Origin: a virus
IMG/VR virus record: IMGVR_UViG_3300010400_000008
Location: 1 to 56,745 of that record
Length of the DNA: 56,745 bases
Strand: one strand, 5' to 3'
Shown here: positions 1 to 56,745 of the stretch, in pieces
Position numbering within the stretch: position 1 is the stretch's first letter
How the letters are laid out: each line of letters starts with the position of its first letter
Notes under the pieces: generated by a model
Seen by the model: only the letters and a program-made list of their open reading frames with translations
Databases searched by the model: none
Told to the model about the DNA's origin: nothing
Made by a program: the position numbers and the translations under genes

Positions 1-123
1 ACGATCGCCGCCTCCGACGTGGGCGCCTACCCCAAGGCCGCCACGATCGAGATTCTGCCGGGCACGCATGCCACCGACGCGGTCTACCTCTACGCCGCCT
101 GGATCACCTACACCCGCAAGTAG
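1..123. repeat. Terminal direct repeat, left copy
   Basis: These 123 bases are identical to 56623-56745. They encode the last 40 residues and stop codon of the decoration-protein gene that starts at 55777. An exact overlap at both ends of an assembled sequence normally means a circular or circularly permuted molecule, so the unique genome length would be about 56,622 bp. A true short terminal repeat cannot be excluded from sequence alone. Confidence 0.95.
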
Positions 124-234
124 GCCTGCCCCGCATTCCCCGGATGGCCGGCGGGATTGGGCCGCCGGCCATCGCCCCTGACATCACCGACCATCCACCC
201 CACACGCGCGCCCCACGCGCAGGAGTAGACATCC

Positions 235-1428
235 ATGGCTCTGGAATTTCTGGACCTGATCGAGACCGTGCGCGCCAACGACGTGAGCGAGACGCGCCTC
301 TATCGTGGCGAGGGCATCCGTGCCCGGCGCAAGCAGGTCGACACCCGCTACCACGAGAAGTTCGACGAGGCGCTCGCGCTCTACAGCCGCGTGCTGGCCG
401 GCGACCGCTGGGCGGCGCTGACCTTCCAGGAGGCCCTCACCACCTCCGACTTCCCGCTGCTATTCGGCGACATCCTGGACCGCGCGCTCTTGGGCGCCTA
501 CCAGGAAGCCCCCTATACCTGGAATATGATCGCCAAGGCCGGCAGCGTGGCTGACTTCCGCCAGGTCAAGCGCTTCGCGATCGATGGCTCCGAGGCGGTG
601 CTGCCCGAGGTCTTGCAGCAGGCGCCCTACCCTGGGTCATCCCTGTCGGAGACGCGCTATCTCTATAGCGTCAGCAAGCACGGCCGGCGCATCCCGTTCA
701 GCTGGGAAACCATGCTGAACGACGACCTGGACGCGCTCAAAGACATCCCCAACCGCTACGGCAAAGCCGCGCGGCGGAGCGAGGAGAAGTTTGTCACGCA
801 GCTGTTCGCCGGCGCGACCGGCCCCGACGCGACGTTCTTCACCGTCGCGCACGGCAACGTGATCAGCCCCTCGGTCAACAGCGGTGTCAGCGACACCAAC
901 ACGGCCCTGTCGATCGCCGGGCTGCAGGATGCCTTCATTATCCTGGCCAGCCAGGTCGACACCGAGGGTGAGCCGATCGCGATCGACGGTGTCACGCTGG
1001 TCGTGCCGCCGGCGCTGGAGGTCACCGCCCAGAACCTCCTGAACGCGACCGAGATCCTGGTCGGCACGTTCCCGACGACCGGCAGCAATCAGCAGATCCG
1101 CGCGGTCAACTGGCTGGCCAAGCGGGTCAAGCTCGCGGTCAACTACTACCTGCCGATCGTGTCGCCGACCAACGGCAACACCTCCTGGTATCTGTTCGCG
1201 GACCCGAACGCGGGTCGGCCGGCGCTGGAGTTCGGCAAGCTGCGCGGGCACGAGAACCCCGAGATCTTCATCAAGACCCCGAACGCCCAGCGTGTGGGCG
1301 GCGGGATGATCAACCCGCTCGACGGCGACTTCGACACCGACAGCATCGAGTACAAGGTGCGGCACTGCTTTGGCGGCACGACCATGGAAGTGCGCATGGC
1401 CGTGGCCTCCAACGGGACCGGCAACTAG
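235..1428 (+). CDS. Major capsid protein (HK97-fold type)
   Basis: A 397-residue protein placed after portal, protease/scaffold and decoration genes (across the circular junction) and before head-tail connectors, which is the standard major capsid position. The helical charged N-terminus is followed by a central stretch RRIPFSWETMLNDDLDAL and a 'YGKAARRSEEKFV' segment typical of Mu gpT/HK97-like major head proteins. An AGGAG Shine-Dalgarno lies 9-10 bases before the ATG. Family assignment rests on recognisable motifs plus gene order; no cleavage site was assigned. Confidence 0.88.
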   Translation: MALEFLDLIETVRANDVSETRLYRGEGIRARRKQVDTRYHEKFDEALALYSRVLAGDRWAALTFQEALTTSDFPLLFGDILDRALLGAYQEAPYTWNMIAKAGSVADFRQVKRFAIDGSEAVLPEVLQQAPYPGSSLSETRYLYSVSKHGRRIPFSWETMLNDDLDALKDIPNRYGKAARRSEEKFVTQLFAGATGPDATFFTVAHGNVISPSVNSGVSDTNTALSIAGLQDAFIILASQVDTEGEPIAIDGVTLVVPPALEVTAQNLLNATEILVGTFPTTGSNQQIRAVNWLAKRVKLAVNYYLPIVSPTNGNTSWYLFADPNAGRPALEFGKLRGHENPEIFIKTPNAQRVGGGMINPLDGDFDTDSIEYKVRHCFGGTTMEVRMAVASNGTGN

Positions 1429-1628
1429 TGGCCACGCTGCCACCCGCGGTCAACGGCACCGAGCAGCGCCTCGACGCGCTGCTGGTCGAGCTCCGGGCGC
1501 TGCGCCAGGAGATCGCGCAGCGCCCGGCCCCGCCGGCCCCGCCGGCCCCACCCACGCCAGAGACCATCACGCTGCGCGAGCCGATCGCGCGCACACCGCC
1601 CGCGACCGCGAAGCCCAAGAGGCACTAA
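1428..1628 (+). CDS. Small coiled-coil/proline-rich protein
   Basis: Encodes 66 residues from a GTG that shares one base with the capsid stop codon, so translation is probably coupled. The first half is a short amphipathic helix (LDALLVELRALRQEIAQ); the second half is a run of Pro-Ala with a basic tail. The function is not recognised. Its position between capsid and connector suggests a minor head component. Confidence 0.6.
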   Translation: MATLPPAVNGTEQRLDALLVELRALRQEIAQRPAPPAPPAPPTPETITLREPIARTPPATAKPKRH

Positions 1629-1629
1629 C

Positions 1630-2028
1630 GTGGCAGCCACCTACACCCCCGGCTCCGGCAGCAGCGCCGATCGCGTGCGCATGATCGTGCCCGATCGGGA
1701 CACCGACAACGCGATCTTTCAGGACGAGGAGATCGCCGATCTCCTCGTCACCGAGGGCGGCAACGTCAAGCGGGCGGCCGCCCTCGCACTGGAGACCATC
1801 GCCAGTGACGAGGCGCTGGTGCAGAAGGTGATTCGGACCGGGGATGTCCAGACCGATGGCGCCAAGACCGCGCAGGTGCTGCTGACCCGCGCCGCGCGCC
1901 TGCGCGACCAGGCCGACGCCGACGACGAGGCTGAGGAGGGCGGGGCGTTCGATGTGGCCGAGCAGGTCACTGATGTGTTCTCGGCGCGCGAGCGGCTGCG
2001 CAAGCAGGCGCAGCGACTGAGGCTCTGA
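1630..2028 (+). CDS. Head-tail connector (head completion, gp6/gp15-like)
   Basis: A 132-residue protein starting at a GTG two bases after the previous stop. The pattern 'DRVRMIVPDRDTDNAIFQDEEI' then 'LLVTEGGNVKRAAALALE' matches the DNA-packaging/head-completion adaptors found directly after capsid genes in many siphoviruses, which are all-helical ring proteins docking on the portal. The acidic patch DADDEAEEGG precedes a basic C-terminus. Function is inferred from family resemblance and gene order. Confidence 0.65.
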   Translation: MAATYTPGSGSSADRVRMIVPDRDTDNAIFQDEEIADLLVTEGGNVKRAAALALETIASDEALVQKVIRTGDVQTDGAKTAQVLLTRAARLRDQADADDEAEEGGAFDVAEQVTDVFSARERLRKQAQRLRL

Positions 2029-2465
2029 TGGCGCTCTTCCATCCGCGCTGGATCGCCGGCCTGGCCCGGCACGCCGCCCTGATCGGCGTCGGCGGGCGAA
2101 CCTGGACCGCAATCGTGGCCACGGGCGATGGCTACAGCGACGATCGCCGCCTCCGGAGCGACGGCACGCGCACCCTGTTTATTGTGCGCAACCTGGTCGA
2201 CAAGGCGCGCATCAGCGCGGCCCTCACCCCGATCTTTACCGCCGACTGGCTGGCGATTGGCGCGGCCGACCTCGATCTGACCGCCGAGATGACCCTGGTC
2301 AGTGTGAGCACTCCCACGCTGGCCTTCAAAGTGGATGGCACGCCCGCGATCGACCACGGCTATCTGCTGGCGCCGCTCTCTCCCACCGCCGTGCCCGCGC
2401 TGGCAGCGGCCCAGCTCCGCCGCCTGCGCCAGGGCACGCAGCTGGGGACACGACAAGGATTTTAG
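2028..2465 (+). CDS. Probable head-closure/connector protein
   Basis: A 145-residue protein whose ATG overlaps the previous stop by one base (TGATG). The C-terminal two thirds look like alternating beta strands (DWLAIGAADLDLTAEMTLV). In the canonical order the gene after the first adaptor is the head-completion or stopper protein. No diagnostic motif was seen, so this call is positional. Confidence 0.45.
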   Translation: MALFHPRWIAGLARHAALIGVGGRTWTAIVATGDGYSDDRRLRSDGTRTLFIVRNLVDKARISAALTPIFTADWLAIGAADLDLTAEMTLVSVSTPTLAFKVDGTPAIDHGYLLAPLSPTAVPALAAAQLRRLRQGTQLGTRQGF

Positions 2466-2467
2466 CT

Positions 2468-2740
2468 ATGCAGATCACGAGCGGTACCACGCCCACCGTT
2501 GTCTTCCTACTCGTATCGAGTGTGGACGACAAGACCGCTGTCACAGCCGCAACCCCGACCGTCACGCTGAGTAAGAACGGCGGCGCCTTCGCGGCGGCGA
2601 CCAACGCCGTGAGCGAGATCGCCAACGGCTGGTATAAGGTCGCGCTGACCGCGCTCGAAACCGGCACGGTGGGACCGCTGATCGTCCGCGCGACCGCGAC
2701 CGGCGCCGATGAGTGGCGCGATCTCCACCAGGTGGTCTAG
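2468..2740 (+). CDS. Beta-sandwich virion protein (BppU-N-like)
   Basis: A 90-residue protein with the pattern 'PTVTLSKNGGAFAAATNAVSEIANGWYKVALTA' family: a strand, SKNGG turn, then GNGWYKV-type strand, and a final IVRATATGADEW segment. This is common in small beta-sandwich proteins or domains of phage tails and baseplates, for example the N-terminal BppU-like domain. It starts 3 bases after the previous stop. It could decorate the virion; the exact role is unknown. Confidence 0.5.
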   Translation: MQITSGTTPTVVFLLVSSVDDKTAVTAATPTVTLSKNGGAFAAATNAVSEIANGWYKVALTALETGTVGPLIVRATATGADEWRDLHQVV

Positions 2741-2759
2741 GAAAGCAGAAAGCGGAAAG

Positions 2760-3017
2760 ATGAAAGCGGAAACGAGCGAGCCAACCGGCTGGATCTGCCC
2801 GCGCTGTGGACGAGCCAACGCGCCCTGGCGAGCGACGTGCGACTGTGTGGCGACGACGATGCGCCCAGCACCAACCTATCCGATCATGCCGCAGCCAGCC
2901 GTCTGGCCCGACTGGACCTACCGACCACAGCCGTGGTACTGGCCGCCGCTGATCACGGTCTCCACCCAGGGCACGGCCAGCGCCGACCTCAGCACGATAC
3001 GACAGGTGGTGTCATGA
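2760..3017 (+). CDS. Small zinc-ribbon-like protein
   Basis: Encodes 85 residues when started at the ATG at 2760. The sequence carries WICPRCGRANAPWRATCDC, a CxxC...CxC zinc-ribbon-like motif, followed by a Pro/Trp/Tyr-rich segment. The start lies inside a purine-rich GAAAGC-type repeat (2741-2772) resembling the one at 5179-5265. An earlier start at 2709 is possible but would translate the repeat. Its stop overlaps the next start (ATGA). Confidence 0.5.
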   Translation: MKAETSEPTGWICPRCGRANAPWRATCDCVATTMRPAPTYPIMPQPAVWPDWTYRPQPWYWPPLITVSTQGTASADLSTIRQVVS

Positions 3018-3382
3018 CCGAGCCAACCTACACGCCCGCAGATGACATCTATGAACCCTACAGCGATGGCTCAGGCCTGGCGCTCATAGCGCCGGCCGGC
3101 GTGCCGATGCCCTACACACGCGCCGTGATGCTCGGTCTCGTGCCAGAGCAGTGGCACCGCTACGCCGATGGCGTATGGGAAAGCGGGCCGCTGCTGCCGG
3201 GCGAGACCAACGAGGAAGCCATGGCGCGCGTTACCGCCACCCTGCGCGGCGTGGACGTGCCGCCGGGCGACCTGGCGGCCAGCCTGGCGAGCCCTGGCAG
3301 CATCCTGAACGACGAAATCCGCGACACGCAGGGCACGGTTGTCCTGCGGGCGAAGGGCAAACGCCATGCCCCTGACCTATGA
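3014..3382 (+). CDS. Hypothetical virion protein with WHRYxDGVW motif
   Basis: A 122-residue protein starting in an ATGA overlap with the previous gene. Residues 47-60 read WHRYADGVWESGPL, almost the same as WHRYQDGVWSSGPL in the tail hub (9598-12984). The shared peptide suggests a common small fold or recent copying. No family function is recognised. It sits in the head-tail connector region. Confidence 0.55.
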   Translation: MTEPTYTPADDIYEPYSDGSGLALIAPAGVPMPYTRAVMLGLVPEQWHRYADGVWESGPLLPGETNEEAMARVTATLRGVDVPPGDLAASLASPGSILNDEIRDTQGTVVLRAKGKRHAPDL

Positions 3383-3839
3383 CGACACTTCCGCGCTGGC
3401 CGGCATTGATCGCCTGCTCGGCATCATCGACGAGTCGGCGCGCGATGGCCTGGACGACGCCGCGCCGCTGATGGAGACGCATCTGGCGGATACCCAGGCC
3501 CACGGCGATCGCAGCGGCGCCACGCGCGCCAGCTACCGCGCCTATCCCATCGGCCCCGATCGCGACGGGAGTGCTGCGGCCACCTCGGGCTACGCCGCCG
3601 CGGCCGACCATCTCGCGCAATTTAAGGGGCCGCACGCCGGCCACGCGCAGCGCGACGACAGCGGCGTGACACTCGCGCAGGACCAGCGCGGCATCATTCT
3701 GACCGCCTATACGGACTACCAGGACGAGCTGGAGCAGGACAACGCCGGCGCCAGGGCGACGCTCGGGCCGACGTTGCAGCAGGACGCGAGCCAGGCGACC
3801 GCTGCCGTCGCCAGGGCGTCGAAGGCACGGCTGGGCTAG
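3366..3839 (+). CDS. Tail completion/neck protein (HK97 gp10-like)
   Basis: A 157-residue protein from the ATG at 3366, overlapping the previous gene by 17 bases. The 'LAGIDRLLGIIDESARDGLDDA' helix at the N-terminus, followed by repeats of ATRASYRAYP/SGYAAAADH and a polar C-terminus, resembles HK97 gp10-like neck proteins. Its stop TAG lies inside a CTAG that also provides the stop of the convergent reverse-strand gene. Moderate confidence, mainly from synteny. Confidence 0.5.
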   Translation: MPLTYDDTSALAGIDRLLGIIDESARDGLDDAAPLMETHLADTQAHGDRSGATRASYRAYPIGPDRDGSAAATSGYAAAADHLAQFKGPHAGHAQRDDSGVTLAQDQRGIILTAYTDYQDELEQDNAGARATLGPTLQQDASQATAAVARASKARLG

Positions 3840-4426
3840 GGCGCGGGGATGAGGAGCACGTCGCTGCCGAGATGGCGTATGAGATCGCGCGGGGAAGCCT
3901 TTAGCAGCGCGGTGAGTTCGACCTCGTAGTACGGCGACCCTTGCACGACCCCGATGCCGCGCGCCCCCAGGCGCAACAGACGGAGTGGCACCCCATTCTC
4001 GATTGCCTCCTCGTTACGTCCGCCCCGGCTCTGCTGGAGGACTGCCCGCTCGCACGCAACATCCACGAAGCGATCGGGCGGCGTGAGGCGAATGTGGCGA
4101 ACGATACCAACGTCGCCTTCAAACGAGAACTCGCGCGCTACCCGAACCACCGTGTCTGATGGCCCTACCTCCTCTATGCGCAAAAAGCGCGCGTACCCGT
4201 TCTGATCCTCGACCACGCGCCACCCGGTATCAACCCCCACGACCGGCATGGACGGCGGCACGGGATGGAGAACCGAGGGACTCGCCGGCTGCAACGCCAG
4301 CAGCTGCGCGACCAGGTCGCAGGCCTCCAAGAGTCGCGACGGATCGACGCCCTGCCAGCGCTCGGCCTGGACTTCTGCGGCGGCGCGGGTGGTTTCTAGC
4401 CAGGATGGGATGTCAGCGATGTTCAT
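3836..4426 (-). CDS. Reverse-strand moron protein, unknown function
   Basis: A 196-residue protein on the opposite strand in the middle of the structural operon. The N-terminus is helical (PSWLETTRAAAEVQAERW); a middle segment with 'GWRVVEDQNGYARFLRIEEV' looks like a beta-rich domain. It is coupled by ATGA to the gene upstream of it (4423-4737). Strand and position, with its own extended -10 promoter candidate, are typical of a moron that can be expressed independently of late genes. No function is recognised. Confidence 0.65.
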   Translation of the reverse strand: MNIADIPSWLETTRAAAEVQAERWQGVDPSRLLEACDLVAQLLALQPASPSVLHPVPPSMPVVGVDTGWRVVEDQNGYARFLRIEEVGPSDTVVRVAREFSFEGDVGIVRHIRLTPPDRFVDVACERAVLQQSRGGRNEEAIENGVPLRLLRLGARGIGVVQGSPYYEVELTALLKASPRDLIRHLGSDVLLIPAP

Positions 4427-4737
4427 GATGGCTCCTGGACCAGGCGTCTGAAGTATTCCACACGCCTGGCCGTTTCAGCGGCCGATCGTTCATAGATCGG
4501 CGGCTCGCAACAGTCCTCAATGCACGCACCGATCGCGACACAGCGAGCGGCATGCTTGTCGGGGAAGTGAGTCGGGTCGTTGTGGGAGCCCATCTGCCAG
4601 CCTTCACAGTAGGACTCGCCACAGGCGCAGGGGCATGCCTCGCGGCCCATGTGACGCAACGTTTCCAGTGTGACACCGCTGCGCGCGCAGTAGCCCGCCT
4701 CAAAGTCGTCCTTCGTCAGCCCGCTGTTCTGTTCCAT
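4423..4737 (-). CDS. Moron protein, Cys-rich conserved phage family
   Basis: A 104-residue protein beginning MEQNSGLTKDDFEAGYCARSG. This N-terminus and the following ACPCACGESYCEGWQM resemble a small family seen in actinobacterial and other phages (LT..EFEAGYxARSG ... CxCxxxxCxGWQ), probably metal-binding. Further cysteines (ARCVAIGACIEDCCEPP) suggest a second site. It is the first gene of a two-gene reverse-strand unit. Function unknown. Confidence 0.65.
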   Translation of the reverse strand: MEQNSGLTKDDFEAGYCARSGVTLETLRHMGREACPCACGESYCEGWQMGSHNDPTHFPDKHAARCVAIGACIEDCCEPPIYERSAAETARRVEYFRRLVQEPS

Positions 4738-4743
4738 ACCAAA

Positions 4744-4752
4744 AGTGTAGCA
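4744..4752 (-). promoter_or_regulatory. Extended -10 promoter for the moron pair
   Basis: Read on the minus strand this is TGCTACACT, an extended -10 element (TGnTAnnnT) placed 7 bases before the ATG at 4737, with no convincing -35. The transcript would be leaderless or nearly so. The 26-bp gap to the divergent gene at 4764 leaves no other room for a promoter. Confidence 0.35.
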
Positions 4753-4763
4753 CAGGTATTTCG

Positions 4764-5180
4764 ATGGCGCTTTCCCCCGCCGACATTACCGCCTCCTTCT
4801 TCGCAGTCCTGAAGAGCAGTACCGCCGGCGCCGCCGTGCGCGCAGCCCTGGGCGCCCAGGGCGCAAGCGTCATCCCCGCCGACGACCTCAAGACCGCCGG
4901 CCTCGTCTTCCCGCTCGTCGCCCTGCGCGCCGGCCCCATCACCGGCGAGCGCTACCAGCCGCGCGCCTGTTTCTTCACCTGGTGGGTCTACGACGAGGCA
5001 ATCAAGCGCTTCACCCGCATCAATCAGATCTTGCCCCTGATCGAGGCGGCCTACACCGCCCACATCATCGCCTACGGCCGCACCGACCTCGCCGGCGGCA
5101 TCTCGCAGGAGATCCCCGAGGACCGCGCGCTGGGGCGGCCCACCCGATCGATCACCTTCACCTATACCACCCGCCGGTAA
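4764..5180 (+). CDS. Tail terminator / tail completion protein
   Basis: A 138-residue protein immediately before the tail tube gene, the position of the tail terminator (lambda gpU role: caps the tail tube and joins it to the head). The sequence shows an N-terminal helix (ASFFAVLKSSTAGAAVRAAL), beta strands with 'ACFFTWWVYDEA' and a C-terminal SITFTYTTRR strand, compatible with this fold. The assignment is by synteny and secondary-structure pattern. Confidence 0.6.
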   Translation: MALSPADITASFFAVLKSSTAGAAVRAALGAQGASVIPADDLKTAGLVFPLVALRAGPITGERYQPRACFFTWWVYDEAIKRFTRINQILPLIEAAYTAHIIAYGRTDLAGGISQEIPEDRALGRPTRSITFTYTTRR

Positions 5181-5265
5181 AGCGGAAAATCGAAAGCTGA
5201 AAGATGAAAACCTGGCTTTCGATCGCCCCTCGTCTTTCCGTTTTCAGCTTTCAGCTTTCAGCTTG
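5179..5265. repeat. Imperfect inverted repeat of GAAAGC units
   Basis: The gap between the tail terminator and tail tube genes contains 5191-5210 (GAAAGCTGAAAGATGAAAAC-type) and, about 30 bases on, its near-perfect inverted copy at 5240-5259 (GTTTTCAGCTTTCAGCTTTC). A related purine-rich run occurs at 2741-2772. It would form a long hairpin in RNA upstream of the most highly expressed tail gene; it may also be a host-type intergenic repeat. Confidence 0.7.
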
Positions 5266-5276
5266 AGGAGATCCCC

Positions 5277-6077
5277 ATGGCCGACCCCAATTTCTTTGGC
5301 TTCGACGCGACCGACGGCAAGGTGCAGCTGGCCAGCGCGGCCATCAGCTGTACCTTCACCGACACCGGCGATCTCGTCACCGCGAGCGCCCATGGCCTGG
5401 CCAACGGCACCGTTGTCGTGTTCCAGACCAAGGTCACGACCACGGGCCTGACGACGTTTGTCGAGTACTTCGTGATCAGCAGCACGACCAACACCTTCCA
5501 GATCGCCGCAACCTACGGCGGCAGCGCGGTCGCATTGACGACCGATGGCACCGGCACCTACAAGAGCATCGTCGAGGTCGATCTGCTGTTTCTGAATAAG
5601 GCCACGCCCAGCGCGGACAGCAAAGAGTTCACCTATGAGGGCGACGGCCTCACCCGCAAGCGCAAGAAAACCACCGGCTACCAGGTCGTGCTGGCGGCTG
5701 ACTGCCTGACCCAGGACGCGCGCGAAACGATCTACGCCAAGACGCCCATCACGACCGGCCTGCCGGCTGCCTACACCCGCGCGATCTACGAGGGCGACAC
5801 GACCGAGACCAACGGCGTCTCGTGTGGCATCTGGATCGAGGGCACCGCCACCAAGGTGGACGCCACGACCGGCATCGAGAGCCAGGTCACGACGCGGCGC
5901 TGGTGGCCCGTGGGGACACTCAGCTACGACGGCCCACCCGAGCAGCAGACCGCCGACAAGTTCGGCCTCGACCAGTACACCTTCACGGCCTCGAAAACAT
6001 CGGTGGATATCTGCGGCGGCGCGCTGCCCGCGACCATCCCCAGCGGCGGCGTGTTCCAGGTGTTCATGGAGAAGTAG
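5277..6077 (+). CDS. Major tail protein (tail tube) with inserted Ig-like domain
   Basis: A 266-residue protein with an excellent GAGGAG Shine-Dalgarno 7 bases before ATG. The C-terminal half (YEGDGLTRKRKKTTGYQVVL... FGLDQYTFTASKTSVDICGG) looks like a siphovirus tube protein. Residues about 20-95 form a beta-rich module (VTASAHGLANGTVVVF ... EYFVISSTTNTFQIAA) of the type inserted in many phage tail and fibre proteins. It precedes the chaperones and tape measure. High confidence from synteny. Confidence 0.75.
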   Translation: MADPNFFGFDATDGKVQLASAAISCTFTDTGDLVTASAHGLANGTVVVFQTKVTTTGLTTFVEYFVISSTTNTFQIAATYGGSAVALTTDGTGTYKSIVEVDLLFLNKATPSADSKEFTYEGDGLTRKRKKTTGYQVVLAADCLTQDARETIYAKTPITTGLPAAYTRAIYEGDTTETNGVSCGIWIEGTATKVDATTGIESQVTTRRWWPVGTLSYDGPPEQQTADKFGLDQYTFTASKTSVDICGGALPATIPSGGVFQVFMEK

Positions 6078-6097
6078 GCCACCGAACCGACTCGCCG

Positions 6098-6125
6098 GAA
6101 AAGTGGACCAATTGGTCCACTTTTC
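6098..6125. terminator. 28-bp perfect palindrome, terminator or operator
   Basis: Centre TGGACCAATTGGTCCA with flanking A4/T4 tracts, in the gap between tail tube and chaperone genes; a half site TTGGTCCACTTT follows at 6131-6142. As RNA it gives an 11-bp stem, AATT loop and T4 tail, so it can act as a weak bidirectional terminator reducing expression after the tail tube gene. Close copies sit at 36497-36520 and 43464-43487, so a protein-binding role is equally possible. Confidence 0.55.
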
Positions 6126-6190
6126 GGCCCTTGGTCCACTTTCCCCCCCCGCTTGACACTTCACTTGACATCACCCCAATGGAGGCCCCT

Positions 6191-6634
6191 ATGGCGCTAC
6201 GCAAAGAGTTTCTCCTCGCCAACGGCACGCCAGCCGTGTTCGAGATGCCCGATATGCTGGCCCTCATCAGCGGCAATGTCGACATCCCCAACAGCGCGCT
6301 GGCCGATGTCCTCGATCTCGCGCTGGGCGGATCGTTCGCAGCCGACGCGGATGAGCAGCTGGCCGGCAACAAGCGCTACGTCCGTGCGGTCTACGAGCTC
6401 GCAGCGCTCTGCCTCGTGACACCGAAGGTCTATATCCCACGCGGCAAGAAGGTGCGCCCGCTACGCGAGGGCGAGATCGGCACGCAGGATCTGGCCTGGG
6501 CGGAGGTGGTGACGCTGTACAACTGGTTTCGCTACGGCGTTCCCGCAAGCCTACCCGCTGCCGCGCCTCTCCAGCCTGGAGTCGGTGACGCAACTGCACC
6601 AGCTGGCGACGACCTACCACACGACGCCGAGTAG
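6191..6634 (+). CDS. Tail assembly chaperone (G)
   Basis: A 147-residue protein starting MALRKEFLLANG after a GGAGG. Located between tail tube and tape measure, it has the length and acidic/helical character of the first tail assembly chaperone. In the frame +1 relative to it, an open frame (6513-6785) continues with sensible protein sequence, so a fraction of ribosomes is probably shifted to make a G-T fusion. The unshifted C-terminus is Pro/Ala-rich and looks disposable. Confidence 0.7.
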   Translation: MALRKEFLLANGTPAVFEMPDMLALISGNVDIPNSALADVLDLALGGSFAADADEQLAGNKRYVRAVYELAALCLVTPKVYIPRGKKVRPLREGEIGTQDLAWAEVVTLYNWFRYGVPASLPAAAPLQPGVGDATAPAGDDLPHDAE

Positions 6635-6785
6635 CTACGCCGGCCTCAGTGGCGTGCAGGCGCTCCTCTTCGACGCTGCGGTGCAGGCGGCTCACATCCT
6701 GACCGTACCTGCCAGCCCGGCCGTAGCGAGCGCCAAGCCGCACCGACCACCCTGGGACCCCCGCGCACCGATCGAGATGGGATAG
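6585..6785 (+). CDS. Tail assembly chaperone T part, made by frameshift
   Basis: The frame is open from 6513 to the stop at 6785; the listed start is the first GTG, but expression is more likely by +1 slippage from the G gene. In the G frame the codons GTT CCC GCA (6539-6547) and CTA CCC GCT (6551-6559) allow tRNA-Pro to slip from CCC to CCG; after the shift the protein reads QAYPLPRLSSLESVTQLHQL. The fusion would be about 197 residues. Programmed shifts at this position are a known feature of siphoviruses. Confidence 0.55.
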   Translation: MTQLHQLATTYHTTPSSYAGLSGVQALLFDAAVQAAHILTVPASPAVASAKPHRPPWDPRAPIEMG

Positions 6786-6791
6786 AGCGCT

Positions 6792-9197
6792 ATGTCTGGA
6801 TTCGACGCCGGCGCAGCGGTCGCCAAATACACGATCGACTACGGCCAGGCCCGTGAGGCGGGCGCCGCGCTGCACTCGATCTATGCTGGCCTGCGGCAAG
6901 ACAGCGCGGCGCTGGGCACGGCATCGCGCCAGGTCGAGACCGGCTTCACGAGCCAGTCAGCGGCGGCGCGGAAGGCGCTCGCTGACTTCGAGCGGCTCGA
7001 TCGGCAGTACACCGCTATCCGGGATAGCGAGATCCGCGCGGCCCGTGCATCGGGCGACCACGCCAAGGCGCTGGAGCTCATTGATGTGCAGCTGAAAGCC
7101 GCCATCCCCGGCACGACGCGCTATAACACCCTGCTCGCGCAGCAGGCAACGGTGACACGGCAGGCCGCACAGGCCCAAGGCGGCGGCGACGGGCTGAGCG
7201 GCAGTCTGCTCGGCGTTGCCGGATCGCTCGTAGTGGCTGCTGGAGGGTTTACCCTCGTGACGCGCGCCGTCCAGAGCTTCGCCGACGCCTTTGATTTCAA
7301 GGTCAAGCTCGACGCGACCAACCTATCAATCAGCAACCAGCTGCGCGGCGTGCGCGATCTCGGCCAAACCTTTGGCGAGGCGCGGCAGTTCGGCGAGCGC
7401 TACAAAATTACCCAGGCTGAAACCAGCGAGATACTCCAGAACTCTATTGGTGTGTTGCGCTCATCGACGAGCAGCGTTGCCGAGCTCGAGTCGGTCCTGA
7501 TCCGGCTTCAATCCCGCGACCCTTCGAAGCCCATCAGCGAGGCCGCCAGGGCACTGCGCGAGCTCAACACCGGCGATGTCACGACGATCAAGGAGATCTT
7601 CAATATCGGCGCCGCTGATGCGCTCAGAATGAAGAATGAGATCGCCAAAGGCGGCGACGCGGTGCAAGTGCTTTCCGCGTTCCTCACCAGCGCGGGCAAT
7701 GGCATGGAGGTGCTGGATCAGCGGACACAGGGTATCGTCGGCAAGCTCAACGACGCGACGGTTCAGGCTGAGAAGTTCCAGTTGGCGCTGGCGGGCAAGG
7801 CCGGCGGGCCTGGTGCAGTGCTCCTCGACTTCAAGACGAATCTGTTCAAAGAGTTCACTGCTATTTTGAGTGGTGACTTCTCGGAGATCGAGGCCCGCAA
7901 CCGCAAAAACGAGCTGGCGCAGCTGGCCTACAACGACGCAATCGCGCAGGGTAAAAACGATGCCGAGGCCTACGCCGTCGCGCAAGGCATCCTGAACGGT
8001 ACGACCAAGACCGTAGACGATCTGACGCTTGAAGCGGTCAACGCGCTGCGGCAGCGGGTGCTGGCAAGCGGCCCGGCAATCACCGGCATGCAGCAGGAGA
8101 TCAGCGGCGCGATCGCCGCCGGGAACGCTGCGCGCCAGCATGCGGACGCATTGGGCGCGCAAACCGTTAAGACCCTGCAAGCAAATGCAGAGGCGGAGAA
8201 GCAGCGGCGTGTAATGGCTCTGATTGCGCAGCAATCGGGGCTGGTCCAGAAGGGCTTTATCACCCAGGCGCAGGGCGTCGCGGTGTTACGCGGCGAGCTC
8301 GGCAGTGCCGCCGATGAGGCGCTACGGCTCCAGGCGGAGCTGGGGCGCGCGGCGGCTGTTTCTGCCCAGAAAGACGCGCCGACCACCAGCGCCGAGCGGA
8401 GCTTGCTGGCGAAGGCCAACGCCGGTCAGGGCGACGCAAGCGAACGCCTGAAAAAGGAAAAGGCGTTCCGTGATGCACAAAAGCAGTTCCAGCAGGATCT
8501 GCTCCGCTTCGACTCACCCGCCGCGCAGCTGGCCGCCAAGCGGCGCGAGCTGGCCGGCATCGCCGCCGACGACCCCAAGCGCTTCACGGTGCAGCTCGAC
8601 ATCCGCCGCCTCCAGGAGCAGATCGAGGCGGAGCGCCTGCGCACTGCCAAGTCGCATACCTCCGAACTTAATAAGCAGCTCGGCCTGAACGAGTCGATCT
8701 ACGACAGCCAGCAAAAGCAGCTCGACGCGCAGCTGAAGGGGCAGGAGCTGGCCATCCGCAACCGCCAGGAGACCCGCAAAGAGGACCAGGAGCTGCGCAT
8801 CAATCAGAACGCCCTGGCCCACGCCAAAGACCCGCGCTTTCGGGCGGCCGCCCAGGACGCGATCGACCTGATCAACGTCCACCGCCAGCAGCGGGCGCTC
8901 GACCTCGCGCAGAACGGCGCTATCACAGCCGCCCCGATCGTCAACGGGCGCCTGTTGCAGAGCCTGGCCGGCGGCGGCACCCCTGGCGCGCCCGCCAGCG
9001 CCGGCGCCGGTCCCCTGTCGGGCGGGCGCCCAGGCGGCGGCGCCACCCCCGGCGCAGCGGGCGGTATCACCATCATCAATCAATTCCAGCTCGACGGCAA
9101 AACCGTGCTGGAGGTCATCAACCCGCTTATCGCGCAGCAGCTGCTCGACGCCATCACGGGGCGCGGCAACAGCGGCGGCGCGCAGGTGGCCTCATGA
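6792..9197 (+). CDS. Tape measure protein
   Basis: An 801-residue protein following the chaperones, as in nearly all siphoviruses. It has long Ala/Gln/Lys-rich coiled-coil segments, a hydrophobic stretch near residues 135-155 (LLGVAGSLVVAAGGF) for membrane passage, and a Gly/Pro-rich C-terminal region ending in a compact beta domain. By the usual relation of residues to length the tail would be around 120 nm. No lytic domain was seen. Confidence 0.88.
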   Translation: MSGFDAGAAVAKYTIDYGQAREAGAALHSIYAGLRQDSAALGTASRQVETGFTSQSAAARKALADFERLDRQYTAIRDSEIRAARASGDHAKALELIDVQLKAAIPGTTRYNTLLAQQATVTRQAAQAQGGGDGLSGSLLGVAGSLVVAAGGFTLVTRAVQSFADAFDFKVKLDATNLSISNQLRGVRDLGQTFGEARQFGERYKITQAETSEILQNSIGVLRSSTSSVAELESVLIRLQSRDPSKPISEAARALRELNTGDVTTIKEIFNIGAADALRMKNEIAKGGDAVQVLSAFLTSAGNGMEVLDQRTQGIVGKLNDATVQAEKFQLALAGKAGGPGAVLLDFKTNLFKEFTAILSGDFSEIEARNRKNELAQLAYNDAIAQGKNDAEAYAVAQGILNGTTKTVDDLTLEAVNALRQRVLASGPAITGMQQEISGAIAAGNAARQHADALGAQTVKTLQANAEAEKQRRVMALIAQQSGLVQKGFITQAQGVAVLRGELGSAADEALRLQAELGRAAAVSAQKDAPTTSAERSLLAKANAGQGDASERLKKEKAFRDAQKQFQQDLLRFDSPAAQLAAKRRELAGIAADDPKRFTVQLDIRRLQEQIEAERLRTAKSHTSELNKQLGLNESIYDSQQKQLDAQLKGQELAIRNRQETRKEDQELRINQNALAHAKDPRFRAAAQDAIDLINVHRQQRALDLAQNGAITAAPIVNGRLLQSLAGGGTPGAPASAGAGPLSGGRPGGGATPGAAGGITIINQFQLDGKTVLEVINPLIAQQLLDAITGRGNSGGAQVAS

Positions 9198-9553
9198 GCT
9201 TTCTCACCGACGCCTACGACGCCTCCTTCGGCGGCACGTCGTTTATGGAGCAGTTCCCCGGCGGGTACGCGGCCGAGCCGGATAGCGGTGTCGAGGCGAC
9301 CATCATCCACATCCCTGGCGGGAACGTGAACATCATCCAGACGGCCGGGCAGGGCGCGCGGAAGCTGAGCCTGCCGATCGCCTGCGCCGCCAGCGAGCTG
9401 ACCGCGCTGCGCGGCAAGGCCAACAGCGCCACCCGTGCGTCGCTCATCTACCACGCCGGCACGACCAGCGCCCGCCTGCTCCAGGTGACCAATGTCCGCA
9501 AGCAGATGGTCGATGATGCGTACCTGGCCACGCTGGAGCTGATCGTCGGCTAG
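9194..9553 (+). CDS. Small distal-tail protein
   Basis: A 119-residue protein coupled to the tape measure by ATGA. It has a mainly beta pattern (EATIIHIPGGNVNIIQTAG ... LLQVTNVRKQMVDDAYLATLELIVG) with the closing strand typical of small distal tail components or tail-tip adaptors. In this position Dit-like or LysM-less Mu gp43-type adaptors are expected. The specific role is inferred from order only. Confidence 0.5.
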   Translation: MSFLTDAYDASFGGTSFMEQFPGGYAAEPDSGVEATIIHIPGGNVNIIQTAGQGARKLSLPIACAASELTALRGKANSATRASLIYHAGTTSARLLQVTNVRKQMVDDAYLATLELIVG

Positions 9554-9597
9554 TCCCCCCCCTGCTCTCTCCTGTTTCCCACGGAGCATCATCCCCC

Positions 9598-12500
9598 ATG
9601 GGCGTCACCACCGACGAGATCAACGCGACCTACCAGAATATCGACATCCATGTGGTGATCAGCGGCCGGCACGCCGCGCAGGCCACCGGCGTGGATGTGA
9701 CCATGGGCCTGTCCCAGGTCAACGCCACGGCGACGATCACCGGCGTCGATCGCCCATCCGGCGCCGAGGAGGGCCGCGAGGTCGAGGTCTGGATCGGCCT
9801 CGGCGGCAGCCCCGATCTCATCTTCAAAGGCGAGGTCAGTGGCCTCACCTGGCGCCACTATCCCGGCGAGGTGCCGGTCCAGGCCCGCGATGTCTTCGCG
9901 CGGACACGGATGGCCTGGGGCGGCGAGGACCGTGAGTACACCGACCAGGACGACGCGGCGATCATCCGCAATTTACTCGAGGCGATGGGTATCGGGAGTG
10001 ATGAGGCCAATATCGAGTCGAGCGGCTGGACACTCGGCACGGTGCTGCCGGTCGTCGCGCGCGCGGGACAGCCGTTCTTTTCGCTCATCGAGCGGATCGA
10101 CCGCCTCGCGGGCTATCGGACCTTCACCAACCGCGACGGCAATATCTTGCGCCGGCGCGTGAGCGGGGATGTCGGCGCGGGATCGGGCTGGACCTACGAA
10201 GAGGGCGTCAACATCATCTCCTGCGAGCGGCAGCGCCGCACTGAGGGCATTGTCAACCGCGCGGTCGTCACCGGCCTGACCTTCGAGGGCCTGCTGATCG
10301 GTGGGCCTGGTGTGGCCGAGGCGCAGGCGGATAATCCGTTTATCCCGGACCCACCGCGCTATGTGACAGAAGAATTACAGGACGACCTGATCGAGGACGA
10401 CGCCAAGGCCCGCGAGGTCGCGGCGCGGATCGTCGGCGACAAGAACCGGCGCCCAGAAGTGTTTCGCGTCACGGTCCCCTTCAACCCGCGCATCCAGCCG
10501 CTGAGTATTGTGAAGATTATCCATGACGTGCTGGAGGTCGGGAGCGGATCGCGCTTCGTGGTCGACCAGGTGCAGCACCACGTGACGGCCAGCCCGCCCA
10601 CGGCAACCACAACCTTCACCACGCTCGGCGGCAACATCGTGCCGACCGAGACCAATCAGCCGCCGCTGGCCGCCTTCGACGCGAAAGTCTTCCAGGAGTC
10701 GGAAGACACCGGCATGGCGATCGAGTCGCGGATCGTGGTCATCGCCGATGGTTCGGCCAGTAGCGACCCCGACGGCGACACGCTGACGTATGCCTGGACG
10801 ATCGCGGTGGATGCCGGGACGGTCGATCCCTCCAGCGGCACCGATCCAATTATCCGCGCGGTGATCAGCGGCGCGGCCACATCCGTGACCATCACGCTGA
10901 CCGTGACGGATGGGGGCGGTGCGACCAACGTGCTGACGCGCACGATCCCGATCGTCGCGAGTAGTATGCCGATCGAGCCGCTGTACCTGGCGGTCGACGG
11001 CCTGCTGAAAGCATCAGCGGACGGCGAGGCGACCTGGAATGAGTTCGCGGTCGCGGCCGGGCCGACCTGCACGCCGCCGTTCGCCGCACCCTGGGGGACC
11101 ATCTTCGGTGCCTCCGATGGGCATATCTACATCACCATTGACGACCTGGAGACCGACCCGATCGACACCGGCGCGCCGCACGGCGCGGTGGCCTGCACCG
11201 CCGTCTGGATTCACGAGCTCGACTCGACACGCGGCTGGGCGGCCTTTGACGATGGCAAGGTCTACAGCGGCGTCATCGACTCGACCACGCCCGCCGTGGT
11301 CTGGACCCTGGCCGGGACCATCCCCGATGGGCCGGTCCAGGAGATCCGCGAGGCGGTCGGCGCGCTGGGCAGCCTCCGGGCGACGGCGGGCGCGGGCTAC
11401 TATGCGAGCGAAGACGGCGGCGGCACATGGACCCTGCTCCACACGTTTGATGTCGCCTGGCGGATGGCCGCCGGCTTCGATACCAACCTGGCCAGCGGCC
11501 TCAACTCAACACCGCCGCTGTATGCTGAGACCGGCACACTGCCCACCGTGCCAGGGGGCGTCACCCACATCCGGGGGATCACCTTCGGCTGGCGCGTGCA
11601 GGCGCTCTACGCAACGGATGACGCGGCAAACCTGTATACCACCGATAGCACCTTCGCCGCGCTGACCGCCCACACCGACGTGCTGCCCGCCCAGGGCAAC
11701 CACATGATCCGTAGTGGCTCGATCGACGGCGTGATCTACGCGGCGGTGGGCGACGGCACGGGTGATAACGGCGCGGTGAAGTGGATTCCCGACGTGGCCG
11801 CCCCCTGGTTTGTGCATCGCACCGGCACGGATATCTGCTACGGCATCGGCTATGGCCCGGCGCGCCTGCCCGTGGTCTTAGTGGATTTCGTGTTTGCCCC
11901 CTTCGCCGAGAGCGACCCCGCGAAAGACACCTGGCACCGGTATCAGGACGGCGTGTGGAGCTCGGGGCCGCTGCCCGAATCGGGCTGGAAGTGGACCTCG
12001 CTCAAGGTCCACCCCGCGAACCCGCTGCGCTGGCTGCTGCTGGGCTTCCCACCATCGATCGGCGTGGCCACCGGCGACCGCGGGCCGCACAACGTGGTGT
12101 CCCCAACGTTTGACCCGCTCTGGATCTCGGAGGACGCCGGGCAGACCTGGACCGCGATCACCATCCCCAAGCCGGCGGGCGCGGTCTCCATGGACGACAA
12201 CTACGACCTGAACGCGCTGGCCTGGCAGGAGCAGAGCGGCACCTGGGCGCTGACCGGCCATTCGGGGATGGGCGCGGGCGTCATCTGGTTTGGCAGTGGC
12301 GCCACCTCCACCGGCGCCACCTACACAAGCGACTACGCGCACCTGACCTGGGTGGTGGGTGCGCGGAACGGCCAGTGGATTACCGCGCAGACCGATGCCC
12401 CCGGCAGCGGCACGACCGGCGGTGTCGCGATTGTCGAGCCGAGCGGCGGGCTCTCGCTCGGGCCGTTCTCGCTGGTCGCGCCGTTCGCGCAGCCGTTTGG

Positions 12501-12984
12501 GCCGCTGGATGTGGCAAACGACAGTCGCGGCTTCATCATCACGGGCACGTTCGAAGGCTCAACCCAGGGCATCTTCTACGGCAGCAACTATGCGGACGCG
12601 CCGGGGGTCGACCCGGAGGTGGGCGCGACCGTCGACGGTATCTTCCGCTGGACCCAGCTCATGAGCGATGGGCGCGTGATTGTGGCCAGTGATGACAACG
12701 GGGACGGGGCGGGGTACTACGTCGGCGACGCGACCGCGCTCTTGACCCTGCTGGTCGGCCCGCCGCAGCATCTCACCCCCAAGCCCTACCACGTCCGCGT
12801 GGGGCGGGTCACGCGGCGCCTGGCCGTGGGGTGGGGCGAGAACGGCAGCGGCGACTGGCGCTTCACCGCCTACAACGGCGTCGCGTTCGCTGATATTGCG
12901 ATGCCGATCGCGGGCATGCAGGCCCTCTCGGTTTTGTACGACCAGCCGTATGACATCATCGAGCAGCCGGGGGTGCCGCTATGA
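9598..12984 (+). CDS. Tail hub (gpD-like) fused to PKD and Asp-box beta-propeller domains
   Basis: A 1128-residue protein. Residues 1-345 resemble the tail hub/late-control-D group (EVEVWIGLGGSPDLIFKGEV, then AIIRNLLEAMGIGSDEANIE and YRTFTNRDGNILRRR). Residues about 352-455 contain a PKD-type domain (DGSASSDPDGDTLTYAW). The rest is beta-rich with two perfect Asp-box (BNR) motifs, SEDGGGTW at 604-611 and SEDAGQTW at 844-851, as in sialidase-like propellers. The C-terminal part probably binds host surface glycans. It also shares a WHRYxDGVW peptide with 3014-3382. Catalytic sialidase residues were not identified. Confidence 0.75.
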   Translation: MGVTTDEINATYQNIDIHVVISGRHAAQATGVDVTMGLSQVNATATITGVDRPSGAEEGREVEVWIGLGGSPDLIFKGEVSGLTWRHYPGEVPVQARDVFARTRMAWGGEDREYTDQDDAAIIRNLLEAMGIGSDEANIESSGWTLGTVLPVVARAGQPFFSLIERIDRLAGYRTFTNRDGNILRRRVSGDVGAGSGWTYEEGVNIISCERQRRTEGIVNRAVVTGLTFEGLLIGGPGVAEAQADNPFIPDPPRYVTEELQDDLIEDDAKAREVAARIVGDKNRRPEVFRVTVPFNPRIQPLSIVKIIHDVLEVGSGSRFVVDQVQHHVTASPPTATTTFTTLGGNIVPTETNQPPLAAFDAKVFQESEDTGMAIESRIVVIADGSASSDPDGDTLTYAWTIAVDAGTVDPSSGTDPIIRAVISGAATSVTITLTVTDGGGATNVLTRTIPIVASSMPIEPLYLAVDGLLKASADGEATWNEFAVAAGPTCTPPFAAPWGTIFGASDGHIYITIDDLETDPIDTGAPHGAVACTAVWIHELDSTRGWAAFDDGKVYSGVIDSTTPAVVWTLAGTIPDGPVQEIREAVGALGSLRATAGAGYYASEDGGGTWTLLHTFDVAWRMAAGFDTNLASGLNSTPPLYAETGTLPTVPGGVTHIRGITFGWRVQALYATDDAANLYTTDSTFAALTAHTDVLPAQGNHMIRSGSIDGVIYAAVGDGTGDNGAVKWIPDVAAPWFVHRTGTDICYGIGYGPARLPVVLVDFVFAPFAESDPAKDTWHRYQDGVWSSGPLPESGWKWTSLKVHPANPLRWLLLGFPPSIGVATGDRGPHNVVSPTFDPLWISEDAGQTWTAITIPKPAGAVSMDDNYDLNALAWQEQSGTWALTGHSGMGAGVIWFGSGATSTGATYTSDYAHLTWVVGARNGQWITAQTDAPGSGTTGGVAIVEPSGGLSLGPFSLVAPFAQPFGPLDVANDSRGFIITGTFEGSTQGIFYGSNYADAPGVDPEVGATVDGIFRWTQLMSDGRVIVASDDNGDGAGYYVGDATALLTLLVGPPQHLTPKPYHVRVGRVTRRLAVGWGENGSGDWRFTAYNGVAFADIAMPIAGMQALSVLYDQPYDIIEQPGVPL

Positions 12985-15281
12985 GCTATGGCCCCGCGTT
13001 TGAGGCGCTCTGGGCACAGATCGAGGCGCGACTCAAGCGCTTCGAGAAAGAGGCGCGGGTCAACCTGGGCACGCAGGCCTACGGCAGCCTGCCGCCGCGC
13101 AACCTGCCCCCAGCTGGCGGGGGCGGCGGATCGCCCGGCGCCGTCACGCTCTCCGACGACGACCCCGAGGATGTCACCACCGGCGCGGCCGACCCCGGCG
13201 ACAACGACGACGTCAGCCGCAGCAACCACGTCCACCACTACGACGGCAACGCGCTGCTGCTGCAAGGCCGCGCGCTGGCCGCGACCGCGCCCAGCAGCGG
13301 CGATGTTATCACCTGGGACGCGAGCGGGGGCGGCACGTGGAAGCCCAGCGCGGCGGGCTCGTTCACCAGCCCGCTCACCACGCGCGGCGACATTCTGACC
13401 CGCGACGCCTCGACGCATGTCCGGCTGGCCATCGGCGCAAGCGGGCGCTACCTGCGCAGTGATGGCACCGACCCGTCCTGGTCGCCACTCCTGGCCAGCG
13501 ACCTGACCTACAGCGGGCTCACGACCGGGCAGGTGCTGCGCGCGACCGGCGCGAGTGCCGCCGCGTTCGGCGCGGTCGACCTCGCCAACGCAAACGCGAT
13601 CACCGGCGCGCTGCCGATCGCCAACGGCGGGACCGGGCAGACGGCGGCCAACGCCGCCTACGCGGCCCTGGCGCCGCTGACCACGCGCGGGGATCTGGTC
13701 TACCGCAACGCGACCGTGCCGGCGCGCCTGGCGGTGGGCACGGCGAACCAGGTGCTGATTACGGACGGCACCGATCCGCTCTGGGGCGCGGTCAATTTGT
13801 CGGCCGCCGCCGCCGTGACGGGTATCCTGACGCTCGCGCGCGGTGGGCTCAACGCCAGCCTGGCGGCGACCGGGCCGGGCGTGCTGCGCCAAGCAACGAC
13901 CGGCGCGGCGATCACGGTGAGCGCGCTCAACGCCGCGACGGCCAGTGATGTGGACTTTCAATTCATCACTGGCAGTTCGAACACGGGCGCAACGCTCCAG
14001 TTCAACAACGGCACGGGGCTGCCCGAGTTCAACCCGGTCAACCTGGCGGCCAGCACCGCCGTCACCGGCATCCTGGCGCTCGTCAACGGCGGGACCGGCG
14101 CGAATCTGAGCGCGACGGGCGGGACCAATCAGATGGTCCGTCAAGATAGCGCCGGCGGCGTGTTTACGGTCAGCGTGCTGGCGGCCAATGATATCCCGGC
14201 GCTGCTCAACCCATTCGGGATTCGCGCGGCCCTGGGGTCGGTCGCCAACGGGCTGTATGTGCCCTGGCTCGCGGGTGACGCGCTGATCACCTCCTATTTC
14301 GGGTCGGCCGCGTCGGGTATGAACCATACGGCGATTCTGGCCGAATCGAATAGCGCCACGGCGCTGAGCGCGACATCCGTCACGGGCACGCCGATCATCA
14401 GCTCAGTCAACGACACCGGCACGACCAATCAGGCCATCGCCATGAGCCTGCGCCATGGCACCTCGGGGGCGACGGCCGCCAGCTTCGGCGCCACGCTCAT
14501 CTTCGAGATGCACGACGACGGCCACACGTACCGGCGCGGTGGCAGCATTCGGGCGCTCTGGACGGTGGCGACCGCCGCCGGCTTTAGCTCGGCGCTTACG
14601 TTCGCGACCACCAACGCGACCGTCGCCGCGGAGAAGATGCGACTCAATCCGGGTGGGGCGCTGTGGGTGGGCCTGACCGCGAGTGGACTCACGGGCGCGG
14701 GCGATCTGGAAATCGCGGGGAACTTCAAGGCCGCCGGCGCCACGCCGGTCTTCGGCGGGTTCACGCTGACCGTGCCCGCGACCGGGACGGTGGCGCTCTT
14801 GGGCACGGCGCAGACCTACACCGCAAATCGGACGATCACGGCGACGCTGGACGCGAAGCAGCTGACCCGTATTTTTAACACCAGCGGCTCGACCGGCTAC
14901 GGGCTGCGGTTCGGCGATGGCACCACCGACGTGGGCTCGTTTCAGTCACTCGACACCGGTGCCGCAACCTCATTCTTCTTCTCAGCCAACCGCCAGTTCG
15001 ATGGCACGGCCTGGCAGCAGCTCAACGCGCGGGTTGGCAGCACCCTGCTGATGACCGCGACCGGCCTCGGCTTCCACTCGTTCCCGGCAGCGAGCTCTAC
15101 ACCCACACTGCGGTTCTTTATGTCGGTCGACGGTTGGGTAAAAATCAGCGAGATCACCGCGCCGACCGCGCCCGCAGCCAATGACGTGATTATCTACGCG
15201 GTCGATAACGGCGCGGGCAAAACACAACTGATGGCGCTGTTTAGCTCGGGCGCGGCCCAGCAGCTCGCCATCCAGCCATAG
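12981..15281 (+). CDS. Tail fibre protein
   Basis: A 766-residue protein in ATGA overlap with the hub gene. An N-terminal coiled coil (EALWAQIEARLKRFEKEAR) and Gly linker are followed by repeats with LPIANGGTGQT, LTTRGDLVYRN and 'RSDGTDPSW' motifs, characteristic of siphovirus tail fibres; the C-terminus resembles a trimer-forming tip. It probably determines host range with the hub. The related triplets LTTRGDI/LTTRGDL suggest internal duplication. Confidence 0.82.
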   Translation: MSYGPAFEALWAQIEARLKRFEKEARVNLGTQAYGSLPPRNLPPAGGGGGSPGAVTLSDDDPEDVTTGAADPGDNDDVSRSNHVHHYDGNALLLQGRALAATAPSSGDVITWDASGGGTWKPSAAGSFTSPLTTRGDILTRDASTHVRLAIGASGRYLRSDGTDPSWSPLLASDLTYSGLTTGQVLRATGASAAAFGAVDLANANAITGALPIANGGTGQTAANAAYAALAPLTTRGDLVYRNATVPARLAVGTANQVLITDGTDPLWGAVNLSAAAAVTGILTLARGGLNASLAATGPGVLRQATTGAAITVSALNAATASDVDFQFITGSSNTGATLQFNNGTGLPEFNPVNLAASTAVTGILALVNGGTGANLSATGGTNQMVRQDSAGGVFTVSVLAANDIPALLNPFGIRAALGSVANGLYVPWLAGDALITSYFGSAASGMNHTAILAESNSATALSATSVTGTPIISSVNDTGTTNQAIAMSLRHGTSGATAASFGATLIFEMHDDGHTYRRGGSIRALWTVATAAGFSSALTFATTNATVAAEKMRLNPGGALWVGLTASGLTGAGDLEIAGNFKAAGATPVFGGFTLTVPATGTVALLGTAQTYTANRTITATLDAKQLTRIFNTSGSTGYGLRFGDGTTDVGSFQSLDTGAATSFFFSANRQFDGTAWQQLNARVGSTLLMTATGLGFHSFPAASSTPTLRFFMSVDGWVKISEITAPTAPAANDVIIYAVDNGAGKTQLMALFSSGAAQQLAIQP

Positions 15282-15291
15282 AGGCATGCAG

Positions 15292-15636
15292 ATGAGCGTG
15301 TACCAATCGAGCGACAGCACCTGGATTTTCTTTGATGGCCTGGTGAAACACACCGGGCTGACAGAAGCGGAGGCATGGATCATGTCACGAGAGCAAGACT
15401 TCATCACGGCGGCGCGCGCGGCCAACAAGCAGATCTGGGACGGCTACCACGCGTTGCGGGCCATGCAGGACGAGTGGAACGCGCTGGACTATGGCACCAA
15501 CCTGGACGACGGCGAAGGATCGAACGCCGGCATCCTGGCGACGGACGTAGGGGCGGTCGTATTCGCGACGACGGACGAGATCAAGCTACGGATTTTCGAC
15601 ACCGGCCATGCCACCAACCTGGCCAAGCTGCTCTAA
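15292..15636 (+). CDS. Hypothetical tail-tip associated protein
   Basis: Encodes 114 residues from the ATG at 15292, which has an AGAGG seven bases upstream; an earlier ATG at 15286 is too close to that site. The sequence is helical then beta (DGLVKHTGLTEAEAWIMSRE; LDYGTNLDDGEGS). It follows the fibre gene, so a fibre chaperone or accessory is possible. No family recognised. Confidence 0.55.
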   Translation: MSVYQSSDSTWIFFDGLVKHTGLTEAEAWIMSREQDFITAARAANKQIWDGYHALRAMQDEWNALDYGTNLDDGEGSNAGILATDVGAVVFATTDEIKLRIFDTGHATNLAKLL

Positions 15637-15648
15637 GGAGCATCCCAT

Positions 15649-15936
15649 ATGACCACACCCACACCCCAGGTCCAGGCCGTCCCCGACACGCTGCCGGCGA
15701 CGCATCGACTCGTCGGCATCCAGAATCAGATCATCAGCCTGATGGAGCAGAAGGAGAGCCTCCAGGAGCTGATCGAGATCATGCGCGAGATCGGCGACGA
15801 CACGAAGCAGGTCGAGCCGCGCAAGCAGGAACTGATTCGGACGCTGCGCATCCTCAAGCGCTACCGTGCGCGCGAGGCCACGCTCGTCGCCGAGATCAAC
15901 GGCATGTCCGCGCCAGCGGAGGATGCGACGCCATGA
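15649..15936 (+). CDS. Small coiled-coil protein
   Basis: A 95-residue protein with AAGGAG upstream of the ATG. Nearly all of residues 15-80 is predicted coiled coil (QNQIISLMEQKESLQELIEI ... RKQELIRTLRILKRYRARE). Location after the tail fibre suggests a small structural or assembly helper. Its stop overlaps the next start (ATGA). Confidence 0.55.
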   Translation: MTTPTPQVQAVPDTLPATHRLVGIQNQIISLMEQKESLQELIEIMREIGDDTKQVEPRKQELIRTLRILKRYRAREATLVAEINGMSAPAEDATP

Positions 15937-16340
15937 CCGCCATGACCGCGCTGCCCGCCGGGCTGTCCTATATCCACCCCGAGATCGGGCACTGTGACCA
16001 CCCGGAGGTGGCCAGCAGCCCGGCGGGCACGTTCATCCTCTTCATGTTCACGCCGGGCGCATACGATCGCGACGGCATCATGCACCTCAACACCGCCGCG
16101 CAGTGCTACATCCTCAAAAAGATCGATCGCGCGGGCGTGGTGCATGAGCTCCGCCGCTGGAAAAGCGCCGACACCGCCGCATGGCTGCGCAGCCACGGCG
16201 CCGATCCTGCCAAAGAGCAGGGGAAGTACGGGCCGTGGGGCCTCGACATCGATGGCGCGGACGTCGTGATCGTGATGAACTATCGTATCAACAGCTGCCA
16301 GACGCTGCTGCCGTGGATCGAGCACGGCCTGGCGGGGTAG
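15933..16340 (+). CDS. Hypothetical protein, last gene of the late operon
   Basis: A 135-residue protein starting in an ATGA overlap. It contains an aromatic/His-rich segment 'YIHPEIGHCDHPEVASSP' and strands FILFMFTPGAYD and YILKKIDRAGVV. No family is recognised. It is followed after 16 bases by a strong bidirectional terminator, so it is the distal gene of the late unit. Confidence 0.55.
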   Translation: MTAMTALPAGLSYIHPEIGHCDHPEVASSPAGTFILFMFTPGAYDRDGIMHLNTAAQCYILKKIDRAGVVHELRRWKSADTAAWLRSHGADPAKEQGKYGPWGLDIDGADVVIVMNYRINSCQTLLPWIEHGLAG

Positions 16341-16356
16341 GGCGGCGGGAATCAAA

Positions 16357-16395
16357 AAACAGCCCCGGATCTCGCGAGGAGATCCGGGGCTGTTT
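16357..16395. terminator. Bidirectional intrinsic terminator
   Basis: A perfect 17-bp stem (AAACAGCCCCGGATCTC with its complement) and 5-base loop GCGAG, with A-tract on one side and TTT on the other. It separates the plus-strand late operon from the minus-strand operon ending at 16405, so it can end both convergent transcripts. Confidence 0.92.
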
Positions 16396-16404
16396 GATGC
16401 GCGT

Positions 16405-16920
16405 CTATTCCATCGGCTCACCCACGACGATCGCCCCGCCGCGCACCTCGCCCGCATAGCGCCCGTCCATGAGGTCGCCCAGCAAGTCGCGCGCCCCGTC
16501 GGCGAAGAAGCGCGGCATGGCTTTGCCGACCATGACCGCATAGCCTGCGTCGCCCGTCGCCGGCCGCAGCTCGATCCGGCCGGCCAGGCGCTGCACATCC
16601 AGGCGCAGGGGGCTGCCCAGCGCATACCAGAGGCCGCGCCCGACGTAGATCCGCAGCCGGTCGCGTCCGTCCTTGCCCCACGGCTCGTACACGATTCGCA
16701 CGAACATGGATGGCGCGCGGCCGGGTCCGGCCTGGCGCTTCCGGGGCGTGGCACGTTCAGCGCCGGGCCGGGCCAGCTGGCGCTGCTCGGCTGCGGCGAT
16801 CTGCTCCTGCTCATCAGCAAGCTGGCGTAGCTCAGTGGCGATGGTGCGGCGCTGCGCGGGCGTCGGGCGCCGGCCGAGCATGGTCAGCAGGGTAGCGCGC
16901 AGGGGGCTGTCAGCGGCCAT
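16405..16920 (-). CDS. Hypothetical protein with possible AbrB-like C-terminal domain
   Basis: Encodes 171 residues from the ATG at 16920 (AGGAGG 7 bases upstream). Residues 1-50 are an Arg/Gln-rich coiled coil (RRTIATELRQLADEQEQIAA). The second half reads DRLRIYVGRGLWYALGSPLR then VQRLAGRIELRPA, similar to swapped-hairpin AbrB/SpoVT-type DNA-binding domains (IxxPxxLWxxLG...). It is the last gene of the minus-strand operon. DNA binding is tentative. Confidence 0.5.
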   Translation of the reverse strand: MAADSPLRATLLTMLGRRPTPAQRRTIATELRQLADEQEQIAAAEQRQLARPGAERATPRKRQAGPGRAPSMFVRIVYEPWGKDGRDRLRIYVGRGLWYALGSPLRLDVQRLAGRIELRPATGDAGYAVMVGKAMPRFFADGARDLLGDLMDGRYAGEVRGGAIVVGEPME

Positions 16921-16922
16921 AA

Positions 16923-17261
16923 TCACGCCTCCTGTTTCAGATACCAGCGATTCCAGAGCACCGTCAGCGCCTCGGCAATGCCCTCGGCCGCGGGCTGGCT
17001 GCCCAGCAGCGCCGCGAGTAGCGCCGCCGCCTGCGGCTCGCGCGGGTCGTCGGCCGGGTCGTAGCGCTCGTCAGGTTCCACCGCGCTGGCCAGATTGAGC
17101 ACGGCCTGGCAGGTTGCAGCCTTGAGGGTGGCGCGCGCGGCCAGACCATCCTGCACCAGCTGGCGGACCATCGCCCCACGCGAGAGGCCCTGCGCGACGG
17201 CCTCCTGCTCGATCAGATCGAGCAAGGGGCCGAAGTCGATATCGAGGCGTTGTTGTGGCAT
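16923..17261 (-). CDS. Ribbon-helix-helix-like regulator
   Basis: A 112-residue protein with AGGAG six bases before ATG. The first 45 residues fit a ribbon-helix-helix domain: strand QRLDIDF, helix PLLDLIEQEAVAQG, turn LS, helix RGAMVRQLVQDGLAAR. The C-terminal two thirds is helical and unassigned. A local transcriptional regulator or the antitoxin-like partner of a neighbour is possible; no toxin was recognised nearby. Confidence 0.5.
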   Translation of the reverse strand: MPQQRLDIDFGPLLDLIEQEAVAQGLSRGAMVRQLVQDGLAARATLKAATCQAVLNLASAVEPDERYDPADDPREPQAAALLAALLGSQPAAEGIAEALTVLWNRWYLKQEA

Positions 17262-17263
17262 GA

Positions 17264-17731
17264 TCAGCTCCTGAAAAAGTCATCGGCCCATTGGAACGCC
17301 ACCCCGGCATCGCGCGCGGCCTGCTCGTCTTCTGGCCGGTCGCCGACAGAGAGCGTGTCGGCTGCTGCATAGGCGTAGCGCGCCATGGCCTCGCGGATCA
17401 TGGCGCCGCTCGGCTTCCGGCGCGCGGCGGCTGCGGGGTCGTTGTAGGGCGCTTTGCCGCGCGCGTCCGCGAAACAGACAAAGACGCTCTCCCAATCGAG
17501 CCGCAGCCGGTAGCACACATCGGCGATCTTGCGCTCCCAATCGGCCTCGGTCACAAGGCCAAACGCCACGCCGCCCTGGTTGGTGATGACGCCGACACTA
17601 TGGCCGGCGTGGCGCAGCTCCGCAAGCTTTCGCCCCCGCCCCGGCAGCGGCTGCCAGGTGTGGTAGTCGCGATCGGGATTGTCCATGTAGCCGCTGATGA
17701 GCGTGCCGTCAAGGTCGAACAGGTACAACAT
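17264..17731 (-). CDS. HAD-family phosphatase (PNKP/HisB-N-like)
   Basis: Encodes 155 residues from the ATG at 17731 (AGGAG 8 bases upstream; the longer frame has no such site). Motif I DLDGTL at residues 5-10, motif II VITNQGG, motif III lysine in RRKPSG and motif IV VGDRPEDEQAARDAG are all present. The pattern with TNQGG is that of histidinol-phosphate/polynucleotide 3'-phosphatase-like HAD proteins. It might repair or process nucleic acid ends; the substrate cannot be read from sequence. Confidence 0.75.
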   Translation of the reverse strand: MLYLFDLDGTLISGYMDNPDRDYHTWQPLPGRGRKLAELRHAGHSVGVITNQGGVAFGLVTEADWERKIADVCYRLRLDWESVFVCFADARGKAPYNDPAAAARRKPSGAMIREAMARYAYAAADTLSVGDRPEDEQAARDAGVAFQWADDFFRS

Positions 17732-17784
17732 CTTCGTCTCTCCTGGCGGCGCCGGGGTAGCGCTCGGCGCCGCCACGTTGTCGC

Positions 17785-18246
17785 CTACATCGCCGGCAGT
17801 GTGGCGACGCCGCGCTTGTCGATCCAGGCCGCACAGTGCTCAGCATAGGCCAGCGGGCTGACGCTGCTCGGACGCGCATCCCACCAACCCATCAGGCGCG
17901 GCGCCTTGACCTTGCCCGTGGCCTTCACGATGACTCGGAACTGGCCGCGCACGAAGGTATCGGTGTAGCCGTAGACGATCTCCTGCTCCGGTTGCTGGTC
18001 GTCGGCAACGCAGAGCAGGTAATCCCAGCTCTCCGTCCCGCGCTTGTTTCCGTCCTGGTAGAAGATCGTGAAGACGGTCCCGCTCGGCACGTCATTGCCG
18101 ACATAGCACTGATAGCTGTGGTGATTGTCATGGCCGTTGCGCGCGTGATCTTCGCGCACCACCAGCTTCTCCAGCCCCTTCACATACATCTTGCCCCAGT
18201 TACTGGTGTGGCTCTCCTGCCCGCTGACATACTCGATGCTTGCCAT
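17785..18246 (-). CDS. Hypothetical protein, first gene of a minus-strand unit
   Basis: Encodes 153 residues from the ATG at 18246, chosen because AAGGAG lies 7 bases upstream and the promoter (18351-18380) would sit within any longer version. The sequence is beta-rich with His/Asp clusters (REDHARNGHDNHHSYQCYVG) and SGTVFTIFYQDGNKRG. No family recognised. A structured 98-base leader precedes it. Confidence 0.55.
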   Translation of the reverse strand: MASIEYVSGQESHTSNWGKMYVKGLEKLVVREDHARNGHDNHHSYQCYVGNDVPSGTVFTIFYQDGNKRGTESWDYLLCVADDQQPEQEIVYGYTDTFVRGQFRVIVKATGKVKAPRLMGWWDARPSSVSPLAYAEHCAAWIDKRGVATLPAM

Positions 18247-18263
18247 GGAAATGCTCCTTGCGC

Positions 18264-18342
18264 TATACTGCGCAGAGCGGCCTCGGCCGCGACGGTGGCG
18301 ATGCTTTGCGGTTCCTAGGCCAGTGGAGCATCGCCATTTCTT
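18264..18342 (+). ncRNA. Candidate antisense small RNA in the leader of 17785-18246
   Basis: On the plus strand TTGCCA (18240-18245), an 18-base spacer and TATACT (18264-18269) form a promoter. Downstream, GGCGATGCT (18297-18305) pairs with AGCATCGCC (18327-18335) and is followed by ATTTCTT, a plausible terminator. The product would be about 65 bases, fully complementary to the minus-strand 5' leader. It could control that operon; expression is not proven. Confidence 0.3.
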
Positions 18343-18350
18343 ATGCACGT

Positions 18351-18380
18351 AGTATATCAGATACTTATCTGATTAGTCAA
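18351..18380 (-). promoter_or_regulatory. Minus-strand promoter with operator in the spacer
   Basis: Read on the minus strand: TTGACT, 18-base spacer, TATACT, about 105 bases before the ATG at 18246. The spacer carries an 8-2-8 inverted repeat ATCAGATA-CT-TATCTGAT (18356-18373), so a dimeric regulator bound there would block RNA polymerase. The -35 overlaps the last codons of the gene at 18377. Local AT content is much higher than in the surrounding DNA. Confidence 0.7.
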
Positions 18381-19291
18381 GCATTTGTTACACGATCTTC
18401 TATCCGGTTTTGCCGATCAGATCCCTGGTCTTTATCCCACCACACAATCGCCAGCGCGACCCCATACGTGCTCACGACCAGCGCCCACTCCCACCCGAGC
18501 GCCGCATCCAGCACCACGCCGGTCCAGCTCGCCACGGCCAGCGCAAGCGCCTGGCGCGGCGTGCGCATCGCCAGCCAGAGCGGCAGATGGTCGTAGGAGC
18601 TGCCGGCGAACTGCGGCGCGAGACTGAGCAGCAGGATGAGCCGCGCGCGATCGTCCTTCCAGCGGAGCAGCCCGAGCGCCAGGAGCGGCAGGGTCAGGAT
18701 CGGGGCGGTGTGGCGCCCGGCGCCGACGTTCGTTAGCCACGCGAGCGGCCACTGCGGCCACACGAGCAGGCTGATCAGGACAATGCCCGCGCCGGCCAGC
18801 AGCGCCCGCCGGGCGGGCCGTGCGAGCCACAGCGCGGCGCCGATCGACGGCTTGGCGGCTAAGATGCAGCCGAGCCAGGGCAGGCCGGCAGCGGCGGTCA
18901 GCAGCGGCGACCACTGCCCATACACGACCGCGACCCACAGCGGCGCGGACAAGAGCATGCCCAGCAGGGCCGGGTGGGTGCGGTGGGCATAGGTGAGCAG
19001 CGCGACGGAGAGGCCGATAAAGAGAGCAGCGGCGATCGGGTCCGGCAGTGGGGTGAGGGGGAGCACGAGCAGCAGCGCGGGCAGGGGATAATAGAGCGGG
19101 GCATCGGCGGGGTAGTCGCGACCGGGGCCGAGCGCCGGATCGGCGTAGGAGTTGTGACCCGCGAGCAGCTGCCGCGCGCCACGCAGCGGCCAGGTCAGAT
19201 CCGCGGCGTGGCCCAGCGGCCAGAGGACTGCCAGGCACAGCGCGGCGGCCAGCAGGCCTGCGGCCAGCGGGATGAGGATGCGACGGGGCAT
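18377..19291 (-). CDS. Polytopic membrane protein, GT87-like
   Basis: A 304-residue protein with AAGGAG 5 bases before ATG and about eight hydrophobic segments, beginning with ILIPLAAGLLAAALCLAVLW. It has features of family 87 polyprenyl-phosphate sugar transferases: an early acidic/aromatic loop (GHNSYADP...), VYGQWSPLL and AAKPSIGAAL. These enzymes add mannose or arabinose to lipid-linked glycans. It is shorter than cellular members, so it may be a minimal enzyme modifying host surface glycans, for example for superinfection exclusion. Confidence 0.55.
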   Translation of the reverse strand: MPRRILIPLAAGLLAAALCLAVLWPLGHAADLTWPLRGARQLLAGHNSYADPALGPGRDYPADAPLYYPLPALLLVLPLTPLPDPIAAALFIGLSVALLTYAHRTHPALLGMLLSAPLWVAVVYGQWSPLLTAAAGLPWLGCILAAKPSIGAALWLARPARRALLAGAGIVLISLLVWPQWPLAWLTNVGAGRHTAPILTLPLLALGLLRWKDDRARLILLLSLAPQFAGSSYDHLPLWLAMRTPRQALALAVASWTGVVLDAALGWEWALVVSTYGVALAIVWWDKDQGSDRQNRIEDRVTNA

Positions 19292-19328
19292 GGGGGCTCC
19301 TTATTCAGTTACATGGTCGGGGGAGGCG

Positions 19329-19363
19329 AACGCCCCAGGCCTCGATCTGAGACCTGGGGCGTT
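19329..19363. terminator. Hairpin between minus-strand genes
   Basis: AACGCCCCAGG(C/T)CTC pairs with its inverted copy (15-bp stem, one mismatch, 5-base loop GATCT). It lies between the genes ending at 19378 and starting at 19291. There is no strong T-tract, so it may be a partial terminator or mRNA-stabilising hairpin. Confidence 0.5.
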
Positions 19364-19377
19364 GTGCGTGGGGAGGA

Positions 19378-19803
19378 TTAGGGGGTGACGAGTGACGCCT
19401 GAAAGGCCAGGTGGGTGGCGTAGGCGCTGAGGAGCGCCATATCACTGACCGTGTCGTACAGGTGCGCCTGCTGGCGGAGGGCTGCGGCCAGCGCCGGCGC
19501 GCCGGCTTGCTCCTGGTCGTAGGCCTGGGTCAGGTAGTGGTCGCGCAGCGCCGCGCGGATGGTTTCGCGGCTGTCGGGCCAGTCGTCGTCCGGCTGCCAA
19601 AACGACGGCGTGACACACCCGCAATACCGAATGGCGGCATCGAACCGGCGATGCATGACGCCGTCGATGACCTGGAACGCGTCGCGCATGACCCCGCCCA
19701 CGCGCAGGCCCGCGACCGACTGGCCGCAGGTCAGGCAGCGCGAGGTTGGGCCGAACGTGACGACGGTTGGGACGTTGGCGATCGTGTTGAACGTCGTGGG
19801 CAC
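19378..19803 (-). CDS. Hypothetical protein with putative zinc site
   Basis: A 141-residue protein from a GTG preceded by GGAGG at 8 bases. The N-terminal segment has CLTCGQSV and later YCGCVTPSFW, a possible split C4 zinc site, then a helical region (RETIRAALRDHYLTQAYDQE). No family recognised. Its start overlaps the stop of the next upstream gene (TAGTG). Confidence 0.5.
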   Translation of the reverse strand: MPTTFNTIANVPTVVTFGPTSRCLTCGQSVAGLRVGGVMRDAFQVIDGVMHRRFDAAIRYCGCVTPSFWQPDDDWPDSRETIRAALRDHYLTQAYDQEQAGAPALAAALRQQAHLYDTVSDMALLSAYATHLAFQASLVTP

Positions 19804-20006
19804 TAGTTGTTCCTCCAGTTCTGCGGCTGTCCCTTGGTCCAGGCCTGCGGCGGCACGGGTGGCAGCGCCTGGTGGCGTTGGCGTTCGGCCATATCCTGCC
19901 GCTGCTGTCGCCGGCGCGTGTCACGCCGCTCGCGCAGGATCTCGATGAGTAGCCACGCCAGCAGCGCGAGTGCTGCGCCATCGAACAGTGCCCGGAGCGT
20001 GCTCAC
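19803..20006 (-). CDS. Small single-span membrane protein
   Basis: Encodes 67 residues from a GTG in a GTGA overlap with the upstream gene. One transmembrane helix (ALFDGAALALLAWLLIEIL) is followed by a strongly basic/Gln helix (RERRDTRRRQQRQ). It could be an accessory of the exported protein encoded just upstream; an accessory lysis role is possible but the main lysis cassette is elsewhere. Confidence 0.45.
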   Translation of the reverse strand: MSTLRALFDGAALALLAWLLIEILRERRDTRRRQQRQDMAERQRHQALPPVPPQAWTKGQPQNWRNN

Positions 20007-20308
20007 GGCCGCACCGCCTGCGCGGTCGCCCGCGCGCGGACGTCTGCCTCCAGGGCCTGCGCGTTGATTGTGGCCTCGGCCAGCGTGGCCCCGTAGGCGG
20101 TGTACGCGCCGATCGGGGCGGGCGATCCGCCGCTGGTGAAGCCATCGACCGTCCCCGCGATCGTGACGGCCGGCGTGGGCGCCGGCTGGCGCGGCACGAC
20201 GACGGCCGCGCGGGGCGGGACGTGGACGACGGCGCGCGGCAGTGCGGACGGGGACGGGGCCGCGCTCGACAGGAGCACGGCGGCGATGATGATTAGCAGG
20301 TATTTCAT
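20003..20308 (-). CDS. Exported small protein with signal peptide
   Basis: Encodes 101 residues from the ATG at 20308 (AGGAG 8 bases upstream). The N-terminus MKYLLIIIAAVLLSSAAPSP is a clear signal peptide without a lipobox cysteine. The mature part is Pro/Ala/Val-rich, then ATINAQALEADVRARATAQA. Start and stop overlap the neighbouring genes by 4 bases. Function unknown. Confidence 0.5.
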   Translation of the reverse strand: MKYLLIIIAAVLLSSAAPSPSALPRAVVHVPPRAAVVVPRQPAPTPAVTIAGTVDGFTSGGSPAPIGAYTAYGATLAEATINAQALEADVRARATAQAVRP

Positions 20309-20520
20309 GGGGTAGGCTCCTCTCCAATCCACCGGGCGTTGGCACTGGTCCAACGCCCGCTATTGATAAACTCAGCCGCCTGGCGCAGCGCGGCCTCTGT
20401 CCAGCGCCGATCGGCTATGGCAGGGTCGCGCACCGGCACCAGGTCGGACTCCATTGCCACATACACACCGTTCACTATCAGGAAGTAGCGGCCCTGCCTT
20501 AGAATGACCTCTGCGTTCAC
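20305..20520 (-). CDS. Small hypothetical protein
   Basis: A 71-residue protein embedded in a chain of ATGA overlaps. It reads RQGRYFLIVNGVYVAMESD then a helix TEAALRQAAEFINSGRW. The N-terminal strand pair could be a small beta domain. No family recognised. Confidence 0.5.
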   Translation of the reverse strand: MNAEVILRQGRYFLIVNGVYVAMESDLVPVRDPAIADRRWTEAALRQAAEFINSGRWTSANARWIGEEPTP

Positions 20521-21065
20521 TTCCCCTCCTTCATCTCCGCTGCCAGCGTATCGGCGTTGGCCTGGGCGGCCTCTTGGCTCTCACAACTGGTGCCGGTGAC
20601 CACGCCGATCACGGCGCGTGTCGTCGGGCTGTATACGTCCTGCGTGACGCTGTAGCAGGCGGTCTCGACATACACCACCACCGGCGTCTGGGTCGGCGGC
20701 TCCGCTGTGGCGGTAGGTGGCGCGGGCGTGGCGCTGGGGGCGATCGTCGCGGCCGGTGCGGCCGTGGGTGGGACGACGGCCGGCGCGGCGTTGGTCGCGG
20801 GCGGCCGCCGGGTGGTCGGCGATGGCAGGAACGAGATTGCGCCAATCACGGCCAGCACCACCACCAGGGCGCCGACGATGCCGGCGACCAGGCGCCGGTC
20901 GGTGCGCGGCTGCGCATCTGCTGGCGGGACGGCGGCGGGCGCGCTCCGCCGGTTGCTCCAGGTCCGCGCGCGGGCCGGCGGCGGCTCCTGCTGGGCGGCC
21001 GCGCGCCGCTCAGCCTCGATCATGATTCGACCGCGTTCGTCGCGATCCTCCTGTGTGATCTGCAT
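20517..21065 (-). CDS. Single-span membrane protein with Pro/Thr stalk
   Basis: A 182-residue protein. A charged N-terminal region precedes one transmembrane helix (VAGIVGALVVVLAVIGAISFL, about residues 60-80), then a Pro/Ala/Thr stalk with ATAEPPTQTPVVVYVETACY and an outer segment with two cysteines (ACY, TSCES). The stalk style is typical of Chloroflexota surface proteins. Likely type II membrane orientation. Role unknown. Confidence 0.5.
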   Translation of the reverse strand: MQITQEDRDERGRIMIEAERRAAAQQEPPPARARTWSNRRSAPAAVPPADAQPRTDRRLVAGIVGALVVVLAVIGAISFLPSPTTRRPPATNAAPAVVPPTAAPAATIAPSATPAPPTATAEPPTQTPVVVYVETACYSVTQDVYSPTTRAVIGVVTGTSCESQEAAQANADTLAAEMKEGK

Positions 21066-22294
21066 CAGCGCACCTCCACAAAGCGATAGGTATGCGGCTC
21101 GTCAGTTATGTCGACAATGATGCCGGTCGCGCGCCACACTTTGATCAGGTCGCTGGCCTGCGTCGAGCCGATGCCCGCCGCCGCCATCAGGCGGGCGCGC
21201 TTCCATCCGGTCGTGCCCAGCTCGCAGCGTGCGACCTGGAGCGTGTTCAGCTCGTTCGCGGCCGGGTCCGCGGCTTCGTACGCATTCGTGCGAATACGCG
21301 CATTCGCGGCCTCATCGGCGTTCGCGGCCGCGTTCGTTGTGCGTCCTGCTGCGATCGACGGTGCGGCCATCTCCACCATGGTATCGACTGGGCCGGCCGC
21401 ACGCGGCATGCGGATTGGCGCGGCCTCCGTCCGGTCGCGCGACTCGACAGAACGATCGGCGATGCCCAGATCGCGTAGGCTGATGCGCTGATCGGTCTCT
21501 GCCGCCGGCAGACTGGTCTGGGTCAGGCTCTCGCCGATGTACTCCAGGATCTCCTGGACATCATCGTTATCGGCCAGCGCCTCGAAGGGCATCATGGCAC
21601 CGCTCACCCGCTGCACGCTCTCACCCACCTCGCGCAGCGTGCGATCGATACCCGTGACCAGGCCGTGCATGACACCGGCCAGCTCCTCGCGCTCCTCGAT
21701 CGTCAGGTTCGCAAAGCCGAGCAGGGCCTTCTCCTGGGCGCGCAGCAGGGTCGCGCGCAAGATCGCGATGTCGGCCTGGGCTTGCAGCTCGTAGCGCTTG
21801 ACCAGGTGGGCCTGGCGCACCTGCTCGATGAGCTGATCGGGCGTGACCGGCGTCCAGAGCAGCGCCGGGATGATAATGAAGCCGATGATCCCGATCAGCA
21901 CCTGCTGGTAGACCAGGTTGCTGTCGGCCACCACCGGCTGCGCCTGCCACCAGCTCGTCTGAATGCGAAACGAGTAGTAGAATAGGAATAGCGCACAGCC
22001 GATGATGACCCCGTAGCCCCAGGTGCGCGCGTTGACCTTCTGGAGCAACATCCCCGCCGGCGACCACGGGATGAGGAACGAGGTCAGACTCGGCGGCGCC
22101 AGCACCAGGATCGCGGTGAAGGCTGCGGCGATCAGGCGATCGTCGGTGAGCTGGCTCTGCACACGCCACCAGTAGACCGCGCTGGCGCCCATGCCGATGA
22201 GCGCGATGAGGATAAGGCCGGTCTTGGCGGTGAACTCAAAGCCAGACGCGCGCCGCCCCTGCCGGCGCATCATATCCAGATAGCGGGATGACAT
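21065..22294 (-). CDS. Membrane-anchored protein with C-terminal winged-helix-like domain
   Basis: Encodes 409 residues from the ATG at 22294 (AAAGGA 8 bases upstream). Four hydrophobic segments occupy residues about 25-170 (GLILIALIGMGASAVYWW; LIAAAFTAILVLAPP; YGVIIGCALFLFYYSF; VLIGIIGFIIIPALLW). A long coiled coil follows. The last 70 residues (WKRARLMAAAGIGSTQASDLI then GIIVDITDEPHTYRFVEV) resemble a winged helix. An Ala/Asn-rich linker is encoded by GCGAA-rich DNA. Probably tethers DNA or a regulator to the membrane. Confidence 0.55.
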   Translation of the reverse strand: MSSRYLDMMRRQGRRASGFEFTAKTGLILIALIGMGASAVYWWRVQSQLTDDRLIAAAFTAILVLAPPSLTSFLIPWSPAGMLLQKVNARTWGYGVIIGCALFLFYYSFRIQTSWWQAQPVVADSNLVYQQVLIGIIGFIIIPALLWTPVTPDQLIEQVRQAHLVKRYELQAQADIAILRATLLRAQEKALLGFANLTIEEREELAGVMHGLVTGIDRTLREVGESVQRVSGAMMPFEALADNDDVQEILEYIGESLTQTSLPAAETDQRISLRDLGIADRSVESRDRTEAAPIRMPRAAGPVDTMVEMAAPSIAAGRTTNAAANADEAANARIRTNAYEAADPAANELNTLQVARCELGTTGWKRARLMAAAGIGSTQASDLIKVWRATGIIVDITDEPHTYRFVEVR

Positions 22295-22326
22295 TGCGCA
22301 CATCCTTTCGCGTGCGCGAGCCGTGG

Positions 22327-22375
22327 TACAATCCCACGCTCGCATTGCGTCCCTAAGAGCTTCCAATGTGAGCAC
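22327..22375 (+). promoter_or_regulatory. Antisense extended -10 plus hairpin in the leader of 21065-22294
   Basis: Plus-strand TGGTACAAT (22324-22332) is an extended -10. It is followed by a 10-bp stem, GCTCGCATTG with CAATGTGAGC. The layout repeats that at 18264, 23483 and 32634: a plus-strand promoter-like box and hairpin just upstream of a minus-strand gene. It may be a small antisense RNA or simply a leader hairpin. Confidence 0.25.
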
Positions 22376-22417
22376 CGCGCCGGTCGTTGTGCAAGCAGCG
22401 ACCGGCGCTCCGACTTC

Positions 22418-23464
22418 CTACCGATCCTCGATCAGATGGCCATTCGTCGCGGGTTTCAGCCACCCGCGCACGGTCGACTCGCTAAAGCCCAGCTCGCGGG
22501 CGATGTCGAGGAGCGACCGCCCACGCGCGAGTTGTTCGCGCACATGGGCCACGACTCGCGCGTGGGTCGGCGGCGTGTCGCCGAACACCATGATCTGTTC
22601 GCGAGCCTCGGCCAACGACTCGCGAAGCTGCACGATCTCCTGCTCCCGATTCGCGAGCCCAGCCTTCGCGTTCGCGACGGTTGCTCGCAGATTCGCGGCC
22701 TCATCGTGCTCGCTCGCGGCGATCGTGGTCTTGATATGGAGCTGTTCGCGGGCCTCGCTGAGCTGCTCGCGAAGCCGCACGATCGCTTGCTCCTGATTCG
22801 CGGCCTGTTCGCGCAGACTCGCGGCGTCGGCCGATCCGTTCGCGGCCTGTTGCTCGATCAGTGTGAGCCGTTCGCGAGCGCTCGCCTCCGATTCGCGAGC
22901 CAGGGCCAGATCGGACGTCGTGCTCGCGAGCAACGCCCGATCGTTCGCGGTTTGTTCGCGGAGGCTCGCGACTTGATCGCGGAGCGGCAGATCCACCGCC
23001 GTGCCGGCCGCCGCGATCAGGCGCTCGGCTAGCTTCGAGAGACACAAGATCAGCCCCGGCACGGCCAGGTTGACCGCGAACCAGAGCGCCGCCGCGACCG
23101 CATAGCGCGCGTCGACCCCCAGCCACGGCAGCGGCACATCACTCGCGCCGAACAGGAGGAGCGCCTGCCGGCCACCGCGCAGGTAGCCGGCGGTGAGGTT
23201 GGCCAGCGCCTGCACACTGAGCACCGCCACGAGCGCGCGGTTGGCCCAGGCGCGGGCCTGGAGGTCCAGGGCACTGAGCGCCCCGGCGCCGATGAGCAGC
23301 GCGACGGCGGCGAGCTCGACCACGATCGCGGCGGCCCAGGCGGCGGGCGCCCAGGTCTCAAACAGGCTAAACAGCCATTGGGTGCGCTCGATCGAGTAGC
23401 CCAGCAGCGCGATGAGCGCCAGGCCGGTCGCGATCGTCGCGGCGATGAGGAGTTTCCGATTCAC
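22418..23464 (-). CDS. Membrane-anchored coiled-coil protein with C-terminal HTH
   Basis: Encodes 348 residues from a GTG at 23464 with AAGGAG 8 bases upstream. Four hydrophobic helices fill residues 1-150 (LLIAATIATGLALIALLGY; AAIVVELAAVALLIGAGAL and others). Residues about 165-295 are a Gln/Glu/Ala coiled coil with repeated EQAAN and REQ units. The C-terminus GRSLLDIARELGFSESTVRGWL is a clear helix-turn-helix. Same plan as its neighbour 21065-22294 with a different DNA-binding end. Possible membrane anchor for phage DNA or partition. Confidence 0.6.
   Translation of the reverse strand: MNRKLLIAATIATGLALIALLGYSIERTQWLFSLFETWAPAAWAAAIVVELAAVALLIGAGALSALDLQARAWANRALVAVLSVQALANLTAGYLRGGRQALLLFGASDVPLPWLGVDARYAVAAALWFAVNLAVPGLILCLSKLAERLIAAAGTAVDLPLRDQVASLREQTANDRALLASTTSDLALARESEASARERLTLIEQQAANGSADAASLREQAANQEQAIVRLREQLSEAREQLHIKTTIAASEHDEAANLRATVANAKAGLANREQEIVQLRESLAEAREQIMVFGDTPPTHARVVAHVREQLARGRSLLDIARELGFSESTVRGWLKPATNGHLIEDR
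22480..23000. repeat. Dense TCGCG(A/G) array inside the coiled-coil gene
   Basis: In about 520 bases the pentamer TCGCG occurs roughly 25 times, often as TTCGCGAG, CTCGCGAA or TTCGCGG. On the coding strand it writes Arg-Glu (CGC GAA) and Ala-Asn/Ala-Ser (GCG AAC, GCG AGT). The neighbour gene has a shorter patch near 21255-21335, sharing ATTCGCGGCCTCATCG. It may only reflect low-complexity coiled coil, or be a DNA-binding array. Confidence 0.55.
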
Positions 23465-23482
23465 GTTTCTGACTCCTTGTGC

Positions 23483-23515
23483 TATCATTGCGCCACGCGG
23501 GGTGGCGCTCGAGAC
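23483..23515 (+). promoter_or_regulatory. Antisense -10 box and hairpin upstream of 22418-23464
   Basis: Plus-strand TGCTATCAT (23480-23488) is an extended -10, with TTCACG 17 bases upstream as a weak -35. Directly after it, GCGCCAC and GGTGGCGC form a short stem with loop GCGG. It may act as an antisense RNA start or as a terminator/leader hairpin for the minus-strand operon. Confidence 0.25.
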
Positions 23516-23569
23516 TCCAGCGCCGGCGGCGAGTCGGTGTCAGCGGCCCGCCGCACCCCGCCCCATCTC

Positions 23570-24385
23570 CTACAGTGCGTTACCTGGCCCGTCGTCCATC
23601 GCCCGCAGCTCCGCCTCTTCCCGCTCCTGCTCGATCGCGTCCATCGCCGCATCGGCCTGCTGCTCGATCGTCGGCGTGGGGAGCGCGGCCTCCAGCCGGC
23701 CGAGATCGCCATCCGAACAGTCGAGCAGGGTGGCCTCGTGTTCCGCCGCCGCCTGCTGGGCGACTTTCATTGCGTGGGCATAGCGCAGCTTGCGGCTATC
23801 GCTGACATTGCCGCAGTTGATCAGCCGCTGGCCACCGACTTCCTTCAGGTCGATTGCGGTGGGCAGGATGACGACCAGCTTGGGCGGCTCGGGTGTGCCC
23901 TTCGGATGGCCCCAGCGATCCCAGTAGGTCATCAGCACCTGGTAGCGCGGTGCCGGGTCATACTTCGCCGGGCGATCGTTCTGCTCCAAGGTCGCATCGG
24001 CCTGCGCCTGGACGGCGGCGCGGCACTGCTGCCAAAGATCGGCCTCGATCGCGGCGGGGTCGTCGCCATCGTTGACGGTGGCGGTCAGCGTGAGCAGCGG
24101 CTTCACGTTGCTGTATTCGGGCAATCCGACGGTCTCACCATACGAGACGGTGACTTGGGTAATGCGCATGTGTATGCTCCTTCTCGGTCGATAGTGCCAA
24201 TAGCGCCCATCGATCTTCTCGCGGTCGATCCGCCCTTCTCGGGAGAGGTGCGTCAGCGCCATGCCGATCTGGCTCCACGCCGCCATGTCGCCAGGCGCGA
24301 GGAGTGCCGCCAGATCGCGGTGGCGGAGCGGGCGATCGGACTGCGCGATCGCCCGGATGAGTGCCGCGTCATAGTATCCCGCCAT
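23570..24385 (-). CDS. Winged-helix domain fused in frame to a conserved phage protein; internal start
   Basis: A 271-residue frame. Residues 1-72 look like a winged helix (DAALIRAIAQSDRPLRHRDL ... ALTHLSREGRIDREKIDGRY). Residue 73 is Met and begins MRITQVTVSYGETVGLPEYS, the usual N-terminus of a conserved phage/plasmid protein of unknown function. Just before it lies AAGGAG at 7 bases, so a 199-residue protein (23570-24169) is probably also made. Either two in-phase products are made or two genes fused recently. The acidic C-terminus is helical. Confidence 0.6.
   Translation of the reverse strand: MAGYYDAALIRAIAQSDRPLRHRDLAALLAPGDMAAWSQIGMALTHLSREGRIDREKIDGRYWHYRPRRSIHMRITQVTVSYGETVGLPEYSNVKPLLTLTATVNDGDDPAAIEADLWQQCRAAVQAQADATLEQNDRPAKYDPAPRYQVLMTYWDRWGHPKGTPEPPKLVVILPTAIDLKEVGGQRLINCGNVSDSRKLRYAHAMKVAQQAAAEHEATLLDCSDGDLGRLEAALPTPTIEQQADAAMDAIEQEREEAELRAMDDGPGNAL
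24169..24184 (-). promoter_or_regulatory. Strong internal ribosome binding site
   Basis: On the minus strand AAGGAG is placed 7 bases before an in-frame ATG (24169) inside the 23570-24385 frame. Its quality matches that of true gene starts in this operon, so it decides that a shorter product starting MRITQVTV is likely. Confidence 0.6.
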
Positions 24386-24638
24386 CCGCCCCTCGCTCGC
24401 GCGCCGCCGCCAGCTCGGCTATGATCCCGGCTACATCGGCGGCGATCGTCGCCCAGCGGGCGGCTGGAATGAGCAGCCAGGTCGACTCGGGCGCGCCGCT
24501 CTTGCGCAGCGGCTGCACGACGATGAGGCCGCCGCGACTGTGGCGTTCAACGAACGCGGCGAAGTCCAGGTCCAGGCAGCGCACGTAGTCGTCGCGCAGC
24601 AGCTGCATGGCCTGCGCGGGGATGGTCAGCTCAGGCAT
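24369..24638 (-). CDS. Small hypothetical protein
   Basis: Encodes 89 residues from the ATG at 24638, with AGGAGG 6 bases upstream. It reads ELTIPAQAMQLLRDDYVRCLDLDFAAFVER, then a strand pair GGLIVVQPLRKSG and WLLIPAARW. It overlaps its upstream neighbour by 8 bases and its downstream neighbour by 17. No family recognised; the small alpha/beta pattern fits an accessory protein. Confidence 0.5.
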   Translation of the reverse strand: MPELTIPAQAMQLLRDDYVRCLDLDFAAFVERHSRGGLIVVQPLRKSGAPESTWLLIPAARWATIAADVAGIIAELAAARERGADGGIL

Positions 24639-25230
24639 GTGGTTCCTCCTCACCTGGTCGCCAGTTCTGGACGCGCCTCACGATCGCCATGGCCCGCTGC
24701 ATCTGTTCGCCGGCCTGCTCCGGTGTCGTCGAGGGCTGTGCTTCCTTCCCAAACCGTTCCCACTGCTCCAGCGCCGCATCGACCGCCTTCCAGGCGCGCA
24801 CCTCCCCAACGGCAAGCTGCGGCATCGACTCCCGCACCAGCGTCGCCAGTGCCCGCCCCGCCGCCAGCTCAGCCTGCACGGCCGCCTGCTGGCGCTGCGC
24901 GTCTCGGATCATGGTCCGCAGCTGCGCGATCCCGTCGCGCAGCGGGATGTCGCCCTGGCCCAGCTGCTCACCCGCCCCGCGAATGATCGCCTCCAGCGTG
25001 TCGATGCGGATGTGCCCGGCGGTCAGCTCGGCCCGCGCGTCGTCGTACTTCGCCTGAAAGAGCACCGCCATATCGTGCTCCAGCGCCCGCTCAGTCTCGG
25101 CCTGCTCCGTCGTCGCGATCTGGGCGGTCAGCCGCCGCGCCAGCTCGGCGCACGCGGCCTCGGCCTGCTCCGCCCGCTCGCGCCAGTAGGTCGGGTCGCG
25201 CGGGTCGGGTTCGATTCCTTCGTTGCTCAT
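24631..25230 (-). CDS. Coiled-coil protein, unknown function
   Basis: Encodes 199 residues from the second ATG (25230), which is at better distance from AAGGAGG than the first (25236). The protein is almost entirely helical with heptad-like Ala/Glu/Gln repeats (YWRERAEQAEAACAELARRL; DAQRQQAAVQAELAAGRAL), as in siphovirus accessory proteins of early operons. No domain recognised. Confidence 0.55.
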   Translation of the reverse strand: MSNEGIEPDPRDPTYWRERAEQAEAACAELARRLTAQIATTEQAETERALEHDMAVLFQAKYDDARAELTAGHIRIDTLEAIIRGAGEQLGQGDIPLRDGIAQLRTMIRDAQRQQAAVQAELAAGRALATLVRESMPQLAVGEVRAWKAVDAALEQWERFGKEAQPSTTPEQAGEQMQRAMAIVRRVQNWRPGEEEPHA

Positions 25231-25528
25231 GTTCATTCTCCTCCTTCAGCCACGGGTGATCTGGATTGATCTCCCGTAGTCGCTCGATCGCCGCCGCCTG
25301 AATCGCCTGCGCGCTGGTGCGGCCGGGCGTGCCCGCCTGCCCCGTCCCGCCGCAGTCTGGGCAGAGCAGCGGGACAACCACGCCCAGCTGCACCGCGAGA
25401 TTCGCCGGCGGGGGCAGCTCGGCCCAATACTTCCAGGACTCGCCGTCCTCCGATGAGGCGATGCGCTTCCAGCCCAGGCAGCGGGTGCATGTATCCGGGC
25501 CATCGTAGATGATGACAGGTGCGCTCAT
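25091..25528 (-). CDS. Zinc-ribbon protein with long out-of-frame overlap
   Basis: A 145-residue protein. CTRCLGWKRI and, 40 residues later, CPDCGGTG make a C4 zinc ribbon. The last 45 or so residues (25091-25230) are read out of frame over the start of the next gene and are Arg/Ala/Gly-rich without structure, so the original stop was probably lost. Its start overlaps 25525-25740 by ATGA. Confidence 0.5.
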   Translation of the reverse strand: MSAPVIIYDGPDTCTRCLGWKRIASSEDGESWKYWAELPPPANLAVQLGVVVPLLCPDCGGTGQAGTPGRTSAQAIQAAAIERLREINPDHPWLKEENEHEQRRNRTRPARPDLLARAGGAGRGRVRRAGAAADRPDRDDGAGRD

Positions 25529-25740
25529 GGTCTTTCCTCACTCTGTTTCAGCGCCGCCGCGATCTTGGGGTCGCCTTCCAGGTTTGGGCAGCAGCCTGCA
25601 TGGAGACGCATCGCAGACGGGCGATCGGTGGAGTCGGCCGCGCCATACAGATAGATATGCGCGCCAGTGATCGGGCGGCTGCACCAGTCGCACTGCCAGC
25701 GCTTGCGCGGTCGTCGCACACAACGGGCGGTGAGCGTCAC
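25525..25740 (-). CDS. Small zinc-finger protein
   Basis: A 71-residue protein. WQCDWCSRPITGAHIYLYG and HAGCCPNLEG supply Cys and His for one zinc site, with a basic N-terminus (RRPRKRW). Linked by ATGA overlaps on both sides to the zinc-ribbon protein and the large ParB-like gene. Probably nucleic acid or protein binding; no closer family. Confidence 0.55.
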   Translation of the reverse strand: MTLTARCVRRPRKRWQCDWCSRPITGAHIYLYGAADSTDRPSAMRLHAGCCPNLEGDPKIAAALKQSEERP

Positions 25741-28721
25741 CCCGCCACCTCCATCGCTTCCGCCAGCCGCGCCTGCGCGTCGCCGATCCGCCGCGCCAGA
25801 TCCTCGTAGGCGTCGGTCGGGATCGTCGTGTCGTCGGCGAGAAGGTCGAGCCGGCGCCGGCAGTCGGCCAGCAGGCTGCGCGGGGTTATGCCAGTGTGGC
25901 CCCGCGCGACCTGGCCCTCGGCGGTGTCCAGCATCGAGGCGATCGCCGCCAGCGGGTCGGCCTCCAGCTCCGCCAGCGTCGGCGGTAGGCCGTGCTCGCT
26001 CAGCTCGGCCGGCATGGGCGCGTAGGGGGCTGGCGTCGCCGCCAGGAGCACGGCCACATGCTGCGCCGCCTGCTGCATCTCGTCATAGCGAAACATCGTG
26101 CTGGCCGGCGCCCGCTGAAGCGTGGCCGACATCTGGCCCAGCCAGGCCGCCGCCGCCTCGCGCGGCGTGGGCGTGCCGCTCGCGAAGCGCCGCAAGGTCA
26201 TCGCCAACGAGTGGTACATGGCGAGCGCCTCGTCGTAGGTGTAGTTGCCCGTTGTGCCGTCCGCCCAGACGATGTAGTGCCATACCCCGTCATCGTTGAC
26301 GATCGGCGTGTGGTACTGCGCGCCCAGCTGCTCGCGCAGGTCGTGCTCCTCTTCTCGCGCCGCGCAGGCCCGACAGCGATCGGCTAATGTCCCGCCGATG
26401 TTGTGGCGACCCACGCTCAGGTTGCCGCACGCGCACACCGGCGCCGCGCGCGCCGCATCCAGCCCGGCGAGATAGCCCAGCTCGTTCAGTGACATGTCGC
26501 CCGGCAGGATCTCTCCATCGCGCAGCCAGTTCGCGCCGCTCCAGTCGTAGCCCGCCAGCCACAGCGCGTCGATCAGGTCGTCGGGCGCATCGGGTAGGTC
26601 ATCTTCGTAGAGCCGCGCGCGCCAGGCGAGCAGCGCCAGGTGGGCGAGGTCAGACGCCGCGATCGCCTCGAACTCGTCATGGATCGCCGTGTAGGCGTGG
26701 AGGCCCGCCGGGCAGTCCGGGACGTAGATCACGCGCCAGGCGTGGTCAGTCAGCTCAGCCAGCGGGCGCGCCAGCTGTGTGGCCTCTGCAATCAGCGCGG
26801 CCGGGTCGTCGCCGCTGAGGGCCAGGCCGCAGGCGTGGCGCATGCCGATCGTGGTGTCGCCGTCGTTCCGCCAGATGGTCCAGCCGGCGGGGGCCGTGGG
26901 CAGGGCGGGCGCAATCGGGGCGGCCGGCTGCTCGATCGCCTCCAGCCGGCTCAGCACACCGTGCCAGGTGGCATTGCCGATACCGGGATGCGGCGCGGGC
27001 GGGTACATGGCGTAGCGATCGTCGGGATAGAAGCCGGGCTTGGTTACGCGCCAGCCGAGTGCTTGGAAGCGCGCCAGCACGGCATCAAAATCGGGCGGGA
27101 TGTCGCACGGCCAATCCCCGACCCCGGCGCGTGGTTGAGTCGTTGCCGCCGGCGGTCCATCCTCGCTCGCGCTGACCGCCGCTGCCAGCTCGTCGGGTGT
27201 GGCATCGGGCCGCTCGACGGCGAGTGCCGCCAGCGCGATCACGCCGGCGGCATCGGTGGCGTAGGCGTCGGCGCCCTTGGCCAGCCGGTACTCGGCGCCG
27301 GCGCGGCGTATCGTCCAGCCGCATGCCTCCAGTTGCCGCTCGGCTGCGACGGTGAGCCGGTGGGCAGCGGCGGCCGGCGCCCGCTGCTGTAGCTCCGCAT
27401 GGGTCTGCTCCTGCTTGTGCAACTCGATGCACAGCGACATCCAGCTGGCGACGTTTGCGACGCCGTTCAGGCCAGCATCGAGCAGGCTGTAGCCCTTCTC
27501 ATCCCGGCTGAGTGTCAGCCCGATCGCCTGCGCCCGTGCCTGCGCAGCGGCGTACTCGGCCGGCGTCGGCGCGTTTTTCGCGTTGCTTCGATCGCGGGCC
27601 TGCGCCTCGCTCTGCGCCGTCATCGTGGCGCTGGCGCAACGCGGGCAGAGCAGCTTGCCATCGATCTGCATCGAGCCTGGGGCGCCGTAGGGAGCGCCGC
27701 AGCCGCCTTCGCAGGAACGCGCCGGCGGCTCTATCGGCGGCACGCCGGGCAGGATTTTAATCCGCTGGTCGGTGATGACCAGTTCCTCGTTGCGATACCG
27801 CGCGAGGGTGCCAGGGCCGTTGCGCCCGTGCTTGGTCCAGGCCGCCACCTGACCAGGGTAGGCCGCACGCGACACCACCGCGCAGCCCTCAGCCGAGAGA
27901 AATGCCCCCGCCTTCGATAGCGAGGCGATACAGGCCCAGCGGCGGCCCGCGTAGTCGAACATGATAATCTTGCCCGTCTCGCTGTAGCTCATGGCCACAT
28001 TCTGCGCCGCAGCCCGATTGAGCAGGGAGGTGTCATGCACGATCAGCGGGTTCGGGATGGCAGTAGGGGCGGGGAATCCATCGGCGTGATTGACTGCGCC
28101 ACGCGCCTGATTCGCCGCCGCAATGCCGCTGGTGTCCATCGTGCGCCCATCGGCGGTCTTGCGCGCACTGGACGCGCGTCCAGTGCTCAGCCCGTGGCGC
28201 TCGGCGATCAACGCCACAAACACGTGGCTGACCTTGCAGCGCCGCGCGATCTCGCGGTCACTCCACTGCCCCCACTCCTCGTCTTGTAGTAGCACCAGCA
28301 CCGCGCGCTCCTTGTCGGCCCTGGTGCGCCTCAGGCCGTGATCGGCATTGGCGCCGGCGGCGTAGAGTACCGCGTCGCGCCGCGTGCCCTGGCGCACCTC
28401 GGCCCGGATCGCCGTTGGCGGCGCGGGGCGCTCCAGGGCTTGGAGCTGCGTGTAGGCCTCGAGACGGTGGAAGCCATCGGCCAGCCAGTAGGCCGATCCA
28501 TCGTGAAAGACCACGATCGGCGGGATGCGCTCCAGGCCGTTCTGGACGGAACACAGCTCGCGCATCGCCTCGACATACTCCGCAACGGCCGCCGGGTCGA
28601 GCCCGGCGCGGGCCTGCGTGCCGCCATCGATGCGGATGTGCTCCGGGCGGATAGCGGTGATCAGGGTGGCGGCCGGCGGGTCGGTGGTGGCAACGGCAGG
28701 TTCGATTAAGTCAGTGGTCAT
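25737..28721 (-). CDS. Large multidomain ParB/Srx-like protein
   Basis: Encodes 994 residues from the ATG at 28721 (GAGG 5 bases upstream). Residues about 25-115 resemble the ParB N-terminal domain (IRIDGGTQARAGLDPAAVAEYV; WLADGFHRLEAY). A helix-turn-helix follows near 155-180 (SDREIARRCKVSHVFVALIAE). Near residue 330 there is a C4 zinc site (CEGGCGAPYG ... CPRC). The remaining 650 residues show repeated small alpha/beta units (WTIRRAGAEYRLAKG; WTIWRNDGDTTIGMR). This is far longer than usual phage ParB-like proteins. It may act as a CTP/ATP-dependent DNA-binding protein or nuclease. Confidence 0.65.
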   Translation of the reverse strand: MTTDLIEPAVATTDPPAATLITAIRPEHIRIDGGTQARAGLDPAAVAEYVEAMRELCSVQNGLERIPPIVVFHDGSAYWLADGFHRLEAYTQLQALERPAPPTAIRAEVRQGTRRDAVLYAAGANADHGLRRTRADKERAVLVLLQDEEWGQWSDREIARRCKVSHVFVALIAERHGLSTGRASSARKTADGRTMDTSGIAAANQARGAVNHADGFPAPTAIPNPLIVHDTSLLNRAAAQNVAMSYSETGKIIMFDYAGRRWACIASLSKAGAFLSAEGCAVVSRAAYPGQVAAWTKHGRNGPGTLARYRNEELVITDQRIKILPGVPPIEPPARSCEGGCGAPYGAPGSMQIDGKLLCPRCASATMTAQSEAQARDRSNAKNAPTPAEYAAAQARAQAIGLTLSRDEKGYSLLDAGLNGVANVASWMSLCIELHKQEQTHAELQQRAPAAAAHRLTVAAERQLEACGWTIRRAGAEYRLAKGADAYATDAAGVIALAALAVERPDATPDELAAAVSASEDGPPAATTQPRAGVGDWPCDIPPDFDAVLARFQALGWRVTKPGFYPDDRYAMYPPAPHPGIGNATWHGVLSRLEAIEQPAAPIAPALPTAPAGWTIWRNDGDTTIGMRHACGLALSGDDPAALIAEATQLARPLAELTDHAWRVIYVPDCPAGLHAYTAIHDEFEAIAASDLAHLALLAWRARLYEDDLPDAPDDLIDALWLAGYDWSGANWLRDGEILPGDMSLNELGYLAGLDAARAAPVCACGNLSVGRHNIGGTLADRCRACAAREEEHDLREQLGAQYHTPIVNDDGVWHYIVWADGTTGNYTYDEALAMYHSLAMTLRRFASGTPTPREAAAAWLGQMSATLQRAPASTMFRYDEMQQAAQHVAVLLAATPAPYAPMPAELSEHGLPPTLAELEADPLAAIASMLDTAEGQVARGHTGITPRSLLADCRRRLDLLADDTTIPTDAYEDLARRIGDAQARLAEAMEVAG
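28165..28188. repeat. Palindrome copy inside the ParB-like gene
   Basis: Contains CACTGGACGCGCGTCCAGTG (28166-28185, perfect 20-bp palindrome). Twenty-four bases here are identical to 41806-41829 in the early-gene region, where the palindrome extends to 28 bp. Within the gene it codes for the segment just after the HTH. A candidate binding site for the protein encoded here. Confidence 0.7.
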
Positions 28722-29560
28722 ACAAACCTCGTCTGGTGCTGGCCGGCTGCTGCGGCGTTCAGCCACAGCACCTCGGTGCGCGTATTGCCTTTCTCCGCTT
28801 GCGTTTCGATTTCGCGCGTCTGCCAGTGGCTGAGCCGCGCGGCGTACAGGTCATTGTGGTAGCCCGAGAGCAGCACCGGGCCGGGATGGGCATCCAGTGC
28901 GTCGCATAGGGCCAGGTGATCGGCGTCGGTCATCTCGTGGCGATAGAGCTTCTTCCGGTGGCCGTGGTCGGTGTGGCGCACGTAGGGCGGGTCGGCGTAG
29001 ATCAGCGTCTCTTTGGTTGCGTACCGACCGATCACGGTGAGCGCGGGCAGACACTCGATCTCGGCGTCTTTGAGGAGCGCTGCGGCAATGGCCAGGCGTT
29101 CGGGAAGATCTGCCCAGGTCTCGTAGGTGTCGGCCAGCTGGCGCGCCGTCGCTTTATGGCTTTTGTGGCGCCAGCCATTGCGCGTGCAGATCGTCGTCCC
29201 GTGCGCCTGCCAGGTGGCGACCAGGAAGCGGCGCGCGTCTTCAACGAGGTCGCCACTCTCGACGATCGCGCCCGCCGGGCCGCTCACCGCCAGGTACTCG
29301 GCACGTGACCAGGGCGTGAACGCAACGGCGCGAATGAGATCTGTCTGGCGCTCCCGCAGCGCGCGAAAAAACAAATTGATATAGCAGTCGCGATCGTTCA
29401 GCACCAGGTGGCGCGGCCGATACCACAGATTAAGCGCGAACGCGCCCGAGCCGCAGTACGCATCGACGACCCGCATGCACTGTGGCACGTGGGATTGCAG
29501 CCAGTCGGCCAGGCGCCACTTCGCACCGGGATACTTCAGGATGGCGTCAACAGTGCTCAT
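28718..29560 (-). CDS. dam: DNA adenine methylase (Dam/D12 class)
   Basis: Encodes 280 residues from the ATG at 29560, coupled by ATGA at both ends. Motif X-like KYPGAKW is at residues 9-15, the SAM-binding DAYCGSGAFALN at about 33-44, and catalytic DPPY at 190-193. These define the alpha-class N6-adenine methylases, many of which methylate GATC. Specificity is not proven. Its operon includes the replication genes and the origin there is packed with GATC, so methylation control or protection of the origin is plausible. Confidence 0.88.
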   Translation of the reverse strand: MSTVDAILKYPGAKWRLADWLQSHVPQCMRVVDAYCGSGAFALNLWYRPRHLVLNDRDCYINLFFRALRERQTDLIRAVAFTPWSRAEYLAVSGPAGAIVESGDLVEDARRFLVATWQAHGTTICTRNGWRHKSHKATARQLADTYETWADLPERLAIAAALLKDAEIECLPALTVIGRYATKETLIYADPPYVRHTDHGHRKKLYRHEMTDADHLALCDALDAHPGPVLLSGYHNDLYAARLSHWQTREIETQAEKGNTRTEVLWLNAAAAGQHQTRFV

Positions 29561-29871
29561 AGCTCCAGCTCCAGTTGCCCGCTGTCGACGCGCTTCCGCC
29601 GGCGGGTCGCGGCGGCGTGCGTGGCATGCATTGCGGCGTCGTAGCGCAGGTGGCAAGCGCTGCACCAGCCGCGCAGGTTCTCCCGCCGGCAGTCGGCCGG
29701 GTCGTGATTGAGGTGGGCCACGCTCATCGTGCGCTTGTGTGTGTCGAAGGGCTCGTCGGGCGCGCGGCACTGCATGCCGCAGCTCTGGCAGATCCAGTTG
29801 GCCGCGACCTTGACCGCCAGCGCGATGGCGTCCCAGTCGGGCGGGTAGGCGGCTTTATCCTTGACCGGCAT
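29557..29871 (-). CDS. HNH-type endonuclease-like protein
   Basis: Encodes 104 residues from the ATG at 29871 (GGAGGG 8 bases upstream). CQSCGMQC then SVAHLNHDPADCRRENLRGW and CSACHLRYD give the HNH signature with zinc cysteines. It starts a 4-base overlap with the Dam gene, a pairing reminiscent of modification plus cleavage, but small HNH proteins next to methylases in phages can also be involved in packaging or recombination. Confidence 0.7.
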   Translation of the reverse strand: MPVKDKAAYPPDWDAIALAVKVAANWICQSCGMQCRAPDEPFDTHKRTMSVAHLNHDPADCRRENLRGWCSACHLRYDAAMHATHAAATRRRKRVDSGQLELEL

Positions 29872-30103
29872 CGGTCGATCCCTCCTCAAACAGGGGCAGT
29901 TCGGCCGCGCCCGCCAAGCGCGCCTTGGTCGCCTCTGAGATAGCCTCGCTGTACCCACAGTCGCCACAGACGAAGCGCCGCCGGCGCACGGTCAGCACCC
30001 CACAACACCGCCCACACGGCCAGGCCGCGCGGAGCAGCGGACTGATCGCGAGCGGCAGCTGCGCCTGGATGTAGCGGCGCGCACGATCGTCAGCGTCGGG
30101 CAT
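29855..30103 (-). CDS. Small zinc-ribbon protein
   Basis: Encodes 82 residues from the ATG at 30103, with AGGAGG 6 bases upstream. CGRCCGVLTVRRRRFVCGDCG is a compact CxxC...CxxC ribbon between helices. It ends 17 bases inside the HNH gene. Possibly nucleic acid binding. Confidence 0.6.
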   Translation of the reverse strand: MPDADDRARRYIQAQLPLAISPLLRAAWPCGRCCGVLTVRRRRFVCGDCGYSEAISEATKARLAGAAELPLFEEGSTDAGQG

Positions 30104-30311
30104 CCCAATCCTCCTGCTGCCGCTTGAGCCAGTCCGGCGCGGCCTGATCGTCGTTCCGTGGCGCGTTGCGGATGGCTGCGTGGCGCTCCCGGCACACATC
30201 CAGGAAGCCCGCGTGGAGGTCGGCGGCGGCGGCAGCGCCGTAGCGCCGCGCGATCTCGTCCCACAGCCACGCGAACGGATTCGGGCGGCCGGGTGGTGCG
30301 GTGTCAGGCAT
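30090..30311 (-). CDS. Small hypothetical protein of the replication operon
   Basis: A 73-residue protein with Trp-rich helices (NPFAWLWDEIARRYGAAAA; DWLKRQQEDWDARR). It overlaps the next gene by 14 bases; the ribosome site GGGGG is weak. No family recognised. Confidence 0.5.
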   Translation of the reverse strand: MPDTAPPGRPNPFAWLWDEIARRYGAAAAADLHAGFLDVCRERHAAIRNAPRNDDQAAPDWLKRQQEDWDARR

Positions 30312-30320
30312 GGCATCCCC

Positions 30321-30707
30321 CTACGCCGCCTGGGGCGTGGCCACGCCCCACAGCGAGAGCGAGAGCCGCAGCTGCGGCGTGATGGCCAGCGGCTGCCGCG
30401 TGGGCGCGGCCGGCGGGGCGGGCGTGTGGCCGACCGCCGCCTGAAGCGCCCGGAGGCGAGCGGCAAAGGCCGGATCGTCTCTGGCCAGGCGCCCACAGCG
30501 CTCGGTGTAATAACACACCGTCGTGTGGTCGCGTCCTAAGAGCAGGCCGATCTCGACCACGGTGTAGCCGTGGTCGCGCAAGATCGCCGTGATGGCGATG
30601 CGCGCCTGGGTGATACGGGCCCGGCGCCCGCGCCCGCTGCGCAGGTCGGCGACGGGCACGGCGAACAGCGCTGCGGCGGCGGTGATGACGGTGGCGGGGT
30701 CGATCAT
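30321..30707 (-). CDS. Stand-alone DnaA domain IV-like DNA-binding protein
   Basis: A 128-residue protein. Residues about 8-78 match the C-terminal DNA-binding domain of DnaA: ARITQARIAITAILRDHGYT, VVEIGLLLGRDHTTVCYYTE; RDHTTV is the DnaA signature contacting the DnaA box. Domains I-III (oligomerisation, ATPase) are absent. The tail is Pro/Ala-rich. It is coupled by ATGA to the helicase-loader gene. It might bind DnaA boxes in the phage or host origin, either recruiting or blocking initiation. Confidence 0.82.
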   Translation of the reverse strand: MIDPATVITAAAALFAVPVADLRSGRGRRARITQARIAITAILRDHGYTVVEIGLLLGRDHTTVCYYTERCGRLARDDPAFAARLRALQAAVGHTPAPPAAPTRQPLAITPQLRLSLSLWGVATPQAA

Positions 30708-31624
30708 GTCACCACCTCGTCGCGGTCCCAGGGGTCGAGCTCGTGGGCGATCGGCCGCACATCGGCGCCGCCCATCTCGACCAGGTGAAAGCGCCCATCG
30801 CGGATGCGGCTGGCCAGGAAGCTGGGGATGCGCGCCGCGCCATCCAGGTTGTAGCCGATGATCGTGCCGTACTGCGCCCGGCCCTGGTAGCGCGCCAGGA
30901 AGATGGCGTTCAGCACATCATCGACGAACGGGCTATCGCGGATCTTGTCCAGCTCATCGACCGCCAGGATCGGCGCTGCAATCAGGCGCCGCAGCCGCTC
31001 GCCATATAGCTCGGTGCCGATCGCGTCCCTGAGTTCGTTGAGCAGCTCGGGCATCATCACGTAGCGGCCGTAGATGCCCCGATCGGCCAGGTGGTTGAGC
31101 GCGGCGTAGATCAGCATCGTTTTGCCCACGCCATAGCCGCCGGCCAGGGTCAGCCAGCCGCGCGGCTGCACGATAAAGGCCCGAATCTTGGTACGGGCGG
31201 CGTCCTGCTCCGGCACGCGGCGGATGCGGCCGTTGGTCAAGCGCACGTCGTCGGCCTCCTCGGGCAGATTGCGCCATTTCTTCGCGCGCGCCTGGCCCGC
31301 CGCACAGGCGCAGGGGATGAGCGCCGGCGCATCGTCGCCATCGCCAAAGGTGTCCAGGATGACTAACCTATCGGCGCGCGCGGTGGCCTGCCGCTCCAGC
31401 AGGGTGCCGTGGCCGCTACACCGGCAGGTCGTCGTCGTCAAGCGGGCCGGCGGCTTCGATCTGGGCGAGCAGGGCGTCGTAGTCGACCGGGGCGGCGCTG
31501 CTGGCAGCTCGCGGCGGCCGATCATATCCACGACCACGTCGCCCATCGCCACCATGGGGGCGCTTGGGGGGTCGCTGATCATCAGCAGGTCGCTCGGGGC
31601 GATCCGCAGTATCTTGTTGTTCAT
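30704..31624 (-). CDS. DnaC/IstB-like AAA+ helicase loader
   Basis: Encodes 306 residues if started at the ATG at 31624. Cys pairs CRC and PCAC (about residues 67-106) form the zinc-type N-terminus common in phage DnaC proteins. Walker A GGYGVGKT is at 162-169, Walker B ILAVDELDK near 219-227. It should load the host DnaB helicase at the phage origin (lambda P role). The true start is uncertain: 31416-31624 is overlapped in another frame by the initiator C-terminus. The open frame extends further up to 32038 without a stop. Confidence 0.78.
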   Translation of the reverse strand: MNNKILRIAPSDLLMISDPPSAPMVAMGDVVVDMIGRRELPAAPPRSTTTPCSPRSKPPARLTTTTCRCSGHGTLLERQATARADRLVILDTFGDGDDAPALIPCACAAGQARAKKWRNLPEEADDVRLTNGRIRRVPEQDAARTKIRAFIVQPRGWLTLAGGYGVGKTMLIYAALNHLADRGIYGRYVMMPELLNELRDAIGTELYGERLRRLIAAPILAVDELDKIRDSPFVDDVLNAIFLARYQGRAQYGTIIGYNLDGAARIPSFLASRIRDGRFHLVEMGGADVRPIAHELDPWDRDEVVT

Positions 31625-32576
31625 GGCTTTGTCGTGCCTTTCTTCGTTCATAGGCCGGGGTGTCGCTGCCATAGCTGGCCGTGTCGCGCCAGCGATCGAG
31701 CGTCGATCGGATCGCCTTGACCGATCGGATGTCGCGCGAGATCGCCACCGCCAGAATCGCGCGGCCGACCCAGTAGAGGCCGTGGCCGCCGGTCGATTCG
31801 TTGTGTGCCAGCGCCATGGCGGCCAGCTGGCGCAGATCGAGCGGTCGCGGGTGCGGGCAGGCGTCGCGCCAGAGGTCGACCGGGTGCGCGGGCAGCGGCA
31901 GCTCCCCCTCGGGTGGCGGGGGCGGCGGAGCCGTGTTTGGTGGCAGGAGCTCCAGGGCCGCCTGCTGTTTTTTCGCGCGCGCGCGATCTCCTTCCTTCCT
32001 TCCTTCCTTCCTTCCTTCCAACGTGATCGATCGATCACGGTCGCCGTGATCCTTTGATAACGGTTGCCGTGATCGATCGATCACGGTGTCTGTGATCGAT
32101 CGATCACGGTCGCCGTGATCCTTTGATAACGGTTGCCGTGATCGATCGATCACGGTGAGATCCATCTCGGTTTGCAGTTCATGGCGTCCCGATGGCTTGC
32201 GCAAATTGCGTGTGCCGAGCTTGGCGAGATGCACCTGCGCGTCGCGATTCGAGGCGTCTAAAATCGATTCCCACGGGATTCGGTAGATCGGACGGTCAAA
32301 CTTGCCACCTTTGACCTCCTCGTACCCGACGATCTCGAGGAGATTCAGGGCGACCAGGTCGGTCAGCCAGCCCGTGACTCGGGGGTAGGCGCTGGTCCCC
32401 ATCTCGTCGGCGATCTCGCGGCTGCCGAACGCCGTGCGCTCGGTCAGGTCCATCAGTGCGCGGATCGCCAGCCAGCAGGCCAGCTGGTGCGGCGTGCAGC
32501 GCTTGCGCACCACGAACGGCACGCCGGTTTCGACCGCACGGTCCAGAATGTCACGGAGCATGCCGTGTGTTTTCAT
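31416..32576 (-). CDS. Replication initiator with internal origin (lambda O-like)
   Basis: Encodes 386 residues from the ATG at 32576. The N-terminal 130 residues are a winged helix (FVVRKRCTPHQLACWLAIRA; FGSREIADEMGTSAYPRVTG; LNLLEIVGYEEVKGGKF). Residues about 141-190 are encoded by the iteron array and contain two copies of a 23-residue repeat VIDRSRQPLSKDHGDRDRSI..., then EGRKEGRKEG encoded by the TTCC tract. A helical C-terminal domain (LRQLAAMALAHNESTGGHGL) probably binds the loader made from the next gene. Order initiator-origin-loader equals lambda O-ori-P. Confidence 0.78.
   Translation of the reverse strand: MKTHGMLRDILDRAVETGVPFVVRKRCTPHQLACWLAIRALMDLTERTAFGSREIADEMGTSAYPRVTGWLTDLVALNLLEIVGYEEVKGGKFDRPIYRIPWESILDASNRDAQVHLAKLGTRNLRKPSGRHELQTEMDLTVIDRSRQPLSKDHGDRDRSITDTVIDRSRQPLSKDHGDRDRSITLEGRKEGRKEGDRARAKKQQAALELLPPNTAPPPPPPEGELPLPAHPVDLWRDACPHPRPLDLRQLAAMALAHNESTGGHGLYWVGRAILAVAISRDIRSVKAIRSTLDRWRDTASYGSDTPAYERRKARQSHEQQDTADRPERPADDQRPPKRPHGGDGRRGRGYDRPPRAASSAAPVDYDALLAQIEAAGPLDDDDLPV
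31990..32019. repeat. Tetranucleotide tract (CCTT)7.5 within the initiator gene
   Basis: Seven and a half uninterrupted CCTT units (AAGG on the coding strand) next to the iterons. It codes for EGRK repeats in every frame. Such tracts change length by slippage. Loss of one unit (or gain of two) would move translation into the frame that is open from 32038 to the end of the loader gene at 30704. Confidence 0.95.
32022..32154. other. Replication origin: six iterons at 23-bp period
   Basis: Iterons of 18 bp start at 32022, 32045, 32068, 32091, 32114 and 32137. Four are the palindrome CGTGATCGATCGATCACG (first base T at 32091) and two are CGTGATCCTTTGATAACG, in order P-D-P-P-D-P, separated by 5-bp linkers. 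Each P holds three GATC sites and each D one, 14 in all. The site lies in the initiator gene as in lambda, so it is almost certainly the initiator-binding part of the origin. Confidence 0.88.
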
Positions 32577-32736
32577 AGGCGTCTCTCGGCTAGGCGCGGT
32601 CCTCGTGTGACAGCTTCTGCCACACAGGGGTGGTATACTACGGGTCCGCGTAGTCGCAGCCCGCATCTCGTAGCCAACGCGTTTTCCCAATCACCGCCAG
32701 GGCGAAGCGGTCGAGGCGCGCCCTGGCGGTGGTGAT
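32577..32736. promoter_or_regulatory. Leader region of the initiator gene with hairpin
   Basis: A 160-base gap. A 13-bp stem CACCGCCAGGGCG with its complement (32692-32731) can end transcription from 32737-33009 or shape the leader. Plus-strand TGGTATACT (32631-32639) is an extended -10 followed by a 6-bp stem; on the minus strand TAGTATACC is a weak -10 for the initiator gene. An inverted GTGTG/CACAC pair surrounds 32604-32625. Confidence 0.4.
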
Positions 32737-33009
32737 TCAGTGCCGCGATCCTGGCGGCTCGATGGTGAGATCCCCGGCATCGTAGATGACCTCCAGCCCA
32801 GCAAGCGACCGACCCGCCTCGGTGGGTGTCGGCGCGCCAGCCCAGCGCGGGATGAAGGGGTCGAGCTGGACTAAGACACCAGCCGGGCTGCCCCCGGCAG
32901 CGCCGGGGCGGGTATCGCCCGGCAACCGCGCTACCGGCAGTGCCACGGCCAGCACCTGGCCGGCTTTGCCACTCCACACGCATCGCACCCGATCGCCCGC
33001 GCTCAGCAT
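32737..33009 (-). CDS. Small SH3/KOW-like protein
   Basis: A 90-residue protein: GDRVRCVWSGKAGQVLAVAL and GVLVQLDPFIPRW then VIYDAGDLTIEPP, a beta pattern similar to KOW/SH3-like folds and to the phage protein at 42967-43323 (GDRVRVLRR). Possibly nucleic acid or ribosome associated. Followed by a strong hairpin. Confidence 0.5.
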   Translation of the reverse strand: MLSAGDRVRCVWSGKAGQVLAVALPVARLPGDTRPGAAGGSPAGVLVQLDPFIPRWAGAPTPTEAGRSLAGLEVIYDAGDLTIEPPGSRH

Positions 33010-33221
33010 GGTCGTTCTCCTCGCGCCCAGGCGCGCCGCGCCGCGTCGAGCAATCGCGCCAGATCGGCAGCGGCGACCGTGCGGTGTGTTACGGCGACCC
33101 CATGCCGGCGCTGCCAGGCCGCGACCGGGCAGCGGTACTGATGCCCGCCGTCGTCGGCGTCGAGACCGTCGCAGATGCAGCGCGCGACCAGCTCATCAGC
33201 GGTCAGCACCGGGCGGCTCAT
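33003..33221 (-). CDS. Small hypothetical protein
   Basis: Encodes 72 residues from the ATG at 33221, in ATGA overlap with the upstream gene. Contains ELVARCICDGLDADDGGHQYRCP, a possible C/H metal site, then a helix (AADLARLLDAARRAWARGE). It overlaps the next start by 7 bases. No family recognised. Confidence 0.5.
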   Translation of the reverse strand: MSRPVLTADELVARCICDGLDADDGGHQYRCPVAAWQRRHGVAVTHRTVAAADLARLLDAARRAWARGERPC

Positions 33222-33478
33222 GGCGCCACCTCGGCATCCTCCAGCGGATACATATGCACCTGCGGCGCGGCGGCGTCGAAGTCGGGATGCTGCCCACGCA
33301 CGCGCATGGACGAGTCGCACCAGTAGCACGTCGTCGAGACGCCAATGCCGAAGTCGAGCGGCGCATGCACGCTGAGATACTGCCGGCCGTTGGTCGGACA
33401 GGTAAATACGGTGTCGGCGTAGTCGCCGTCTGGACGCCGCGCGACCGTGGCGGTCGCAGCGCAGGCTAGATTTGCCAT
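33218..33478 (-). CDS. Small zinc-ribbon protein, first gene of the replication operon
   Basis: An 86-residue protein. CAATATV / FTCPTNG and CYWCDSSMRV provide four cysteines for a ribbon around YLSVHAPLDFG. GGGGAG lies 10 bases before the start. A minus-strand -10 candidate TATTCT (33496-33501) is close upstream, so operon transcription may begin here. Confidence 0.5.
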   Translation of the reverse strand: MANLACAATATVARRPDGDYADTVFTCPTNGRQYLSVHAPLDFGIGVSTTCYWCDSSMRVRGQHPDFDAAAPQVHMYPLEDAEVAP

Positions 33479-33830
33479 TTCATCGGTTCTCCCCTAGAAT
33501 AGGCGTGCGCCGGCGCAGTCTGGTCTTCCCCGCCGACGCATACCAAGGATTTCCGGTTCAATCGAGTTGCCCAGAGTAGCAGCCGAGCGGCGTTCACGCC
33601 GCTGCTCGGCTGTGTTCGTGGTGCGCGGCGTTCCTTGCCACGGCGACGCCGCGCACCCAGGTTCTTACCGTGCCCTGCCCCGGCCGGCGGACCGGGACCA
33701 ATCGCTGCATACGTATAGGCGCCTCCTTGCTCGTGGGCCGGGTCGCTCCCTGCGGCGGCCCGCGCGGCTGGGCTGTGCCCGGATTGCACAGCACAATCGC
33801 CCGTGTCGCCGTGTTAGCGAGGAGATTACG
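33479..33830. other. Intergenic region between replication operon and integrase
   Basis: About 350 bases with no credible gene. It holds a minus-strand -10-like TATTCT (33496-33501), a GCGCCGGCGC palindrome, and a large hairpin at 33580-33612 (CAGCCGAGC + GGCG, loop TTCA, GCT bulge). The last 20 bases contain GAGGAG, the Shine-Dalgarno of the integrase gene. No clear plus-strand promoter for the integrase was found. Confidence 0.5.
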
Positions 33831-34832
33831 GTGGATTACTACACAGGAGAGGTGTTCAAAGTCTCAACAATTCCTGGAGCTGATCGCGGGGCCGTTCACA
33901 TCCATGCAGCTGATGCAATGCAGCATCAGCAGACGACGAGGATGCCGTTGATGGATGTGGCCACGCTCCTGCCCCTCTGGCGCGCCGCGCTTGCCGCCGA
34001 CCACGCCGAGCGCACGGTGCGCTCCTACACCGACCATGTCATGGACTTCGTGCGCGGGCTCGGCCCGGCACCGACGATCGCCCAGATCACCCCGCCAGCG
34101 ATCGAGGCGTTTAAGACGCGGCTCGCACGCCGCTGTGTGCCCAGGACGATCGGGCTCGCGCTGACCGCCGTGCGCTCCTTCGTGCGCTGGCAGATTGCCA
34201 GTGAGCTGCGCGTCGACGACCCCACGCTCAAAGTGACCTTCCCCCGCCCCGGCAAATCACTGCCGCGCGCGCTCTCCGATGAGCAGGTGCGCGAGCTGAT
34301 GGGTGCGATCGCCCTGCCGGATGGGCTGCACCCCGCGCCGGCCTACCAGTGGCGGCGCAACCGGCTGGCGATCCTGCTCATGCTCTATGCGGGGCTCCGG
34401 ATCTCCGAGGCGGCGGATCTGCGCTGTCGTGATGTGTTCCTCGACCAGCGCAAGATCATCATTCGGGAGGCCAAGGGCGGCAAGGACCGCACGGTGCCGA
34501 TCCACGCTGTCCCCCTGGGGGAACTGCGACTCGCACTGGTCGATCGCCGGCCGAGTGACGCCGTCTGTGGCCACCCGACCGGCGATCCGCTGGCTAGGAA
34601 AAGTTTCCATCACGTGTTCGAGCGCTGGGTGCCGCGCCTGAACCTCTCATTCCACTTCACGCCGCACCAGCTGCGGCACACCTGCCTGACCAAGCTGATC
34701 GACACCGGCGCCAATGTGTTCGAGGCCCAGGAGATCGCCGGGCACGAAAGCCCCGAGACGACTCGGATTTACTACCGCCTCAGTGCCGAGCATCTCCGCG
34801 CGGCCATCGACCGGCTGCCAGTCACTTGGTAG
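33831..34832 (+). CDS. int: Tyrosine integrase
   Basis: Encodes 333 residues from a GTG with AGGAG 6 bases upstream. An N-terminal SAM-like core-binding domain (about 40-130) precedes the catalytic domain with R190 (AGLRISEAA), K near 215-218, HQLR at 279-282, H305 (GHES) and Y314/315 (RIYYRLS). All catalytic residues of the tyrosine recombinase family are present. The attP-like tRNA end lies 0.8 kb downstream. Main candidate for phage integration. Confidence 0.92.
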   Translation: MDYYTGEVFKVSTIPGADRGAVHIHAADAMQHQQTTRMPLMDVATLLPLWRAALAADHAERTVRSYTDHVMDFVRGLGPAPTIAQITPPAIEAFKTRLARRCVPRTIGLALTAVRSFVRWQIASELRVDDPTLKVTFPRPGKSLPRALSDEQVRELMGAIALPDGLHPAPAYQWRRNRLAILLMLYAGLRISEAADLRCRDVFLDQRKIIIREAKGGKDRTVPIHAVPLGELRLALVDRRPSDAVCGHPTGDPLARKSFHHVFERWVPRLNLSFHFTPHQLRHTCLTKLIDTGANVFEAQEIAGHESPETTRIYYRLSAEHLRAAIDRLPVTW

Positions 34833-35481
34833 CGGATTGACGGACCAGGCGTGCCTGTCGGAGCTTTTCGAGGTGTTCTGGTGTTTTTGGGATGCCTCGC
34901 ATGCTCTGACAGGCCCGCTCGCGAAACGCCGGATCGGCCCAGCGCGCTTTTGCTGCGGCACGCAGTCGGGCGCGTTGCTCGGCTGTCACCGCGACGCGGA
35001 TGCGTTTTTCGGGATGTGTGTGCGTCCCATTGCGCATCCCCGTTGCTGCGCTATTGCAGCGCAGCACCTCAAGTTCCTCGCGAGTGACCAGATCCATGTG
35101 ATAGAAGTTGACGCATCGTCGTTCCTTGCAGCGCATGGTCACGAACATTCCATCCGGGATCGGCCCCATTCTTAAGGAGTAGACGATGCGGTGTACTTGG
35201 GAGGAGCCGGTAAGCGATCCGTCACCATAGCTCGGATAGCCCTTGGTGTGACAGCTTCCGTTCCAGAGCACACATCCTCCCTGTGTGGTCGTGTGTGCTC
35301 GAAGGTATTTCCAGAAACGATCGATTCGATCTGTGTATTTTCGGTTTTGGCGGCTGAGGCATGCTTTGCAATGCGATCGCAGCTTGCCGGGCCGATCACT
35401 GCGTTCGTAAAACTCCGATGGATTCTTTGCCCATCCACACCGGGCGCATACCGCCAGCCCGGTGATTGGAGACGGCTTCAT
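34822..35481 (-). CDS. HNH homing endonuclease-like protein
   Basis: A 219-residue protein with GGAGG before ATG. N-terminal zinc motif CARCGWAKNPSEFY ... CKAC, then GGCVLWNGSCHTKGYPSYGD and VHRIVYSLRMGPIPDGMFV as in HNH_3 homing endonucleases; the usual second histidine position reads TMRCKERRCVNFYHMD, suggesting a degenerate site. The C-terminus has NUMOD-like basic repeats. Base composition is noticeably less GC-rich than the flanks. Likely a mobile intruder between integrase and attP. Confidence 0.68.
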   Translation of the reverse strand: MKPSPITGLAVCARCGWAKNPSEFYERSDRPGKLRSHCKACLSRQNRKYTDRIDRFWKYLRAHTTTQGGCVLWNGSCHTKGYPSYGDGSLTGSSQVHRIVYSLRMGPIPDGMFVTMRCKERRCVNFYHMDLVTREELEVLRCNSAATGMRNGTHTHPEKRIRVAVTAEQRARLRAAAKARWADPAFRERACQSMRGIPKTPEHLEKLRQARLVRQSATK

Positions 35482-35636
35482 GTATCCCTCCTGGGGTTCG
35501 ATTCAACGATCCTTGATCTCCCAGGGGGGGCATAGTCCCTCCTGGGTCACCAGCAGCAGAACTTATCATCGGAGGGCGCCATGGGTAGTACAGCGGGTAG
35601 ACTGCCAAATCGCCCACCAATCGCGGGGCAGGGGTG

Positions 35637-35664
35637 TGGGGTCCGAATCCCTGTTCCCCAGCCA
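35637..35664. other. Putative attP core: tRNA 3'-end-like sequence
   Basis: TGGGG / TCCGAAT / CCCTG forms a T arm, followed by TTCCCCA, G and CCA, which is the end of a tRNA-Gln-type gene (acceptor TTCCCCA-GCCA). No complete tRNA can be folded upstream. A tRNA 3' end near a phage integrase is the usual attP signature, reconstituting the host tRNA on integration. TCCCTCCTGGG at 35485 and 35535 could be arm-type sites. Confidence 0.55.
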
Positions 35665-35677
35665 ACGCGCCCAGGAC

Positions 35678-35697
35678 GACCCCACTTCGGTGGGGTC
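35678..35697. terminator. Intrinsic terminator after the attP-like core
   Basis: GACCCCAC-TTCG-GTGGGGTC, an 8-bp perfect stem with UUCG loop, followed by ATTTGCTAT. It directly follows the tRNA-like 3' end, as in a tRNA transcription unit, and precedes the convergent gene end at 35714. Confidence 0.8.
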
Positions 35698-35713
35698 ATT
35701 TGCTATGTGGGGC

Positions 35714-36103
35714 CTAGGTGCTGACGTGTCCAGTGGAGATAGCGCGGCGTAAGATGTCAGCCCCGACATCTCCAATTTCAAGTTTGTACTCTATCCGTAG
35801 GTTGCCACCGCCCGGCGCCACCTCCACCGGCAGCACTGCCGGGTCGAAGAGGAGGACATGGCCGCAGCGGGCGCAGCTGCGGGCGATCCAGCCGCCGCGC
35901 AGTGCGACAGAGAAGCGGCCGGTATCGCAGATCGGACAGGTCTCGCGGGCATCGGTTGCCCGCAGATGATCGCGGAACGCCCGTTCCTGATCGGGGGTGA
36001 GTGCGGCGCGATCGTCGCGCACGGTGTGCAGGATGCGTTGTTCGAGCGCCCGTACAAACGGCGCATACGTGCCTTCTGCTGGCGCAGGTGTGGTGGATGA
36101 CAT
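35714..36103 (-). CDS. Zinc-ribbon protein, unknown function
   Basis: A 129-residue protein. CPICDTGRFSVALRGGWIAR then SCARCGHVLLFDP form a typical ribbon with hydrophobic strands, preceded by a helical N-terminus (ALTPDQERAFRDHLRA). Its start faces the start of 36118-36312 only 14 bases away, with Shine-Dalgarno sequences of both genes in the same short segment. Confidence 0.6.
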   Translation of the reverse strand: MSSTTPAPAEGTYAPFVRALEQRILHTVRDDRAALTPDQERAFRDHLRATDARETCPICDTGRFSVALRGGWIARSCARCGHVLLFDPAVLPVEVAPGGGNLRIEYKLEIGDVGADILRRAISTGHVST

Positions 36104-36117
36104 GGAGGACTCCTCTC

Positions 36118-36312
36118 ATGGCAGGTGAAACGAATATCCGAATTCGGGTCCGGTTCCAGGACGCCGACGGCAACGAACAAGAGACCTGGTGGCCGATCGA
36201 GCGCCTCCACGAGCTTATTGAGCAAGGGCTGCGCGCCACTATCGAGGAGACAGGCGCGCGGTGGGCTGCCGGTCAGCAGGATGCCGCGACGCCACCGGAC
36301 GAGTCCGCGTAA
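36118..36312 (+). CDS. Small hypothetical protein
   Basis: Encodes 64 residues from the ATG at 36118 with GGAGG 9 bases upstream. It reads NIRIRVRFQDADGNEQETWW then a helix IERLHELIEQGLRATIEE. No family recognised. Because the divergent gene begins 14 bases away, its promoter must lie inside that gene. Confidence 0.5.
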   Translation: MAGETNIRIRVRFQDADGNEQETWWPIERLHELIEQGLRATIEETGARWAAGQQDAATPPDESA

Positions 36313-36795
36313 GCAGTGCCAGGTGACGAAACGGTCATTGAAACGCGATCATATACCGTGGTATATTTTAGGTTGAAAACTCTCGCGAAGCGATGCGCCG
36401 CCGGAATGTCAGCCCCTGAGCGCATCGCTTCGTCGTCCCCCGATGCTCGTCGGGGCGTTGCTATGGATTCTATCATGCCGGCCGTCTGCCTGCATGAAAG
36501 TGGACCAATTGGTTCAGTTTACCCAAGATCCGCGCGGCCTCACATCGCACGCAGGGCCGGCGCGGTCAGCACCCGAGCACCGCATCGCACACCGTGCCGG
36601 GTGGTCAAGCGCGCGATCGGTTCCCAGGCGATCGTGCGCTGAAACGTGCGGTGGCCGGGCGGGGAGGCTCCGAGGAATCGCCGTTGACCCTGGAGGAGTC
36701 CCTGGCCCGGTCGCACGTGCCATCTATGGAGTTATTAAGATGCAATTTTATCTAGAGCCGACCCTACGATCGGCGCGAGATCGAAGCGACAAGAG
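36313..36795. other. Structured intergenic region
   Basis: About 480 bases without a convincing gene. It contains an AT-rich inverted repeat ATATACC-GT-GGTATAT (36351-36366), a 13-bp inverted repeat GAAGCGATGCGC-type with arms at 36386-36398 and 36420-36432, a 6-bp CCCCGA/TCGGGG hairpin (36437-36454), and the TGGACCAATTGGT-type palindrome (36497-36520). It looks like a regulatory locus or a structured RNA; TTGACC at about 36684 has no good -10. Confidence 0.5.
36497..36520. repeat. Imperfect copy of the TGGACCAATTGGTCCA palindrome
   Basis: AAAGTGGACCAATTGGTTCAGTTT differs from a perfect palindrome at two positions. Related to the perfect copies at 6098-6125 and 43464-43487. Intergenic. Confidence 0.75.
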
Positions 36796-37281
36796 CTAGT
36801 CGATATAGAGCACGTCGGCCAGGTTGAAACAGAGCATGGCGTCGATCTGGTCATTTCGATACGATGGCCGCCGCGCCGGGTAGGATACGTTCGGCGGCAG
36901 ACCGACGCGCCAGTCGCGCCAGTCCTTTATGAGCTTCGCGCGAGTGGCCGTGTCCAGGTTGTAGCTGATGACCAAGCGATCGCGAAAATGGATGTTGACC
37001 AGTGTATAGCTTGGCGCTGGCGGCTCGCTCGCCGCATCGGGCGACTCGCCGGGCGCGCCCGACTGGCCGGAGGCGACGAAGGCAAACGACTCGACGTGGA
37101 CCGTCGGCTCAGTCGCCACCTGCTCAGGCTCAGGCGCAGGCGCGTCGATCTGAATATTGGTCCAGCCATGCGTGTGCTCATAGAGCCAGAGCTGATCGCC
37201 CACATCGCCCGCCAGCGCGAGCTCGACAAGTCGGCGGGGCAGGTGCAAAACCCGTGTGGTGGTGGATGCTGGATTGCTCAT
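36796..37281 (-). CDS. Hypothetical protein near lysogeny genes
   Basis: A 161-residue protein with AAAGGA 9 bases before ATG. N-terminal strand-helix TRVLHLPRRLVELALAGDVG, middle Pro/Glu linker, then YTLVNIHFRDRLVISYNLD and a helix ATRAKLIKDWRDWRVG. It faces the lipoprotein gene divergently. No family recognised; may be expressed in lysogens. Confidence 0.55.
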   Translation of the reverse strand: MSNPASTTTRVLHLPRRLVELALAGDVGDQLWLYEHTHGWTNIQIDAPAPEPEQVATEPTVHVESFAFVASGQSGAPGESPDAASEPPAPSYTLVNIHFRDRLVISYNLDTATRAKLIKDWRDWRVGLPPNVSYPARRPSYRNDQIDAMLCFNLADVLYID

Positions 37282-37406
37282 GGTCGCTCGTCCTTTAGGT
37301 AGTCGTTAGAAAGGTAGTCGCCCCGTCTGCGACGTGTTCACCGCCGCCCGCCGCTGGCCATGTGGCCAGCGCTCGTCATAGTCGCAACGTCGAAGGAGGG
37401 GCATGC

Positions 37407-38132
37407 ATGCAACGTCGTTTGATTGGATTCGTGGGCGTCTTGTTGCTGGTTTCGTGCGGTGGCGCCGCGCCGAGCGCACAGGCGCCGACACCCGCGCGGG
37501 TCGTCGTGACCCAGGTCGTCAGACAGACCGTGATCGTGCCGGCAACCGTGCTGGTCAAGCAAACGGTGGTCGTCACCGCAACGCCGATCCCGCCGCCAGC
37601 AGCGCCGGCAGAGACCGCGACACCAACGGCCGATCCGGCCGTCACGGCGCGGGTAACGCGGACGGCCAAGCTGTTCAAGGGGCCGGACGAAGGATACGCC
37701 AGTGCCGCCGATCTCGCTGCCGGCGATGTCGTCACTGTCGATCATCGCGGCGGGCAATGGTTCGAGGTCACGACCGCTGCCGACGCGGTTGGCTGGCTCT
37801 ATAAAGATTGGATCGATCTGCCTGCCGATGCGGCCGAAAAGATCCCGATCTACCCCAAGGCGCTGCCGGTAATCGTCGGCAAGGTTGTTCAAGAGGCGCT
37901 GGGAGGTAGTACGGTTTTTAAGGGGCGCATTTACAACGTTGGCGCAAAAACCGCCTATCAGGTCAAGGTTGAGATCGAAACCTTCGACGCGGCTGATAAT
38001 CGCGTCGATCTGGTGCTTGGCTACGCTGATGACACGAATATCGCGCCAGATGGCGTCAGTTCGTTTCAGGCAATCACGTCGTTCGAGTATGACACGTATG
38101 TGCCTGCTCTGAAGTGGAATACAACGCCGTGA
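37407..38132 (+). CDS. Lipoprotein with SH3 and FxLYD-like domains
   Basis: Encodes 241 residues from the ATG at 37407 (AAGGAGG 7 bases upstream). Signal peptide with lipobox LVSC (Cys near residue 17), then a Val/Thr stalk (VVVTQVVRQTVIVPATVLV; TVVVTATPIPP) as in Chloroflexota lipoproteins. Residues about 80-140 are a bacterial SH3 domain (AKLFKGPDEGYASAADLAAG), the C-terminus an FxLYD-type domain (FKGRIYNVGAKTAYQVKVEI). A surface lipoprotein made from a prophage region often mediates superinfection exclusion or lysogenic conversion. Confidence 0.72.
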   Translation: MQRRLIGFVGVLLLVSCGGAAPSAQAPTPARVVVTQVVRQTVIVPATVLVKQTVVVTATPIPPPAAPAETATPTADPAVTARVTRTAKLFKGPDEGYASAADLAAGDVVTVDHRGGQWFEVTTAADAVGWLYKDWIDLPADAAEKIPIYPKALPVIVGKVVQEALGGSTVFKGRIYNVGAKTAYQVKVEIETFDAADNRVDLVLGYADDTNIAPDGVSSFQAITSFEYDTYVPALKWNTTP

Positions 38133-38254
38133 TGTACAACATACGCTCATAGTGGTGCTACCGTGCTTTCCGAGCTGCAACGTGATGCAAGGAGGGTACG
38201 TGGTCACATAGTGGAGTCGCTGAACGGCGTAGGAACTGAGCAGCGAACCCACAA

Positions 38255-38308
38255 ACAATGGCCGTTCCGGTGCGTGGCTTGTCAGGCAGCCACCGGAACG
38301 GCCATTGT
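38255..38308. terminator. Large bidirectional hairpin between convergent genes
   Basis: An 18-bp perfect stem (ACAATGGCCGTTCCGGTG with its complement) and an 18-base loop that itself can pair GTGGCT/AGCCAC. It lies after the lipoprotein gene and overlaps the last eight codons of the repressor gene, so the repressor C-terminus (MAVPVAA) is encoded by the stem. Confidence 0.8.
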
Positions 38309-38560
38309 GTTCCCCGGTATTGTATCCCCGGCGTCAAAGTCTGGCGGAAACAGCTCACTAACAGCGACGCCCAGCGCGCGCGCCAGTGATTGCAGTACCC
38401 CCAGATCCACTTCCTTCAGTGGCTCGCCATGAGCACTGCCATCGCGCGTGCCATACCAGTAGCGCCGCACGCTGGGCATGCTCACCCCCGCCTTCATCTG
38501 AAGCCGCGACATGTTTAGTCCGCGCAACTCCGCGAGTTCGCGGACCCTCAAGTTCGCCAT
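38282..38560 (-). CDS. XRE-family repressor (CI-like)
   Basis: Encodes 92 residues from the ATG at 38560 (GAGG 6 bases upstream). The helix-turn-helix is LRVRELAELRGLNMSRLQMK / AGVSMPSVRRYW, followed by LGVLQSLARALGVAVSELF, typical of XRE regulators. No protease-type C-terminal domain, so it is not a LexA-like cleavable repressor. It faces a divergent pair of promoters with two identical operators (38598-38686), so it is the probable lysogeny repressor and autoregulator. Confidence 0.8.
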   Translation of the reverse strand: MANLRVRELAELRGLNMSRLQMKAGVSMPSVRRYWYGTRDGSAHGEPLKEVDLGVLQSLARALGVAVSELFPPDFDAGDTIPGNTMAVPVAA

Positions 38561-38597
38561 AGGACACCTCACTGCGATTGGTCAACTCGACAGCGCC

Positions 38598-38626
38598 AGT
38601 ATACACCCATAGGTGACAACTGTCTA
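38598..38626 (-). promoter_or_regulatory. Repressor promoter with operator 1
   Basis: Minus strand: TAGACA, 17-base spacer, TATACT. The spacer contains operator TCACC-TATG-GGTGT (38603-38616), the inverted copy of operator 2. Transcription would start about 35 bases before the repressor ATG. Occupancy should repress the repressor gene. Confidence 0.75.
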
Positions 38627-38648
38627 GGTACTATTTCAAGGTAGTACC
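38627..38648. promoter_or_regulatory. Inverted repeat between the two promoters
   Basis: GGTACTA-8-TAGTACC, exactly central between the divergent promoters' -35 boxes. A third regulatory site, perhaps for a different protein (Cro-like or activator). Confidence 0.6.
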
Positions 38649-38657
38649 AAAAGCATC

Positions 38658-38686
38658 TTGAGAGTTAACACCCATAGGTGTATACT
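38658..38686 (+). promoter_or_regulatory. Early rightward promoter with operator 2
   Basis: TTGAGA, 17-base spacer, TATACT on the plus strand. Operator ACACC-CATA-GGTGT (38668-38681) fills the spacer and touches the -10. Transcription would begin near 38693, about 33 bases before the first early gene at 38726. Confidence 0.8.
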
Positions 38687-38725
38687 AAGCGTAGTTGATT
38701 TAGTAGTGCATGAAGGACCACCGCC

Positions 38726-38962
38726 ATGACCACAACCCAGCACCGCAACGAGATCCTCGATCGCATCGGCGATTGCAGCTACCGCAAGGCGCAGGCGGCT
38801 CTCCAGGGCGCGGCACTTCGTGGGGAGTTCGGCCGCCGGCGCCAGATCCTGGCGCTGAGCGAGCGCTACAAGGAACTGCGCGAAGCAGGGCGGTTCGAGG
38901 AAGCGGCGGTGGTCAAGGCGCAGGCCTACGCCATCAACGAGACCCTGAAGCAGCAAGCATAG
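38726..38962 (+). CDS. First early gene, small helical protein
   Basis: Encodes 78 residues from the ATG at 38726 (AAGGA 8 bases upstream). All helical: EILDRIGDCSYRKAQAALQG, RRRQILALSERYKELREAGR, FEEAAVVKAQAYAINETLK. Position directly under the repressed promoter suits a Cro-like or anti-repression role, but no helix-turn-helix is visible. Unknown. Confidence 0.6.
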   Translation: MTTTQHRNEILDRIGDCSYRKAQAALQGAALRGEFGRRRQILALSERYKELREAGRFEEAAVVKAQAYAINETLKQQA

Positions 38963-38972
38963 GAGGCCCATC

Positions 38973-39413
38973 ATGGACGCACTCATCCCCACCCTGGCTA
39001 TCCTGGCATCGGCCCTCAAAATCGAACACCTGACCGACGCCAGCATGCAGCGCGCGGCCGACAACGGCCTGTCGCATCTGGCCACGGAGCCGCTGTACGA
39101 CTTCGACGGCTCGGAGCTGCGCATCTGGTCGCAGTCGAGCGCGGGCGTGCAGTATGTCACCGATGGGGTCTCCTGCACCTGCAAGGGCGGCAAGCACGCG
39201 ATCTGCAAGCACCGGGCGCTGTTTCGGCTGTTGCTGGCGCGGGAAGTCCTCTTGGACCCGCTCTACGTCCGCACGCGCATCCTGGAGCAGACGGCGCCGG
39301 CCGGCTATGGCGATCCGAAGGTGCCCTGCGGCAACGACGATGAGGCGCCGCCGCCGGACAGGGCGCCCGGCTTCTATCTGTCCGACGACGTGGCCGATTG
39401 GTCGATCGCCTGA
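38973..39413 (+). CDS. SWIM-type zinc-finger protein
   Basis: A 146-residue protein. VTDGVSCTCKGGKHAICKHR is a SWIM zinc finger (CxC...CxH), preceded by WSQSSAGVQYV strands. SWIM domains occur in DNA-repair and transposition proteins and in many small phage proteins. The acidic C-terminus is probably disordered. It probably binds DNA or protein early in infection. Confidence 0.7.
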   Translation: MDALIPTLAILASALKIEHLTDASMQRAADNGLSHLATEPLYDFDGSELRIWSQSSAGVQYVTDGVSCTCKGGKHAICKHRALFRLLLAREVLLDPLYVRTRILEQTAPAGYGDPKVPCGNDDEAPPPDRAPGFYLSDDVADWSIA

Positions 39414-39470
39414 GCAGGCAGGATCGGGGCGCTGGCCACACGCTGGCGCCCCCTCGTGGAGGGCACACCG

Positions 39471-39665
39471 ATGATCGAGCACCTGCTGCACCAGCACCGC
39501 ACGCTCTCGCCGCGCCCGGTGTACTACGACGGCACACACGTCTGGTGCGAGGGTATCGCGCGCGTGCCCGTGACGGTCGCCTATCCGCGCCTGGCAGCAC
39601 TCCTACGGGCCTATGGCCTCCATCAGACCGGCTACGGCGTCGTCGAGACCTGGGAGGTGGCATAA
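39471..39665 (+). CDS. Small hypothetical early protein
   Basis: Encodes 64 residues from the ATG at 39471 with GGAGG 8 bases upstream (an ATG at 39456 has no such site). Reads RPVYYDGTHVWCEGIARVPV, AYPRLAALLRAYGLHQTGYG. Compact alpha/beta; no family recognised. Confidence 0.5.
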   Translation: MIEHLLHQHRTLSPRPVYYDGTHVWCEGIARVPVTVAYPRLAALLRAYGLHQTGYGVVETWEVA

Positions 39666-39923
39666 ATGATCACCCTGACACTCACCCCCGCCGGCCTGAC
39701 GCTTTGCCGACATTTAACGACACCGATTGTCGCCAATGACGCGGCCACGCTGGCCACCGCGATCCGCGCGCTCATTCAGCACCCGCCCACACCGCCCCTG
39801 GCCACGCCGCCAGGCATCGCCCCTGCTGTGCCGGCGCCATGTCTTGCGCCGGCGCAGCGGACGGCGACGCCGGAGGTGCAGCTGCGCGATCGGCTGACTG
39901 CGGCCCGCCGGCGCTACCTATAG
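39666..39923 (+). CDS. Small hypothetical early protein
   Basis: An 85-residue protein starting next to the previous stop (TAAATG). N-terminal strand ITLTLTPAGLTLCRHL, Pro-rich middle, basic helical end (EVQLRDRLTAARRRYL). No family recognised. Confidence 0.45.
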   Translation: MITLTLTPAGLTLCRHLTTPIVANDAATLATAIRALIQHPPTPPLATPPGIAPAVPAPCLAPAQRTATPEVQLRDRLTAARRRYL

Positions 39924-39926
39924 CGA

Positions 39927-39962
39927 AGAGATTGCAGAGTGCAGATTGCACAGTGCAGCAGA
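39927..39962. repeat. Short phrase repeat TGCAGA/TGCACAG
   Basis: GAGATTGCAGAGTGCAGATT and the following GCACAGTGCAGCAGAG are degenerate tandem copies of a GTGCAGATT-type phrase. Similar phrase-like repeats at 2741-2772, 5179-5265 and 41781-41806 occupy small gaps near gene starts. Confidence 0.6.
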
Positions 39963-39979
39963 GAGAAAGGAACCGACTC

Positions 39980-40366
39980 ATGACACTCGACACCCTCATC
40001 ACCCAGGCCCGCCAGCGCCAGGCCGAGCGCAACACAGCGGAGCAGCAGCGCCAGGCCGACGAAGCCGAGGCGCGGCGCCAGTCGTGGATGGACCAGCTGG
40101 CGCGCGAGATCGCGCGGGCGCTGCCGGCAGACCTCGTCGCCGCGCTCGATCTGCGGTACGCAACCCAGGACGTGTACCCGCAGTGCTATGCGCAGTTTGC
40201 CCACCGTGGCGTCGACCTGTGGCTGTCCTATGGCGAGTCGGGGATTGGACGCGAGTGGCTTGTTTCAGCACCGGAGCGAAGCAACGAGCGTCGCATTATC
40301 GAGGCCCACGACCGGGCGCTGTTTATCGACAAGTTGCTGCTGGCGATCGGCGAACTGACGGCGTAG
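39980..40366 (+). CDS. Hypothetical early protein
   Basis: Encodes 128 residues from the ATG at 39980 (AAGGA 8 bases upstream). First half is a Gln/Arg/Ala coiled coil (LITQARQRQAERNTAEQQRQ), second half alpha/beta (YAQFAHRGVDLWLSYGESG; DRALFIDKLLLAIGEL). No family recognised. Confidence 0.55.
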   Translation: MTLDTLITQARQRQAERNTAEQQRQADEAEARRQSWMDQLAREIARALPADLVAALDLRYATQDVYPQCYAQFAHRGVDLWLSYGESGIGREWLVSAPERSNERRIIEAHDRALFIDKLLLAIGELTA

Positions 40367-40393
40367 CACAACGACCCTGAAAGGAGTACCCCG

Positions 40394-40696
40394 ATGCTGA
40401 CCATTTCCGCCCCGCTGCTGCTGGCCCTGATCGCCGCCGTCGTACTCCTGGCGCTCATCGCCGCCGCCAACGGGCGCCGCGCGACACGGCTCCGCCAGGC
40501 CCGCGACCAGGCCATCGCTGACGCGCAGGGGGTCTACGCCCAGGGCCACGCGGACGGGCTGGACGAGGCCCGGCGCCGCTTCGAGGGGGAGGTCGTCACG
40601 GCCTCCACCGCCTACCGCAGGGGCTTTGAGGCCGGCCAGGGCACGCACGCGCCCGATGGCCGGCGCAGCGGACGCGGCACGACCCGCGCCGCATGA
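40394..40696 (+). CDS. Small membrane protein
   Basis: A 100-residue protein with one N-terminal transmembrane helix (APLLLALIAAVVLLALIAAA), then a helical cytoplasmic part (RATRLRQARDQAIADAQGVY) and Gly/Arg tail. AAAGGAG precedes the start. Similar small membrane proteins in early regions often affect host division or exclusion. Confidence 0.5.
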   Translation: MLTISAPLLLALIAAVVLLALIAAANGRRATRLRQARDQAIADAQGVYAQGHADGLDEARRRFEGEVVTASTAYRRGFEAGQGTHAPDGRRSGRGTTRAA

Positions 40697-40822
40697 GACC
40701 CGCCTACTGTCCCGCCGCGCGGCCCGTATCGCCTGGCCAAGCTCGCCTCGATCCGCGCGGCGCACCATCGTACACCACATTGCACCACGAAAGGAGGTGA
40801 GGCGACCTGGAGCAGATCTGGG

Positions 40823-40912
40823 ATGGCCCATAAACGCAAGAGGCCAGAGCACCGGGCTCCAGCCTCCATCAGCACAGCGCGCCGCGTCGCTTGGACCCGC
40901 ACGGCGCGCTGA
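40823..40912 (+). CDS. Possible very small basic protein
   Basis: Encodes 29 residues, MAHKRKRPEHRAPASISTAR and nine more, very basic. GGAG lies 10 bases upstream, and an AAAGGAGGTGAGG stretch lies at 40788-40801. It fills an otherwise empty 230-base gap. Could equally be noncoding. Confidence 0.25.
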   Translation: MAHKRKRPEHRAPASISTARRVAWTRTAR

Positions 40913-40928
40913 TGAGGAGCATTGTACC

Positions 40929-41015
40929 ATGCGTTTCAATCGAGGCATATGGATCGCCGTCCTGCTGGCGATCGGGGCGGCCCTGATCTACGCCGCCCAG
41001 GTGGGCGCGCTGTGA
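40929..41015 (+). CDS. Very small membrane protein
   Basis: Encodes 28 residues: MRFNRGIWIAVLLAIGAALI plus eight. GAGGAG lies 9 bases upstream and the stop overlaps the next start (GTGA). A single transmembrane helix with a basic N-terminus. Translational coupling and clean structure favour a real gene. Confidence 0.5.
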   Translation: MRFNRGIWIAVLLAIGAALIYAAQVGAL

Positions 41016-41236
41016 CCGAGCAGGAGGGCGACGACGGTGACACGCTCCGGACCCTGCACACCCTACAGGCGCAGCGTGACGCGGGGACCATCAGCCAGGC
41101 GGAGTTTGATAGCGCCTACCGGACACTCGACAGCCAGACCGGCAAGCCCTGCAAGCGCTGCGCCTATGTGCCGGCGATCATCATTGAGCCAGGCACGGGC
41201 CGCTTCCTGTGTGGGCGCTGCGCATCGAGCACGTAG
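41012..41236 (+). CDS. Zinc-ribbon protein with SHOCT-like helix
   Basis: Encodes 74 residues from GTG. LHTLQAQRDAGTISQAEFDS resembles SHOCT-type short helices; CKRCAYVPAIIIEPGTGRFL then CGRC is a zinc ribbon. Overlaps the preceding tiny gene by 4 bases. Confidence 0.55.
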   Translation: MTEQEGDDGDTLRTLHTLQAQRDAGTISQAEFDSAYRTLDSQTGKPCKRCAYVPAIIIEPGTGRFLCGRCASST

Positions 41237-41295
41237 GAAAAGACGACCAGCGACGACAAACGTATCACCAGCTCGTTTAGAAAGGAGCACCCCCT

Positions 41296-41784
41296 ATGGC
41301 CACCGACCGACCCATCCCGCCACCGCGCCGCAACGTGAGCGCACCCGCCCGGCCGATCAGCACCGCCGAGGCGCAGGCCGAGCCGCCCGCGACGCGCACC
41401 TTCCCGCCCAGCGAGGAGCAAGATCTGCCGCTGATCACCGATGCGGAGCGCCGGGCCGCTGCCCAGGCACCCAGGCCACAGATCACGCTCTCCACCACGA
41501 TCGAGCATCGCGGCCGCCTGATCACCGTGCAGGGGATCGACCTGACCGCCGATCAGTTCTGCGATCTGCTCGACAGGCGCGGCTATGCGGCGCCCGAGCA
41601 GGCCCGGCAGTGGCAGACGCTGCCCGACGGCACGCCGATCTGCCCGAAGCACCACGCGCCGATGCGGCTGCGCGAGAAGCAAGGCGACTCGTGGTACAGC
41701 CATAGCGTGGGCGAGGACGCGCTCGGCAAGCACATCTACTGCAAGGGCTACCACGGCAAGGACTCGCCCGGCTACGAGGTGTGA
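41296..41784 (+). CDS. Zinc-finger protein of unknown function
   Basis: A 162-residue protein. The Pro-rich first 70 residues look disordered. Then LSTTIEHRGRLITVQGIDLT and a C-terminal CPKHHAPMRLREKQGDSWYS / HIYCKGYHG, a CxxH...C metal site. AAAGGAG is 10 bases before ATG. It could bind single-stranded DNA or protein; unassigned. Confidence 0.55.
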   Translation: MATDRPIPPPRRNVSAPARPISTAEAQAEPPATRTFPPSEEQDLPLITDAERRAAAQAPRPQITLSTTIEHRGRLITVQGIDLTADQFCDLLDRRGYAAPEQARQWQTLPDGTPICPKHHAPMRLREKQGDSWYSHSVGEDALGKHIYCKGYHGKDSPGYEV

Positions 41785-41802
41785 GTTTCGAGTTTGGAGT
41801 TT

Positions 41803-41830
41803 CGAGCACTGGACGCGCGTCCAGTGCTCG
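41803..41830. promoter_or_regulatory. 28-bp perfect palindrome
   Basis: Core CACTGGACGCGCGTCCAGTG with CGAG/CTCG flanks; perfect dyad in a 70-base gap between early genes. It shares 24 bases with 28165-28188 in the ParB-like gene. Candidate operator or ParB-type centromere-like site. A hairpin terminator role is less likely because no T-tract follows. Confidence 0.65.
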
Positions 41831-41854
41831 CGCACATGAGAGTGAGGCATCCCG

Positions 41855-42022
41855 ATGGAGCAACCGTTCAAGACGGCTGCCGAGCACCAGCAGCACGTCT
41901 ACGTCCAGGCCCTCAGTGAGATCGCGCAGGTCATTAACGACCCGCGCATCGGCGACGCCGAGAAGGTGCGGACGATCCGCCGCATCCTGCGCACGATCGG
42001 TATGATCGTCGGTGCGGAGTAG
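41855..42022 (+). CDS. Small early protein
   Basis: Encodes 55 residues beginning MEQPFKTAAEHQQHVYVQAL and ending RRILRTIGMIVGAE. All helical. GAGG lies 7 bases upstream of ATG. No family recognised. Confidence 0.55.
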   Translation: MEQPFKTAAEHQQHVYVQALSEIAQVINDPRIGDAEKVRTIRRILRTIGMIVGAE

Positions 42023-42041
42023 CGGACAAGCGAGGTATGGT

Positions 42042-42461
42042 ATGAGTCGACAATTGCGAGCGCTGCGCGAACGGTCAGACGAGCCCCGCCACCTGGCCGA
42101 CCTGGCGCAGATCCACATCACCAACGAGCTGCTCTGCCAGACGCTGGAGGCGAGCGTCCCGTTTCGCATCCTGGAGCTCCATCGACAGGGCGGCCCCACA
42201 CAGACCGACTGGGACGAGGCGATCGCGTTCGGCGAGCGGCTGGCGTATGAGGGCGATGCGCTGCTCTACCAGGGCAGCAAAGGACAAACCGCCAGCATGG
42301 CCGCCGGGCTCATTCGGGCGCTGGCGGTCGCGGCGTTTCTACCCGGCGGCGTGACGATCGCCGGGCTCTGCTTCGCGGCTGGCGTGCCGGATCGGGTGGG
42401 CGATCGTCGCATCAGCCCCGCGTGGCTCACACCACACCTGGAGCAGACCGATGCGCGTTGA
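42042..42461 (+). CDS. Hypothetical early protein
   Basis: Encodes 139 residues from the ATG at 42042 (GAGG 6 bases upstream). Helical N-terminus (RQLRALRERSDEPRHLADLA), then YEGDALLYQGSKGQTASMAA, followed by a hydrophobic segment (GLIRALAVAAFLPGGVTIAGL) that may insert in the membrane or form a core helix. No family recognised. Confidence 0.5.
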   Translation: MSRQLRALRERSDEPRHLADLAQIHITNELLCQTLEASVPFRILELHRQGGPTQTDWDEAIAFGERLAYEGDALLYQGSKGQTASMAAGLIRALAVAAFLPGGVTIAGLCFAAGVPDRVGDRRISPAWLTPHLEQTDAR

Positions 42462-42494
42462 TTCAGGACAGCAGGCACGAAAGGAGCTGAGCCA

Positions 42495-42695
42495 ATGAAA
42501 CAACGGATCGAGGTGGAAACCGAGTACGCCCCCGCCGCCGCCCAGCGCACGCGGTCCCAGGCCGCTGAGCGGGCCGCCCAGCAGGCGGAGCACCAGCGGC
42601 GCCTGGCGCTGCCGATCGAGGACCGGGACGAGCTGGCGCGGGCGGTGGCGCGGCTGGCGGGCACGTGGGGATTGAAGAAGAAGGGGAGGAGATAA
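42495..42695 (+). CDS. Small basic helical protein
   Basis: A 66-residue protein with AAAGGAG 8 bases upstream. Gln/Ala/Arg helix (RTRSQAAERAAQQAEHQRR) and a Lys-rich C-terminus (WGLKKKGRR). Its stop overlaps the next start (TAATG). Perhaps DNA binding. Confidence 0.5.
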   Translation: MKQRIEVETEYAPAAAQRTRSQAAERAAQQAEHQRRLALPIEDRDELARAVARLAGTWGLKKKGRR

Positions 42696-42967
42696 TGCCC
42701 GGCGTGAAGCCAATCAAGAGCCCGGCCTGGCGCTGGTTCAAGGCCGAGCTGGTGCGCCTCCTTGGGGAGGACCAGGCCGCCGCACTTTGGGCCGAGCTGG
42801 CGGAGCGGCGCAAGGCTGAGATGACCGCTGGGCAGCGGAAGCAGGCCGTGCGTGACATCGCCTACTATGAGGAGCTGCTGGCCGAGCGGCGTGCGGAGGG
42901 GCGGCCGACGAAACGGATCGAGCAGATTCTCGCGCGGCGCCGAGCGCTGCTGCAGGGTGGGGCGTGA
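42695..42967 (+). CDS. Small helical protein
   Basis: Encodes 90 residues from the ATG overlapping the previous stop (GAGGAG upstream). KSPAWRWFKAELVRLLGEDQ and YYEELLAERRAEGRPTKRIE are amphipathic helices. No family recognised. Confidence 0.5.
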   Translation: MPGVKPIKSPAWRWFKAELVRLLGEDQAAALWAELAERRKAEMTAGQRKQAVRDIAYYEELLAERRAEGRPTKRIEQILARRRALLQGGA

Positions 42968-43323
42968 TGAGTGATGAGCTTGAGATCGCCCGCCTGCGGC
43001 TCGCGCTCGCGCAGGTTGAATCGGCGCAGCGCCTGGCGCGCCTGGACGCGACGCGTATCACCTGGCAGGTGGGCGATCGGGTGCGCGTGCTGCGGCGTGA
43101 CGCCCAGGGCGCCGAGCATATCGGCGATGTGGGCACGGTGGTGGCAGTGACCTCGCCGCCACACGCGGCCGGCATTGTCCATCCGAACGCTATCCACCAG
43201 GTGGTGCTGCTCGACTTTGGGCCAGACCCGGAGCGCTACCAGGGCCGCGACACCTGGAGCTATGCCGACGCGGATCTGGCGCGGCCCGAGGTGGTGGTGA
43301 AGGGGCGCCGGCGGAAGCCGTGA
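42967..43323 (+). CDS. SH3/KOW-like protein
   Basis: A 118-residue protein. A short coiled coil is followed by WQVGDRVRVLRRDAQGAEHI, GDVGTVVAVTSPP and HQVVLLDFGPDPERY ... WSYADADL, a KOW-type beta barrel similar to 32737-33009. Last gene before a promoter/terminator cluster. Possible nucleic acid binding. Confidence 0.55.
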   Translation: MSDELEIARLRLALAQVESAQRLARLDATRITWQVGDRVRVLRRDAQGAEHIGDVGTVVAVTSPPHAAGIVHPNAIHQVVLLDFGPDPERYQGRDTWSYADADLARPEVVVKGRRRKP

Positions 43324-43392
43324 CCCCGCCCCCGCCGTGCTATACTCCCTCCAACGCAAAAACCCACCCCAACGAGCTGACGGGGTGGGCTT
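43318..43392 (+). promoter_or_regulatory. Promoter followed immediately by a terminator hairpin
   Basis: TGCTATACT (43338-43346) is a near-perfect extended -10. The start would be near 43353. At 43361-43392, ACCCACCCC and GGGGTGGG form an 8-bp stem with A-tract before and CTTCTGC after. A transcript would meet the terminator within 40 bases, so this is an attenuator or a very short RNA. Confidence 0.5.
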
Positions 43393-43463
43393 CTGCTATT
43401 CAAATGGTGATCACGACCGCGCCGGGCGCGTGCCGCATTGTCGCACGTTCCCCCGCACCTGGC

Positions 43464-43487
43464 AAACTGGACCAATTGGTCCAGTTT
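43464..43487. terminator. 24-bp perfect copy of the TGGACCAATTGGTCCA palindrome
   Basis: AAACTGGACCAATTGGTCCA plus GTTT, centred 87 bases upstream of the second recombinase gene. As RNA, a 10-bp stem with AATT loop and GTTTTA. See 6098-6125 and 36497-36520. Confidence 0.6.
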
Positions 43488-43561
43488 TACCCCGCCGATC
43501 GGTTCCGGGCTTACAGGACCGGCGGGCATCGCGCATTGCAGGATGCGCATGAGATACTGGC

Positions 43562-44596
43562 ATGGAAAATAGGTATCGAAAAGTCCGCTTTAAACTAGCT
43601 ATTTCTCCCATGCCACCCCTCGATCCTCCAGAGGCGGCGCCGCTGGTCGCAGTATCACCCGGTGATATCACACGGCGCCTCGACGAGCACCCCGCCGCCG
43701 TCTATCTCGCGCAGCTCACCACGCGCAGCCGCCGCACCCAGGCCTCCGCCCTCGACCAGGTGGCGCAGCTGCTGGGCTATGGGAGTGCCCTGGCGTGCCC
43801 GTGGCACCAGCTCAGCTACGCCCACACCGCAGCACTCCGCACCGCCCTGGCTGAGCGCTACGCCCCGGCCACGGCCAACCGCATGCTGGCAGCGCTCCGG
43901 CGGGTGTTGCAGGAGTGCTGGCGCCTGGGGCTGATGACGGTGGAGGCGTATGAGCGCGCCGCCGATCTGAAGGTCGTGAAAGAGGAGAAGCTGCCGAGTG
44001 GCCGCGCGCTCGATCCGTCCGAGGTGGCGGCGCTCTTTGCGGTGTGCGCGGGCGACTCGACCCCGGCCGGCGTGCGCGACGGCGCCTTGCTCGCGCTGCT
44101 GCTGGCGACCGGCCTGCGGCGCTCCGAGGCCGTGGCACTCGACCTGGCCGACTACACGCCCGCCAGCGGCGCGCTGAAGGTCCGCTCGGGGAAGGGTCGC
44201 AAGGATCGCCTGGTCTACGTCGGCGCGGCGGTGGCCGTGCTGGCATTGGCCGACTACCTGACGATCCGCGGGGCCTGGCCAGGGCCGCTGTTCGTCGCCG
44301 GGCGGCGCGGTGGGCATCTCCTGACCAGCCGTATGACTGATCAGTCGATCGCGCTCATCCTCGCACGTCGCGCCGCCCAGGCAGGTATCGCCGACGTATC
44401 ACCCCACGATCTGCGCCGCACCTTCGTGACCAATCTCCTGGACGCCGGCGCCGATATCGCGACCGTGCAGAAGCTGGCCGGGCACGCCGATCCCGCGACC
44501 ACGGCGCGCTACGACCGGCGTGGCGAGCAGGCAAAGCACGACGCGGCGGCGCTGCTCGATCTGCCGCCGATCCGGCGCACGCTGCCGCTGGACTAG
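43562..44596 (+). CDS. Second tyrosine recombinase
   Basis: A 344-residue protein (or 328 from the Met at residue 17, 43610). N-terminal core-binding domain with 'AALRTALAERYAPATANRML', then catalytic residues R186 (ATGLRRSEA), K near 211-214 (GKGRKDR), HDLR at 282-285, H308 (GHADP) and Y317 (ARYDRRG). XerC/D-like in style and unlike 33831-34832. Could resolve genome multimers, act as a second integrase, or act at the adjacent palindromes. The start has only a weak ribosome site. Confidence 0.9.
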   Translation: MENRYRKVRFKLAISPMPPLDPPEAAPLVAVSPGDITRRLDEHPAAVYLAQLTTRSRRTQASALDQVAQLLGYGSALACPWHQLSYAHTAALRTALAERYAPATANRMLAALRRVLQECWRLGLMTVEAYERAADLKVVKEEKLPSGRALDPSEVAALFAVCAGDSTPAGVRDGALLALLLATGLRRSEAVALDLADYTPASGALKVRSGKGRKDRLVYVGAAVAVLALADYLTIRGAWPGPLFVAGRRGGHLLTSRMTDQSIALILARRAAQAGIADVSPHDLRRTFVTNLLDAGADIATVQKLAGHADPATTARYDRRGEQAKHDAAALLDLPPIRRTLPLD

Positions 44597-44958
44597 CCCC
44601 GGCGGGCGCCGGCCTCATGCTCCAGGCCCGCGCTCCCGACCGCCAGCGTCAGCGCCGCACGCGTCGTGGCCATCTCCCGCGCCAGCGCCTCGCACATCGC
44701 CGCGAACGTGCCGTTCTGCGTCCGGCCCATGTCGAGCAGCTGCACGAGCAGGCCCTGCAAGTTCATCGCCGGGTCGACAAATTGCTCGATCAGCCGGAAG
44801 CGCCGCTCCTCGGCTGCCGCATGGTCGTTTGCCGTCTGCGCCAGCTCGGCGATCGAGCCCTCGATCGCCGTCAGCCGCGTGATCACGATCGTCGCGAAGG
44901 ATGGCGCGATCAGGGTGGGCGGAATGACGGGCACCGCCTGGGTTGCCGGTTCTGCCAT
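44593..44958 (-). CDS. Coiled-coil protein
   Basis: Encodes 121 residues from the ATG at 44958 (AAAGGAGG 5 bases upstream). ITRLTAIEGSIAELAQTAND and FRLIEQFVDPAMNLQGLLVQ are helices; a Pro-rich N-terminus. Shares its stop CTAG with the convergent recombinase gene. Function unknown; part of a reverse-strand pair with 45000-45305. Confidence 0.55.
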   Translation of the reverse strand: MAEPATQAVPVIPPTLIAPSFATIVITRLTAIEGSIAELAQTANDHAAAEERRFRLIEQFVDPAMNLQGLLVQLLDMGRTQNGTFAAMCEALAREMATTRAALTLAVGSAGLEHEAGARRG

Positions 44959-44999
44959 GGCAGCCTCCTTTGTCATGGGTGAGTGTAGCACGGTCGGTG

Positions 45000-45305
45000 T
45001 TAGTTCGGCGGCGGCTCGGGTGGGTGCGTCAGCTCCAGCCCCAGGTCGTCGGCCTGGTGCAGCTGCACGTCCAGGCGCTGGTACAGTCGCTCCAGGCGGT
45101 GGTAGGCCCTGATCAGCTCCGTGCCGTAGTAGCGCTGCGCCTGCTCGACGGCGGCGACTGCGGCCACGAGGTCGCGCTGGCGCTGGTGTGACGCGGTGAT
45201 GTGCGATTCGAGCAACGTCCGCATCGAACTGACATGGTCCTCGATTTTGAGCACACGATCGAGGATTGCGGCCTCGACGGCGGGTTGCTGCTCCATGGCG
45301 TCCAT
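45000..45305 (-). CDS. Coiled-coil protein
   Basis: Encodes 101 residues from the ATG at 45305 (AAGGAGG 4 bases upstream). IEDHVSSMRTLLESHITASH and LIRAYHRLERLYQRLDVQLH form two helices. Together with the next gene it forms a two-gene reverse-strand unit under its own promoter. No family recognised. Confidence 0.55.
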   Translation of the reverse strand: MDAMEQQPAVEAAILDRVLKIEDHVSSMRTLLESHITASHQRQRDLVAAVAAVEQAQRYYGTELIRAYHRLERLYQRLDVQLHQADDLGLELTHPPEPPPN

Positions 45306-45328
45306 CGTGCCTCCTTCGTGTAGCAGGC

Positions 45329-45357
45329 ACTGTAGCAAACAGGCGTTCGAAGCGCAA
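45329..45357 (-). promoter_or_regulatory. Promoter of the coiled-coil gene pair
   Basis: Minus strand: TTGCGC, 17-base spacer, TACAGT, with TGC directly before the -10 (extended). Start near 45322, leaving a short leader with AAGGAGG before ATG at 45305. Confidence 0.5.
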
Positions 45358-45493
45358 CGATAAAAATCTGGTTGGAAATGCTTCAAAACTATCGGCCGTC
45401 GTTTTGAACGATTGTGAGCGGCCGCACGACCGCAACCTTTCGCACATGCGTGCGTTCTATATGGTACTAGTAGCGAGACAGGAAGATCGGCCA

Positions 45494-45523
45494 TTGCCTC
45501 GCGCGGCGAGCTCGTGGTATGAT
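45494..45523 (+). promoter_or_regulatory. Promoter of the 45620 gene and tRNA
   Basis: TTGCCT, 18-base spacer, TATGAT, with an extended -10 TGG. The transcript would cover 45620-45886 and the tRNA, ending at the terminator at 46000-46043. Confidence 0.5.
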
Positions 45524-45619
45524 ACCGGCGAACAGAGACGCCAGAGCGGAAACACCGCGCGGCACACGATCCGAGGATCGCGTGACGCGCGTTTTTGAGT
45601 CGCAGAACCAAGCACATCC

Positions 45620-45886
45620 ATGCCTGAGCACACCATTGCAGCACTCGACGACCTTCAGGCGCGCGGCTTTGGCACCGCCGAATTCCTTGTGGACAGCGAG
45701 GGGAACCTCATCCACATCGAAACCGTGTTTACGGCGCAGCTCGAAAAGGGCGAGAGCCTGGCCGATTTCATTGCGCGGGCACGGGTCGAGGGCATCTGGC
45801 AGCACGGCGATCGGATTCAGGTGCCGGCGCAGAATAAGCGCACCGAATACGTGCGCATCATCCGACCGGCGAAGAAGACCACGTAA
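45620..45886 (+). CDS. Small protein co-transcribed with tRNA
   Basis: An 88-residue protein. DDLQARGFGTAEFLVDSEGN, LIHIETVFTAQLEKGESLAD and RIQVPAQNKRTEYVRIIRPA give an alpha/beta pattern. The ribosome site is weak. It is 3 bases upstream of the tRNA, under the same promoter. No family recognised. Confidence 0.55.
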   Translation: MPEHTIAALDDLQARGFGTAEFLVDSEGNLIHIETVFTAQLEKGESLADFIARARVEGIWQHGDRIQVPAQNKRTEYVRIIRPAKKTT

Positions 45887-45889
45887 CGC

Positions 45890-45964
45890 TGCGGTGTGGG
45901 GGAACGGTACCCCGTTGGGCTCATAACCCAAAGATAGCGAGTTCAACTCTCGCCACCGCTCCCA
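45890..45964 (+). tRNA. Initiator-type tRNA-Met (CAT)
   Basis: Cloverleaf: acceptor TGCGGTG/CACCGCT with an unpaired T1:T72, D arm GGGG-AACGGTA-CCCC, anticodon arm TTGGG-CTCATAA-CCCAA, variable AGATA, T arm GCGAG-TTCAACT-CTCGC, discriminator C and encoded CCA. The mismatch at 1:72 and three consecutive G:C pairs under the anticodon loop are the hallmarks of initiator tRNA-fMet, not elongator Met or Ile2. It follows a small gene and precedes a strong terminator. Confidence 0.88.
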
Positions 45965-45999
45965 ACAACCTATAGATCATGTGACCTATCGGAACCACC

Positions 46000-46043
46000 G
46001 GGGGTCGCTCGTTCTCTTGTCGAGAACGGCGACCCCCATTTTT
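46000..46043 (+). terminator. Intrinsic terminator after the tRNA
   Basis: GGGGGTCGC (plus CGTTCTC after a bulged T), loop TTGTC, GAGAACGGCGACCCCC, then ATTTTTA. Ends the tRNA transcript and insulates the late region that begins at 46145. Confidence 0.9.
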
Positions 46044-46144
46044 ATGCGACGCTCCCCCGCCAGCCGACGATCAGCCGCTGCGCGCCCACTCAGGCCATTG
46101 ATGCAGGCAGGCCACGGCGGGGGGAGCTCCCAAGGCACGAACCC

Positions 46145-46471
46145 ATGGCCATCAGCCCGGTCGACGCCATCCGCCTGGAGAGCCAGGCCGAGTCACGCGG
46201 CAGTCAGTACGCCCTGGTCCTGAACCTCACGACTGAGGTGGCGCTGCTGCGGCGCGACGTGCGGCTGCTGATGCTCAGCGCGATCCCGGCGGCGCTCGTC
46301 GCCCTGGTCGTCGCGATCATCGCCCTGGTGCTGGTCGTGCAATTCATCATGTTCCGTCCGGCTGGCGCGTTCGCGCCGGCGCCTTTCATCGCCCCTGCCT
46401 CGGCCGGCCCTTTGCTCGCGCCGCTGGCCAGCCTCGACCAGCGGCCGGGCATCCTCTTTATGGAGGCCTGA
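46145..46471 (+). CDS. Membrane protein, possible holin or lysis accessory
   Basis: A 108-residue protein. Helical N-terminus, then one long hydrophobic segment (LLMLSAIPAALVALVVAIIA and following) and a Pro/Ala outer part. It opens the lysis cassette and overlaps the next gene by one base (TGATG). One long transmembrane span fits a class III-like holin or a spanin-type accessory. Confidence 0.5.
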   Translation: MAISPVDAIRLESQAESRGSQYALVLNLTTEVALLRRDVRLLMLSAIPAALVALVVAIIALVLVVQFIMFRPAGAFAPAPFIAPASAGPLLAPLASLDQRPGILFMEA

Positions 46472-46758
46472 TGCGTCATCCCTTCCCGATCGCCGAGACA
46501 CCCGTCGCCGTCCACCTGCGCCTGCTCCGCGAGCGGCGCGAGGTGGCGATCCTGGCGACGATACCCAAAGTGTTGCACCTCTATCCGGGGATACTGCGCG
46601 CCTGCGAGCGCTATGCGTTCATGGTCGCGGCCAATGTCAGTAATCGCCGGCTGCGCCGCGTGATCTATCCCTGGCAGCGCCGACCCGTCGATCCGGCGAA
46701 GCATCCCAAGGCCCGCGTCAAGCGTGGGCGCCTGCGCAATCCGACCGCGTTACGCTAG
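46471..46758 (+). CDS. Small basic protein in the lysis cassette
   Basis: A 95-residue protein, strongly basic (RRVIYPWQRRPVDPAKHPKA). LRLLRERREVAILATIPKVL is a helix. No family recognised; between two membrane-protein genes, so possibly an anti-holin or virion peptide. Confidence 0.45.
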   Translation: MRHPFPIAETPVAVHLRLLRERREVAILATIPKVLHLYPGILRACERYAFMVAANVSNRRLRRVIYPWQRRPVDPAKHPKARVKRGRLRNPTALR

Positions 46759-46765
46759 GAGCGAC

Positions 46766-47344
46766 ATGACCTCCACCCCCCAGCAGCCGGCGCGACAGCC
46801 GAGCTCTGATTTCTATCCGACGCTCATTATCGTCGCCGGGCTGGCGCTGATCGGGTTCCTGCTCTCGACCCAAGAGATCGTCGCGGTGGGACCGTTCGTG
46901 CTCGCGATCATCGGGTTTGTGGCGAACGAGATCTACAAAATGCGCCAGTCGCGCGCCAATACCGAGAAATTGGCCGTCATGGCCCCCCGGGTCGACGAGG
47001 CGGTGGCGCAGTCGCAGGATAACGGCGCGCAACTCGCGGCCATCGCCCCCCAGGTGGATGCCGCCGTCGCGGCCGTCGCCGACAACACGCAGCTGACCGC
47101 CGACACGAAGGGACTGGTCAACGGCCAGGCGACCGAATTTCGACAGCAGACCGCCGAGTTTAAACAGGCCCTGGTCGAGATGTCGGCGCAGAAGACCGAG
47201 ATCGCCGCCCAAAAGGCCGAGATCGCCGCGCTGATCGAGCTGGCACGCTCGACGCTGGCGGAGGTGACGGCCCGCGATGCGGGCATGGAGGCTGGCCGGG
47301 CCCAGATCATCGCCGAGAACGCACCACCCGAGAGCATCCCATGA
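46766..47344 (+). CDS. Holin-like membrane protein with coiled coil
   Basis: Encodes 192 residues from the ATG at 46766 (AGGAG 4 bases upstream). Two hydrophobic segments (TLIIVAGLALIGFLL; FVLAIIGFVANEIY) form a hairpin, followed by a long coiled coil with AP(R/Q)VD repeats (MAPRVDEAVAQSQDNGAQLA; IAPQVDAAVAAVADNTQL). Location just before two endolysin genes makes it the main holin candidate. Confidence 0.55.
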   Translation: MTSTPQQPARQPSSDFYPTLIIVAGLALIGFLLSTQEIVAVGPFVLAIIGFVANEIYKMRQSRANTEKLAVMAPRVDEAVAQSQDNGAQLAAIAPQVDAAVAAVADNTQLTADTKGLVNGQATEFRQQTAEFKQALVEMSAQKTEIAAQKAEIAALIELARSTLAEVTARDAGMEAGRAQIIAENAPPESIP

Positions 47345-47940
47345 TCACCGCCGACAGCGCCATCCTGGCCGCCCCGCGCGCGACCCTGGAGCAGTGCAGC
47401 CGCTTCATGCTCGCGCGCCCCTACGGCGCGTACCACTATTGCGATATCCACGACGTCATCCTGCCCAGCTACTTCGACCTCTGTGAGCTGGTCGGCGTCG
47501 ATCCCTGCCTGGCCATCGCGCAGCTCATCCACGAGACCGGCAACCTGACGAGCTGGTGGTCGCAGCGCCCGCGCCGCAACCCGGCGGGCATCGGTGTCAC
47601 CGGGCACTCCCAGGCCTGGAAGCCGGCCATCATCGTGCCGGGCCAGGCGTGGGCACACCATCCGGACGGTACCTGGCATGAGGGCCTCTCGTTTGGCGAC
47701 TGGTGCAAGGGCAGTGTCCCCGCTCACGTCGGGCGCCTGCTGGCCTACGCACTGCGCGACGACCAGGCCAACCCGGCGCAGCAGCTGCTCATCCGGCGCG
47801 CTCTGGCGTGGCGTCCCCTGCCCAGCAGCTACCGAGGCGCGGCGCCTACCCTGGCGGGCCTGCGAGGCCGCTGGGCGGTGCCGGGCACCGACTACCCTGA
47901 CAAGCTCGCGGCGATCGCCCGCGCCATCCAGAGGGCGTGA
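47341..47940 (+). CDS. Endolysin I: glucosaminidase domain
   Basis: A 199-residue protein overlapping the previous gene by 4 bases. AQLIHETGNLTSWWSQRP contains the catalytic Glu (E65); PAGIGVTG and LRGRWAVPGTDYPDKLAAIA complete a glucosaminidase (GH73-like) domain acting on the glycan strands of peptidoglycan. No signal peptide, so holin-dependent export is expected. Confidence 0.78.
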   Translation: MITADSAILAAPRATLEQCSRFMLARPYGAYHYCDIHDVILPSYFDLCELVGVDPCLAIAQLIHETGNLTSWWSQRPRRNPAGIGVTGHSQAWKPAIIVPGQAWAHHPDGTWHEGLSFGDWCKGSVPAHVGRLLAYALRDDQANPAQQLLIRRALAWRPLPSSYRGAAPTLAGLRGRWAVPGTDYPDKLAAIARAIQRA

Positions 47941-48692
47941 TGCCGACGATCGACCGCACCACCTATCAAAAGGCTACGCGGCCGATTGGCTCGGGCTACG
48001 ACCGCCGTGTGAAGGGCGTGACGCCGCGCAAGCTGGTTATCCACACGACCAACGGCAATCGCGGCAGCAGCTTCGCGGCCGAGTGCCGCTACTGCGTCAA
48101 CAGCAACGCGATCGGCATCCACTATGAGATCGGCAAGGAGGGCCAGATCGTCGAGCAGCTCGATCCCATGTGGCGTGCCTGGCACGTCGGCCGCAGTCTG
48201 CCGGGCTGGGGCAACAACGACGCGATCGGCGTCGAGTGCCATCACGCCGTTGGTGAGGCCTGGACACCCGCGCAGCACGATGCGCTCACCTGGCTGACCA
48301 AGGAGCACCTGATGCCGCGCTACGGCATCACGCCCGCCGCTATCGACACCCACCGCGCGGTGGCGCTGCCCCACGGCCGCAAAGTCGATCCGAGCGACTG
48401 GTCCGATGCATGGTTCTACGCCTGGCGCGCGGCGCTCAGTGGCCTGGCCTATGTGCCGCAGCCCGCGCGCCTGGCCAGCTACATCACCACGACCGCCGTC
48501 AACGTGCGGCAGGGGCCGAGCCGCGCGAAACCGATCGCCTTGGATGGCCATTGCGTGTTAGCGAAAGATTTTGCGTTCCAGAGCGATGTGACGGTGCAGG
48601 GCGAGGCGATCGGCGGCAACGGCACATGGGTGCATCTGGTCGTCCCGGCCGCCTGGGGCTTCGTGCATAGCTCGTGTGTGAGGCGGGTATGA
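47940..48692 (+). CDS. Endolysin II: N-acetylmuramoyl-L-alanine amidase with SH3b
   Basis: A 250-residue protein. Amidase_2/PGRP-type domain with LVIHTTNG (first zinc His, residue 35), IGIHYEIGKEGQIVEQ, NDAIGVECHH, and DTHRAVALPHGRKVDPSDW. Residues about 185-250 are an SH3b wall-binding domain (TAVNVRQGPSRAKPIALDGH). It overlaps the glucosaminidase stop by one base (TGATG). Two enzymes cutting glycan and stem peptide act together. Confidence 0.88.
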   Translation: MPTIDRTTYQKATRPIGSGYDRRVKGVTPRKLVIHTTNGNRGSSFAAECRYCVNSNAIGIHYEIGKEGQIVEQLDPMWRAWHVGRSLPGWGNNDAIGVECHHAVGEAWTPAQHDALTWLTKEHLMPRYGITPAAIDTHRAVALPHGRKVDPSDWSDAWFYAWRAALSGLAYVPQPARLASYITTTAVNVRQGPSRAKPIALDGHCVLAKDFAFQSDVTVQGEAIGGNGTWVHLVVPAAWGFVHSSCVRRV

Positions 48693-49126
48693 GTACCCCC
48701 GACGACTATTGCGGCCGGCACAACACCCGCGGCGCCGGCGCATGTCCATATTGTCTTGTCGATCAGGGCGCCGACGTGGTGCCCGAGGGTCGCATTCGCG
48801 AACTGCGCGAGCAGCTGCGCATTCTGGAGGCCCGCATCGCCGACGGTGAGTCGGCCCAGATCGCGCTCGGCATGCGCGTGGCCGACCTGGAGCACGATCG
48901 CATCGCCGCCCAGAAGGCGCACAATGCGCTGGCCGGGGCGCATGAGCATCTCGCCGAGCTTTTTACCATCCAGACGCAGACGTATGAATCGCTCAGCCGG
49001 CAGATCGCCATGCTCATCCAGCAGGACGCCCGGCGCGGCCTCGATCTGGCAAAGGTCGAGCGCGCCCAGAACGACCTCGACGAGCGCCTAACCGAGCTGG
49101 AGGATCGCCGTGATGAGCGCCTGTAA
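48689..49126 (+). CDS. Zinc/coiled-coil protein
   Basis: Encodes 145 residues in ATGA overlap with the amidase gene. CGRHNTRGAGACPYC at the N-terminus is a CxxH...CxxC metal site; the rest is coiled coil (IRELREQLRILEARIADGES; QNDLDERLTELEDRRDERL). Possibly a spanin-like or late regulatory protein; unassigned. Confidence 0.55.
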   Translation: MSTPDDYCGRHNTRGAGACPYCLVDQGADVVPEGRIRELREQLRILEARIADGESAQIALGMRVADLEHDRIAAQKAHNALAGAHEHLAELFTIQTQTYESLSRQIAMLIQQDARRGLDLAKVERAQNDLDERLTELEDRRDERL

Positions 49127-49232
49127 GTGCCCGTGCTGCGGCTGGTGGGTGCGTGGCCTGGTCCGCTGGCGCGATCGCGGCTGGGAGCTGCACTGCTGGA
49201 TCTGCGCGGCCTGGGTGAGCTGGGGGAAGTAG
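49113..49232 (+). CDS. Very small zinc-ribbon protein
   Basis: Encodes 39 residues: MSACKCPCCGWWVRGLVRWR ... LHCWICAAWVSWGK. CPCC and CWIC form a C4 zinc site rich in Trp. It overlaps the preceding gene by 14 bases and ends right at the next start. Confidence 0.55.
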   Translation: MSACKCPCCGWWVRGLVRWRDRGWELHCWICAAWVSWGK

Positions 49233-49445
49233 ATGGGCGACCGTGCTGGGCGACGTGCCGCGACCACGCGGATCAAGCGCCGGGTGGCCGGCTACTACGG
49301 CGGCTATGCACGCGGCGACGCGCGCCACATCGGGCGGCTTACCCAGACGCGCACGCCCTGCTCGTGCCCGATGTGCGGCAACCCGCGCCGGCACTTCGGC
49401 ACACCGACGATCCAGGAGCAGCGGAGCCGCGCCGATGCGGGCTAA
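49233..49445 (+). CDS. Small conserved CxMCGNPRR protein
   Basis: A 70-residue protein. Helical basic N-terminus, then TPCSCPMCGNPRRHFGTPTI and EQRSR, a pattern shared by many small bacterial and phage proteins (CSCxMCGNPRR). Probably zinc-binding; function unknown. Starts directly after the previous stop. Confidence 0.7.
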   Translation: MGDRAGRRAATTRIKRRVAGYYGGYARGDARHIGRLTQTRTPCSCPMCGNPRRHFGTPTIQEQRSRADAG

Positions 49446-49560
49446 CCTGCGCGACCCTGGCTGGTGGGTACTCTTCGTCTGGTGCCGCATCTACTGGGCG
49501 CTCCTGTGGCTTGATCGATGGGTCTATCGGCCACTTGTGTGGCTGGTACAGCATGACTGA
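49435..49560 (+). CDS. Very small Trp-rich membrane protein
   Basis: Encodes 41 residues, MRANLRDPGWWVLFVWCRIY then WALLWLDRWVYRPLVWLVQH. A single aromatic hydrophobic helix. Overlaps the previous gene by 11 bases. Not recognised. Confidence 0.45.
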   Translation: MRANLRDPGWWVLFVWCRIYWALLWLDRWVYRPLVWLVQHD

Positions 49561-49575
49561 CTAGAATTATGGCGC

Positions 49576-50298
49576 ATGTCCTACACCCTCTATCACGGAG
49601 ACGCCCTGGCGCGACTCCGGACGCTCCCCGACGCGAGCATCGACGCGGTGATTGCCGATGAGCCGTATTCGAGCGGCGGCACGTCGAGCCGCGAGCGGAT
49701 CAGCCGCAGTCCGCGCGATAAGTACCAAACGAGCGGCACCGAACGCACCTATCCAACCTTTTACGGCGAGCACCGCGACCAACGCTCCTTTGGCTACTGG
49801 TGCGCGCTCTGGCTGGCCGAGTGCCTACGCATTGCCCAGCCCGGCGCGCCGATCTGCGTCTTTTCAGACTGGCGGCAGCTGCCCACCGCCACCGACGCGT
49901 TGCAGGCCGGTGGCTGGCGCTGGCAGGGCATCGTTCCGTGGAACAAGCCCAGCGCCCGGCCGCATCTCGGCCGCTTTACCAATCAGTGTGAGTACGTCAT
50001 CTGGGGCAGTAACGGCCCGCTGGGCGAGCGGCCAGGCATCGGCGTGCTGCCGGGCCTGATCACCGTCCCAGTCGTGGCGAGAGACAAGTTTCATCTGACC
50101 GGCAAGCCGATCGCGGTGATGGAGCAGCTCGTGCGCATCTGCGCCCCCGGCGGTACCATCCTCGACCCGTTTATGGGCAGCGGCTCGACCGGGGTGGCGG
50201 CGCTCAAACACGGCTATCGCTTCATCGGTATCGAGCAGTCGGCCGAATATATTGCCATTGCCCAAGAGCGGCTAGAGGATGCGCTGCAGAACCCATGA
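49576..50298 (+). CDS. DNA N6/N4 methyltransferase (beta class), DEPY variant
   Basis: A 240-residue protein. Motif IV ADEPYSSGG (DEPY, residues 28-31) precedes motif I DPFMGSGSTG (197-206), the beta-class order. The usual DPPY is changed to DEPY, also seen in some phage methylases; activity must be tested. PWNKPSARP and FTNQCEYVIWG are typical conserved segments. No restriction partner is adjacent, so it is an orphan protecting phage DNA. Confidence 0.82.
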   Translation: MSYTLYHGDALARLRTLPDASIDAVIADEPYSSGGTSSRERISRSPRDKYQTSGTERTYPTFYGEHRDQRSFGYWCALWLAECLRIAQPGAPICVFSDWRQLPTATDALQAGGWRWQGIVPWNKPSARPHLGRFTNQCEYVIWGSNGPLGERPGIGVLPGLITVPVVARDKFHLTGKPIAVMEQLVRICAPGGTILDPFMGSGSTGVAALKHGYRFIGIEQSAEYIAIAQERLEDALQNP

Positions 50299-51083
50299 AT
50301 AGTCCGACCTACTTCACATCCACCGATAAGCGCTGCGAGACCAGCGCCATCGAAGAAGCAATTATCAAGCAGCTCCAGGATCTGGGCATCCCGCTCGTGC
50401 CGCAGGTCAAGCTGGGCAATAACTGGGTGTTCGACGGCGCGATCGACGGCACGATGGTGCTGGTCGAGGTCCACGGCGAGTACTGGCACACCCTACCCGA
50501 GGTCCAGGCGCGCGACGCCCGCAAGCAGCAGTGGGCCGACCAGAACGGCTACACCATCCTGACCATCTGGGAGGCCGACTACCAGAACGACCCTGACGCG
50601 GCGCTGACGATCGTCGCCGACCACTATGCGGCGATCAAGACATTCACGGACGCGGGGGATAAAGGTGGCAAAGGTGGCATGGATCACCTGCGCCGCAGCG
50701 ACTACGGCACATGGCATGCGGCGTTTTTAGCCGCGCTGGGGCAGACCGGCATCATCCTCGACGCCTGCGACTTCGCCGGCGTCCACCGCGAGACCGTGCG
50801 CAAGCACCGCCGCGACGACCCGGCCTTCAACGAGGCGTTCAAGGACGCCCGCCGTGACGCCGCCGATCGATTGAGGCGCCGCTACCACCAGCGCGCCGAG
50901 CAGCAGAGCGATCGGGCGATGGAGTTTCTCCTCAAGACCCTCGACCCGGACGAGTATGGCGACGGGCACGCCGCGTTGCTCCAGGGGCTGATGCAGTACC
51001 TGGACCTGTCGAAGCTGAGCAATGAGCAAATCGAACGGCTCAGGGCCGGCGACGACCCGATCGCGGTCCTCCTCGGCGGCTGA
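50295..51083 (+). CDS. Nuclease-like domain fused to small terminase
   Basis: A 262-residue protein. Residues about 15-105 resemble a Vsr/DUF559 fold: WVFDGAIDGTMVLVEVHGEY WH, then ARDARKQQWADQNGYTILTI WE. Residues about 130-262 look like a small terminase subunit: ACDFAGVHRETVRKHRRDDP and AFKDARRDAADRLRRRYHQR, ending with an acidic tail. It overlaps the large terminase by 62 bases. The fusion would put a DNA-end or mismatch nuclease on the packaging recognition protein. No other small terminase candidate exists. Confidence 0.62.
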   Translation: MNSPTYFTSTDKRCETSAIEEAIIKQLQDLGIPLVPQVKLGNNWVFDGAIDGTMVLVEVHGEYWHTLPEVQARDARKQQWADQNGYTILTIWEADYQNDPDAALTIVADHYAAIKTFTDAGDKGGKGGMDHLRRSDYGTWHAAFLAALGQTGIILDACDFAGVHRETVRKHRRDDPAFNEAFKDARRDAADRLRRRYHQRAEQQSDRAMEFLLKTLDPDEYGDGHAALLQGLMQYLDLSKLSNEQIERLRAGDDPIAVLLGG

Positions 51084-52551
51084 GCTTGACATCCGCCTGC
51101 GCGCCGAGCAGGAGAAGCGCCGGCGCGAGGCTGCGCAGGGCGATGCCCCGCCGCCACTGACCTTCCGTGCCTACATCGCGCTGGTCAGCCCCAAGTATCA
51201 GTTCTACCGCCACTGCAAGGAGCTGATCGCCGTTTTACAACAGGTCGCCGACGGCACACTCACCCGCGTGATGGTCTTCGAGCCGCCGCGCCACGGCAAG
51301 AGCGAGCTCGTCTCGCGGCTCTTCCCGGCCTACTACCTCTACCGCTACCCGGATCGCTTCGTCGGCCTGGCCAGCTACGGCGCCGACCTGGCCTACACCC
51401 TCAGTCGCGCAGCTCGTGAGTTCTATCTGCGCGGCGGTGGGCAGCTCCACAAGGCCAGCCGCGCGGTCAAGCAGTGGCTGACACGGGAGGGCGGGGGGCT
51501 CTGGGCGGCCGGTGTGGGCGGCCCCGCGACCGGCAAGGGATTTCATCTTGGCATTATCGACGACCCGATCAAGGACGCCAAGGAGGCCGCCAGCGAGGCC
51601 AAGCGCGCCGGCGACCAGGATTGGTACGGGTCGGTCTGGACCACCCGCGAGGAGCCCGGCGGCGCGATCGTTATTGTCCAGACGCGCTGGAGCGAAGCCG
51701 ATCTTTCAGGCTACGTCCTGGAGCTGGAGGCCGAAGAGCCCGAGCGCTGGTATATCGTGCATCTGCCGGCGATCTGTGACCCCGACGATCTGCCAACCTA
51801 CCCCGCGACCTGCACGGTCCATCCCGACTGGCGTGAGCCCGGCGAGCCGCTCTGTCCCGAGCGCTACCCCCTGGAGCGGCTCAAGAAGGTCGCCAAGCGC
51901 ATCCGCGAGTACTTCTTTGGCGCGCTGTTTCAGCAGCGGCCGCGGCCCCGATCAGGCGGCATGTTCCGCCGCCAGGATCTCGAGCATATTGTCGGCGCAG
52001 CCCCCCGCACGGCGCGCCGGGTGCGCTACTGGGATCTTGCCGGGGCCGACCAAGGCAAGGGCGACTGGACGGTCGGGGCGCTCGTGGCCCTCCACGCCGA
52101 TCGCATCGTGATCGAGGATGTCGTGCGCGGCCAGTGGCCCGCCGCCGAGCGCAACGCCGTCATCCGCCAGACCGCCCGCGACGATCGACGGCGCGGCACG
52201 GACGCCACCTACATCGAGCAGCCGCCAGGGCTCGCCAAAGAGGCCTGCGACACCATCATTCGGCTGCTGCTGCTCGACGGCGTAGTGGCCCGCGCGGACC
52301 CGGTGCATGGCGACAAGGTCAGCCGGGCCGAGCCGCTGGCCGCCTGCTGCCAGGCCCAGCTGGTCGACCTGGTTGCGGGGGACTGGCACCGCGCATTCTT
52401 CGAAGAGCTGGAGTCCTTCCCCCACGGCAAAAACGACGACCAGGTCGACGCCGGCGCGGGCGGGGTCAACCGCCTGCTCGACCCGACCCAGTGGCAATCT
52501 GAGGAACCCGACGAGGACGACGAGGAAGGCATTCGCATCAGCACGCTATGA
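51022..52551 (+). CDS. terL: Terminase large subunit
   Basis: A 509-residue protein. Walker A PPRHGKS at residues 88-94, Walker B LGIIDD at 176-181, nuclease Asp in YWDLAG (338) and later YIEQPPG and DDQVDA, consistent with the terminase_6 (GpA/TerL) RNase H fold. It packages DNA into the prohead through the portal encoded next. Starts inside the small-terminase frame. Confidence 0.93.
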   Translation: MSKSNGSGPATTRSRSSSAAELDIRLRAEQEKRRREAAQGDAPPPLTFRAYIALVSPKYQFYRHCKELIAVLQQVADGTLTRVMVFEPPRHGKSELVSRLFPAYYLYRYPDRFVGLASYGADLAYTLSRAAREFYLRGGGQLHKASRAVKQWLTREGGGLWAAGVGGPATGKGFHLGIIDDPIKDAKEAASEAKRAGDQDWYGSVWTTREEPGGAIVIVQTRWSEADLSGYVLELEAEEPERWYIVHLPAICDPDDLPTYPATCTVHPDWREPGEPLCPERYPLERLKKVAKRIREYFFGALFQQRPRPRSGGMFRRQDLEHIVGAAPRTARRVRYWDLAGADQGKGDWTVGALVALHADRIVIEDVVRGQWPAAERNAVIRQTARDDRRRGTDATYIEQPPGLAKEACDTIIRLLLLDGVVARADPVHGDKVSRAEPLAACCQAQLVDLVAGDWHRAFFEELESFPHGKNDDQVDAGAGGVNRLLDPTQWQSEEPDEDDEEGIRISTL

Positions 52552-54206
52552 GTGACCCGACCGCCACCCCCGATTTTCACGGCATCATCGAGTCGCAGTC
52601 CTTTGCGATCGAGGAGCTGACCGAGCGCCTGGCCGAGCTGGAGCTTGCGCTGGAGGATGTCGGCTACGAGCGCCTGGGCGACAATGGCCGCGAGTTCAGC
52701 GCCGCTGCACGACTGCGGATCGTAGAGATGGCGCGGCTCATGGCGCTCAAAAACCCGCTGATCAAGCGCGGTATCGCCGTCCAGGTGTTCTACGTCTGGG
52801 GCCAGGGCGTGACGATCAAGGCCGCCGACGACCGGATTAACGATGTGGTGCAGGCCTTCCTCGACGACGAGAAGAACCAGGCCGAGTTGACCAGCCACCA
52901 GGCGCGCGAGCAGAAGGAGCGCGAGCTCCAGGCCGATGGCGAGATCTTCTTTGTGCTCTTCCCCAACGCCAACACCGGCCGCGTGCGCGTGCGCTCGATC
53001 CCGGTCCAAGAGATCGCCGACATCATCACTGACCCAGAGGACGCCAAGTCCCCGCGCTACTACAAGCGCGTGTGGCAAAGCACCGAGATCAACCCCACGA
53101 CTGGGCGGATGAAAACCAGCCAGCAAACCGTCTACTACCCCGACTGGCGCTACACCCCGAAAACAAAACCCACGACCATCGGTCGCCACAAGGTCGCCTG
53201 GGAGACCCCGATCTACCATATTAAGGTCGGTGGGTTCAGTGACTGGAAGCGCGGCGTCAGCGAGGTCTACGCGGCCATCGACTGGGCACGGGCGTACAAA
53301 GAGTTTATGGAGGACTGGGCGACCTTAACCCGCGCGCTCAGCCGCTACGCCTGGAAGATCGCGACCAAGGGCGGCAAGCGCGGGGTGGCAGCCGCCAAAG
53401 ACCGCCTCGGTACCACGCTGGGGGGTAGCGCAGCCCTCGGCCCGGACACCAACCCGCCGGCGACCGTGGGCGCAACCTGGATCGGCGCCGAAGGCAACGA
53501 CATCCAGCCGATGCGCACCGCCGGCGCCACCGTCTCGATGGAGGATGGCCGGCGCTTGCAGCTCATGGTCAGCGCGGCACAGGGCCTCCCTGAGACGTTC
53601 TACGGCGGCGTGAAAGAGGGCTCGCTCGCCACCGCCAGCAGCCTCGACCGGCCGACCGAGCTCATGATGCGCAGCCGCCAGACGCTCTGGCAGGCGATCT
53701 ACACCGCACTCCTGGGCTATGCGGTGCTCTGGGCAGTCAAGGCCATCTCCGGGCCGCTGCGCGGGCTGGCGACGGTAATCAAGGAGCCCGACGGCGATGA
53801 GTATAGCGAAATCCTGACGTGGAAGACGGAGACGGTCGAGGGTGACGACGGCACAACTACCACGCAGGAGATTAATCACCGCGTCGACGTGACCTTCCCC
53901 GCGATCGTGGCGGCCGACCGCAAGGCTGACGTGGAGGCCGTGGTCCAGGCAGACACGCTGGGTGGCAAGCCCGGAGTCACCTTCGATCGCAAGACGCGGC
54001 TCCGGCTGCTTTTGCAGGCGCTCGGCATCCCCGATGTCGATGCCGTGATGGACGAGGTGCTGGAGGCGCTGGACAAAGAAGCAGAGCAGGCCGCTGCGGT
54101 CGCGGCTGAGCAGGCCAAGCAGGCCGCCCAGGCCGCAGCGGTGCCGCCTGCACCAGCGCCTGGCGAGCAACCGCCACCAACCGTTACCCAGAAACAGGAG
54201 ACCTAA
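52548..54206 (+). CDS. Portal protein
   Basis: A 552-residue protein in ATGA overlap with the terminase gene. A coiled-coil N-terminus, MALKNPLIKRGIAVQVFYVW, then the portal-type core ERELQADGEIFFVLFPNANT and PVQEIADIITDPED; C-terminal Ala/Gln-rich tail (AAAVAAEQAKQAAQAA). Order terminase-portal-protease supports the call. Confidence 0.85.
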   Translation: MSDPTATPDFHGIIESQSFAIEELTERLAELELALEDVGYERLGDNGREFSAAARLRIVEMARLMALKNPLIKRGIAVQVFYVWGQGVTIKAADDRINDVVQAFLDDEKNQAELTSHQAREQKERELQADGEIFFVLFPNANTGRVRVRSIPVQEIADIITDPEDAKSPRYYKRVWQSTEINPTTGRMKTSQQTVYYPDWRYTPKTKPTTIGRHKVAWETPIYHIKVGGFSDWKRGVSEVYAAIDWARAYKEFMEDWATLTRALSRYAWKIATKGGKRGVAAAKDRLGTTLGGSAALGPDTNPPATVGATWIGAEGNDIQPMRTAGATVSMEDGRRLQLMVSAAQGLPETFYGGVKEGSLATASSLDRPTELMMRSRQTLWQAIYTALLGYAVLWAVKAISGPLRGLATVIKEPDGDEYSEILTWKTETVEGDDGTTTTQEINHRVDVTFPAIVAADRKADVEAVVQADTLGGKPGVTFDRKTRLRLLLQALGIPDVDAVMDEVLEALDKEAEQAAAVAAEQAKQAAQAAAVPPAPAPGEQPPPTVTQKQET

Positions 54207-54208
54207 CT

Positions 54209-55702
54209 ATGTGGGACCGATTCATCGGCTTCTTGACGGGCCTGAGCGAGGCCGGTAAGACGGTCAGCGCCAAGAACGCAGCGAAGCTCAAGGCCATCCA
54301 CGACCACAGCGCGGCCATGCTCAGCATGGAGTGCGCACCGGGCCTGACCGAGGCCAGCCGTGCCCGCCTGGAAGAGGCCGCGCGCAGCTATAGCGATACC
54401 GAGCAGCTGCTGCGCAACGCGCTCCAGAGCATGTTGTCCAGCGGCTGCTCCTGCTACCTCTGCGACACCTGGGATGACGCGGTGGTCTACCGCGTGTATG
54501 ACGAGGGCGATGGGCCATCCCGGCTCTACAAGCGTTCCTACACGATCGGCGAGGATAACACCGTCGCATTCGGCGATCCGATCGAGGTCGCGCTCACGAC
54601 CAGCTACGAGCCCGTTGGCAGCCAGGCGGCGGCGGTGAGCGAGGCGAAGACCACACCGGCGGCCACGAGCGCCCCGCTGCTCCAGCTGCGCGAAGCGGAC
54701 GCGATCCCGCTCGTCGAGGCCGCGCTCCGCGAGGACGGCACGGTGCCGATCAAGATCATTGCGCCCGGCTGGGGCAGCTCCGCCTACTACCCCGCCGATG
54801 TGCTCAAGCGCGATGGCCCGAAGCTGTTCAAGGCCGGCACGCATACCTACTGGAACCACCCCACGCTCACGGAGTCGGTCGAGCGGCCCGAGCGCGATCT
54901 CACCTATCTGGCCGGCGCGCTGGCCACGGATGCCACCTGGCAGGACGAAGGCCCGGACGGGCCGGGGCTCTATGCCGATACCTTTGTGAAAGAGGCCTAC
55001 CGGCAGGACGTGGGCGACCTGGCGCCGCACATCGGCATGTCGATCTCGGCCGCCGGCTATGCCACCGAGGGCGAGAAGGACGGCCGCACGGGCAAGATCC
55101 TGACCGGCTTCCTGCTCGACGAGCACGCGCCCGCATCGGTCGACTATGTGACCCGCGCCGGCGCCGGTGGCAAGATCATCGCCCTCTTTGAGTCCGCCGG
55201 CGGCCGCGCCGCCCCCATCAGCCCCCCACAGGAGAACGACATGACACTGGCCGAGCTAGAGCAGCGCCTGAAAGCGCTAGAGACCGAGAACAAGACCTTG
55301 CGCGAGGCGGCCGACCTCCGCACCGCCGAGACGGCGCGCTACCGCGAAGCCGACGTGCTGCGGCGCGTCGCGGATGTGGTGCGCGAGGAGCTGGCCGAGC
55401 CTGAACTGCTGGACATGACCCGTACCCGCCTGGCCGAGCAGGCAGTCAAGAACCCCCCGATCGCGGCCGGTGTGCTGGACGAGGCGAAGCTGCGCGAGCG
55501 CGTGCAGGATCTGGTCCGGCATGAACTGGCCTATCTGGCGACGGTCAGTGGGAGCGGCCGCATCACCGGCATGGGCGGCAGCCCGCCCCCCGCGCAGGAG
55601 CTGAGCGAGGCCGATCGCCAGGCCCAGCGCGAGGCCAAGTTCCAGGCGATCGGGCTCTCCGAGACCGCCGCCAAGACCGCCGCCAAAGGCCGCGCCCGCT
55701 AG
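54209..55702 (+). CDS. Prohead protease with C-terminal scaffold
   Basis: A 497-residue protein. The middle part contains GWGSSAYYPADVLKR, AGTHTYWNHPTLTE (candidate His) and HIGMSISAAGYATEG (candidate Ser), as in serine prohead proteases. From residue 345 it is a coiled-coil scaffold. An internal in-frame start (55241) with AGGAG would make scaffold alone, as in lambda C/Nu3. Confidence 0.72.
   Translation: MWDRFIGFLTGLSEAGKTVSAKNAAKLKAIHDHSAAMLSMECAPGLTEASRARLEEAARSYSDTEQLLRNALQSMLSSGCSCYLCDTWDDAVVYRVYDEGDGPSRLYKRSYTIGEDNTVAFGDPIEVALTTSYEPVGSQAAAVSEAKTTPAATSAPLLQLREADAIPLVEAALREDGTVPIKIIAPGWGSSAYYPADVLKRDGPKLFKAGTHTYWNHPTLTESVERPERDLTYLAGALATDATWQDEGPDGPGLYADTFVKEAYRQDVGDLAPHIGMSISAAGYATEGEKDGRTGKILTGFLLDEHAPASVDYVTRAGAGGKIIALFESAGGRAAPISPPQENDMTLAELEQRLKALETENKTLREAADLRTAETARYREADVLRRVADVVREELAEPELLDMTRTRLAEQAVKNPPIAAGVLDEAKLRERVQDLVRHELAYLATVSGSGRITGMGGSPPPAQELSEADRQAQREAKFQAIGLSETAAKTAAKGRAR
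55241..55702 (+). CDS. Nested scaffold protein (internal start)
   Basis: Encodes 153 residues in frame within the protease gene. ATG 55241 is preceded by AGGAG at 6 bases, a better site than many gene starts here. The product begins MTLAELEQRLKALETENKTL and is helical throughout, ending ETAAKTAAKGRAR. It should be the free scaffold used in prohead assembly. Confidence 0.6.
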   Translation: MTLAELEQRLKALETENKTLREAADLRTAETARYREADVLRRVADVVREELAEPELLDMTRTRLAEQAVKNPPIAAGVLDEAKLRERVQDLVRHELAYLATVSGSGRITGMGGSPPPAQELSEADRQAQREAKFQAIGLSETAAKTAAKGRAR

Positions 55703-55776
55703 CCCCAGACCCCCGACGACCCGCCACGCGGGCGCACCCCACGCGCCCCTAGCCCCCACAGGGAGGCACATCCCCC

Positions 55777-56745
55777 ATGGCCACCAACGAGATCTATGAC
55801 TCCTACCACCTGCCGGTCATCTGCTCGAATCCGACCACGCCCACCAGCGGCAGCCCGGTGCGCTTTGGCGCGCTGACCGGCGTGGCACTCACCGACGAGG
55901 ATGCCGACGGTATCACCGTGGTCGACTTTGGCCCGCGCACCTGGGATCTGAGCGTGAAGGGCGTCAACGACAGCGGCAACAGCGCCGTAGCCGTCGGCGA
56001 CGCGCTCTTCTACGTGGACGCCGACACGCCGCACCTGAGCAAGAAGTCGAGCGGCTATTTCTTCGGCAATGCTCTGGAAGCGGTCGATAGCGCTGCGACC
56101 GCGACGATTAACGTGTTCCATAGCCCATCGCCGGGCGCGGGCACGCTGGGAGCCGGCACGGTCGGCTCGACCAACCTGGCGAGCGACGCGGTGACGACGG
56201 TCAAGATCGCCGACGCGCAGGTGACAGCGGCCAAGCTCACGACCACCATGGCCACCGGCTATATCCCGCTGCCGCTGACTGCGTTCCGCCTGATCGCGAC
56301 CAACGATATCGCGGCGAAGAACGCCGCAGACGGCGGCACGATCTCGCTCGACACCGACCCGACCCTGAAGCGGGTCAACGGCGCCACCGACAAGCAGCTG
56401 CGCATCGCCTGGGCGGCGGCGTCGGTCGTGCCGATCACCGTCGAGTTCGCCTACCCGCCCGATCTGGACGACACCGCCGCTTTGGTGGTCAATGTCCTCG
56501 CCGGCATGGCTGGCGCCTCCGACACGCCGGTGCTGACCGTGGCCTACTTCGAGGGAGTCGGCGACACCAACGCCGGCGGCAACACCGCCGCGCTGGCCGC
56601 CGCCGTCGCGCAGAAGACGGTTACGATCGCCGCCTCCGACGTGGGCGCCTACCCCAAGGCCGCCACGATCGAGATTCTGCCGGGCACGCATGCCACCGAC
56701 GCGGTCTACCTCTACGCCGCCTGGATCACCTACACCCGCAAGTAG
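55777..56745 (+). CDS. Capsid decoration protein (DUF2190-like) with extra domain
   Basis: A 322-residue protein. Residues 1-115 read as a DUF2190-type decoration domain: VRFGALTGVALTDEDADGIT, WDLSVKGVNDSGNSAVAVGD ALFY. A linker with TVGSTNLASDAVTTVKIADA follows, then a beta-sandwich C-terminal domain (about 155-322) that may project from the capsid. Its 3' end lies in the terminal repeat; the next gene on the circle is the major capsid gene at 235. Confidence 0.75.
   Translation: MATNEIYDSYHLPVICSNPTTPTSGSPVRFGALTGVALTDEDADGITVVDFGPRTWDLSVKGVNDSGNSAVAVGDALFYVDADTPHLSKKSSGYFFGNALEAVDSAATATINVFHSPSPGAGTLGAGTVGSTNLASDAVTTVKIADAQVTAAKLTTTMATGYIPLPLTAFRLIATNDIAAKNAADGGTISLDTDPTLKRVNGATDKQLRIAWAAASVVPITVEFAYPPDLDDTAALVVNVLAGMAGASDTPVLTVAYFEGVGDTNAGGNTAALAAAVAQKTVTIAASDVGAYPKAATIEILPGTHATDAVYLYAAWITYTRK
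56623..56745. repeat. Terminal direct repeat, right copy
   Basis: Identical to 1-123. See the left copy. Confidence 0.95.

Follow-up and report, generated by a model that had tools for sequence, protein, structure and literature searches.

Only for a few systems is it understood how phages and mobile elements position their DNA inside the cell. The locus studied here raises this question through two neighbouring phage genes, gene 1 and gene 2, whose products each combine a membrane domain with a C-terminal domain of DNA-binding type: what could such a pair do beside replication genes?

The phage genome and its two membrane proteins

The window is the whole of the virus record IMGVR_UViG_3300010400_000008 (56,745 bases), and a direct terminal repeat of 123 bp at its ends indicates that it is a complete genome. 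By inspection of its tail genes, terminase genes and two tyrosine integrases, the phage is a temperate siphophage. The occurrence of two tyrosine integrases in one phage genome (33951..34832 and 43610..44596) is noted here in passing. Considering that the close relatives of gene 2 all fall in Chloroflexia, this class is probably the host group.

Upstream of the pair, on the same strand, there are genes for a helicase loader of DnaC type, a protein with DnaA domain IV, a methyltransferase of the D12 class and a ParB-like protein (Table 1). Judged by these neighbours both genes sit in the replication operon, which agrees with the sequence-only reading of this DNA. The ParB assignment was made with PHROGs alone. 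ParA (PF13614, AAA_31) was searched for in the complete genome and no match was obtained, the strong match in the phage of locus L014 serving as positive control; the phage, with a ParB-like match and no ParA, therefore falls outside ParABS systems as defined by a ParA ATPase plus a ParB-like protein. Two further proteins of the operon were observed: the DnaA-type product (30321..30707) is a 128-residue domain IV without the ATPase part and adjoins the DnaC-like loader, and a 304-residue protein with at least six hydrophobic segments by hydropathy is encoded at 18377..19291, towards the far end of the operon.

Table 1. Positions of the two genes, their domains and neighbouring features in the window
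Feature	Position	Strand	Basis or remark
Single-TM protein after gene 2	20517..21065	-	Position and hydropathy
Gene 2, 409 aa	21065..22294	-	Host-type 4 TM domain, helical hairpin, disordered linker, winged helix
Gene 2, winged-helix DNA-binding-type domain, residues 344-409	21068..21265	-	AF2 pLDDT 75-90
Gene 2, linker, mostly disordered, residues 260-343	21266..21517	-	pLDDT under 50 over 261-323
Gene 2, membrane domain, residues 1-258, acquired from a Chloroflexia host protein	21521..22294	-	Identity 66-76%; tree
Gene 1, 348 aa from GTG (356 aa from ATG at 23488)	22418..23464	-	4 TM, coiled coil, HTH
Gene 1, C-terminal HTH LLDIARELGFSESTVRGWL, residues 300-337	22454..22567	-	Pfam below cut-off; AF2 three helices
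CGCGAA/TTCGCG array	22535..22960	.	Within gene 1 coding sequence; two principal phases at a spacing of 10-11 bp
Gene 1, coiled coil, residues 144-295	22580..23035	-	AF2 pLDDT about 76-91 over most; 21-bp/heptad register
Gene 1, membrane domain, residues 5-141	23042..23452	-	Four hydrophobic segments (hydropathy); low-confidence AF2 helices
271-aa protein directly upstream of gene 1, same operon	23570..24385	-	Gene call; no Pfam match
ParB-like protein, 994 aa	25737..28721	-	phrog_1033 E 8e-21; no Pfam ParB match
D12-class adenine methyltransferase	28718..29560	-	PF02086 E 6e-18
DnaA domain IV (origin-binding type) protein	30321..30707	-	PF08299 E 2.2e-9, over cut-off
DnaC-like helicase loader	30704..31651	-	phrog_50 E 1.2e-17

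The sequence-only reading had described two tandem genes, both on the minus strand in our analysis, and had assigned to each product four transmembrane (TM) helices, a long coiled coil and a C-terminal DNA-binding domain. The four helices were recovered, by hydropathy in gene 1 and in the AlphaFold2 (AF2) model in gene 2, and predicted C-terminal domains of DNA-binding type were found in both. The coiled coil held for gene 1 and not for gene 2, which has a helical hairpin and a disordered linker instead.

In gene 2, an upstream GTG at 22375 is an unlikely start because the host homologues begin at the ATG at 22294. Hydropathy gave three strong segments; the AF2 model, built with 33 aligned relatives, placed membrane helices at residues 23-49, 53-74, 92-118 and 128-147, the hairpin at 152-231, the disordered linker at 260-322 and the winged helix at 344-409. 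When this last domain was compared with solved winged helix-turn-helix (wHTH) domains, Z values of 8-10 over about 60 residues were obtained, and these middling values support the wHTH fold without indicating a family. The membrane domain gave no significant Foldseek match in PDB or BFVD, from which novelty of the fold does not follow. No Pfam match was found in gene 2, including the RecA-like motor of FtsK_SpoIIIE, and the motor was absent from the AF2 model as well. In gene 1, the C-terminus matched HTH_28 (E 1.1e-4) and HTH_23 (E 1.4e-4) of Pfam, both under the curated cut-offs. Its single-sequence AF2 model showed a confident long coiled-coil helix followed by a three-helix HTH, with a poorly modelled membrane part that was too weak for a meaningful fold search.

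Taking into account the positive-inside rule, charge counts put the N- and C-termini of both predicted proteins in the cytoplasm, with a signal that is clear in gene 2 and weak in gene 1; they would leave gene 2 with extracytoplasmic parts of about 4 and 9 residues. We infer membrane localisation and DNA binding for both products from these models.

Host family and mosaic structure of gene 2

Neither the IMG/VR pattern search nor tblastn against INPHARED returned close relatives of either gene. No homologue of gene 1 was detected in IMG/VR, in INPHARED or among 158 Chloroflexia genomes, the latter giving three weak coiled-coil/HTH matches; one of these, L042, was unrelated on inspection. The situation was different for gene 2, which had relatives in 70 of the 158 Chloroflexia genomes and, in an even draw from the phylum, in 29 of 301, practically all of the same class. 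Scanning genome contigs with the two-phage alignment gave 26 relatives (Roseiflexus, Kouleothrix, Herpetosiphon, Viridilinea and similar MAGs). No gene 2 was found in plasmids.

These relatives define a conserved Chloroflexia membrane protein of about 260 residues with four TM helices and a helical hairpin, for which we use the working name p4TM and for which neither Pfam nor NCBIfam has a model at a meaningful score. Residues 1-258 of gene 2 are 66-76% identical to the host copies compared, which places them within the p4TM family. The host copies have variable charged tails, and none of those aligned carries the winged helix. Most are flanked by a gene of about 120 aa and one of about 80 aa, then nadD and often rsmG; several Roseiflexus-type contigs have two SPFH/Band 7 genes upstream. 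This operon (~120-aa/four-TM/~80-aa/nadD; L022:4582-6792, L035, L016 and others) is an undescribed and conserved feature of Chloroflexia in its own right. In IMG/VR, L011, L012 and L013 carry a host-type four-TM gene with few others and no phage hallmark in the stretch read, and may be non-viral.

In a maximum-likelihood tree the window copy was nested in the host radiation (28-row clade, support 98/93), and the copies of G002, L060-L062, L063 and L069 formed a separate deep group. By this nesting and the identity, the membrane half of gene 2 was evidently taken from a host protein. The window copy stands on a long branch with no definite sister. Host p4TM proteins have no DNA-binding domain and lie in the operon described above; gene 2 has the winged helix and the phage has none of the other genes of that operon, which makes its membrane half a derived, fused member of the family.

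The two halves of gene 2 have different affinities. With the homologue in the phage G002 (67% identity to the window in TerL), identity is 29% in the membrane domain and 44% in the winged helix; with that in L014 it is 67% and 29%, respectively. From this contrast gene 2 is a mosaic of a host membrane domain and a DNA-binding-type domain of mobile elements, and these sequences are most simply read as the product of recombination between membrane halves and winged helices, the membrane half in the window deriving from a host copy. The same type of winged helix was found in six other loci and is present in the diverged element copies that have a complete C-terminus; a search for further phages with a diverged gene 2 returned G002 alone. 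Element copies of the host-type protein without the winged helix also exist (L068 and probably L067), and the use of a p4TM-type protein by mobile elements therefore need not involve its DNA binding. Three related host genomes (L060, L061 and L062) carry a diverged gene 2 with winged helix; there, very large flanking proteins share a terminal GFRVVAAP-type motif.

Recurrence of the pair and the motif array of gene 1

A partner with the plan of gene 1 adjoins gene 2 homologues at two other places. In G002, the gene 2 homologue is immediately preceded by a gene whose product has TM segments, a coiled coil and an HTH-like C-terminus; L066 belongs to a host genome, and in this contig the winged-helix end of a gene 2 is followed by a short ORF and then by a TM, coiled-coil and HTH protein. 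These two recurrences, and the winged helix in six other loci, speak against a chance arrangement. Neither partner has detectable sequence similarity to gene 1, and among the TM domains of the different partners of this type homology was seen only between L066 and L074. L014 and L060-L062 have a small HTH gene upstream of gene 2 and no gene 1-type partner adjoining it, so that the partnership is frequent and not constant. On the other side of gene 2, a single-TM protein follows in G002, and the proteins in this position in L014 and L060-L062 have one or two hydrophobic segments; no sequence similarity was found between these and the single-TM protein of the window.

Partition genes also recur near relatives of gene 2. 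The order in L014 is ParA (PHROG E 5e-63), a DUF3102-like protein, a small HTH, gene 2 and a single-TM protein. An apparent integrated element, L068:259-10395, comprises a serine recombinase, a DnaB helicase, a membrane protein, the four-TM protein in its host-type form lacking the winged helix, and an actin-like partition protein.

Gene 1 itself contains an unusual density of the hexamer CGCGAA/TTCGCG, with 17 copies against 52 in the remaining genome (17-fold enrichment), all but one of them in the coiled coil and the coding stretch that follows. It is the top hexamer outlier among window genes of at least 150 aa, and its count was above all of 2000 synonymous-codon shuffles. On the coding strand seven copies are in frame and read Arg-Glu and seven stand in another frame (x-Ala-Asn or similar); every one of the seven GAA codons of the gene is preceded by CGC (Fisher p 2.5e-4). 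The two main phases follow a 21-bp register, giving one motif per ~10.5 bp. The array may be a candidate set of binding sites, by resemblance to the sps sites inside spdA2 (PMC4170104), or it may have been left by degenerate 21-bp duplications that underlie the heptads. As a general feature the embedded motif was not recovered, the gene 1 counterparts of G002, L066 and other relatives not being clear outliers, and since a clear counterpart is missing in the relatives we consider the array a lead.

Proposed function and comparison with known systems

Of the roles that the sequence-only reading had offered, the best supported is that of a membrane anchor for phage DNA or of a partition function, by the predicted inside C-termini, the operon with a ParB-like gene and the ParA and actin-like neighbours in L014 and L068; the near absence of extracytoplasmic residues in gene 2 speaks against envelope sensing. 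We give roughly even chances to the proposal that the pair tethers phage DNA to a membrane site of the host for replication or partition. Each product would be anchored through its four helices in the cytoplasmic membrane, with the cytoplasmic C-terminal domain holding DNA, so that both together would keep the excised or replicating genome at the membrane, where it could be replicated, segregated or both with the ParB-like protein. Considering that the membrane half of gene 2 is a copy of host p4TM, the tether probably joins the p4TM assembly of the host and would park the phage DNA at a site that the host defines. The proposal is favoured by the return of the pair in G002 and L066, and it has precedents in p16.7, SpdB2, SpdA2 and RocS (below), DNA-binding proteins that are attached to the membrane or bind their own gene and act in replication or stability. 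Against this proposal, both HTH assignments come from weak sequence scores and predicted folds, the element copies of L068 and probably L067 have no winged helix, and L014 and L060-L062 lack an adjoining partner of gene 1 type.

The same C-terminal folds are common in regulators (MarR/IclR-like wHTH and HTH_28), and in L014 and L060 gene 2 has small HTH genes beside it; the proteins could thus be membrane-bound one-component switches of phage genes, for example of lysogeny or late genes, that respond to the membrane state. We regard this as rather unlikely, as the short outer parts of gene 2 leave little to sense with and the neighbourhood is one of partition and replication, not a repressor region. 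The recurring partition neighbours in L014 and L068 are the main reason for preferring DNA positioning over transcriptional sensing. It is decidedly unlikely that gene 2 serves to mix into the membrane assembly of the host and poison or reprogram it, for superinfection exclusion or takeover, with a winged helix that regulates only its own operon. Co-assembly is made likely by the identity of the membrane half, and another mobile element carries a host-type copy without winged helix, but the recurrent winged helix, the TM-HTH partner and the ParA, ParB and actin neighbours would be left unexplained. Winged helices serve in protein interaction as well, and the WHB domain of cullin was among the fold matches; in addition, the HTH sequence scores were sub-threshold, so the C-terminal domains might now bind proteins and the pair might be a membrane scaffold for phage proteins such as the single-TM protein that follows. 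This we consider very improbable: two neighbouring genes have unrelated HTH types in the same position, an arrangement that is repeated in G002 and L066 and suggests DNA as the target.

A wider form of the tether proposal, speculative and rather improbable in our estimate, is that the membrane domain of a conserved host scaffold has been acquired again and again by phages and plasmid-like elements of Chloroflexia and fused to their own winged helix, which would park the DNA of the element at a membrane site that the host defines; together with a second membrane-HTH protein that carries a binding-site array in its own gene, this would form a ParA-less segregation system. If gene 2 is indeed a tether in which a membrane domain of the host is fused to a DNA-binding domain of mobile elements, it would connect the phage genome directly, at the molecular level, with a membrane structure of the host, and would give a handle on a conserved undescribed Chloroflexia protein that adjoins two SPFH-domain genes in Roseiflexus-type genomes.

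Among known proteins, FtsK and SpoIIIE have four N-terminal TM helices, a linker and a C-terminal winged helix (gamma domain). The gamma domain of E. coli FtsK was among the weak fold matches of gene 2, which differs in lacking the motor domain and in a membrane domain without Pfam match. DUF2637 (PF10935), which we take to be the SpdB-type membrane domain, had no Pfam match in gene 1 or gene 2, and hhalign of the gene 1 TM domain with nine DUF2637 sequences was no better than with shuffled controls. Gordonia phage Jace gp27 was considered as a DUF2637 protein and rejected, being an IrrE-like protein. In L089:21544-22017 and 547 actinophage records, a phage protein that adjoins the integrase and frequently carries the annotation "excisionase" is a DUF2637 four-TM protein (RGL3 gp23, Pfam E 1.4e-12). 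No sequence kinship to known systems was detected in the comparisons made, those with DUF2637 and curated family libraries.

The p16.7 protein of phi29, a small protein, has a single TM helix as well as a coiled coil and a DNA-binding domain at its C-terminus, and acts with the terminal protein and displaced ssDNA. For gene 1 a comparable architecture is predicted, but with a TM anchor of four segments, followed by a coiled coil and a C-terminal DNA-binding-type domain; the window differs in having two four-TM proteins, HTH and wHTH domains and a host-derived membrane half. Integral to the membrane, p16.7 binds DNA and organises phage DNA replication there (PMC4974454). In Streptomyces plasmids, SpdB2 is a membrane-tethered DNA-binding protein of a replicon, and SpdA2 binds short palindromes in its own gene (sps) and affects segregational stability (PMC4170104). 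The motif array embedded in gene 1 recalls SpdA2 and sps, with differences in motif, hosts and HTH types and in a gene 1 TM domain without detectable relation to DUF2637. RocS of Streptococcus pneumoniae is membrane-bound, has a DNA-binding domain and a coiled coil and serves chromosome segregation (PMC11500499), but its order is reversed (N-terminal DNA-binding domain, C-terminal amphipathic helix), it has no TM helices and it is chromosomal. AlpA and AlpC of prophage CGP3, for which a role in carrying phage DNA to its replication at the membrane has been proposed and whose adaptor has a repeat array (PMC4446434), share phage-encoded DNA positioning at the membrane and differ in using an actin-like filament and no membrane-spanning DNA-binding protein.

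The sequence-only reading had known of no described phage system with this pair. Such a pair was not found described in the limited open-access literature consulted, but membrane-tethered DNA-binding proteins of phages and other replicons are already known in p16.7, SpdB2 and RocS. What appears to be new, neither element having been met in that literature, is the fusion of a host membrane domain to a winged helix of mobile elements and the pairing of the two genes.

Follow-up and report, generated by a model that had tools for sequence, protein, structure and literature searches.

The virus record IMGVR_UViG_3300010400_000008, analysed here over its full 56,745 bases (the window), contains a portal gene and, on the minus strand, a cluster of eight co-directional ORFs that run from 32576 down to 25737, neighbouring ones either overlapping or being separated by no more than 9 nt (Table 1). 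The proposal of the sequence-only reading that a GATC-rich repeat array and an adenine methyltransferase belong to the same operon can be kept as a prediction, its basis being the tight packing of these eight ORFs as seen from their coordinates. The methyltransferase gene lies 2.5 kb downstream of the array within the cluster. It is followed directly by the gene of a ParB-like protein, the two sharing 4 nt where the methyltransferase stop and the start of the ParB-like ORF meet; ParB and methyltransferase genes are neighbours in PV036457 too. As for the portal protein, the nearest annotated phages in the matches listed are the Methanoculleus viruses Blf4 and L4768, and its relatives are scattered over Methanoculleus, Arthrobacter and other hosts, with less than 41% identity among the matches listed.

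Table 1. Position, strand and basis of assignment of the features of the window.
Feature	Position	Strand	Basis or remark
Array P-D-P-P-D-P, six dyads, 23-bp spacing, 14 GATC	32022..32157		Probable initiator-binding iterons (origin)
TCCT microsatellite, 7.8 perfect copies, abutting array	31989..32019		Repeat call
Initiator-like ORF, 386 aa	31416..32576	-	Named by position and L009 counterpart
DnaC-like helicase loader (AAA+)	30704..31624	-	phrog_50 4.9e-18, PF01695
DnaA domain-IV DNA-binding protein, 128 aa	30321..30707	-	PF08299 37.6 bits, cut-off 31.5
Small ORF, 73 aa	30090..30311	-	Without Pfam match
Small ORF, 82 aa	29855..30103	-	Without Pfam match
HNH endonuclease-like ORF, 104 aa	29557..29871	-	phrog_1571 6.8e-17
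D12-class adenine methyltransferase, 280 aa	28718..29560	-	PF02086, phrog_56
ParB-like protein, 994 aa	25737..28721	-	phrog_1033 1.3e-20
tRNA-Met (CAT)	45890-45964	+	ARAGORN and Rfam
tRNA-Arg (CCG)	48353-48433	+	ARAGORN only
Portal gene	52548-54206	+	Best annotated-phage match 40.7%

The array is formed by two kinds of dyad set at exactly 23 bp from each other: P (GTGATCGATCGATCAC), present in four copies with 3 GATC apiece, and D (GTGATCCTTTGATAAC), present in two copies with 1 GATC apiece. P reads GTGATC-GATC-GATCAC, that is, a half-site, a 4-bp spacer and a second half-site, and D reads GTGATC-CTTT-GATAAC; ten of the 12 half-sites are GTGATC and two are GTTATC. The count given in the sequence-only reading, 14 GATC in 133 bp with three per P and one per D, is borne out. 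Ten of these sites lie inside the half-site GTGATC, the other four constitute the 4-nt spacer of P, and all six dyads contain at least one. This density is a real local peak, since the maximum in any other 133-bp stretch of the window is 7. For the window as a whole, 557 GATC were observed versus about 309 expected from dinucleotide shuffles, which is a weaker null than trinucleotide composition; with the latter 521 are expected (ratio 1.07), so there is no window-wide excess that needs explanation, and genome-wide selection for GATC was ruled out by this expectation. Moreover, the 14 sites are not independent, because P-D-P is present as a tandem duplication of period 69 with 100% identical copies and because P repeats one palindrome. 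The density of the array is thus the density of one copied palindrome. The exact P palindrome occurs once in each of three other viral contigs.

As single-stranded DNA, the array is predicted to fold with -59.6 kcal/mol (z -12.5) into two long hairpins, one per P-D-P, and the inverted repeats I6 and I7 were detected in it. The GC content drops no lower than 0.52 at the array, compared with 0.67 overall, and no strongly AT-rich tract was found. The one standard DnaA box in the window lies at a great distance from the array, at position 48037, and the D elements fit only a relaxed DnaA-box pattern of our own making, of which they provide two of the seven matches.

The array falls within the open frame of the initiator-like ORF, of which it codes residues ~141-185. 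The third-position GC in this frame is 0.81 before the array, 0.54 within it and 0.77-0.79 after it, and the frame therefore appears to be coding on both sides; in the 180-base steps that include the array, a different frame is slightly higher. The duplication preserves the reading frame because 69 is a multiple of three, which 23 is not, and as a result some 23 residues occur twice in the initiator-like protein. The abutting TCCT microsatellite codes the EGRKEGRKEG stretch of the same protein. At its end, the ORF shares ~209 nt with the loader ORF, and there the loader frame dominates. Pfam, phrog and other profile searches gave no family match for the initiator-like ORF, Phage_rep_O included, and its single-sequence structure model is poor (pLDDT 42). 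Relatives of the initiator and the loader were not found in viral contigs other than the one described below.

In phage lambda, the helicase-loading gene lies next to the initiator gene. Of the marks of a lambda-O-type in-gene origin, the window shows two, namely tandem repeats within the frame of the initiator-like ORF and an adjoining helicase-loader gene. As to a third, an N-terminal winged-helix DNA-binding domain in the gene product, the window ORF matched no family, and its counterpart in the relative L009 (see below) matches HTH_36; as to a fourth, an AT-rich opening region by the repeats, GC is 0.52 at the array. According to part of the text of PMC8022706, lambda, P22 and phage L have different iterons each, located within the initiator coding sequence; the window resembles lambda gene O/ori, P22 gene 18 and phage L gene 18 in having probable in-gene iterons. 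Unlike these phages, it has six dyads spaced at 23 bp whose half-sites include GATC, and genes for a DnaA-IV protein, an HNH protein and a methyltransferase follow. Among the loci of the enzyme's relatives, in-gene arrays are found repeatedly in initiator ORFs, among them ORFs of the families Phage_rep_O, DnaD_N, HTH_36, DnaB_2 and Lin1244_N.

The nearest relative, L009 (IMG/VR contig 3300005985_000007), encodes an enzyme that is 76% identical to that of the window, in the same gene order: initiator, loader, DnaA-IV, methyltransferase. Its initiator-like HTH_36 ORF (5323-6213), which replication-initiation families match weakly, contains an in-gene array at ~5626-5738, and the initiator and loader ORFs overlap as they do in the window. 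The dyads, mostly 21 bp apart as compared with 23 bp in the window, combine half-sites of the TTTGATC and TTTGACA types around 4-bp spacers (e.g., TTTGATC-N4-GATCAAA), in place of the GTGATC and GTTATC of the window; in the five dyads counted, three have GATC at all, and of the ten half-sites five contain it. In both genomes a protein that comprises hardly anything beyond DnaA domain IV is encoded between loader and methyltransferase (7369-7731, +, in L009), which could possibly be a DnaA-box competitor or a helper. The loaders are 30.6% identical and the DnaA-IV proteins 34%, and similarity was undetectable both between the two initiators and between the ParB-like sequences. The enzyme, with 76% identity as against 31-34% for loader and DnaA-IV protein and an undetectable initiator, may therefore have had a different history from the origin genes. 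An HNH-methyltransferase restriction pair was considered and set aside; no HNH ORF was found in L009.

At least two copies of the dyad core TGATC-N4-GATCA were found in 2 of the 146 sequences searched, namely the window and L009. Given that the two initiators show no detectable similarity, we see in the shared core the strongest argument for GATC being constrained from outside, and one that we are unable to dismiss. Methylation would explain it, and so would two initiators that have kept the same recognition helix. The in-gene repeats, the initiator-like ORF, the DnaC-like loader, the DnaA-IV protein and the corresponding layout of L009 make it plausible that the array is a replication origin, as the sequence-only reading had it. 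On these sequence features, an origin is the likely reading, and the array together with its gene cluster resembles replication origins of a type well known from phages.

Regarding the methyltransferase, it matches PF02086 with 66.9 bits (cut-off 22), and its motifs follow the alpha order: YPGAK, DAYCGSG, target region and DPPY, the last at residues 190-193. The earlier assignment to alpha-class adenine methylases with DPPY is thus confirmed, its "FxGxK-like" motif being Y-P-G-A-K. Besides the D12 fold, the alpha order and DPPY are common to E. coli Dam, T4 Dam, DpnM and the window enzyme, and the identity of the first three with the last is ~19-21%. The structure model (pLDDT 92) has E. coli Dam as the nearest solved structure (Z 25.8, 2.3 A over 233 residues), tied with Mcbe1 (Z 25.1, 2.5 A over 234 residues). 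Since the predicted fold is equally near to both, it does not indicate the target.

The label "Dam-family", in its curated sense, is not supported: with TIGR00571 the window enzyme obtains 56.3 bits, below the cut-off of 114.85, compared with 352.9 for E. coli Dam and 239.5 for T4 Dam. As a passage of PMC10073500 describes, Dam residues 118-139 form a hairpin that is conserved in GATC enzymes, with R124 and P134 reading the site. E. coli Dam has RYNLRGEFNVPFG at this hairpin, and T4 Dam has RINDKGNFTTPFG. Its signature ([FY]xxP[FY]G), searched with a strict and a loose pattern, was found in 0 of 133 group members (the window and 132 relatives); the strict pattern matches E. coli Dam and T4 Dam, and DpnM shows FNVPYG. 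At the place of the hairpin the window enzyme has TRNGWRHKSHK, modelled with a confidence below that of the rest of the protein. The implied reading of GATC by this enzyme is therefore not supported, the hairpin of GATC enzymes being missing. A GATC target is still compatible with this absence, because the GATC enzyme of the lactococcal phage Phi93 has, according to a portion of PMC4190342, only an NPPY motif and differs from other Dam enzymes.

The enzyme belongs to the phrog_56 group, for which one scan gave 57 viral loci; the group also comprises 95 phage records and 411 matching stretches, 80 of them kept in genomes. To relate the group to GATC, 140 loci were scanned for arrays and 35 had one; the sequence and ORF were read for 15 arrays and then for 18 more. 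The 15 families kept were the window, L009, L086, L031, L140, L094, L017 (with L040 and L109), L061, L134 (with L138), L080, L072, L093 (with L129), L112, L127 and L035, where the ORF of L035 matches no family and the grouped sets were Pfam-scanned in part of their members. L027 (terminase small subunit) was dropped, as were L013, L081, L100 and others that were not judged to lie in initiator-like ORFs; the dropped arrays include four with some GATC (L042 1, L106 1, L115 3, L153 1). Arrays with any GATC were found in 4 of the 15 families, where the length of the unit and the GATC density of the locality would lead one to expect 1.61 (p 0.065), and in 3 of 14 versus 1.41 (p 0.16) when the window, picked for its GATC, was left out; an earlier count of 11 families had given p 0.115, or 0.28 without the window. 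The remaining 11 of 15 array families have no GATC at all, and in L031 it is present in two of four units.

The L086 and L094 enzymes, sisters at 100/99 support and 75% identical, accompany arrays with 7 and 0 GATC, respectively. The median ratio of observed to expected GATC over the 140 loci is 0.94, and some loci are very poor in the site: 2 observed versus 71 expected in L122, 1 versus 38 in L139, 3 versus 48 in L127 and 5 versus 49 in L105. L011, which falls in the supported clade of the window enzyme (98/95), has 11 versus 31. Taken together, the GATC-poor loci, the contrast of L086 with L094 and the case of L011 make it unlikely, as far as sequence comparison goes, that the group as a whole is GATC-specific; for the window's own branch the matter may be different. 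L122, L139, L127, L105 and L073 have a relative of the enzyme, yet their observed/expected ratios are 0.03-0.15, perhaps owing to host defences that target GATC.

Origins controlled by methylation are known elsewhere. P1 oriR requires GATC methylation, and P1 carries its own dam gene. The more general claim of the sequence-only reading, that GATC methylation gates initiator binding in other replicons, holds for RctB of Vibrio chromosome II: in the part of PMC2865523 that deals with it, all RctB 11- and 12-mers contain GATC and full methylation improves binding, and a high GATC density is described as not typical of plasmid origins. The window shares with Vibrio cholerae oriII repeated initiator sites, putative in our case, that contain GATC; the effect of methylation on binding has been demonstrated for RctB, while the window array is known from its sequence. 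An origin gated in the oriII manner would be expected to have GATC at each of its initiator sites and to retain it among relatives. All six dyads of the window have it, but the pattern does not hold in the relatives: it is present in three of five dyads and five of ten half-sites in L009, and absent from the arrays of 11 of the 15 families. The GANTC enzymes of Sinorhizobium phages lie in replication modules, a location that, in a passage of PMC5537653, is read as hinting at regulation, and an excerpt of PMC10711547 on gut phage methylomes offers GATC methylation of phage replication as a possibility only. No phage with GATC iterons and a D12 enzyme of its own was recognised among the papers listed by literature searches, as judged by titles and the first lines of abstracts.

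In our opinion, the best explanation, to which we give a probability of about 70%, is a lambda-O-type in-gene origin that has GATC in its half-site, with the methyltransferase as an orphan enzyme of the phage and not a switch of the origin. The array would be the initiator-binding part of the origin, placed in a linker-coding stretch of the phage's initiator gene. The initiator would bind dyads of two half-sites, GTGATC or GTTATC, 4 bp apart; the DNA would open nearby, and the helicase would be recruited through the DnaC-like loader encoded by the next gene, with the DnaA-IV protein perhaps aiding or competing. GATC would be present as part of the half-site, its number having been raised by the in-frame 69-bp duplication. 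The methyltransferase would be a mobile phage orphan of the D12/phrog_56 group whose modification, at whatever motif, most likely protects the phage DNA from restriction. Several points weigh against this explanation: the initiator-like ORF is recognised by no family model and has a poor structure model, a different frame has slightly higher third-position GC in the steps over the array, no strongly AT-rich tract was found, the dyad core is shared with L009, and array families with GATC number 4 where 1.61 were expected.

A different possibility, the one put forward in the sequence-only reading, is that the phage enzyme methylates the GATC of the iterons and that the methylation state, be it full, hemi- or none, changes the affinity of the initiator, in which case freshly replicated or injected phage DNA would be treated differently. 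The 14 GATC of the array, the adenine methyltransferase encoded within one gene cluster with it, at least one site in every window dyad, and the joint presence of GATC dyads and a 76% identical enzyme in the window and L009 all speak for it, as do the modelled proximity to E. coli Dam (tied with Mcbe1), the RctB precedent (part of PMC2865523) and the replication-module location of the GANTC phage enzymes (a passage of PMC5537653). However, a fold in common with Dam does not confer specificity, and the enzyme stays below the Dam cut-off and lacks the hairpin signature; 75% identical enzymes are found beside GATC-bearing and GATC-free arrays, relatives reside in GATC-poor DNA, and half of the L009 half-sites do without GATC. 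We consider it unlikely for these reasons. A more elaborate form, in which a D12 enzyme of a group without the Dam hairpin recognises GATC through another loop and sets initiator affinity, the three abutting GATC of each P dyad serving to distinguish injected, replicating and packaged DNA without host Dam or SeqA, would give the phage replicon a switch of its own; we regard it as quite doubtful.

The methylation might also come from the host, with the initiator reading it and the phage enzyme being irrelevant. The position of GATC in the half-sites fits with this, and RctB relies on host Dam (part of PMC2865523), but half of the half-sites in L009 lack the sequence, and among the explanations weighed here we find this one the hardest to believe. 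Finally, the array could serve, within the initiator gene, chiefly as an operator or as an element that forms hairpins when single-stranded, acting in autoregulation or strand-specific priming, and not as an iteron origin. Its strong predicted fold with two long hairpins and the inverted repeats I6 and I7 agree with such a role; nevertheless, any evenly spaced run of palindromes would fold likewise, and the gene order and the relatives indicate an in-gene origin, so that we judge it very improbable.

If the in-gene origin with an orphan methyltransferase is the true reading, the window adds one more in-gene phage origin and provides a useful, uncharacterised initiator/iteron pair from a divergent phage. 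If, on the other hand, the enzyme does methylate the iterons, the phage would encode, in a self-contained form, an epigenetic control of its replication, together with a new kind of GATC reader.

Follow-up and report, generated by a model that had tools for sequence, protein, structure and literature searches.

Closest described systems

According to the available text of PMC5835720, sequence-specific binding of double-stranded DNA by DnaA is the task of its domain IV alone. This domain (PF08299) has been solved with its DnaA box for E. coli (1j1v) and M. tuberculosis (3pvp). Stand-alone phage domain IV is a kind of protein already known by name and common in phage sequence, since a search of BFVD with an E limit of 0.001 gave 30 matches, many of them called 'DnaA C-terminal'. 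In BFVD and in the named phage loci L002-L009, the phage proteins called 'chromosomal replication initiator, DnaA C-terminal' consist of one domain IV only, measure about 90-200 aa and are often encoded among replication or recombination genes. The accessible text of PMC6811365 lists 'DnaA' among the proteins common to all HTVC010P-related phage genomes, and another Pelagibacter phage, HTVC203P, encodes a 177-aa stand-alone version; the available parts of PMC9437464 and PMC6813254 have no bearing on stand-alone phage domain IV. In the literature covered, which includes few subscription papers, we found no functional study of such a protein.

Two gene arrangements are of interest as well. In the lambda O/P module the origin repeats lie within the initiator gene, which is followed by the helicase-loader gene. 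In Chloroflexota chromosomes (L230, L233, L235, L236 and L238) a protein with an initiator-like C-terminal part and a DnaC-type loader are encoded with a 4-base overlap; this pair, related to that of the viral locus L012, comes without a domain IV gene, and full-length DnaA is encoded elsewhere.

A DnaA domain IV encoded on its own

The window, by which we mean the whole stretch of 56,745 bp analysed (a virus record of IMG/VR), carries head, portal and terminase genes, in agreement with the original prediction that the gene studied here is encoded by a phage. There are also two integrases, and therefore the phage is probably temperate. The features considered below are:

28718-29563, minus strand: D12-class adenine methyltransferase, downstream of the cassette (Pfam)
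30321-30707, minus strand: stand-alone DnaA domain IV protein P0001, 128 aa (Pfam, AlphaFold2 model, structure comparison)
30704-31624, minus strand: DnaC/DnaI-type AAA+ helicase loader P0002 (phrog_50 match; start codon uncertain)
31416-32576, minus strand: initiator-like protein P0003, whose gene lies upstream of the loader gene and runs into it (assigned solely from position and the repeats within)
32022-32157, no strand assigned: six 23-bp GATC-rich dyad repeats, iteron-like, within the initiator-like gene (repeat analysis, GATC density)

P0001 is DnaA domain IV alone, without the other DnaA domains. It belongs to Bac_DnaA_C (PF08299; E 2.2e-9, 37.6 bits against the curated cut-off of 31.5), is the sole match to this family in the whole record, and carries the motif GRDHTTV at residues 58-64. 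Pfam reported no AAA+ domain with an ATP site in the protein, and even the stop-to-stop frame has only 198 aa. The scores stayed below the cut-offs of the NCBIfam models for the full DnaA initiator (TIGR00362, 28.7 against 343.9 bits) and for short DnaA-C-like hypothetical proteins (PRK06030, 19.9 against 136 bits, best of three models). Residues 1-95 form the folded DNA-binding domain and are followed by a proline-rich tail with lower model confidence. Compared with DnaA, P0001 lacks domains I-III, and so has neither the ATPase nor the self-assembly domain, and the tail is extra.

Among solved structures, the top phmmer matches of P0001 were domain IV of M. tuberculosis and E. coli DnaA. An AlphaFold2 model, computed from 30 aligned proteins (P0001 and 29 from viral loci), reached a mean pLDDT of 89.6 and contains the helix-turn-helix and basic loop of domain IV. 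VIA-align matched it to 1j1v with Z 16.3 (rmsd 1.3, 92 residues) and ranked DnaA structures at entries 1-6 (Z 10.7-16.3), the next entry having a Z of 6.6, while the TM-score with 3pvp was 0.89 by target length. Domain IV with RDHTTV and without AAA+, as read from the letters in the original prediction, is thus confirmed by the family search, and the predicted structure matches domain IV as well. The GC content at the three codon positions of the gene (0.72/0.59/0.91) is similar to that of the terminase gene (0.72/0.49/0.85).

Occurrence and ancestry of stand-alone domain IV genes

Single-sequence scans of viral contigs returned no close kin of P0001 or P0002, and P0001 had no match among named phages. 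When viral contigs were scanned with a profile, 600 or more stretches matched, and at least 40 loci were confirmed; in 39 of these 40 the frame measures 63-255 aa (two reach a contig edge), and in L023 it measures 365 aa. With domain IV of M. tuberculosis as query, 41 named-phage records matched. We examined nine of these: a stand-alone protein (106-191 aa) is encoded in eight, and the ninth is a stretch of host DNA with dnaA-dnaN-recF. Separate domain IV proteins had been thought to be rarely described in phages; in sequence and by name they are common, though we found no study of one.

We also looked at 91 neighbouring genes on the same strand, selected by hand according to their size and distance. 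They come from 37 loci; 52 loci had been reduced to 43 distinct ones, and six of these, including L012, contributed no genes. Among the matches listed, most of the 91 had no informative one, and those with Pfam matches included DnaB helicase (4), HNH (4), YqaJ recombinase (3) and DnaA domain I (2). The last two are initiator-like proteins ending in domain I: in L031 (670-2552) the gene is coupled to the domain IV gene by TGATG, and in L013 (3383-6294) it lies a few genes upstream of domain IV, with a domain I score (23.8) just below the cut-off of 24.6.

A tree of domain IV (116 rows, 91 columns; two host rows without the motif were dropped and L225 was not included) grouped the window with L012 (support 97/80), and both with three loci from bacterial genomes, L222-L224, in a single clade (97/92) that excludes host Chloroflexota DnaA. 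The host DnaA rows formed a clade of 67 (99/85), with two other host rows elsewhere. This separation indicates that the window gene did not arise recently as a piece of host dnaA; the deeper placement is unsure, given the few columns and the long window branch (1.46). Compared with the phage 'DnaA C-terminal' proteins, the window cassette group is a clade of its own, and a domain IV gene coupled to a DnaC-like loader is an exception.

The replication cassette of the window

The gene order in the window is an initiator-like gene with internal GATC-rich repeats, the loader, and domain IV. On the longer ORF, P0002 matches phrog_50, 'DnaC-like helicase loader' (E 1.2e-17). The domain IV gene had been placed 4 bases from the loader gene, but the two in fact share 4 bases (ATGA), the loader stop TGA occupying 30704-30706 and the P0001 start ATG 30705-30707. 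A simple origin of the two genes by the splitting of one dnaA was rejected, because P0002 best matches DnaC/DnaI/IstB types and not DnaA.

The initiator role of P0003 is assigned from its position and internal repeats only. P0003 had no family match and no phmmer hit among the fetched loci; its comparison with the initiators of the other loci gave an hhalign probability of 0.8 and weak blastp matches, so that kinship was not found, and its structure model was unusable (pLDDT 41.8). Nowhere in the window is GATC as dense as in the repeats at 32022-32157, with 15 copies in 138 bp where the mean is 1.3, and the phage origin probably lies in these repeats. Repeats within the initiator gene, with a loader gene after it, recall lambda O/P, a likeness of arrangement; in the window, however, the loader is of the DnaC/DnaI AAA+ type and a domain IV gene has been added.

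Adjoining the 23-bp repeats, inside the initiator-like gene, the 4-base repeat TCCT occurs in 7.8 copies (31989-32019). The loader frame is open to 32038, and slippage at the TCCT run could in principle join the initiator and loader frames. We dropped the suspicion of a frameshift because the phage L084 shows a similar long out-of-frame overlap of initiator and loader (5608-5777; window 31416-31624), of about 170-210 bases with start codons not proven; this long overlap seems to be conserved between the two phages.

Recurrence of the cassette and its probable hosts

Five other loci show the window order or a version of it that lacks the loader. In the viral locus L012, the repeat-bearing end of an initiator gene is followed by a loader (4-base overlap), a small ORF and a 91-aa domain IV. 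L225 has an initiator-like gene, a loader, domain IV (ATGA overlap) and a D12 methyltransferase, and its domain IV gene (7835-8215) is broken by an in-frame TGA in a cassette that is otherwise similar. In L222, L223 and L224, from two genomes, a repeat-bearing initiator is directly followed by domain IV, with no loader. Domain IV overlaps the preceding gene by 4 bases in L222, L224 and L225, and more deeply in L223. Downstream of the cassette, L222 (6260-7954) and L223 (5741-7189) carry a large P-loop ATPase gene that looks HerA/FtsK-like by eye, with no clear Pfam match. These two elements are perhaps not phages but conjugative or integrated plasmids; the domain IV of L222 had no match among plasmids.

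In all five loci, as in the window, the densest GATC stretch lies within the initiator gene. The dyads read GTGATC-N4-GATCAC in the window and L012, CACGATC-N4-GATCGTG in L222 and L224, and CACGATCATTTGATCGTG in L223. Genes for D12-like adenine methyltransferases lie downstream in the window, L225 and L084 (in L084 assigned by the resemblance of the ORF to that of L225). Taken side by side, the dyads of the six elements and these methyltransferases raise the possibility of methylation-timed origins.

We searched the class around Candidatus Chloroploca for domain IV, with matches in 139 of 150 genomes. The short frames above the cut-off (99-137 aa) numbered four (two in G113, one each in G176 and G192), and all four lie in such cassettes. 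The search also returned host-scoring frames of 173-249 aa in G120, G124, G156, G184 and G196, a 328-aa frame (L226) and a frame with an internal TGA (L227). An initiator profile run on 158 genomes of the class gave three full-length matches (two in G113, one in G176), which had already been found via domain IV and so provide no independent support. Eight further matches cover the C-terminal part only, and three more lie on the strand opposite to the repeats. A loader gene was recognised as the next gene in five of the eight (the chromosomal pairs named above), and a domain IV gene follows in none. Because these pairs lack domain IV, initiator and loader look like a host-like core to which domain IV was added in mobile elements.

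A profile of the window and L012 loaders, scanned against one genome per species, led to 219 confirmed loader relatives, and by title nearly all of the best 80 of the 219 are Chloroflexota, with one from Proteobacteria. The host of the window virus is therefore probably also a member of Chloroflexota, an assignment that is strongest for L012, whose loader was the first query sequence. The window terminase had no relatives in genome contigs and six in viral contigs; domain IV was found in none of the five of these that were searched, all possibly partial records.

DnaA boxes and the link with the loader

Canonical DnaA boxes as the local target of P0001 found no support. The 3.7-kb window cassette contains one site at one mismatch (0.57 expected), none of the six cassettes clearly exceeds expectation, and the whole window holds 19 sites where 14.6 are expected, which is no enrichment. 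Across 50 loci with stand-alone genes, six perfect boxes lie within 1.5 kb of the gene (165 kb in total) and 18 elsewhere (326 kb; p 0.52). The only perfect TTATCCACA box of the phage is at 48037-48045, roughly 17 kb away from the gene for P0001.

The phage with the loader closest to that of the window is L084 (57% identity). Its initiator gene also holds a GATC-rich stretch (7 in 138 bp, mean 1.8), and its 40-kb record has no match to Bac_DnaA_C. A domain IV gene occurs in one of 38 loader-bearing viral records (L012), many of which are fragments, and a clear phrog_50 loader in one of 48 domain IV records (again L012, the window not being counted), with two weaker matches. Given the L084 cassette and this rare co-occurrence, the domain IV gene is an optional helper and not an essential partner of this type of loader; recognition of the GATC repeats probably falls to another factor or to several proteins. 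The suggestion that P0001 recruits the loader to the repeats is affected in part: the conserved cassette fits a protein that acts on the phage repeats together with the phage loader, but direct recruitment is not supported, since the closely related loader and the GATC-rich stretch of L084 come without a domain IV gene.

Possible roles of P0001

We consider P0001 to be an accessory replication protein of the phage that would bind the phage replication region and support or tune initiation, and give this reading a probability of about one half. P0001 would be made by coupled translation with the helicase loader, and its domain IV would bind specific sites in the phage's own replication region. 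There it would help to place or to regulate the assembly of initiator, loader and helicase at the phage origin, and would work without the nucleotide switch of full DnaA. DNA binding by P0001, the site of binding and the effect on the phage's own origin are what we infer.

DnaA also acts as a transcription factor, and it is possible, though on the less probable side, that P0001 does the same, its domain IV binding sites in the replication operon and tuning the expression of initiator and loader or a lysogeny switch. Such a regulator would fit the location of the window repeats inside a gene of the operon itself and the persistence of the cassette where domain IV is absent (L084 and the loader-bearing viral records), but translation coupled to initiator and loader suggests that domain IV is co-produced with the replication proteins.

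Alternatively, as was also suggested originally, free domain IV might occupy the DnaA boxes of the host oriC, exclude host DnaA and stop or delay initiation, which would free helicase and nucleotides for the phage. The GRDHTT recognition motif and the fold are intact, and with a phage cassette devoid of canonical boxes of its own, the host would hold most of the canonical targets. However, the gene belongs to replication cassettes, some of them in elements that reside in bacterial genomes and in which a lasting arrest of the host would do harm, its sequence falls outside the host DnaA clade, and the integrases point to a temperate phage. We regard such a decoy as unlikely, and less likely than a protein that helps or tunes the phage's own replication. 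That P0001 is a non-functional remnant of a captured dnaA is very improbable: the gene is small, variably present and interrupted by a stop in L225, but the domain is intact, the recognition motif is conserved, the third-position GC bias is strong and the gene recurs in a clade of its own.

Beyond the accessory role that we favour for P0001, a wider and rather doubtful reading is that DnaA has been dismantled in several lineages of phages and integrated elements, with domain IV, domain I (at the end of the L031 and L013 initiators) and DnaC-type AAA+ loading on separate polypeptides, often in one operon, and with a GATC-dyad origin that lies in the initiator gene and may be timed by an adenine methyltransferase of the element itself. 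Domain IV would then read the origin, domain I would contact the helicase and the DnaC-type AAA+ protein would carry out ATP-driven loading. If this is true, free domain IV would serve as a targeting subunit that can be exchanged. Although small domain IV proteins occur widely in phages, a functional study of them was not found, and the cassette of these Chloroflexota elements offers a defined setting in which to ask whether the DNA-reading part of DnaA serves initiation apart from the ATPase or is used against the host.

Follow-up and report, generated by a model that had tools for sequence, protein, structure and literature searches.

The six tandem iterons at positions 32022 to 32154 very probably form a phage replication origin that follows the lambda O-ori-P plan and lies inside the gene of its own initiator. 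Self-coded iterons of this kind are textbook knowledge for lambda. The window is the whole 56,745-nt stretch of viral DNA analysed (56.7 kb). The proposal is built on the array, on a constraint acting at the level of DNA, on an adjoining weak tract, on the loader gene, and on a layout found again in a homologue and among other O-like initiators. The initial annotation had suggested an origin within the initiator gene with the anatomy of lambda O-ori-P, and this interpretation is supported. The array lies in coding sequence about 420 bp inside the gene, its inverted half-sites are about one helical turn apart, a strand-asymmetric weak tract adjoins it downstream, and the next gene encodes a DnaC-like loader. 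The relevant features are listed below, with minus denoting the gene strand.

32022 to 32154, minus: six-iteron array, 23-bp period, consensus CGTKATC-N4-GATCACR.
32022 to 32090, no strand assigned: first P-D-P triplet, 69 bp, 66/69 identical to 32091-32159, TRF period 69.
32091 to 32159, no strand assigned: second P-D-P triplet, 69 bp, TRF period 69.
32045 to 32062, minus: D iteron with variant half CGTTATC, core AAAG and half CGTGATC.
32114 to 32131, minus: D iteron, second copy.
31987 to 32019, minus: purine run of 33 nt, (GGAA)7-type, abutting the array; candidate unwinding region.
31974 to 31985, no strand assigned: (CG)6, the longest alternating C-G tract of the window, followed by A6 on the gene strand.
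31985 to 32024, no strand assigned: least stable 40-mer in the coding part of the initiator, at the array end.
31416 to 32576, minus: initiator open reading frame, with a predicted N-terminal DNA-binding region (about residues 1-140), an iteron-coded linker (141-185) and a C-terminal part.
30704 to 31624 (exact start uncertain), minus: next gene, DnaC/DnaI-like AAA+ helicase loader, phrog_50 E 4.9e-18.
30321 to 30707, minus: stand-alone DnaA domain-IV protein with a GRDHTTV motif, Pfam Bac_DnaA_C E 2.2e-9, PDB 3pvp E 3e-5.

The 18-bp units start at 32022, 32045, 32068, 32091, 32114 and 32137, which confirms the exact 23-bp step reported initially. Three copies of the palindromic unit P (32022, 32068 and 32137) match its sequence perfectly, and the copy at 32091 has a single mismatch (T for C at base 1). 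Both copies of unit D (32045 and 32114) are perfect matches. No further copies of P or D with up to three mismatches occur elsewhere in the 56.7-kb window, where shuffling predicts 0.06 and 0.03, respectively. The order P-D-P-P-D-P was correctly described. TRF recovers both a 23-bp array of 5.9 copies and a 69-bp array of 2 copies, hence the apparently symmetric order is a duplicated P-D-P triplet. The array can also be described as 12 inverted half-sites spaced 11 and 12 bp in alternation, with half-site centres 11 bp apart within a unit, as in lambda. GATC occurs 14 times in the 133 bp of the array, the highest density in the window, and at least once in every unit. The initial annotation regarded D as a second, non-palindromic iteron type and suggested two proteins or two binding modes. 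D instead retains the inverted half-site pair of P, with one base altered in one half and a different 4-bp core, and is self-complementary at 12/18 positions. Judged by sequence, P and D represent a single iteron whose half-sites are putatively strong or weak, D being interpreted as the weaker form of the site in P. Because the half-sites are common to both units, two proteins or two binding modes are unsupported.

Nowhere else in the window does a purine or pyrimidine run reach the 33 nt of the purine run next to the array, the runner-up being 19 nt. The least stable 40-mer in the coding part of the initiator begins 2 nt ahead of the array end on the gene-downstream side; counting the 75 doubtful residues that end the reading frame brings in a marginally weaker 40-mer at the far end of the frame. 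Among 200-bp stretches, the one at 31984 is the fifth least stable in the window. The adjoining tract has 52% GC versus 65% for the gene, and lambda is more extreme with 22% versus 48%. The same script applied to positive controls placed the least stable 40-mer 15 nt (lambda O) and 10 nt (P22 18) from the repeat end. GC skew in the window does not change sign cleanly at the array and is uninformative. The simple repeats beside the array could have arisen by slippage.

For the initiator, the winged helix proposed initially is weakly favoured by the similarity of its profile to that of HTH_36 initiators (hhalign single-pair E 0.008, probability 4.9%), but not by searches of Pfam and PHROG, which produced no significant family match, O-like families included, nor by AF2 models built with no alignment, which were too poor for use (pLDDT 41 and 52). 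Protein scans of viral_contigs, phages and plasmids recovered no close relatives of the initiator. Near 31655 the coding signal departs from the initiator frame, which makes the final 75 residues of this reading frame doubtful. Across the initiator-loader junction (31655-31416), the coding signal switches frame about three times (0 to 1 near 31655, back near 31510 and again near 31430), possibly reflecting an overlapping gene or an assembly indel. The phrog_50 match bears out the earlier description of the next gene as a DnaC-like loader. The loader also matches NCBIfam DnaI with E 1.7e-11, below cutoff, and has no close relative by protein scan in viral_contigs, phages, plasmids or genome_contigs. 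The DnaA domain-IV gene overlaps the end of the loader gene within the phage replication operon, and its GRDHTTV sequence is the box-binding motif. The encoded protein is a possible accessory factor; scans of viral_contigs, phages and plasmids revealed no close relative. Among terminase relatives of the phage, whose sequences were recovered in large part, none carries this replication module. One of them (G002) has a DnaB-like helicase gene at the corresponding place instead.

Several other features of the window were recorded. The phage genome encodes two tyrosine integrases (33567-34832 and 43562-44596), the second of which is present in the relatives L020 and L021 at 63-70%. ARAGORN predicts tRNA-Met(cat) at 45890-45964 and tRNA-Arg(ccg) at 48353-48433, and Rfam backs only the former. 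A second DNA methyltransferase is encoded at 49576-50298, with CcrM-type matches below cutoff. At 25737-29770, a 1009-aa ParB-like protein lies beside a D12 adenine methyltransferase. Genes of these two kinds are also adjacent in phage PV036457, the ParB-like one directly preceding the D12 methyltransferase, which suggests a methylation-linked pair. Four perfect palindromes of 22-28 bp (6098-6125, 43464-43487, 41803-41830 and 28165-28186) have TGGAC...GTCCA halves in common around two core types, CAATTG and GCGC, and one of them is inside the ParB-like gene. These palindromes are a candidate family of operators or ParB sites.

The half-sites recur in other viral initiators. Searching 2.9 million viral contigs (viral_contigs) with the pattern GTGATCN4GATMAC-N3..12-GTKATCN4GATMAC retrieved four loci (L035, L036, L037 and L038), and all are arrays within initiator-type reading frames. 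A stricter pattern based on P only had no matches. A 512-kb contig with GATCGATCGATC repeats (L028) was also considered and looks unrelated. Three of the loci (L035, L036 and L038) encode HTH_36 proteins matching PHROG replication-initiation families, with the word GTGATC-N4-GATCAC. The L035 iterons (5110-5280) belong to a low-GC phage initiator and have DnaA boxes of the TTATCCACA type on their flanks. The L037 initiator is a true homologue of the window initiator (54% identity, E 3.4e-54) and was found only via the iteron DNA pattern. A terminase relative of this phage comes from the metagenome that also contains L037. The L037 array consists of seven iterons at 22-24 bp steps with the half-sites of the window, different cores and a different unit order. 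The 26 half-sites of the two phages comprise 18 CGTGATC, 2 TGTGATC, 4 CGTTACC and 2 CGTTATC, and the cores are GATC, GAAG/CTTC and AAAG. The L037 array is followed by (GGAT)n, TTGGATGGATGGAT, the equivalent in the window being (GGAA)n, TTGGAAGGAAGGAA; the tract after the L037 array reads TTGGATGGATGGATGGATGG and its counterpart in the window TTGGAAGGAAGGAAGG. L037 is readable only to 48 nt past the start of this tract, short of the loader and of the C-terminal part of the initiator. As L037 shares the half-sites and the type of adjoining tract and differs in the cores, the former are preserved while the intervening sequence drifts. The presence of two half-site grades in L037 as well makes a strong/weak distinction plausible, and such a distinction may matter for cooperative loading.

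A broader set of initiators was assembled from phages and plasmids as relatives of the L038 initiator, chosen by protein similarity and blind to repeats. Most have a linker with repeated words, and the repeats end at about 30-60% of the gene. Clear inverted half-sites are found in several, with words mostly unlike GATC, including AGCACG and GATGCC in Deinococcus plasmids, CGGCTA in Thermaerobacter and ACACCC in Nostoc. Of 15 untruncated initiator genes, counting those of lambda and P22, 11 have their least stable 40-mer between -2 and +44 nt from the array end, although these do not represent 15 independent tests because several are related to each other. The exceptions are L035, L054, L059 and L060, where the weakest 40-mer lies away from the array end. 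By a crude count, codon shuffles come close to the repeat numbers of lambda, L059 and L060.

A repeat inside a coding sequence might be a matter of the protein only, that is, a low-complexity linker grown by slippage and duplication with no role for the DNA. The 69-bp duplication, the (GGAA)7 and (CG)6 tracts alongside and the generally poor constraint on linkers are in line with such a history. Yet, as 23 is not divisible by 3, the units occupy three codon phases (2, 1, 0, 2, 1, 0), and a unit read in three phases is not selectable as a peptide. Identical 18-mers encode peptides as different as TVIDRSR and RDRSIT. The duplicated peptide repeat noted initially does exist, but only as two copies of 23 aa, since 69 bp are needed to fit three 23-bp units; the repeat at the level of the unit is one of DNA. 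Duplication alone accounts for the second triplet, but leaves the repetition in three phases inside a triplet unexplained. Among 20,000 synonymous recodings that preserved the peptide and followed phage codon usage, none reached the observed 23-bp autocorrelation (0.79 versus a mean of 0.42) and none reached 14 GATC. The array uses rare codons (TTA 1%, TCA 5%, CGA 7%, CGT 7%), and its codon adaptation is in the lowest 1.4% among 45-codon windows. The use of all three codon phases together with rare codons indicates that the array is maintained as DNA rather than as peptide. The half-sites are also kept in the 54%-identical homologue despite a different linker peptide and different cores, and other initiators have arrays at the same place. 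A purely protein-level explanation is very unlikely. Regulation of replication-operon transcription by the initiator or a repressor bound to the array, rather than replication start, is less likely still. Perfect palindromes such as those in the array are typical of operators, and initiators often autoregulate. However, the array lies deep in the gene, a sigma-70-like search of 31300-33700 gave a single candidate at 33472 and none near the array, and the weak tract and the layout match origins.

In the fold of each P-D-P triplet, the two P units pair over 18 bp and enclose a hairpin formed by D (-56 kcal/mol, z -11 versus shuffles), and single-stranded hairpins of this kind might serve as a priming or primosome-loading site. 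Such a fold is, however, expected of any array of near-palindromes, and the seven copies of L037, in another order, do not preserve the triplet, making this function highly improbable. The least credible proposal is a centromere of the parS or sopC type. The F sopC site is an array of inverted repeats, and the ParB-like protein (25737-28766) matches phrog_1033 in its N-terminal part (E 8e-21). Against this, an unsystematic look at the products examined noticed no ParA-like partner, the pairing with a D12 methyltransferase in PV036457 suggests a link to methylation, and the array half-sites accompany the initiator homologue in L037. Two elaborations of the origin itself deserve more weight, and both are unlikely. 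In the better of the two, the GATC-rich iterons would make initiation dependent on adenine methylation, in parallel with Vibrio ori2 (PMC6090056) and in agreement with the window's densest cluster of GATC. However, the recognition hairpin sequence of Dam is missing from the D12 methyltransferase of the phage (RYNLRGEFNVPFG aligns to RNGWRHKSH...), whose score of 55 bits is under the Dam family cutoff of 115 bits, and half-site words elsewhere in the family mostly do not contain GATC. Control by a phage Dam is unsupported. The other elaboration, marginally more doubtful, has the pattern of strong CGTGATC and weak CGTTAYC half-sites, kept in the homologue, read by two factors, the initiator and the stand-alone DnaA domain-IV protein, the latter as a built-in second regulator. 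If true, this would be a phage origin with a second regulator encoded in the same operon. The first half of a DnaA box had initially been read on the reverse strand of D, but D matches TTATCCACA at only 6/9 positions and no box with up to one mismatch is found in the array. Over the whole window the count is 19 versus 14.6 expected, with no clear excess.

For the lambda-type origin, we infer that the initiator binds the iterons, that the DNA unwinds at the adjoining tract and that the loader is then recruited. The N-terminal domain of the initiator (32576-31416, minus) would bind the six iterons of its own gene as dimers on CGTKATC-N4-GATCACR, the 11-bp spacing of half-site centres being suited to a dimer on one helix face. 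Dimers on units 23 bp apart would assemble into a wrapped complex, which would unwind the purine-rich weak stretch at 31985-32024. The C-terminal part of the initiator would recruit the DnaC-like loader (30704-31624), and the loader would place the replicative helicase. Sequence alone has thereby sufficed to place a probable replication origin in this uncultured temperate phage. More broadly, O-like/HTH_36 initiators encoded by phages and by plasmids of Nostoc, Deinococcus and Thermaerobacter repeat the lambda layout, in which a DNA-binding domain is followed by self-coded iterons and a weak tract at about 30-60% of the gene, and most of them have an iteron word of their own. This provides a simple rule for finding origins and for matching initiators to their DNA words.

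Individual elements of this origin have counterparts in known systems. Six-iteron origins are already known in Stx-type phages (PMC7466680), and gene 18 of phage L contains six imprecise repeats of its own word, with words differing per phage (PMC8022706). Chromosome 2 of Vibrio has six 12-mers in ori2, each with a GATC and at 22-23 bp steps, bound by RctB in a methylation-dependent manner (PMC6090056). The window array resembles ori2 in its six GATC-containing units and their steps. However, the 12-mers of ori2 run head to tail, accompanied by a DnaA box and dependent on methylation, whereas the window has inverted-repeat palindromes within an initiator gene, no DnaA box in the array and no suitable Dam found. 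Literature searches on Dam and iteron phage origins and on phage DnaA domain IV yielded no precedent for this combination. HTH_36 and PHROG replication-initiation proteins of phages and plasmids (phrog_270, 8540, 391 and 678) have an N-terminal HTH, and they share with the window the linker-coded repeats and, in most, a weak tract after them. The window initiator falls under every family cutoff with a weak profile match, and the words differ in most members. In lambda and its kin (P22 gene 18, phage L gene 18 and lambdoid relatives with six iterons), the repeats also lie mid initiator gene at 20-24 bp steps (20/24/23 in lambda), a weak tract, purine-rich in lambda, follows on the gene-downstream side, and the next gene encodes the helicase or its loader. 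Compared to lambda, the array has another half-site word, perfect palindromes and an exact 23-bp period, the loader is of the DnaC/AAA+ type and not lambda P, and no sequence homology of the initiator to O-like families was detected. The lambda-type layout is already known; in this phage its architecture is clear and the array is unusually clean.

Follow-up and report, generated by a model that had tools for sequence, protein, structure and literature searches.

We find that a phage genome recovered as one IMG/VR record encodes a single tRNA, an initiator-type tRNA(CAU) with an encoded CCA at positions 45890..45964 of the + strand, and that this tRNA is probably a working initiator, the only tRNA of a temperate phage, which in an infected cell would supplement the host initiator pool or take its place. 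The window analysed here is that entire record of 56,745 bases (67% GC). It begins and ends with the same 123 bases, which makes it probable that the genome is complete and circularly mapped. ARAGORN and Rfam agree on a + strand tRNA beginning at 45890 and ending at 45964 or 45961 (RF00005, 58.5 bits, E 4e-10), and it is the sole Rfam-supported tRNA of the genome. ARAGORN also calls a tRNA-Arg(ccg) at 48353-48433; this call lies inside the endolysin gene without Rfam support and is probably false.

Sequence features and genomic setting of the tRNA

RNA folding recovers the cloverleaf (-30.2 kcal/mol, z -2.5), the CAU anticodon sits in a complete cloverleaf, and all stems are fully Watson-Crick paired with the sole exception of 1:72. 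The acceptor stem TGCGGTG/CACCGCT leaves T1:T72 unpaired while positions 2-7 are all Watson-Crick, and the anticodon stem TTGGG/CCCAA closes the loop CTCATAA with three G:C pairs (G29-31:C39-41); on both features, and on the phage-encoded initiator that it deduced from them, the first-pass annotation was correct. The D stem GGGG/CCCC gives a purine:pyrimidine pair, G11:C24, and base 73 is C. The tRNA is set apart from elongator tRNA-Met and tRNA-Ile2 because of T1:T72, G29-31:C39-41 and the purine:pyrimidine 11:24 pair, and these bases support its assignment as a bacterial-type initiator; the two elongators, which the annotation had named as competing identities and which carry a paired 1:72 end and C11:G24, are ruled out by T1:T72 and G11:C24.

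According to PMC5143459, 98.6% of bacterial initiators are mispaired at 1:72, with U:U in 207/4438, and encoded CCA is favoured; its Table 3 gives A11:U24 in 4430/4438 and G11:C24 in 3/4438, although 11:24 may be among the features by which software sorted these published initiators. The unpaired 1:72 end is described as the primary formylase determinant, with A11:U24 secondary, and the three GC pairs of the anticodon stem as the P-site determinant (PMC4611024). The window tRNA thus has the primary initiator features and departs from consensus at the secondary 11:24 pair and at base 73; overall its D arm, its T arm and its bases at 1, 11:24 and 73 set it apart from bacterial initiators. The combination of T1:T72, G11:C24 and C73 is unusual.

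Upstream of the tRNA on the + strand lies an 88-aa ORF (45620..45886) to which no function is assigned, which has no PHROG, Pfam or IMG/VR relative, and whose low-confidence structural model (mean pLDDT 64) gives no fold match with E <= 0.001. Co-transcription of the two is plausible because 3 nt separate the stop of this ORF from the tRNA, and a sigma-70-like promoter match (TTGCCT-18-TATGAT, with TG ahead of its second hexamer, 45494..45523, +; a consensus match only) precedes the ORF. About 35 nt past the tRNA is an intrinsic terminator (46000..46045, +), a hairpin at 46000-46037 plus a T run, which at -32.7 kcal/mol (z -8.4) is as strong as had been claimed for it. A co-directional run of lysis, packaging and head genes begins after this terminator and includes the terminase large subunit (TerL; 51022..52551, +).

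Among the 86 predicted genes, PHROG and Pfam scans find terminase, portal, protease, head proteins, a holin-like protein and endolysin, as well as two tyrosine integrases, a ParB-like protein and methyltransferases, and from this content the phage looks temperate and tailed. A gene with a DnaA C-terminal helix-turn-helix adjoins an IstB-like ATPase gene (30321-30707 and 30704-32038, - strand), possibly a replication initiator and loader, and a HAD/PNK3P phosphatase-domain protein (17264-17776, - strand) is possibly a nucleic-acid end-repair enzyme. Two portal relatives in IMG/VR (37% and 31% identity) have no tRNA at either locus, and portal matches in 59/400 Chloroflexota genomes, at ~28% identity, are too weak to point firmly to a host.

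Viral relatives and a survey of viral initiators

The best Blast match is Nocardia phage P3.1, at 82% over the entire tRNA, with weaker matches to Caulobacter, Mycobacterium and other phage tRNA-Met genes. The P3.1 tRNA (MW582532, 39090-39165) shares T1:T72, CCA and the same acceptor and anticodon arms and, as in the window, is an initiator-type tRNA that is the only one in its genome and lies upstream of TerL (1.2 kb in P3.1); it differs in having A11:T24 and A73. No terminator was found after the P3.1 tRNA on its strand and no tyrosine integrase (PF00589) in its genome, and a tblastn search with the 86 predicted window genes finds no protein shared with P3.1 at E 1e-4. The public annotation of P3.1 lacks this Met-type (CAU) gene, as does that of Clavibacter phage CN1A for its own Met-type (CAU) tRNA (5001-5077 of the extracted locus). 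The tRNAs of CN1A, ct7L0027, CcrColossus and the Wildcat type proved to have paired 1:72 ends and to be without the three G:C pairs.

Phage initiator tRNAs are already known as a kind, of which the window tRNA is a further member, since initiator or Met-type tRNAs have been described in T5, cyanophages and Sinorhizobium prophages. Escherichia phage T5 (AY543070) carries an annotated initiator, tRNAfM(CAU), with T1:T72 as in the window and A11:T24, although it is one of many tRNAs there and its anticodon stem, CTAGT/GCTAG, does not have the three G:C pairs; this T5 gene (8429-8506 of the extracted locus) therefore lacks pairs that a review calls universal. Cyanophages encode tRNA-fMet according to a review (PMC4810235), and phiLM21-like Sinorhizobium prophages, temperate like the window phage, carry a single tRNA-fMet or tRNA-Met (PMC12429752), a likeness resting on published tRNAscan-SE labels rather than on sequence comparison. 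A literature search, with most subscription papers outside its scope, found no experimental study of the role of a phage initiator tRNA. The annotation had treated an initiator as exceptional among phages, and this view does not hold: besides T5 and the cyanophages, a pattern scan of IMG/VR with position 1 left free matched at least 120 contigs, an earlier pattern with T at position 1 having matched 82.

Eighty loci from the second pattern yield 83 tRNAs, of which 80 pass a structural score and 72 are unique; part of the tRNA, the three G:C pairs included, is set by the patterns themselves, the contigs may include host flanks, and the sequences are related to one another. Among the matches listed, 61/72 unique viral initiators are mispaired at 1:72 and 11 are paired, the mispairs being C:A (20), T:T (13), C:T (9), A:C (6) and A:A (5), with C:C (3), T:C (2), G:A (2) and A:G (1) rarer, while positions 2-7 are mispaired in only 1, 1, 0, 0, 4 and 4 of the 72. 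Viral elongators called by ARAGORN at the fetched loci show a 1:72 mispair in 23/1145 unique sequences, a figure that a bias of ARAGORN towards paired ends may have lowered. A mispair maintained while its bases change is the pattern expected if initiator function is selected, and suggests that these viral tRNAs are real initiators.

The 11:24 pair behaves differently. Among the matches listed it is A:T in 45 of the 72 unique viral initiators, G:C in 9, T:A in 8, C:G in 7 and other in 3, a departure from the A11:U24 rule of bacterial initiators (4430/4438; PMC5143459), and position 11 is A in 140/144 rows, read by eye, of Chloroflexota initiators matched with similar patterns. Where other viral initiators have G11:C24 (nine among the matches listed), the 1:72 mispair is retained in seven. 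C73 occurs, besides the window, in 4/125 unique viral initiators (among the matches listed) and in 0/35 bacterial ones extracted. T1 was considered as a phage mark and rejected, with T1 initiators in 28/201 Chloroflexota genomes (C1 in 96/201); the four of these extracted are all T1:T72. Also discarded was a late-operon rule, an idea from the window, P3.1, CN1A and ct7L0027 that is not general and failed a lone tRNA-Arg control: a TerL that follows the tRNA on its own strand at no more than 6 kb is seen in 3/17 lone-initiator records vs 0/7 lone tRNA-Arg records, too few for a difference (TerL was located by phrog_38 in the window and by phrog_2 in the other 16, PF03237 having found too few).

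Integrases, attachment sites and alternative explanations

One alternative is that the phage tRNA replaces a host initiator destroyed by a defence nuclease or toxin, as in VapC-type cleavage of tRNA-fMet. VapC is known to target initiator tRNA, evasion of such nucleases has been put forward as a role of phage tRNAs (PMC10264068), and the departures of the window tRNA from bacterial initiators noted above are of a kind that this explanation could use. The CTCATAA loop is, however, identical to the host type, such that a loop nuclease should still cut it; phages are reported generally to avoid encoding tRNA-fMet where VapC is present (PMC10264068); and no RNA ligase was identified among the Pfam- and PHROG-scanned genes, one of which has a PNK3P/HAD hydrolase domain. 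We consider this explanation unlikely.

Quite unlikely is tRNA-dependent lysogeny, in which integrase 2 would disrupt the host initiator gene via a short core and the phage tRNA would complement the loss. The window does encode two tyrosine integrases, integrase 1 at 33567..34832 (+) and integrase 2 at 43562..44596 (+), the latter 1.3 kb upstream of the tRNA, and for other isotypes such lysogeny, with cores of 8-17 bp, has been demonstrated (PMC10865867). Integrase 1, however, already has an attP candidate: ~0.8 kb after it, the 3' part of a tRNA-Gln(CTG), comprising the T arm, acceptor strand and GCCA, is found at 35637..35664 (+), and the exact 21-mer of this core occurs in 2/400 Chloroflexota genomes, each time as the end of a tRNA-Gln(CTG), which makes the fragment its likely attP core. 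The same tRNA-Gln(CTG) end is of use for host finding. For integrase 2 no att site was found in the window: outside the tRNA no 13-base stretch matches a Chloroflexi host initiator and a single 12-base match lies at 27186, no 11-base match lies near integrase 2, nor does any of the first 14 of 23 10-base matches, and the anticodon-loop word TCATAAC is found nowhere else in the window. Known systems differ as well. Fionnbharth-type phages are, like this one, temperate with a tyrosine integrase and their own tRNA, but their tRNA isotype is that of attB whereas the window combines an initiator with a tRNA-Gln attP candidate, and no phage in Table 2 of PMC10865867 uses an initiator gene in this way. 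The phiLM21-like prophages integrate at another isotype (Lys, Ser, Leu or Pro) than that of their own tRNA, and their authors, in the portion of PMC12429752 consulted, report no tRNA-dependent lysogeny. P3.1 lacks a PF00589 integrase, and only 9/28 lone-initiator IMG/VR records have one.

That the tRNA is an initiator copy in decay, a recent acquisition that is by now charged poorly, is decidedly unlikely: C73 and G11:C24 are off-consensus, as decay would have it, but every stem is fully Watson-Crick except at the required 1:72, at 11:24 both partners have changed and still pair, and the mispair is retained by most of the other viral initiators with G11:C24.

The suggestion that a host initiator gene, whole or in part, was captured as attP, which the annotation had offered as an integration target captured whole, is very improbable: the tRNA is near an integrase, and 4/28 lone-initiator IMG/VR records have one within 2 kb, in each case close to a contig end, as would be expected of proviruses in tRNA-fMet, but here the tRNA has an interior position in a genome whose ends overlap circularly, integrase 2 is 1.3 kb away with a gene in between, and the likely attP is the tRNA-Gln fragment. 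Scanned with a pattern of anticodon arm, T loop and CACCGCTNCCA, the whole genome collection gave a single contig, a Chloroflexi chromosome whose gene starts with C, is ~73% identical to the phage tRNA and differs from it, and thus no bacterial initiator with the same 3' end as the phage tRNA was matched; an attP role for the initiator tRNA is therefore unlikely for any sampled host, and its use as an attachment site is not supported.

Proposed function and meaning

The reading that we favour with moderate confidence, that of a working initiator, draws on an intact cloverleaf with all primary initiator features and an encoded CCA and on the maintenance of the 1:72 mispair across viral initiators, and is supported by the similar lone tRNA upstream of TerL in the protein-unrelated P3.1. 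The tRNA would be transcribed together with the small upstream gene, ending at the terminator, and trimmed from the transcript by host RNases. It would then be charged by host MetRS through its CAU anticodon, formylated by the host formylase through the unpaired 1:72 end and, by virtue of its three G:C pairs, admitted to the ribosomal P site. Added to the host initiator pool or replacing it, the tRNA may benefit the phage in infection, the change in the pool coinciding with expression of the adjacent downstream run of lysis, packaging and head genes. The boosting or redirecting of initiation suggested in the annotation is likewise a hypothesis. The rarity of C73 and of G11:C24 (3/4438; PMC5143459) counts against this reading, as does the failure of the late-operon rule to be general, and C73 in place of A73 could weaken charging.

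A more speculative and improbable proposal is that phage initiators form a distinct selected class, tuned away from a host factor that reads initiators and serving an initiation channel of their own. It is prompted by the retention of the P-site stem and of an unpaired 1:72 end whose bases keep changing, while A11:U24, and sometimes A73, are left behind. The factor evaded would be formylase dependence, a hydrolase or a nuclease, and the window tRNA, with T1:T72, G11:C24 and C73, would be an extreme example of the class.

Phage tRNAs are usually explained by codon compensation. An initiator tRNA reads start codons only, so codon compensation cannot explain a phage with a single initiator. If the working-initiator reading is right and the tRNA is functional, translation initiation would be a step that phages supply themselves, and the window would provide a small testable case of one tRNA, one operon and one terminator, while the surveyed variants at 1:72, 11:24 and 73 would form a natural set for testing formylase and initiation-factor rules.
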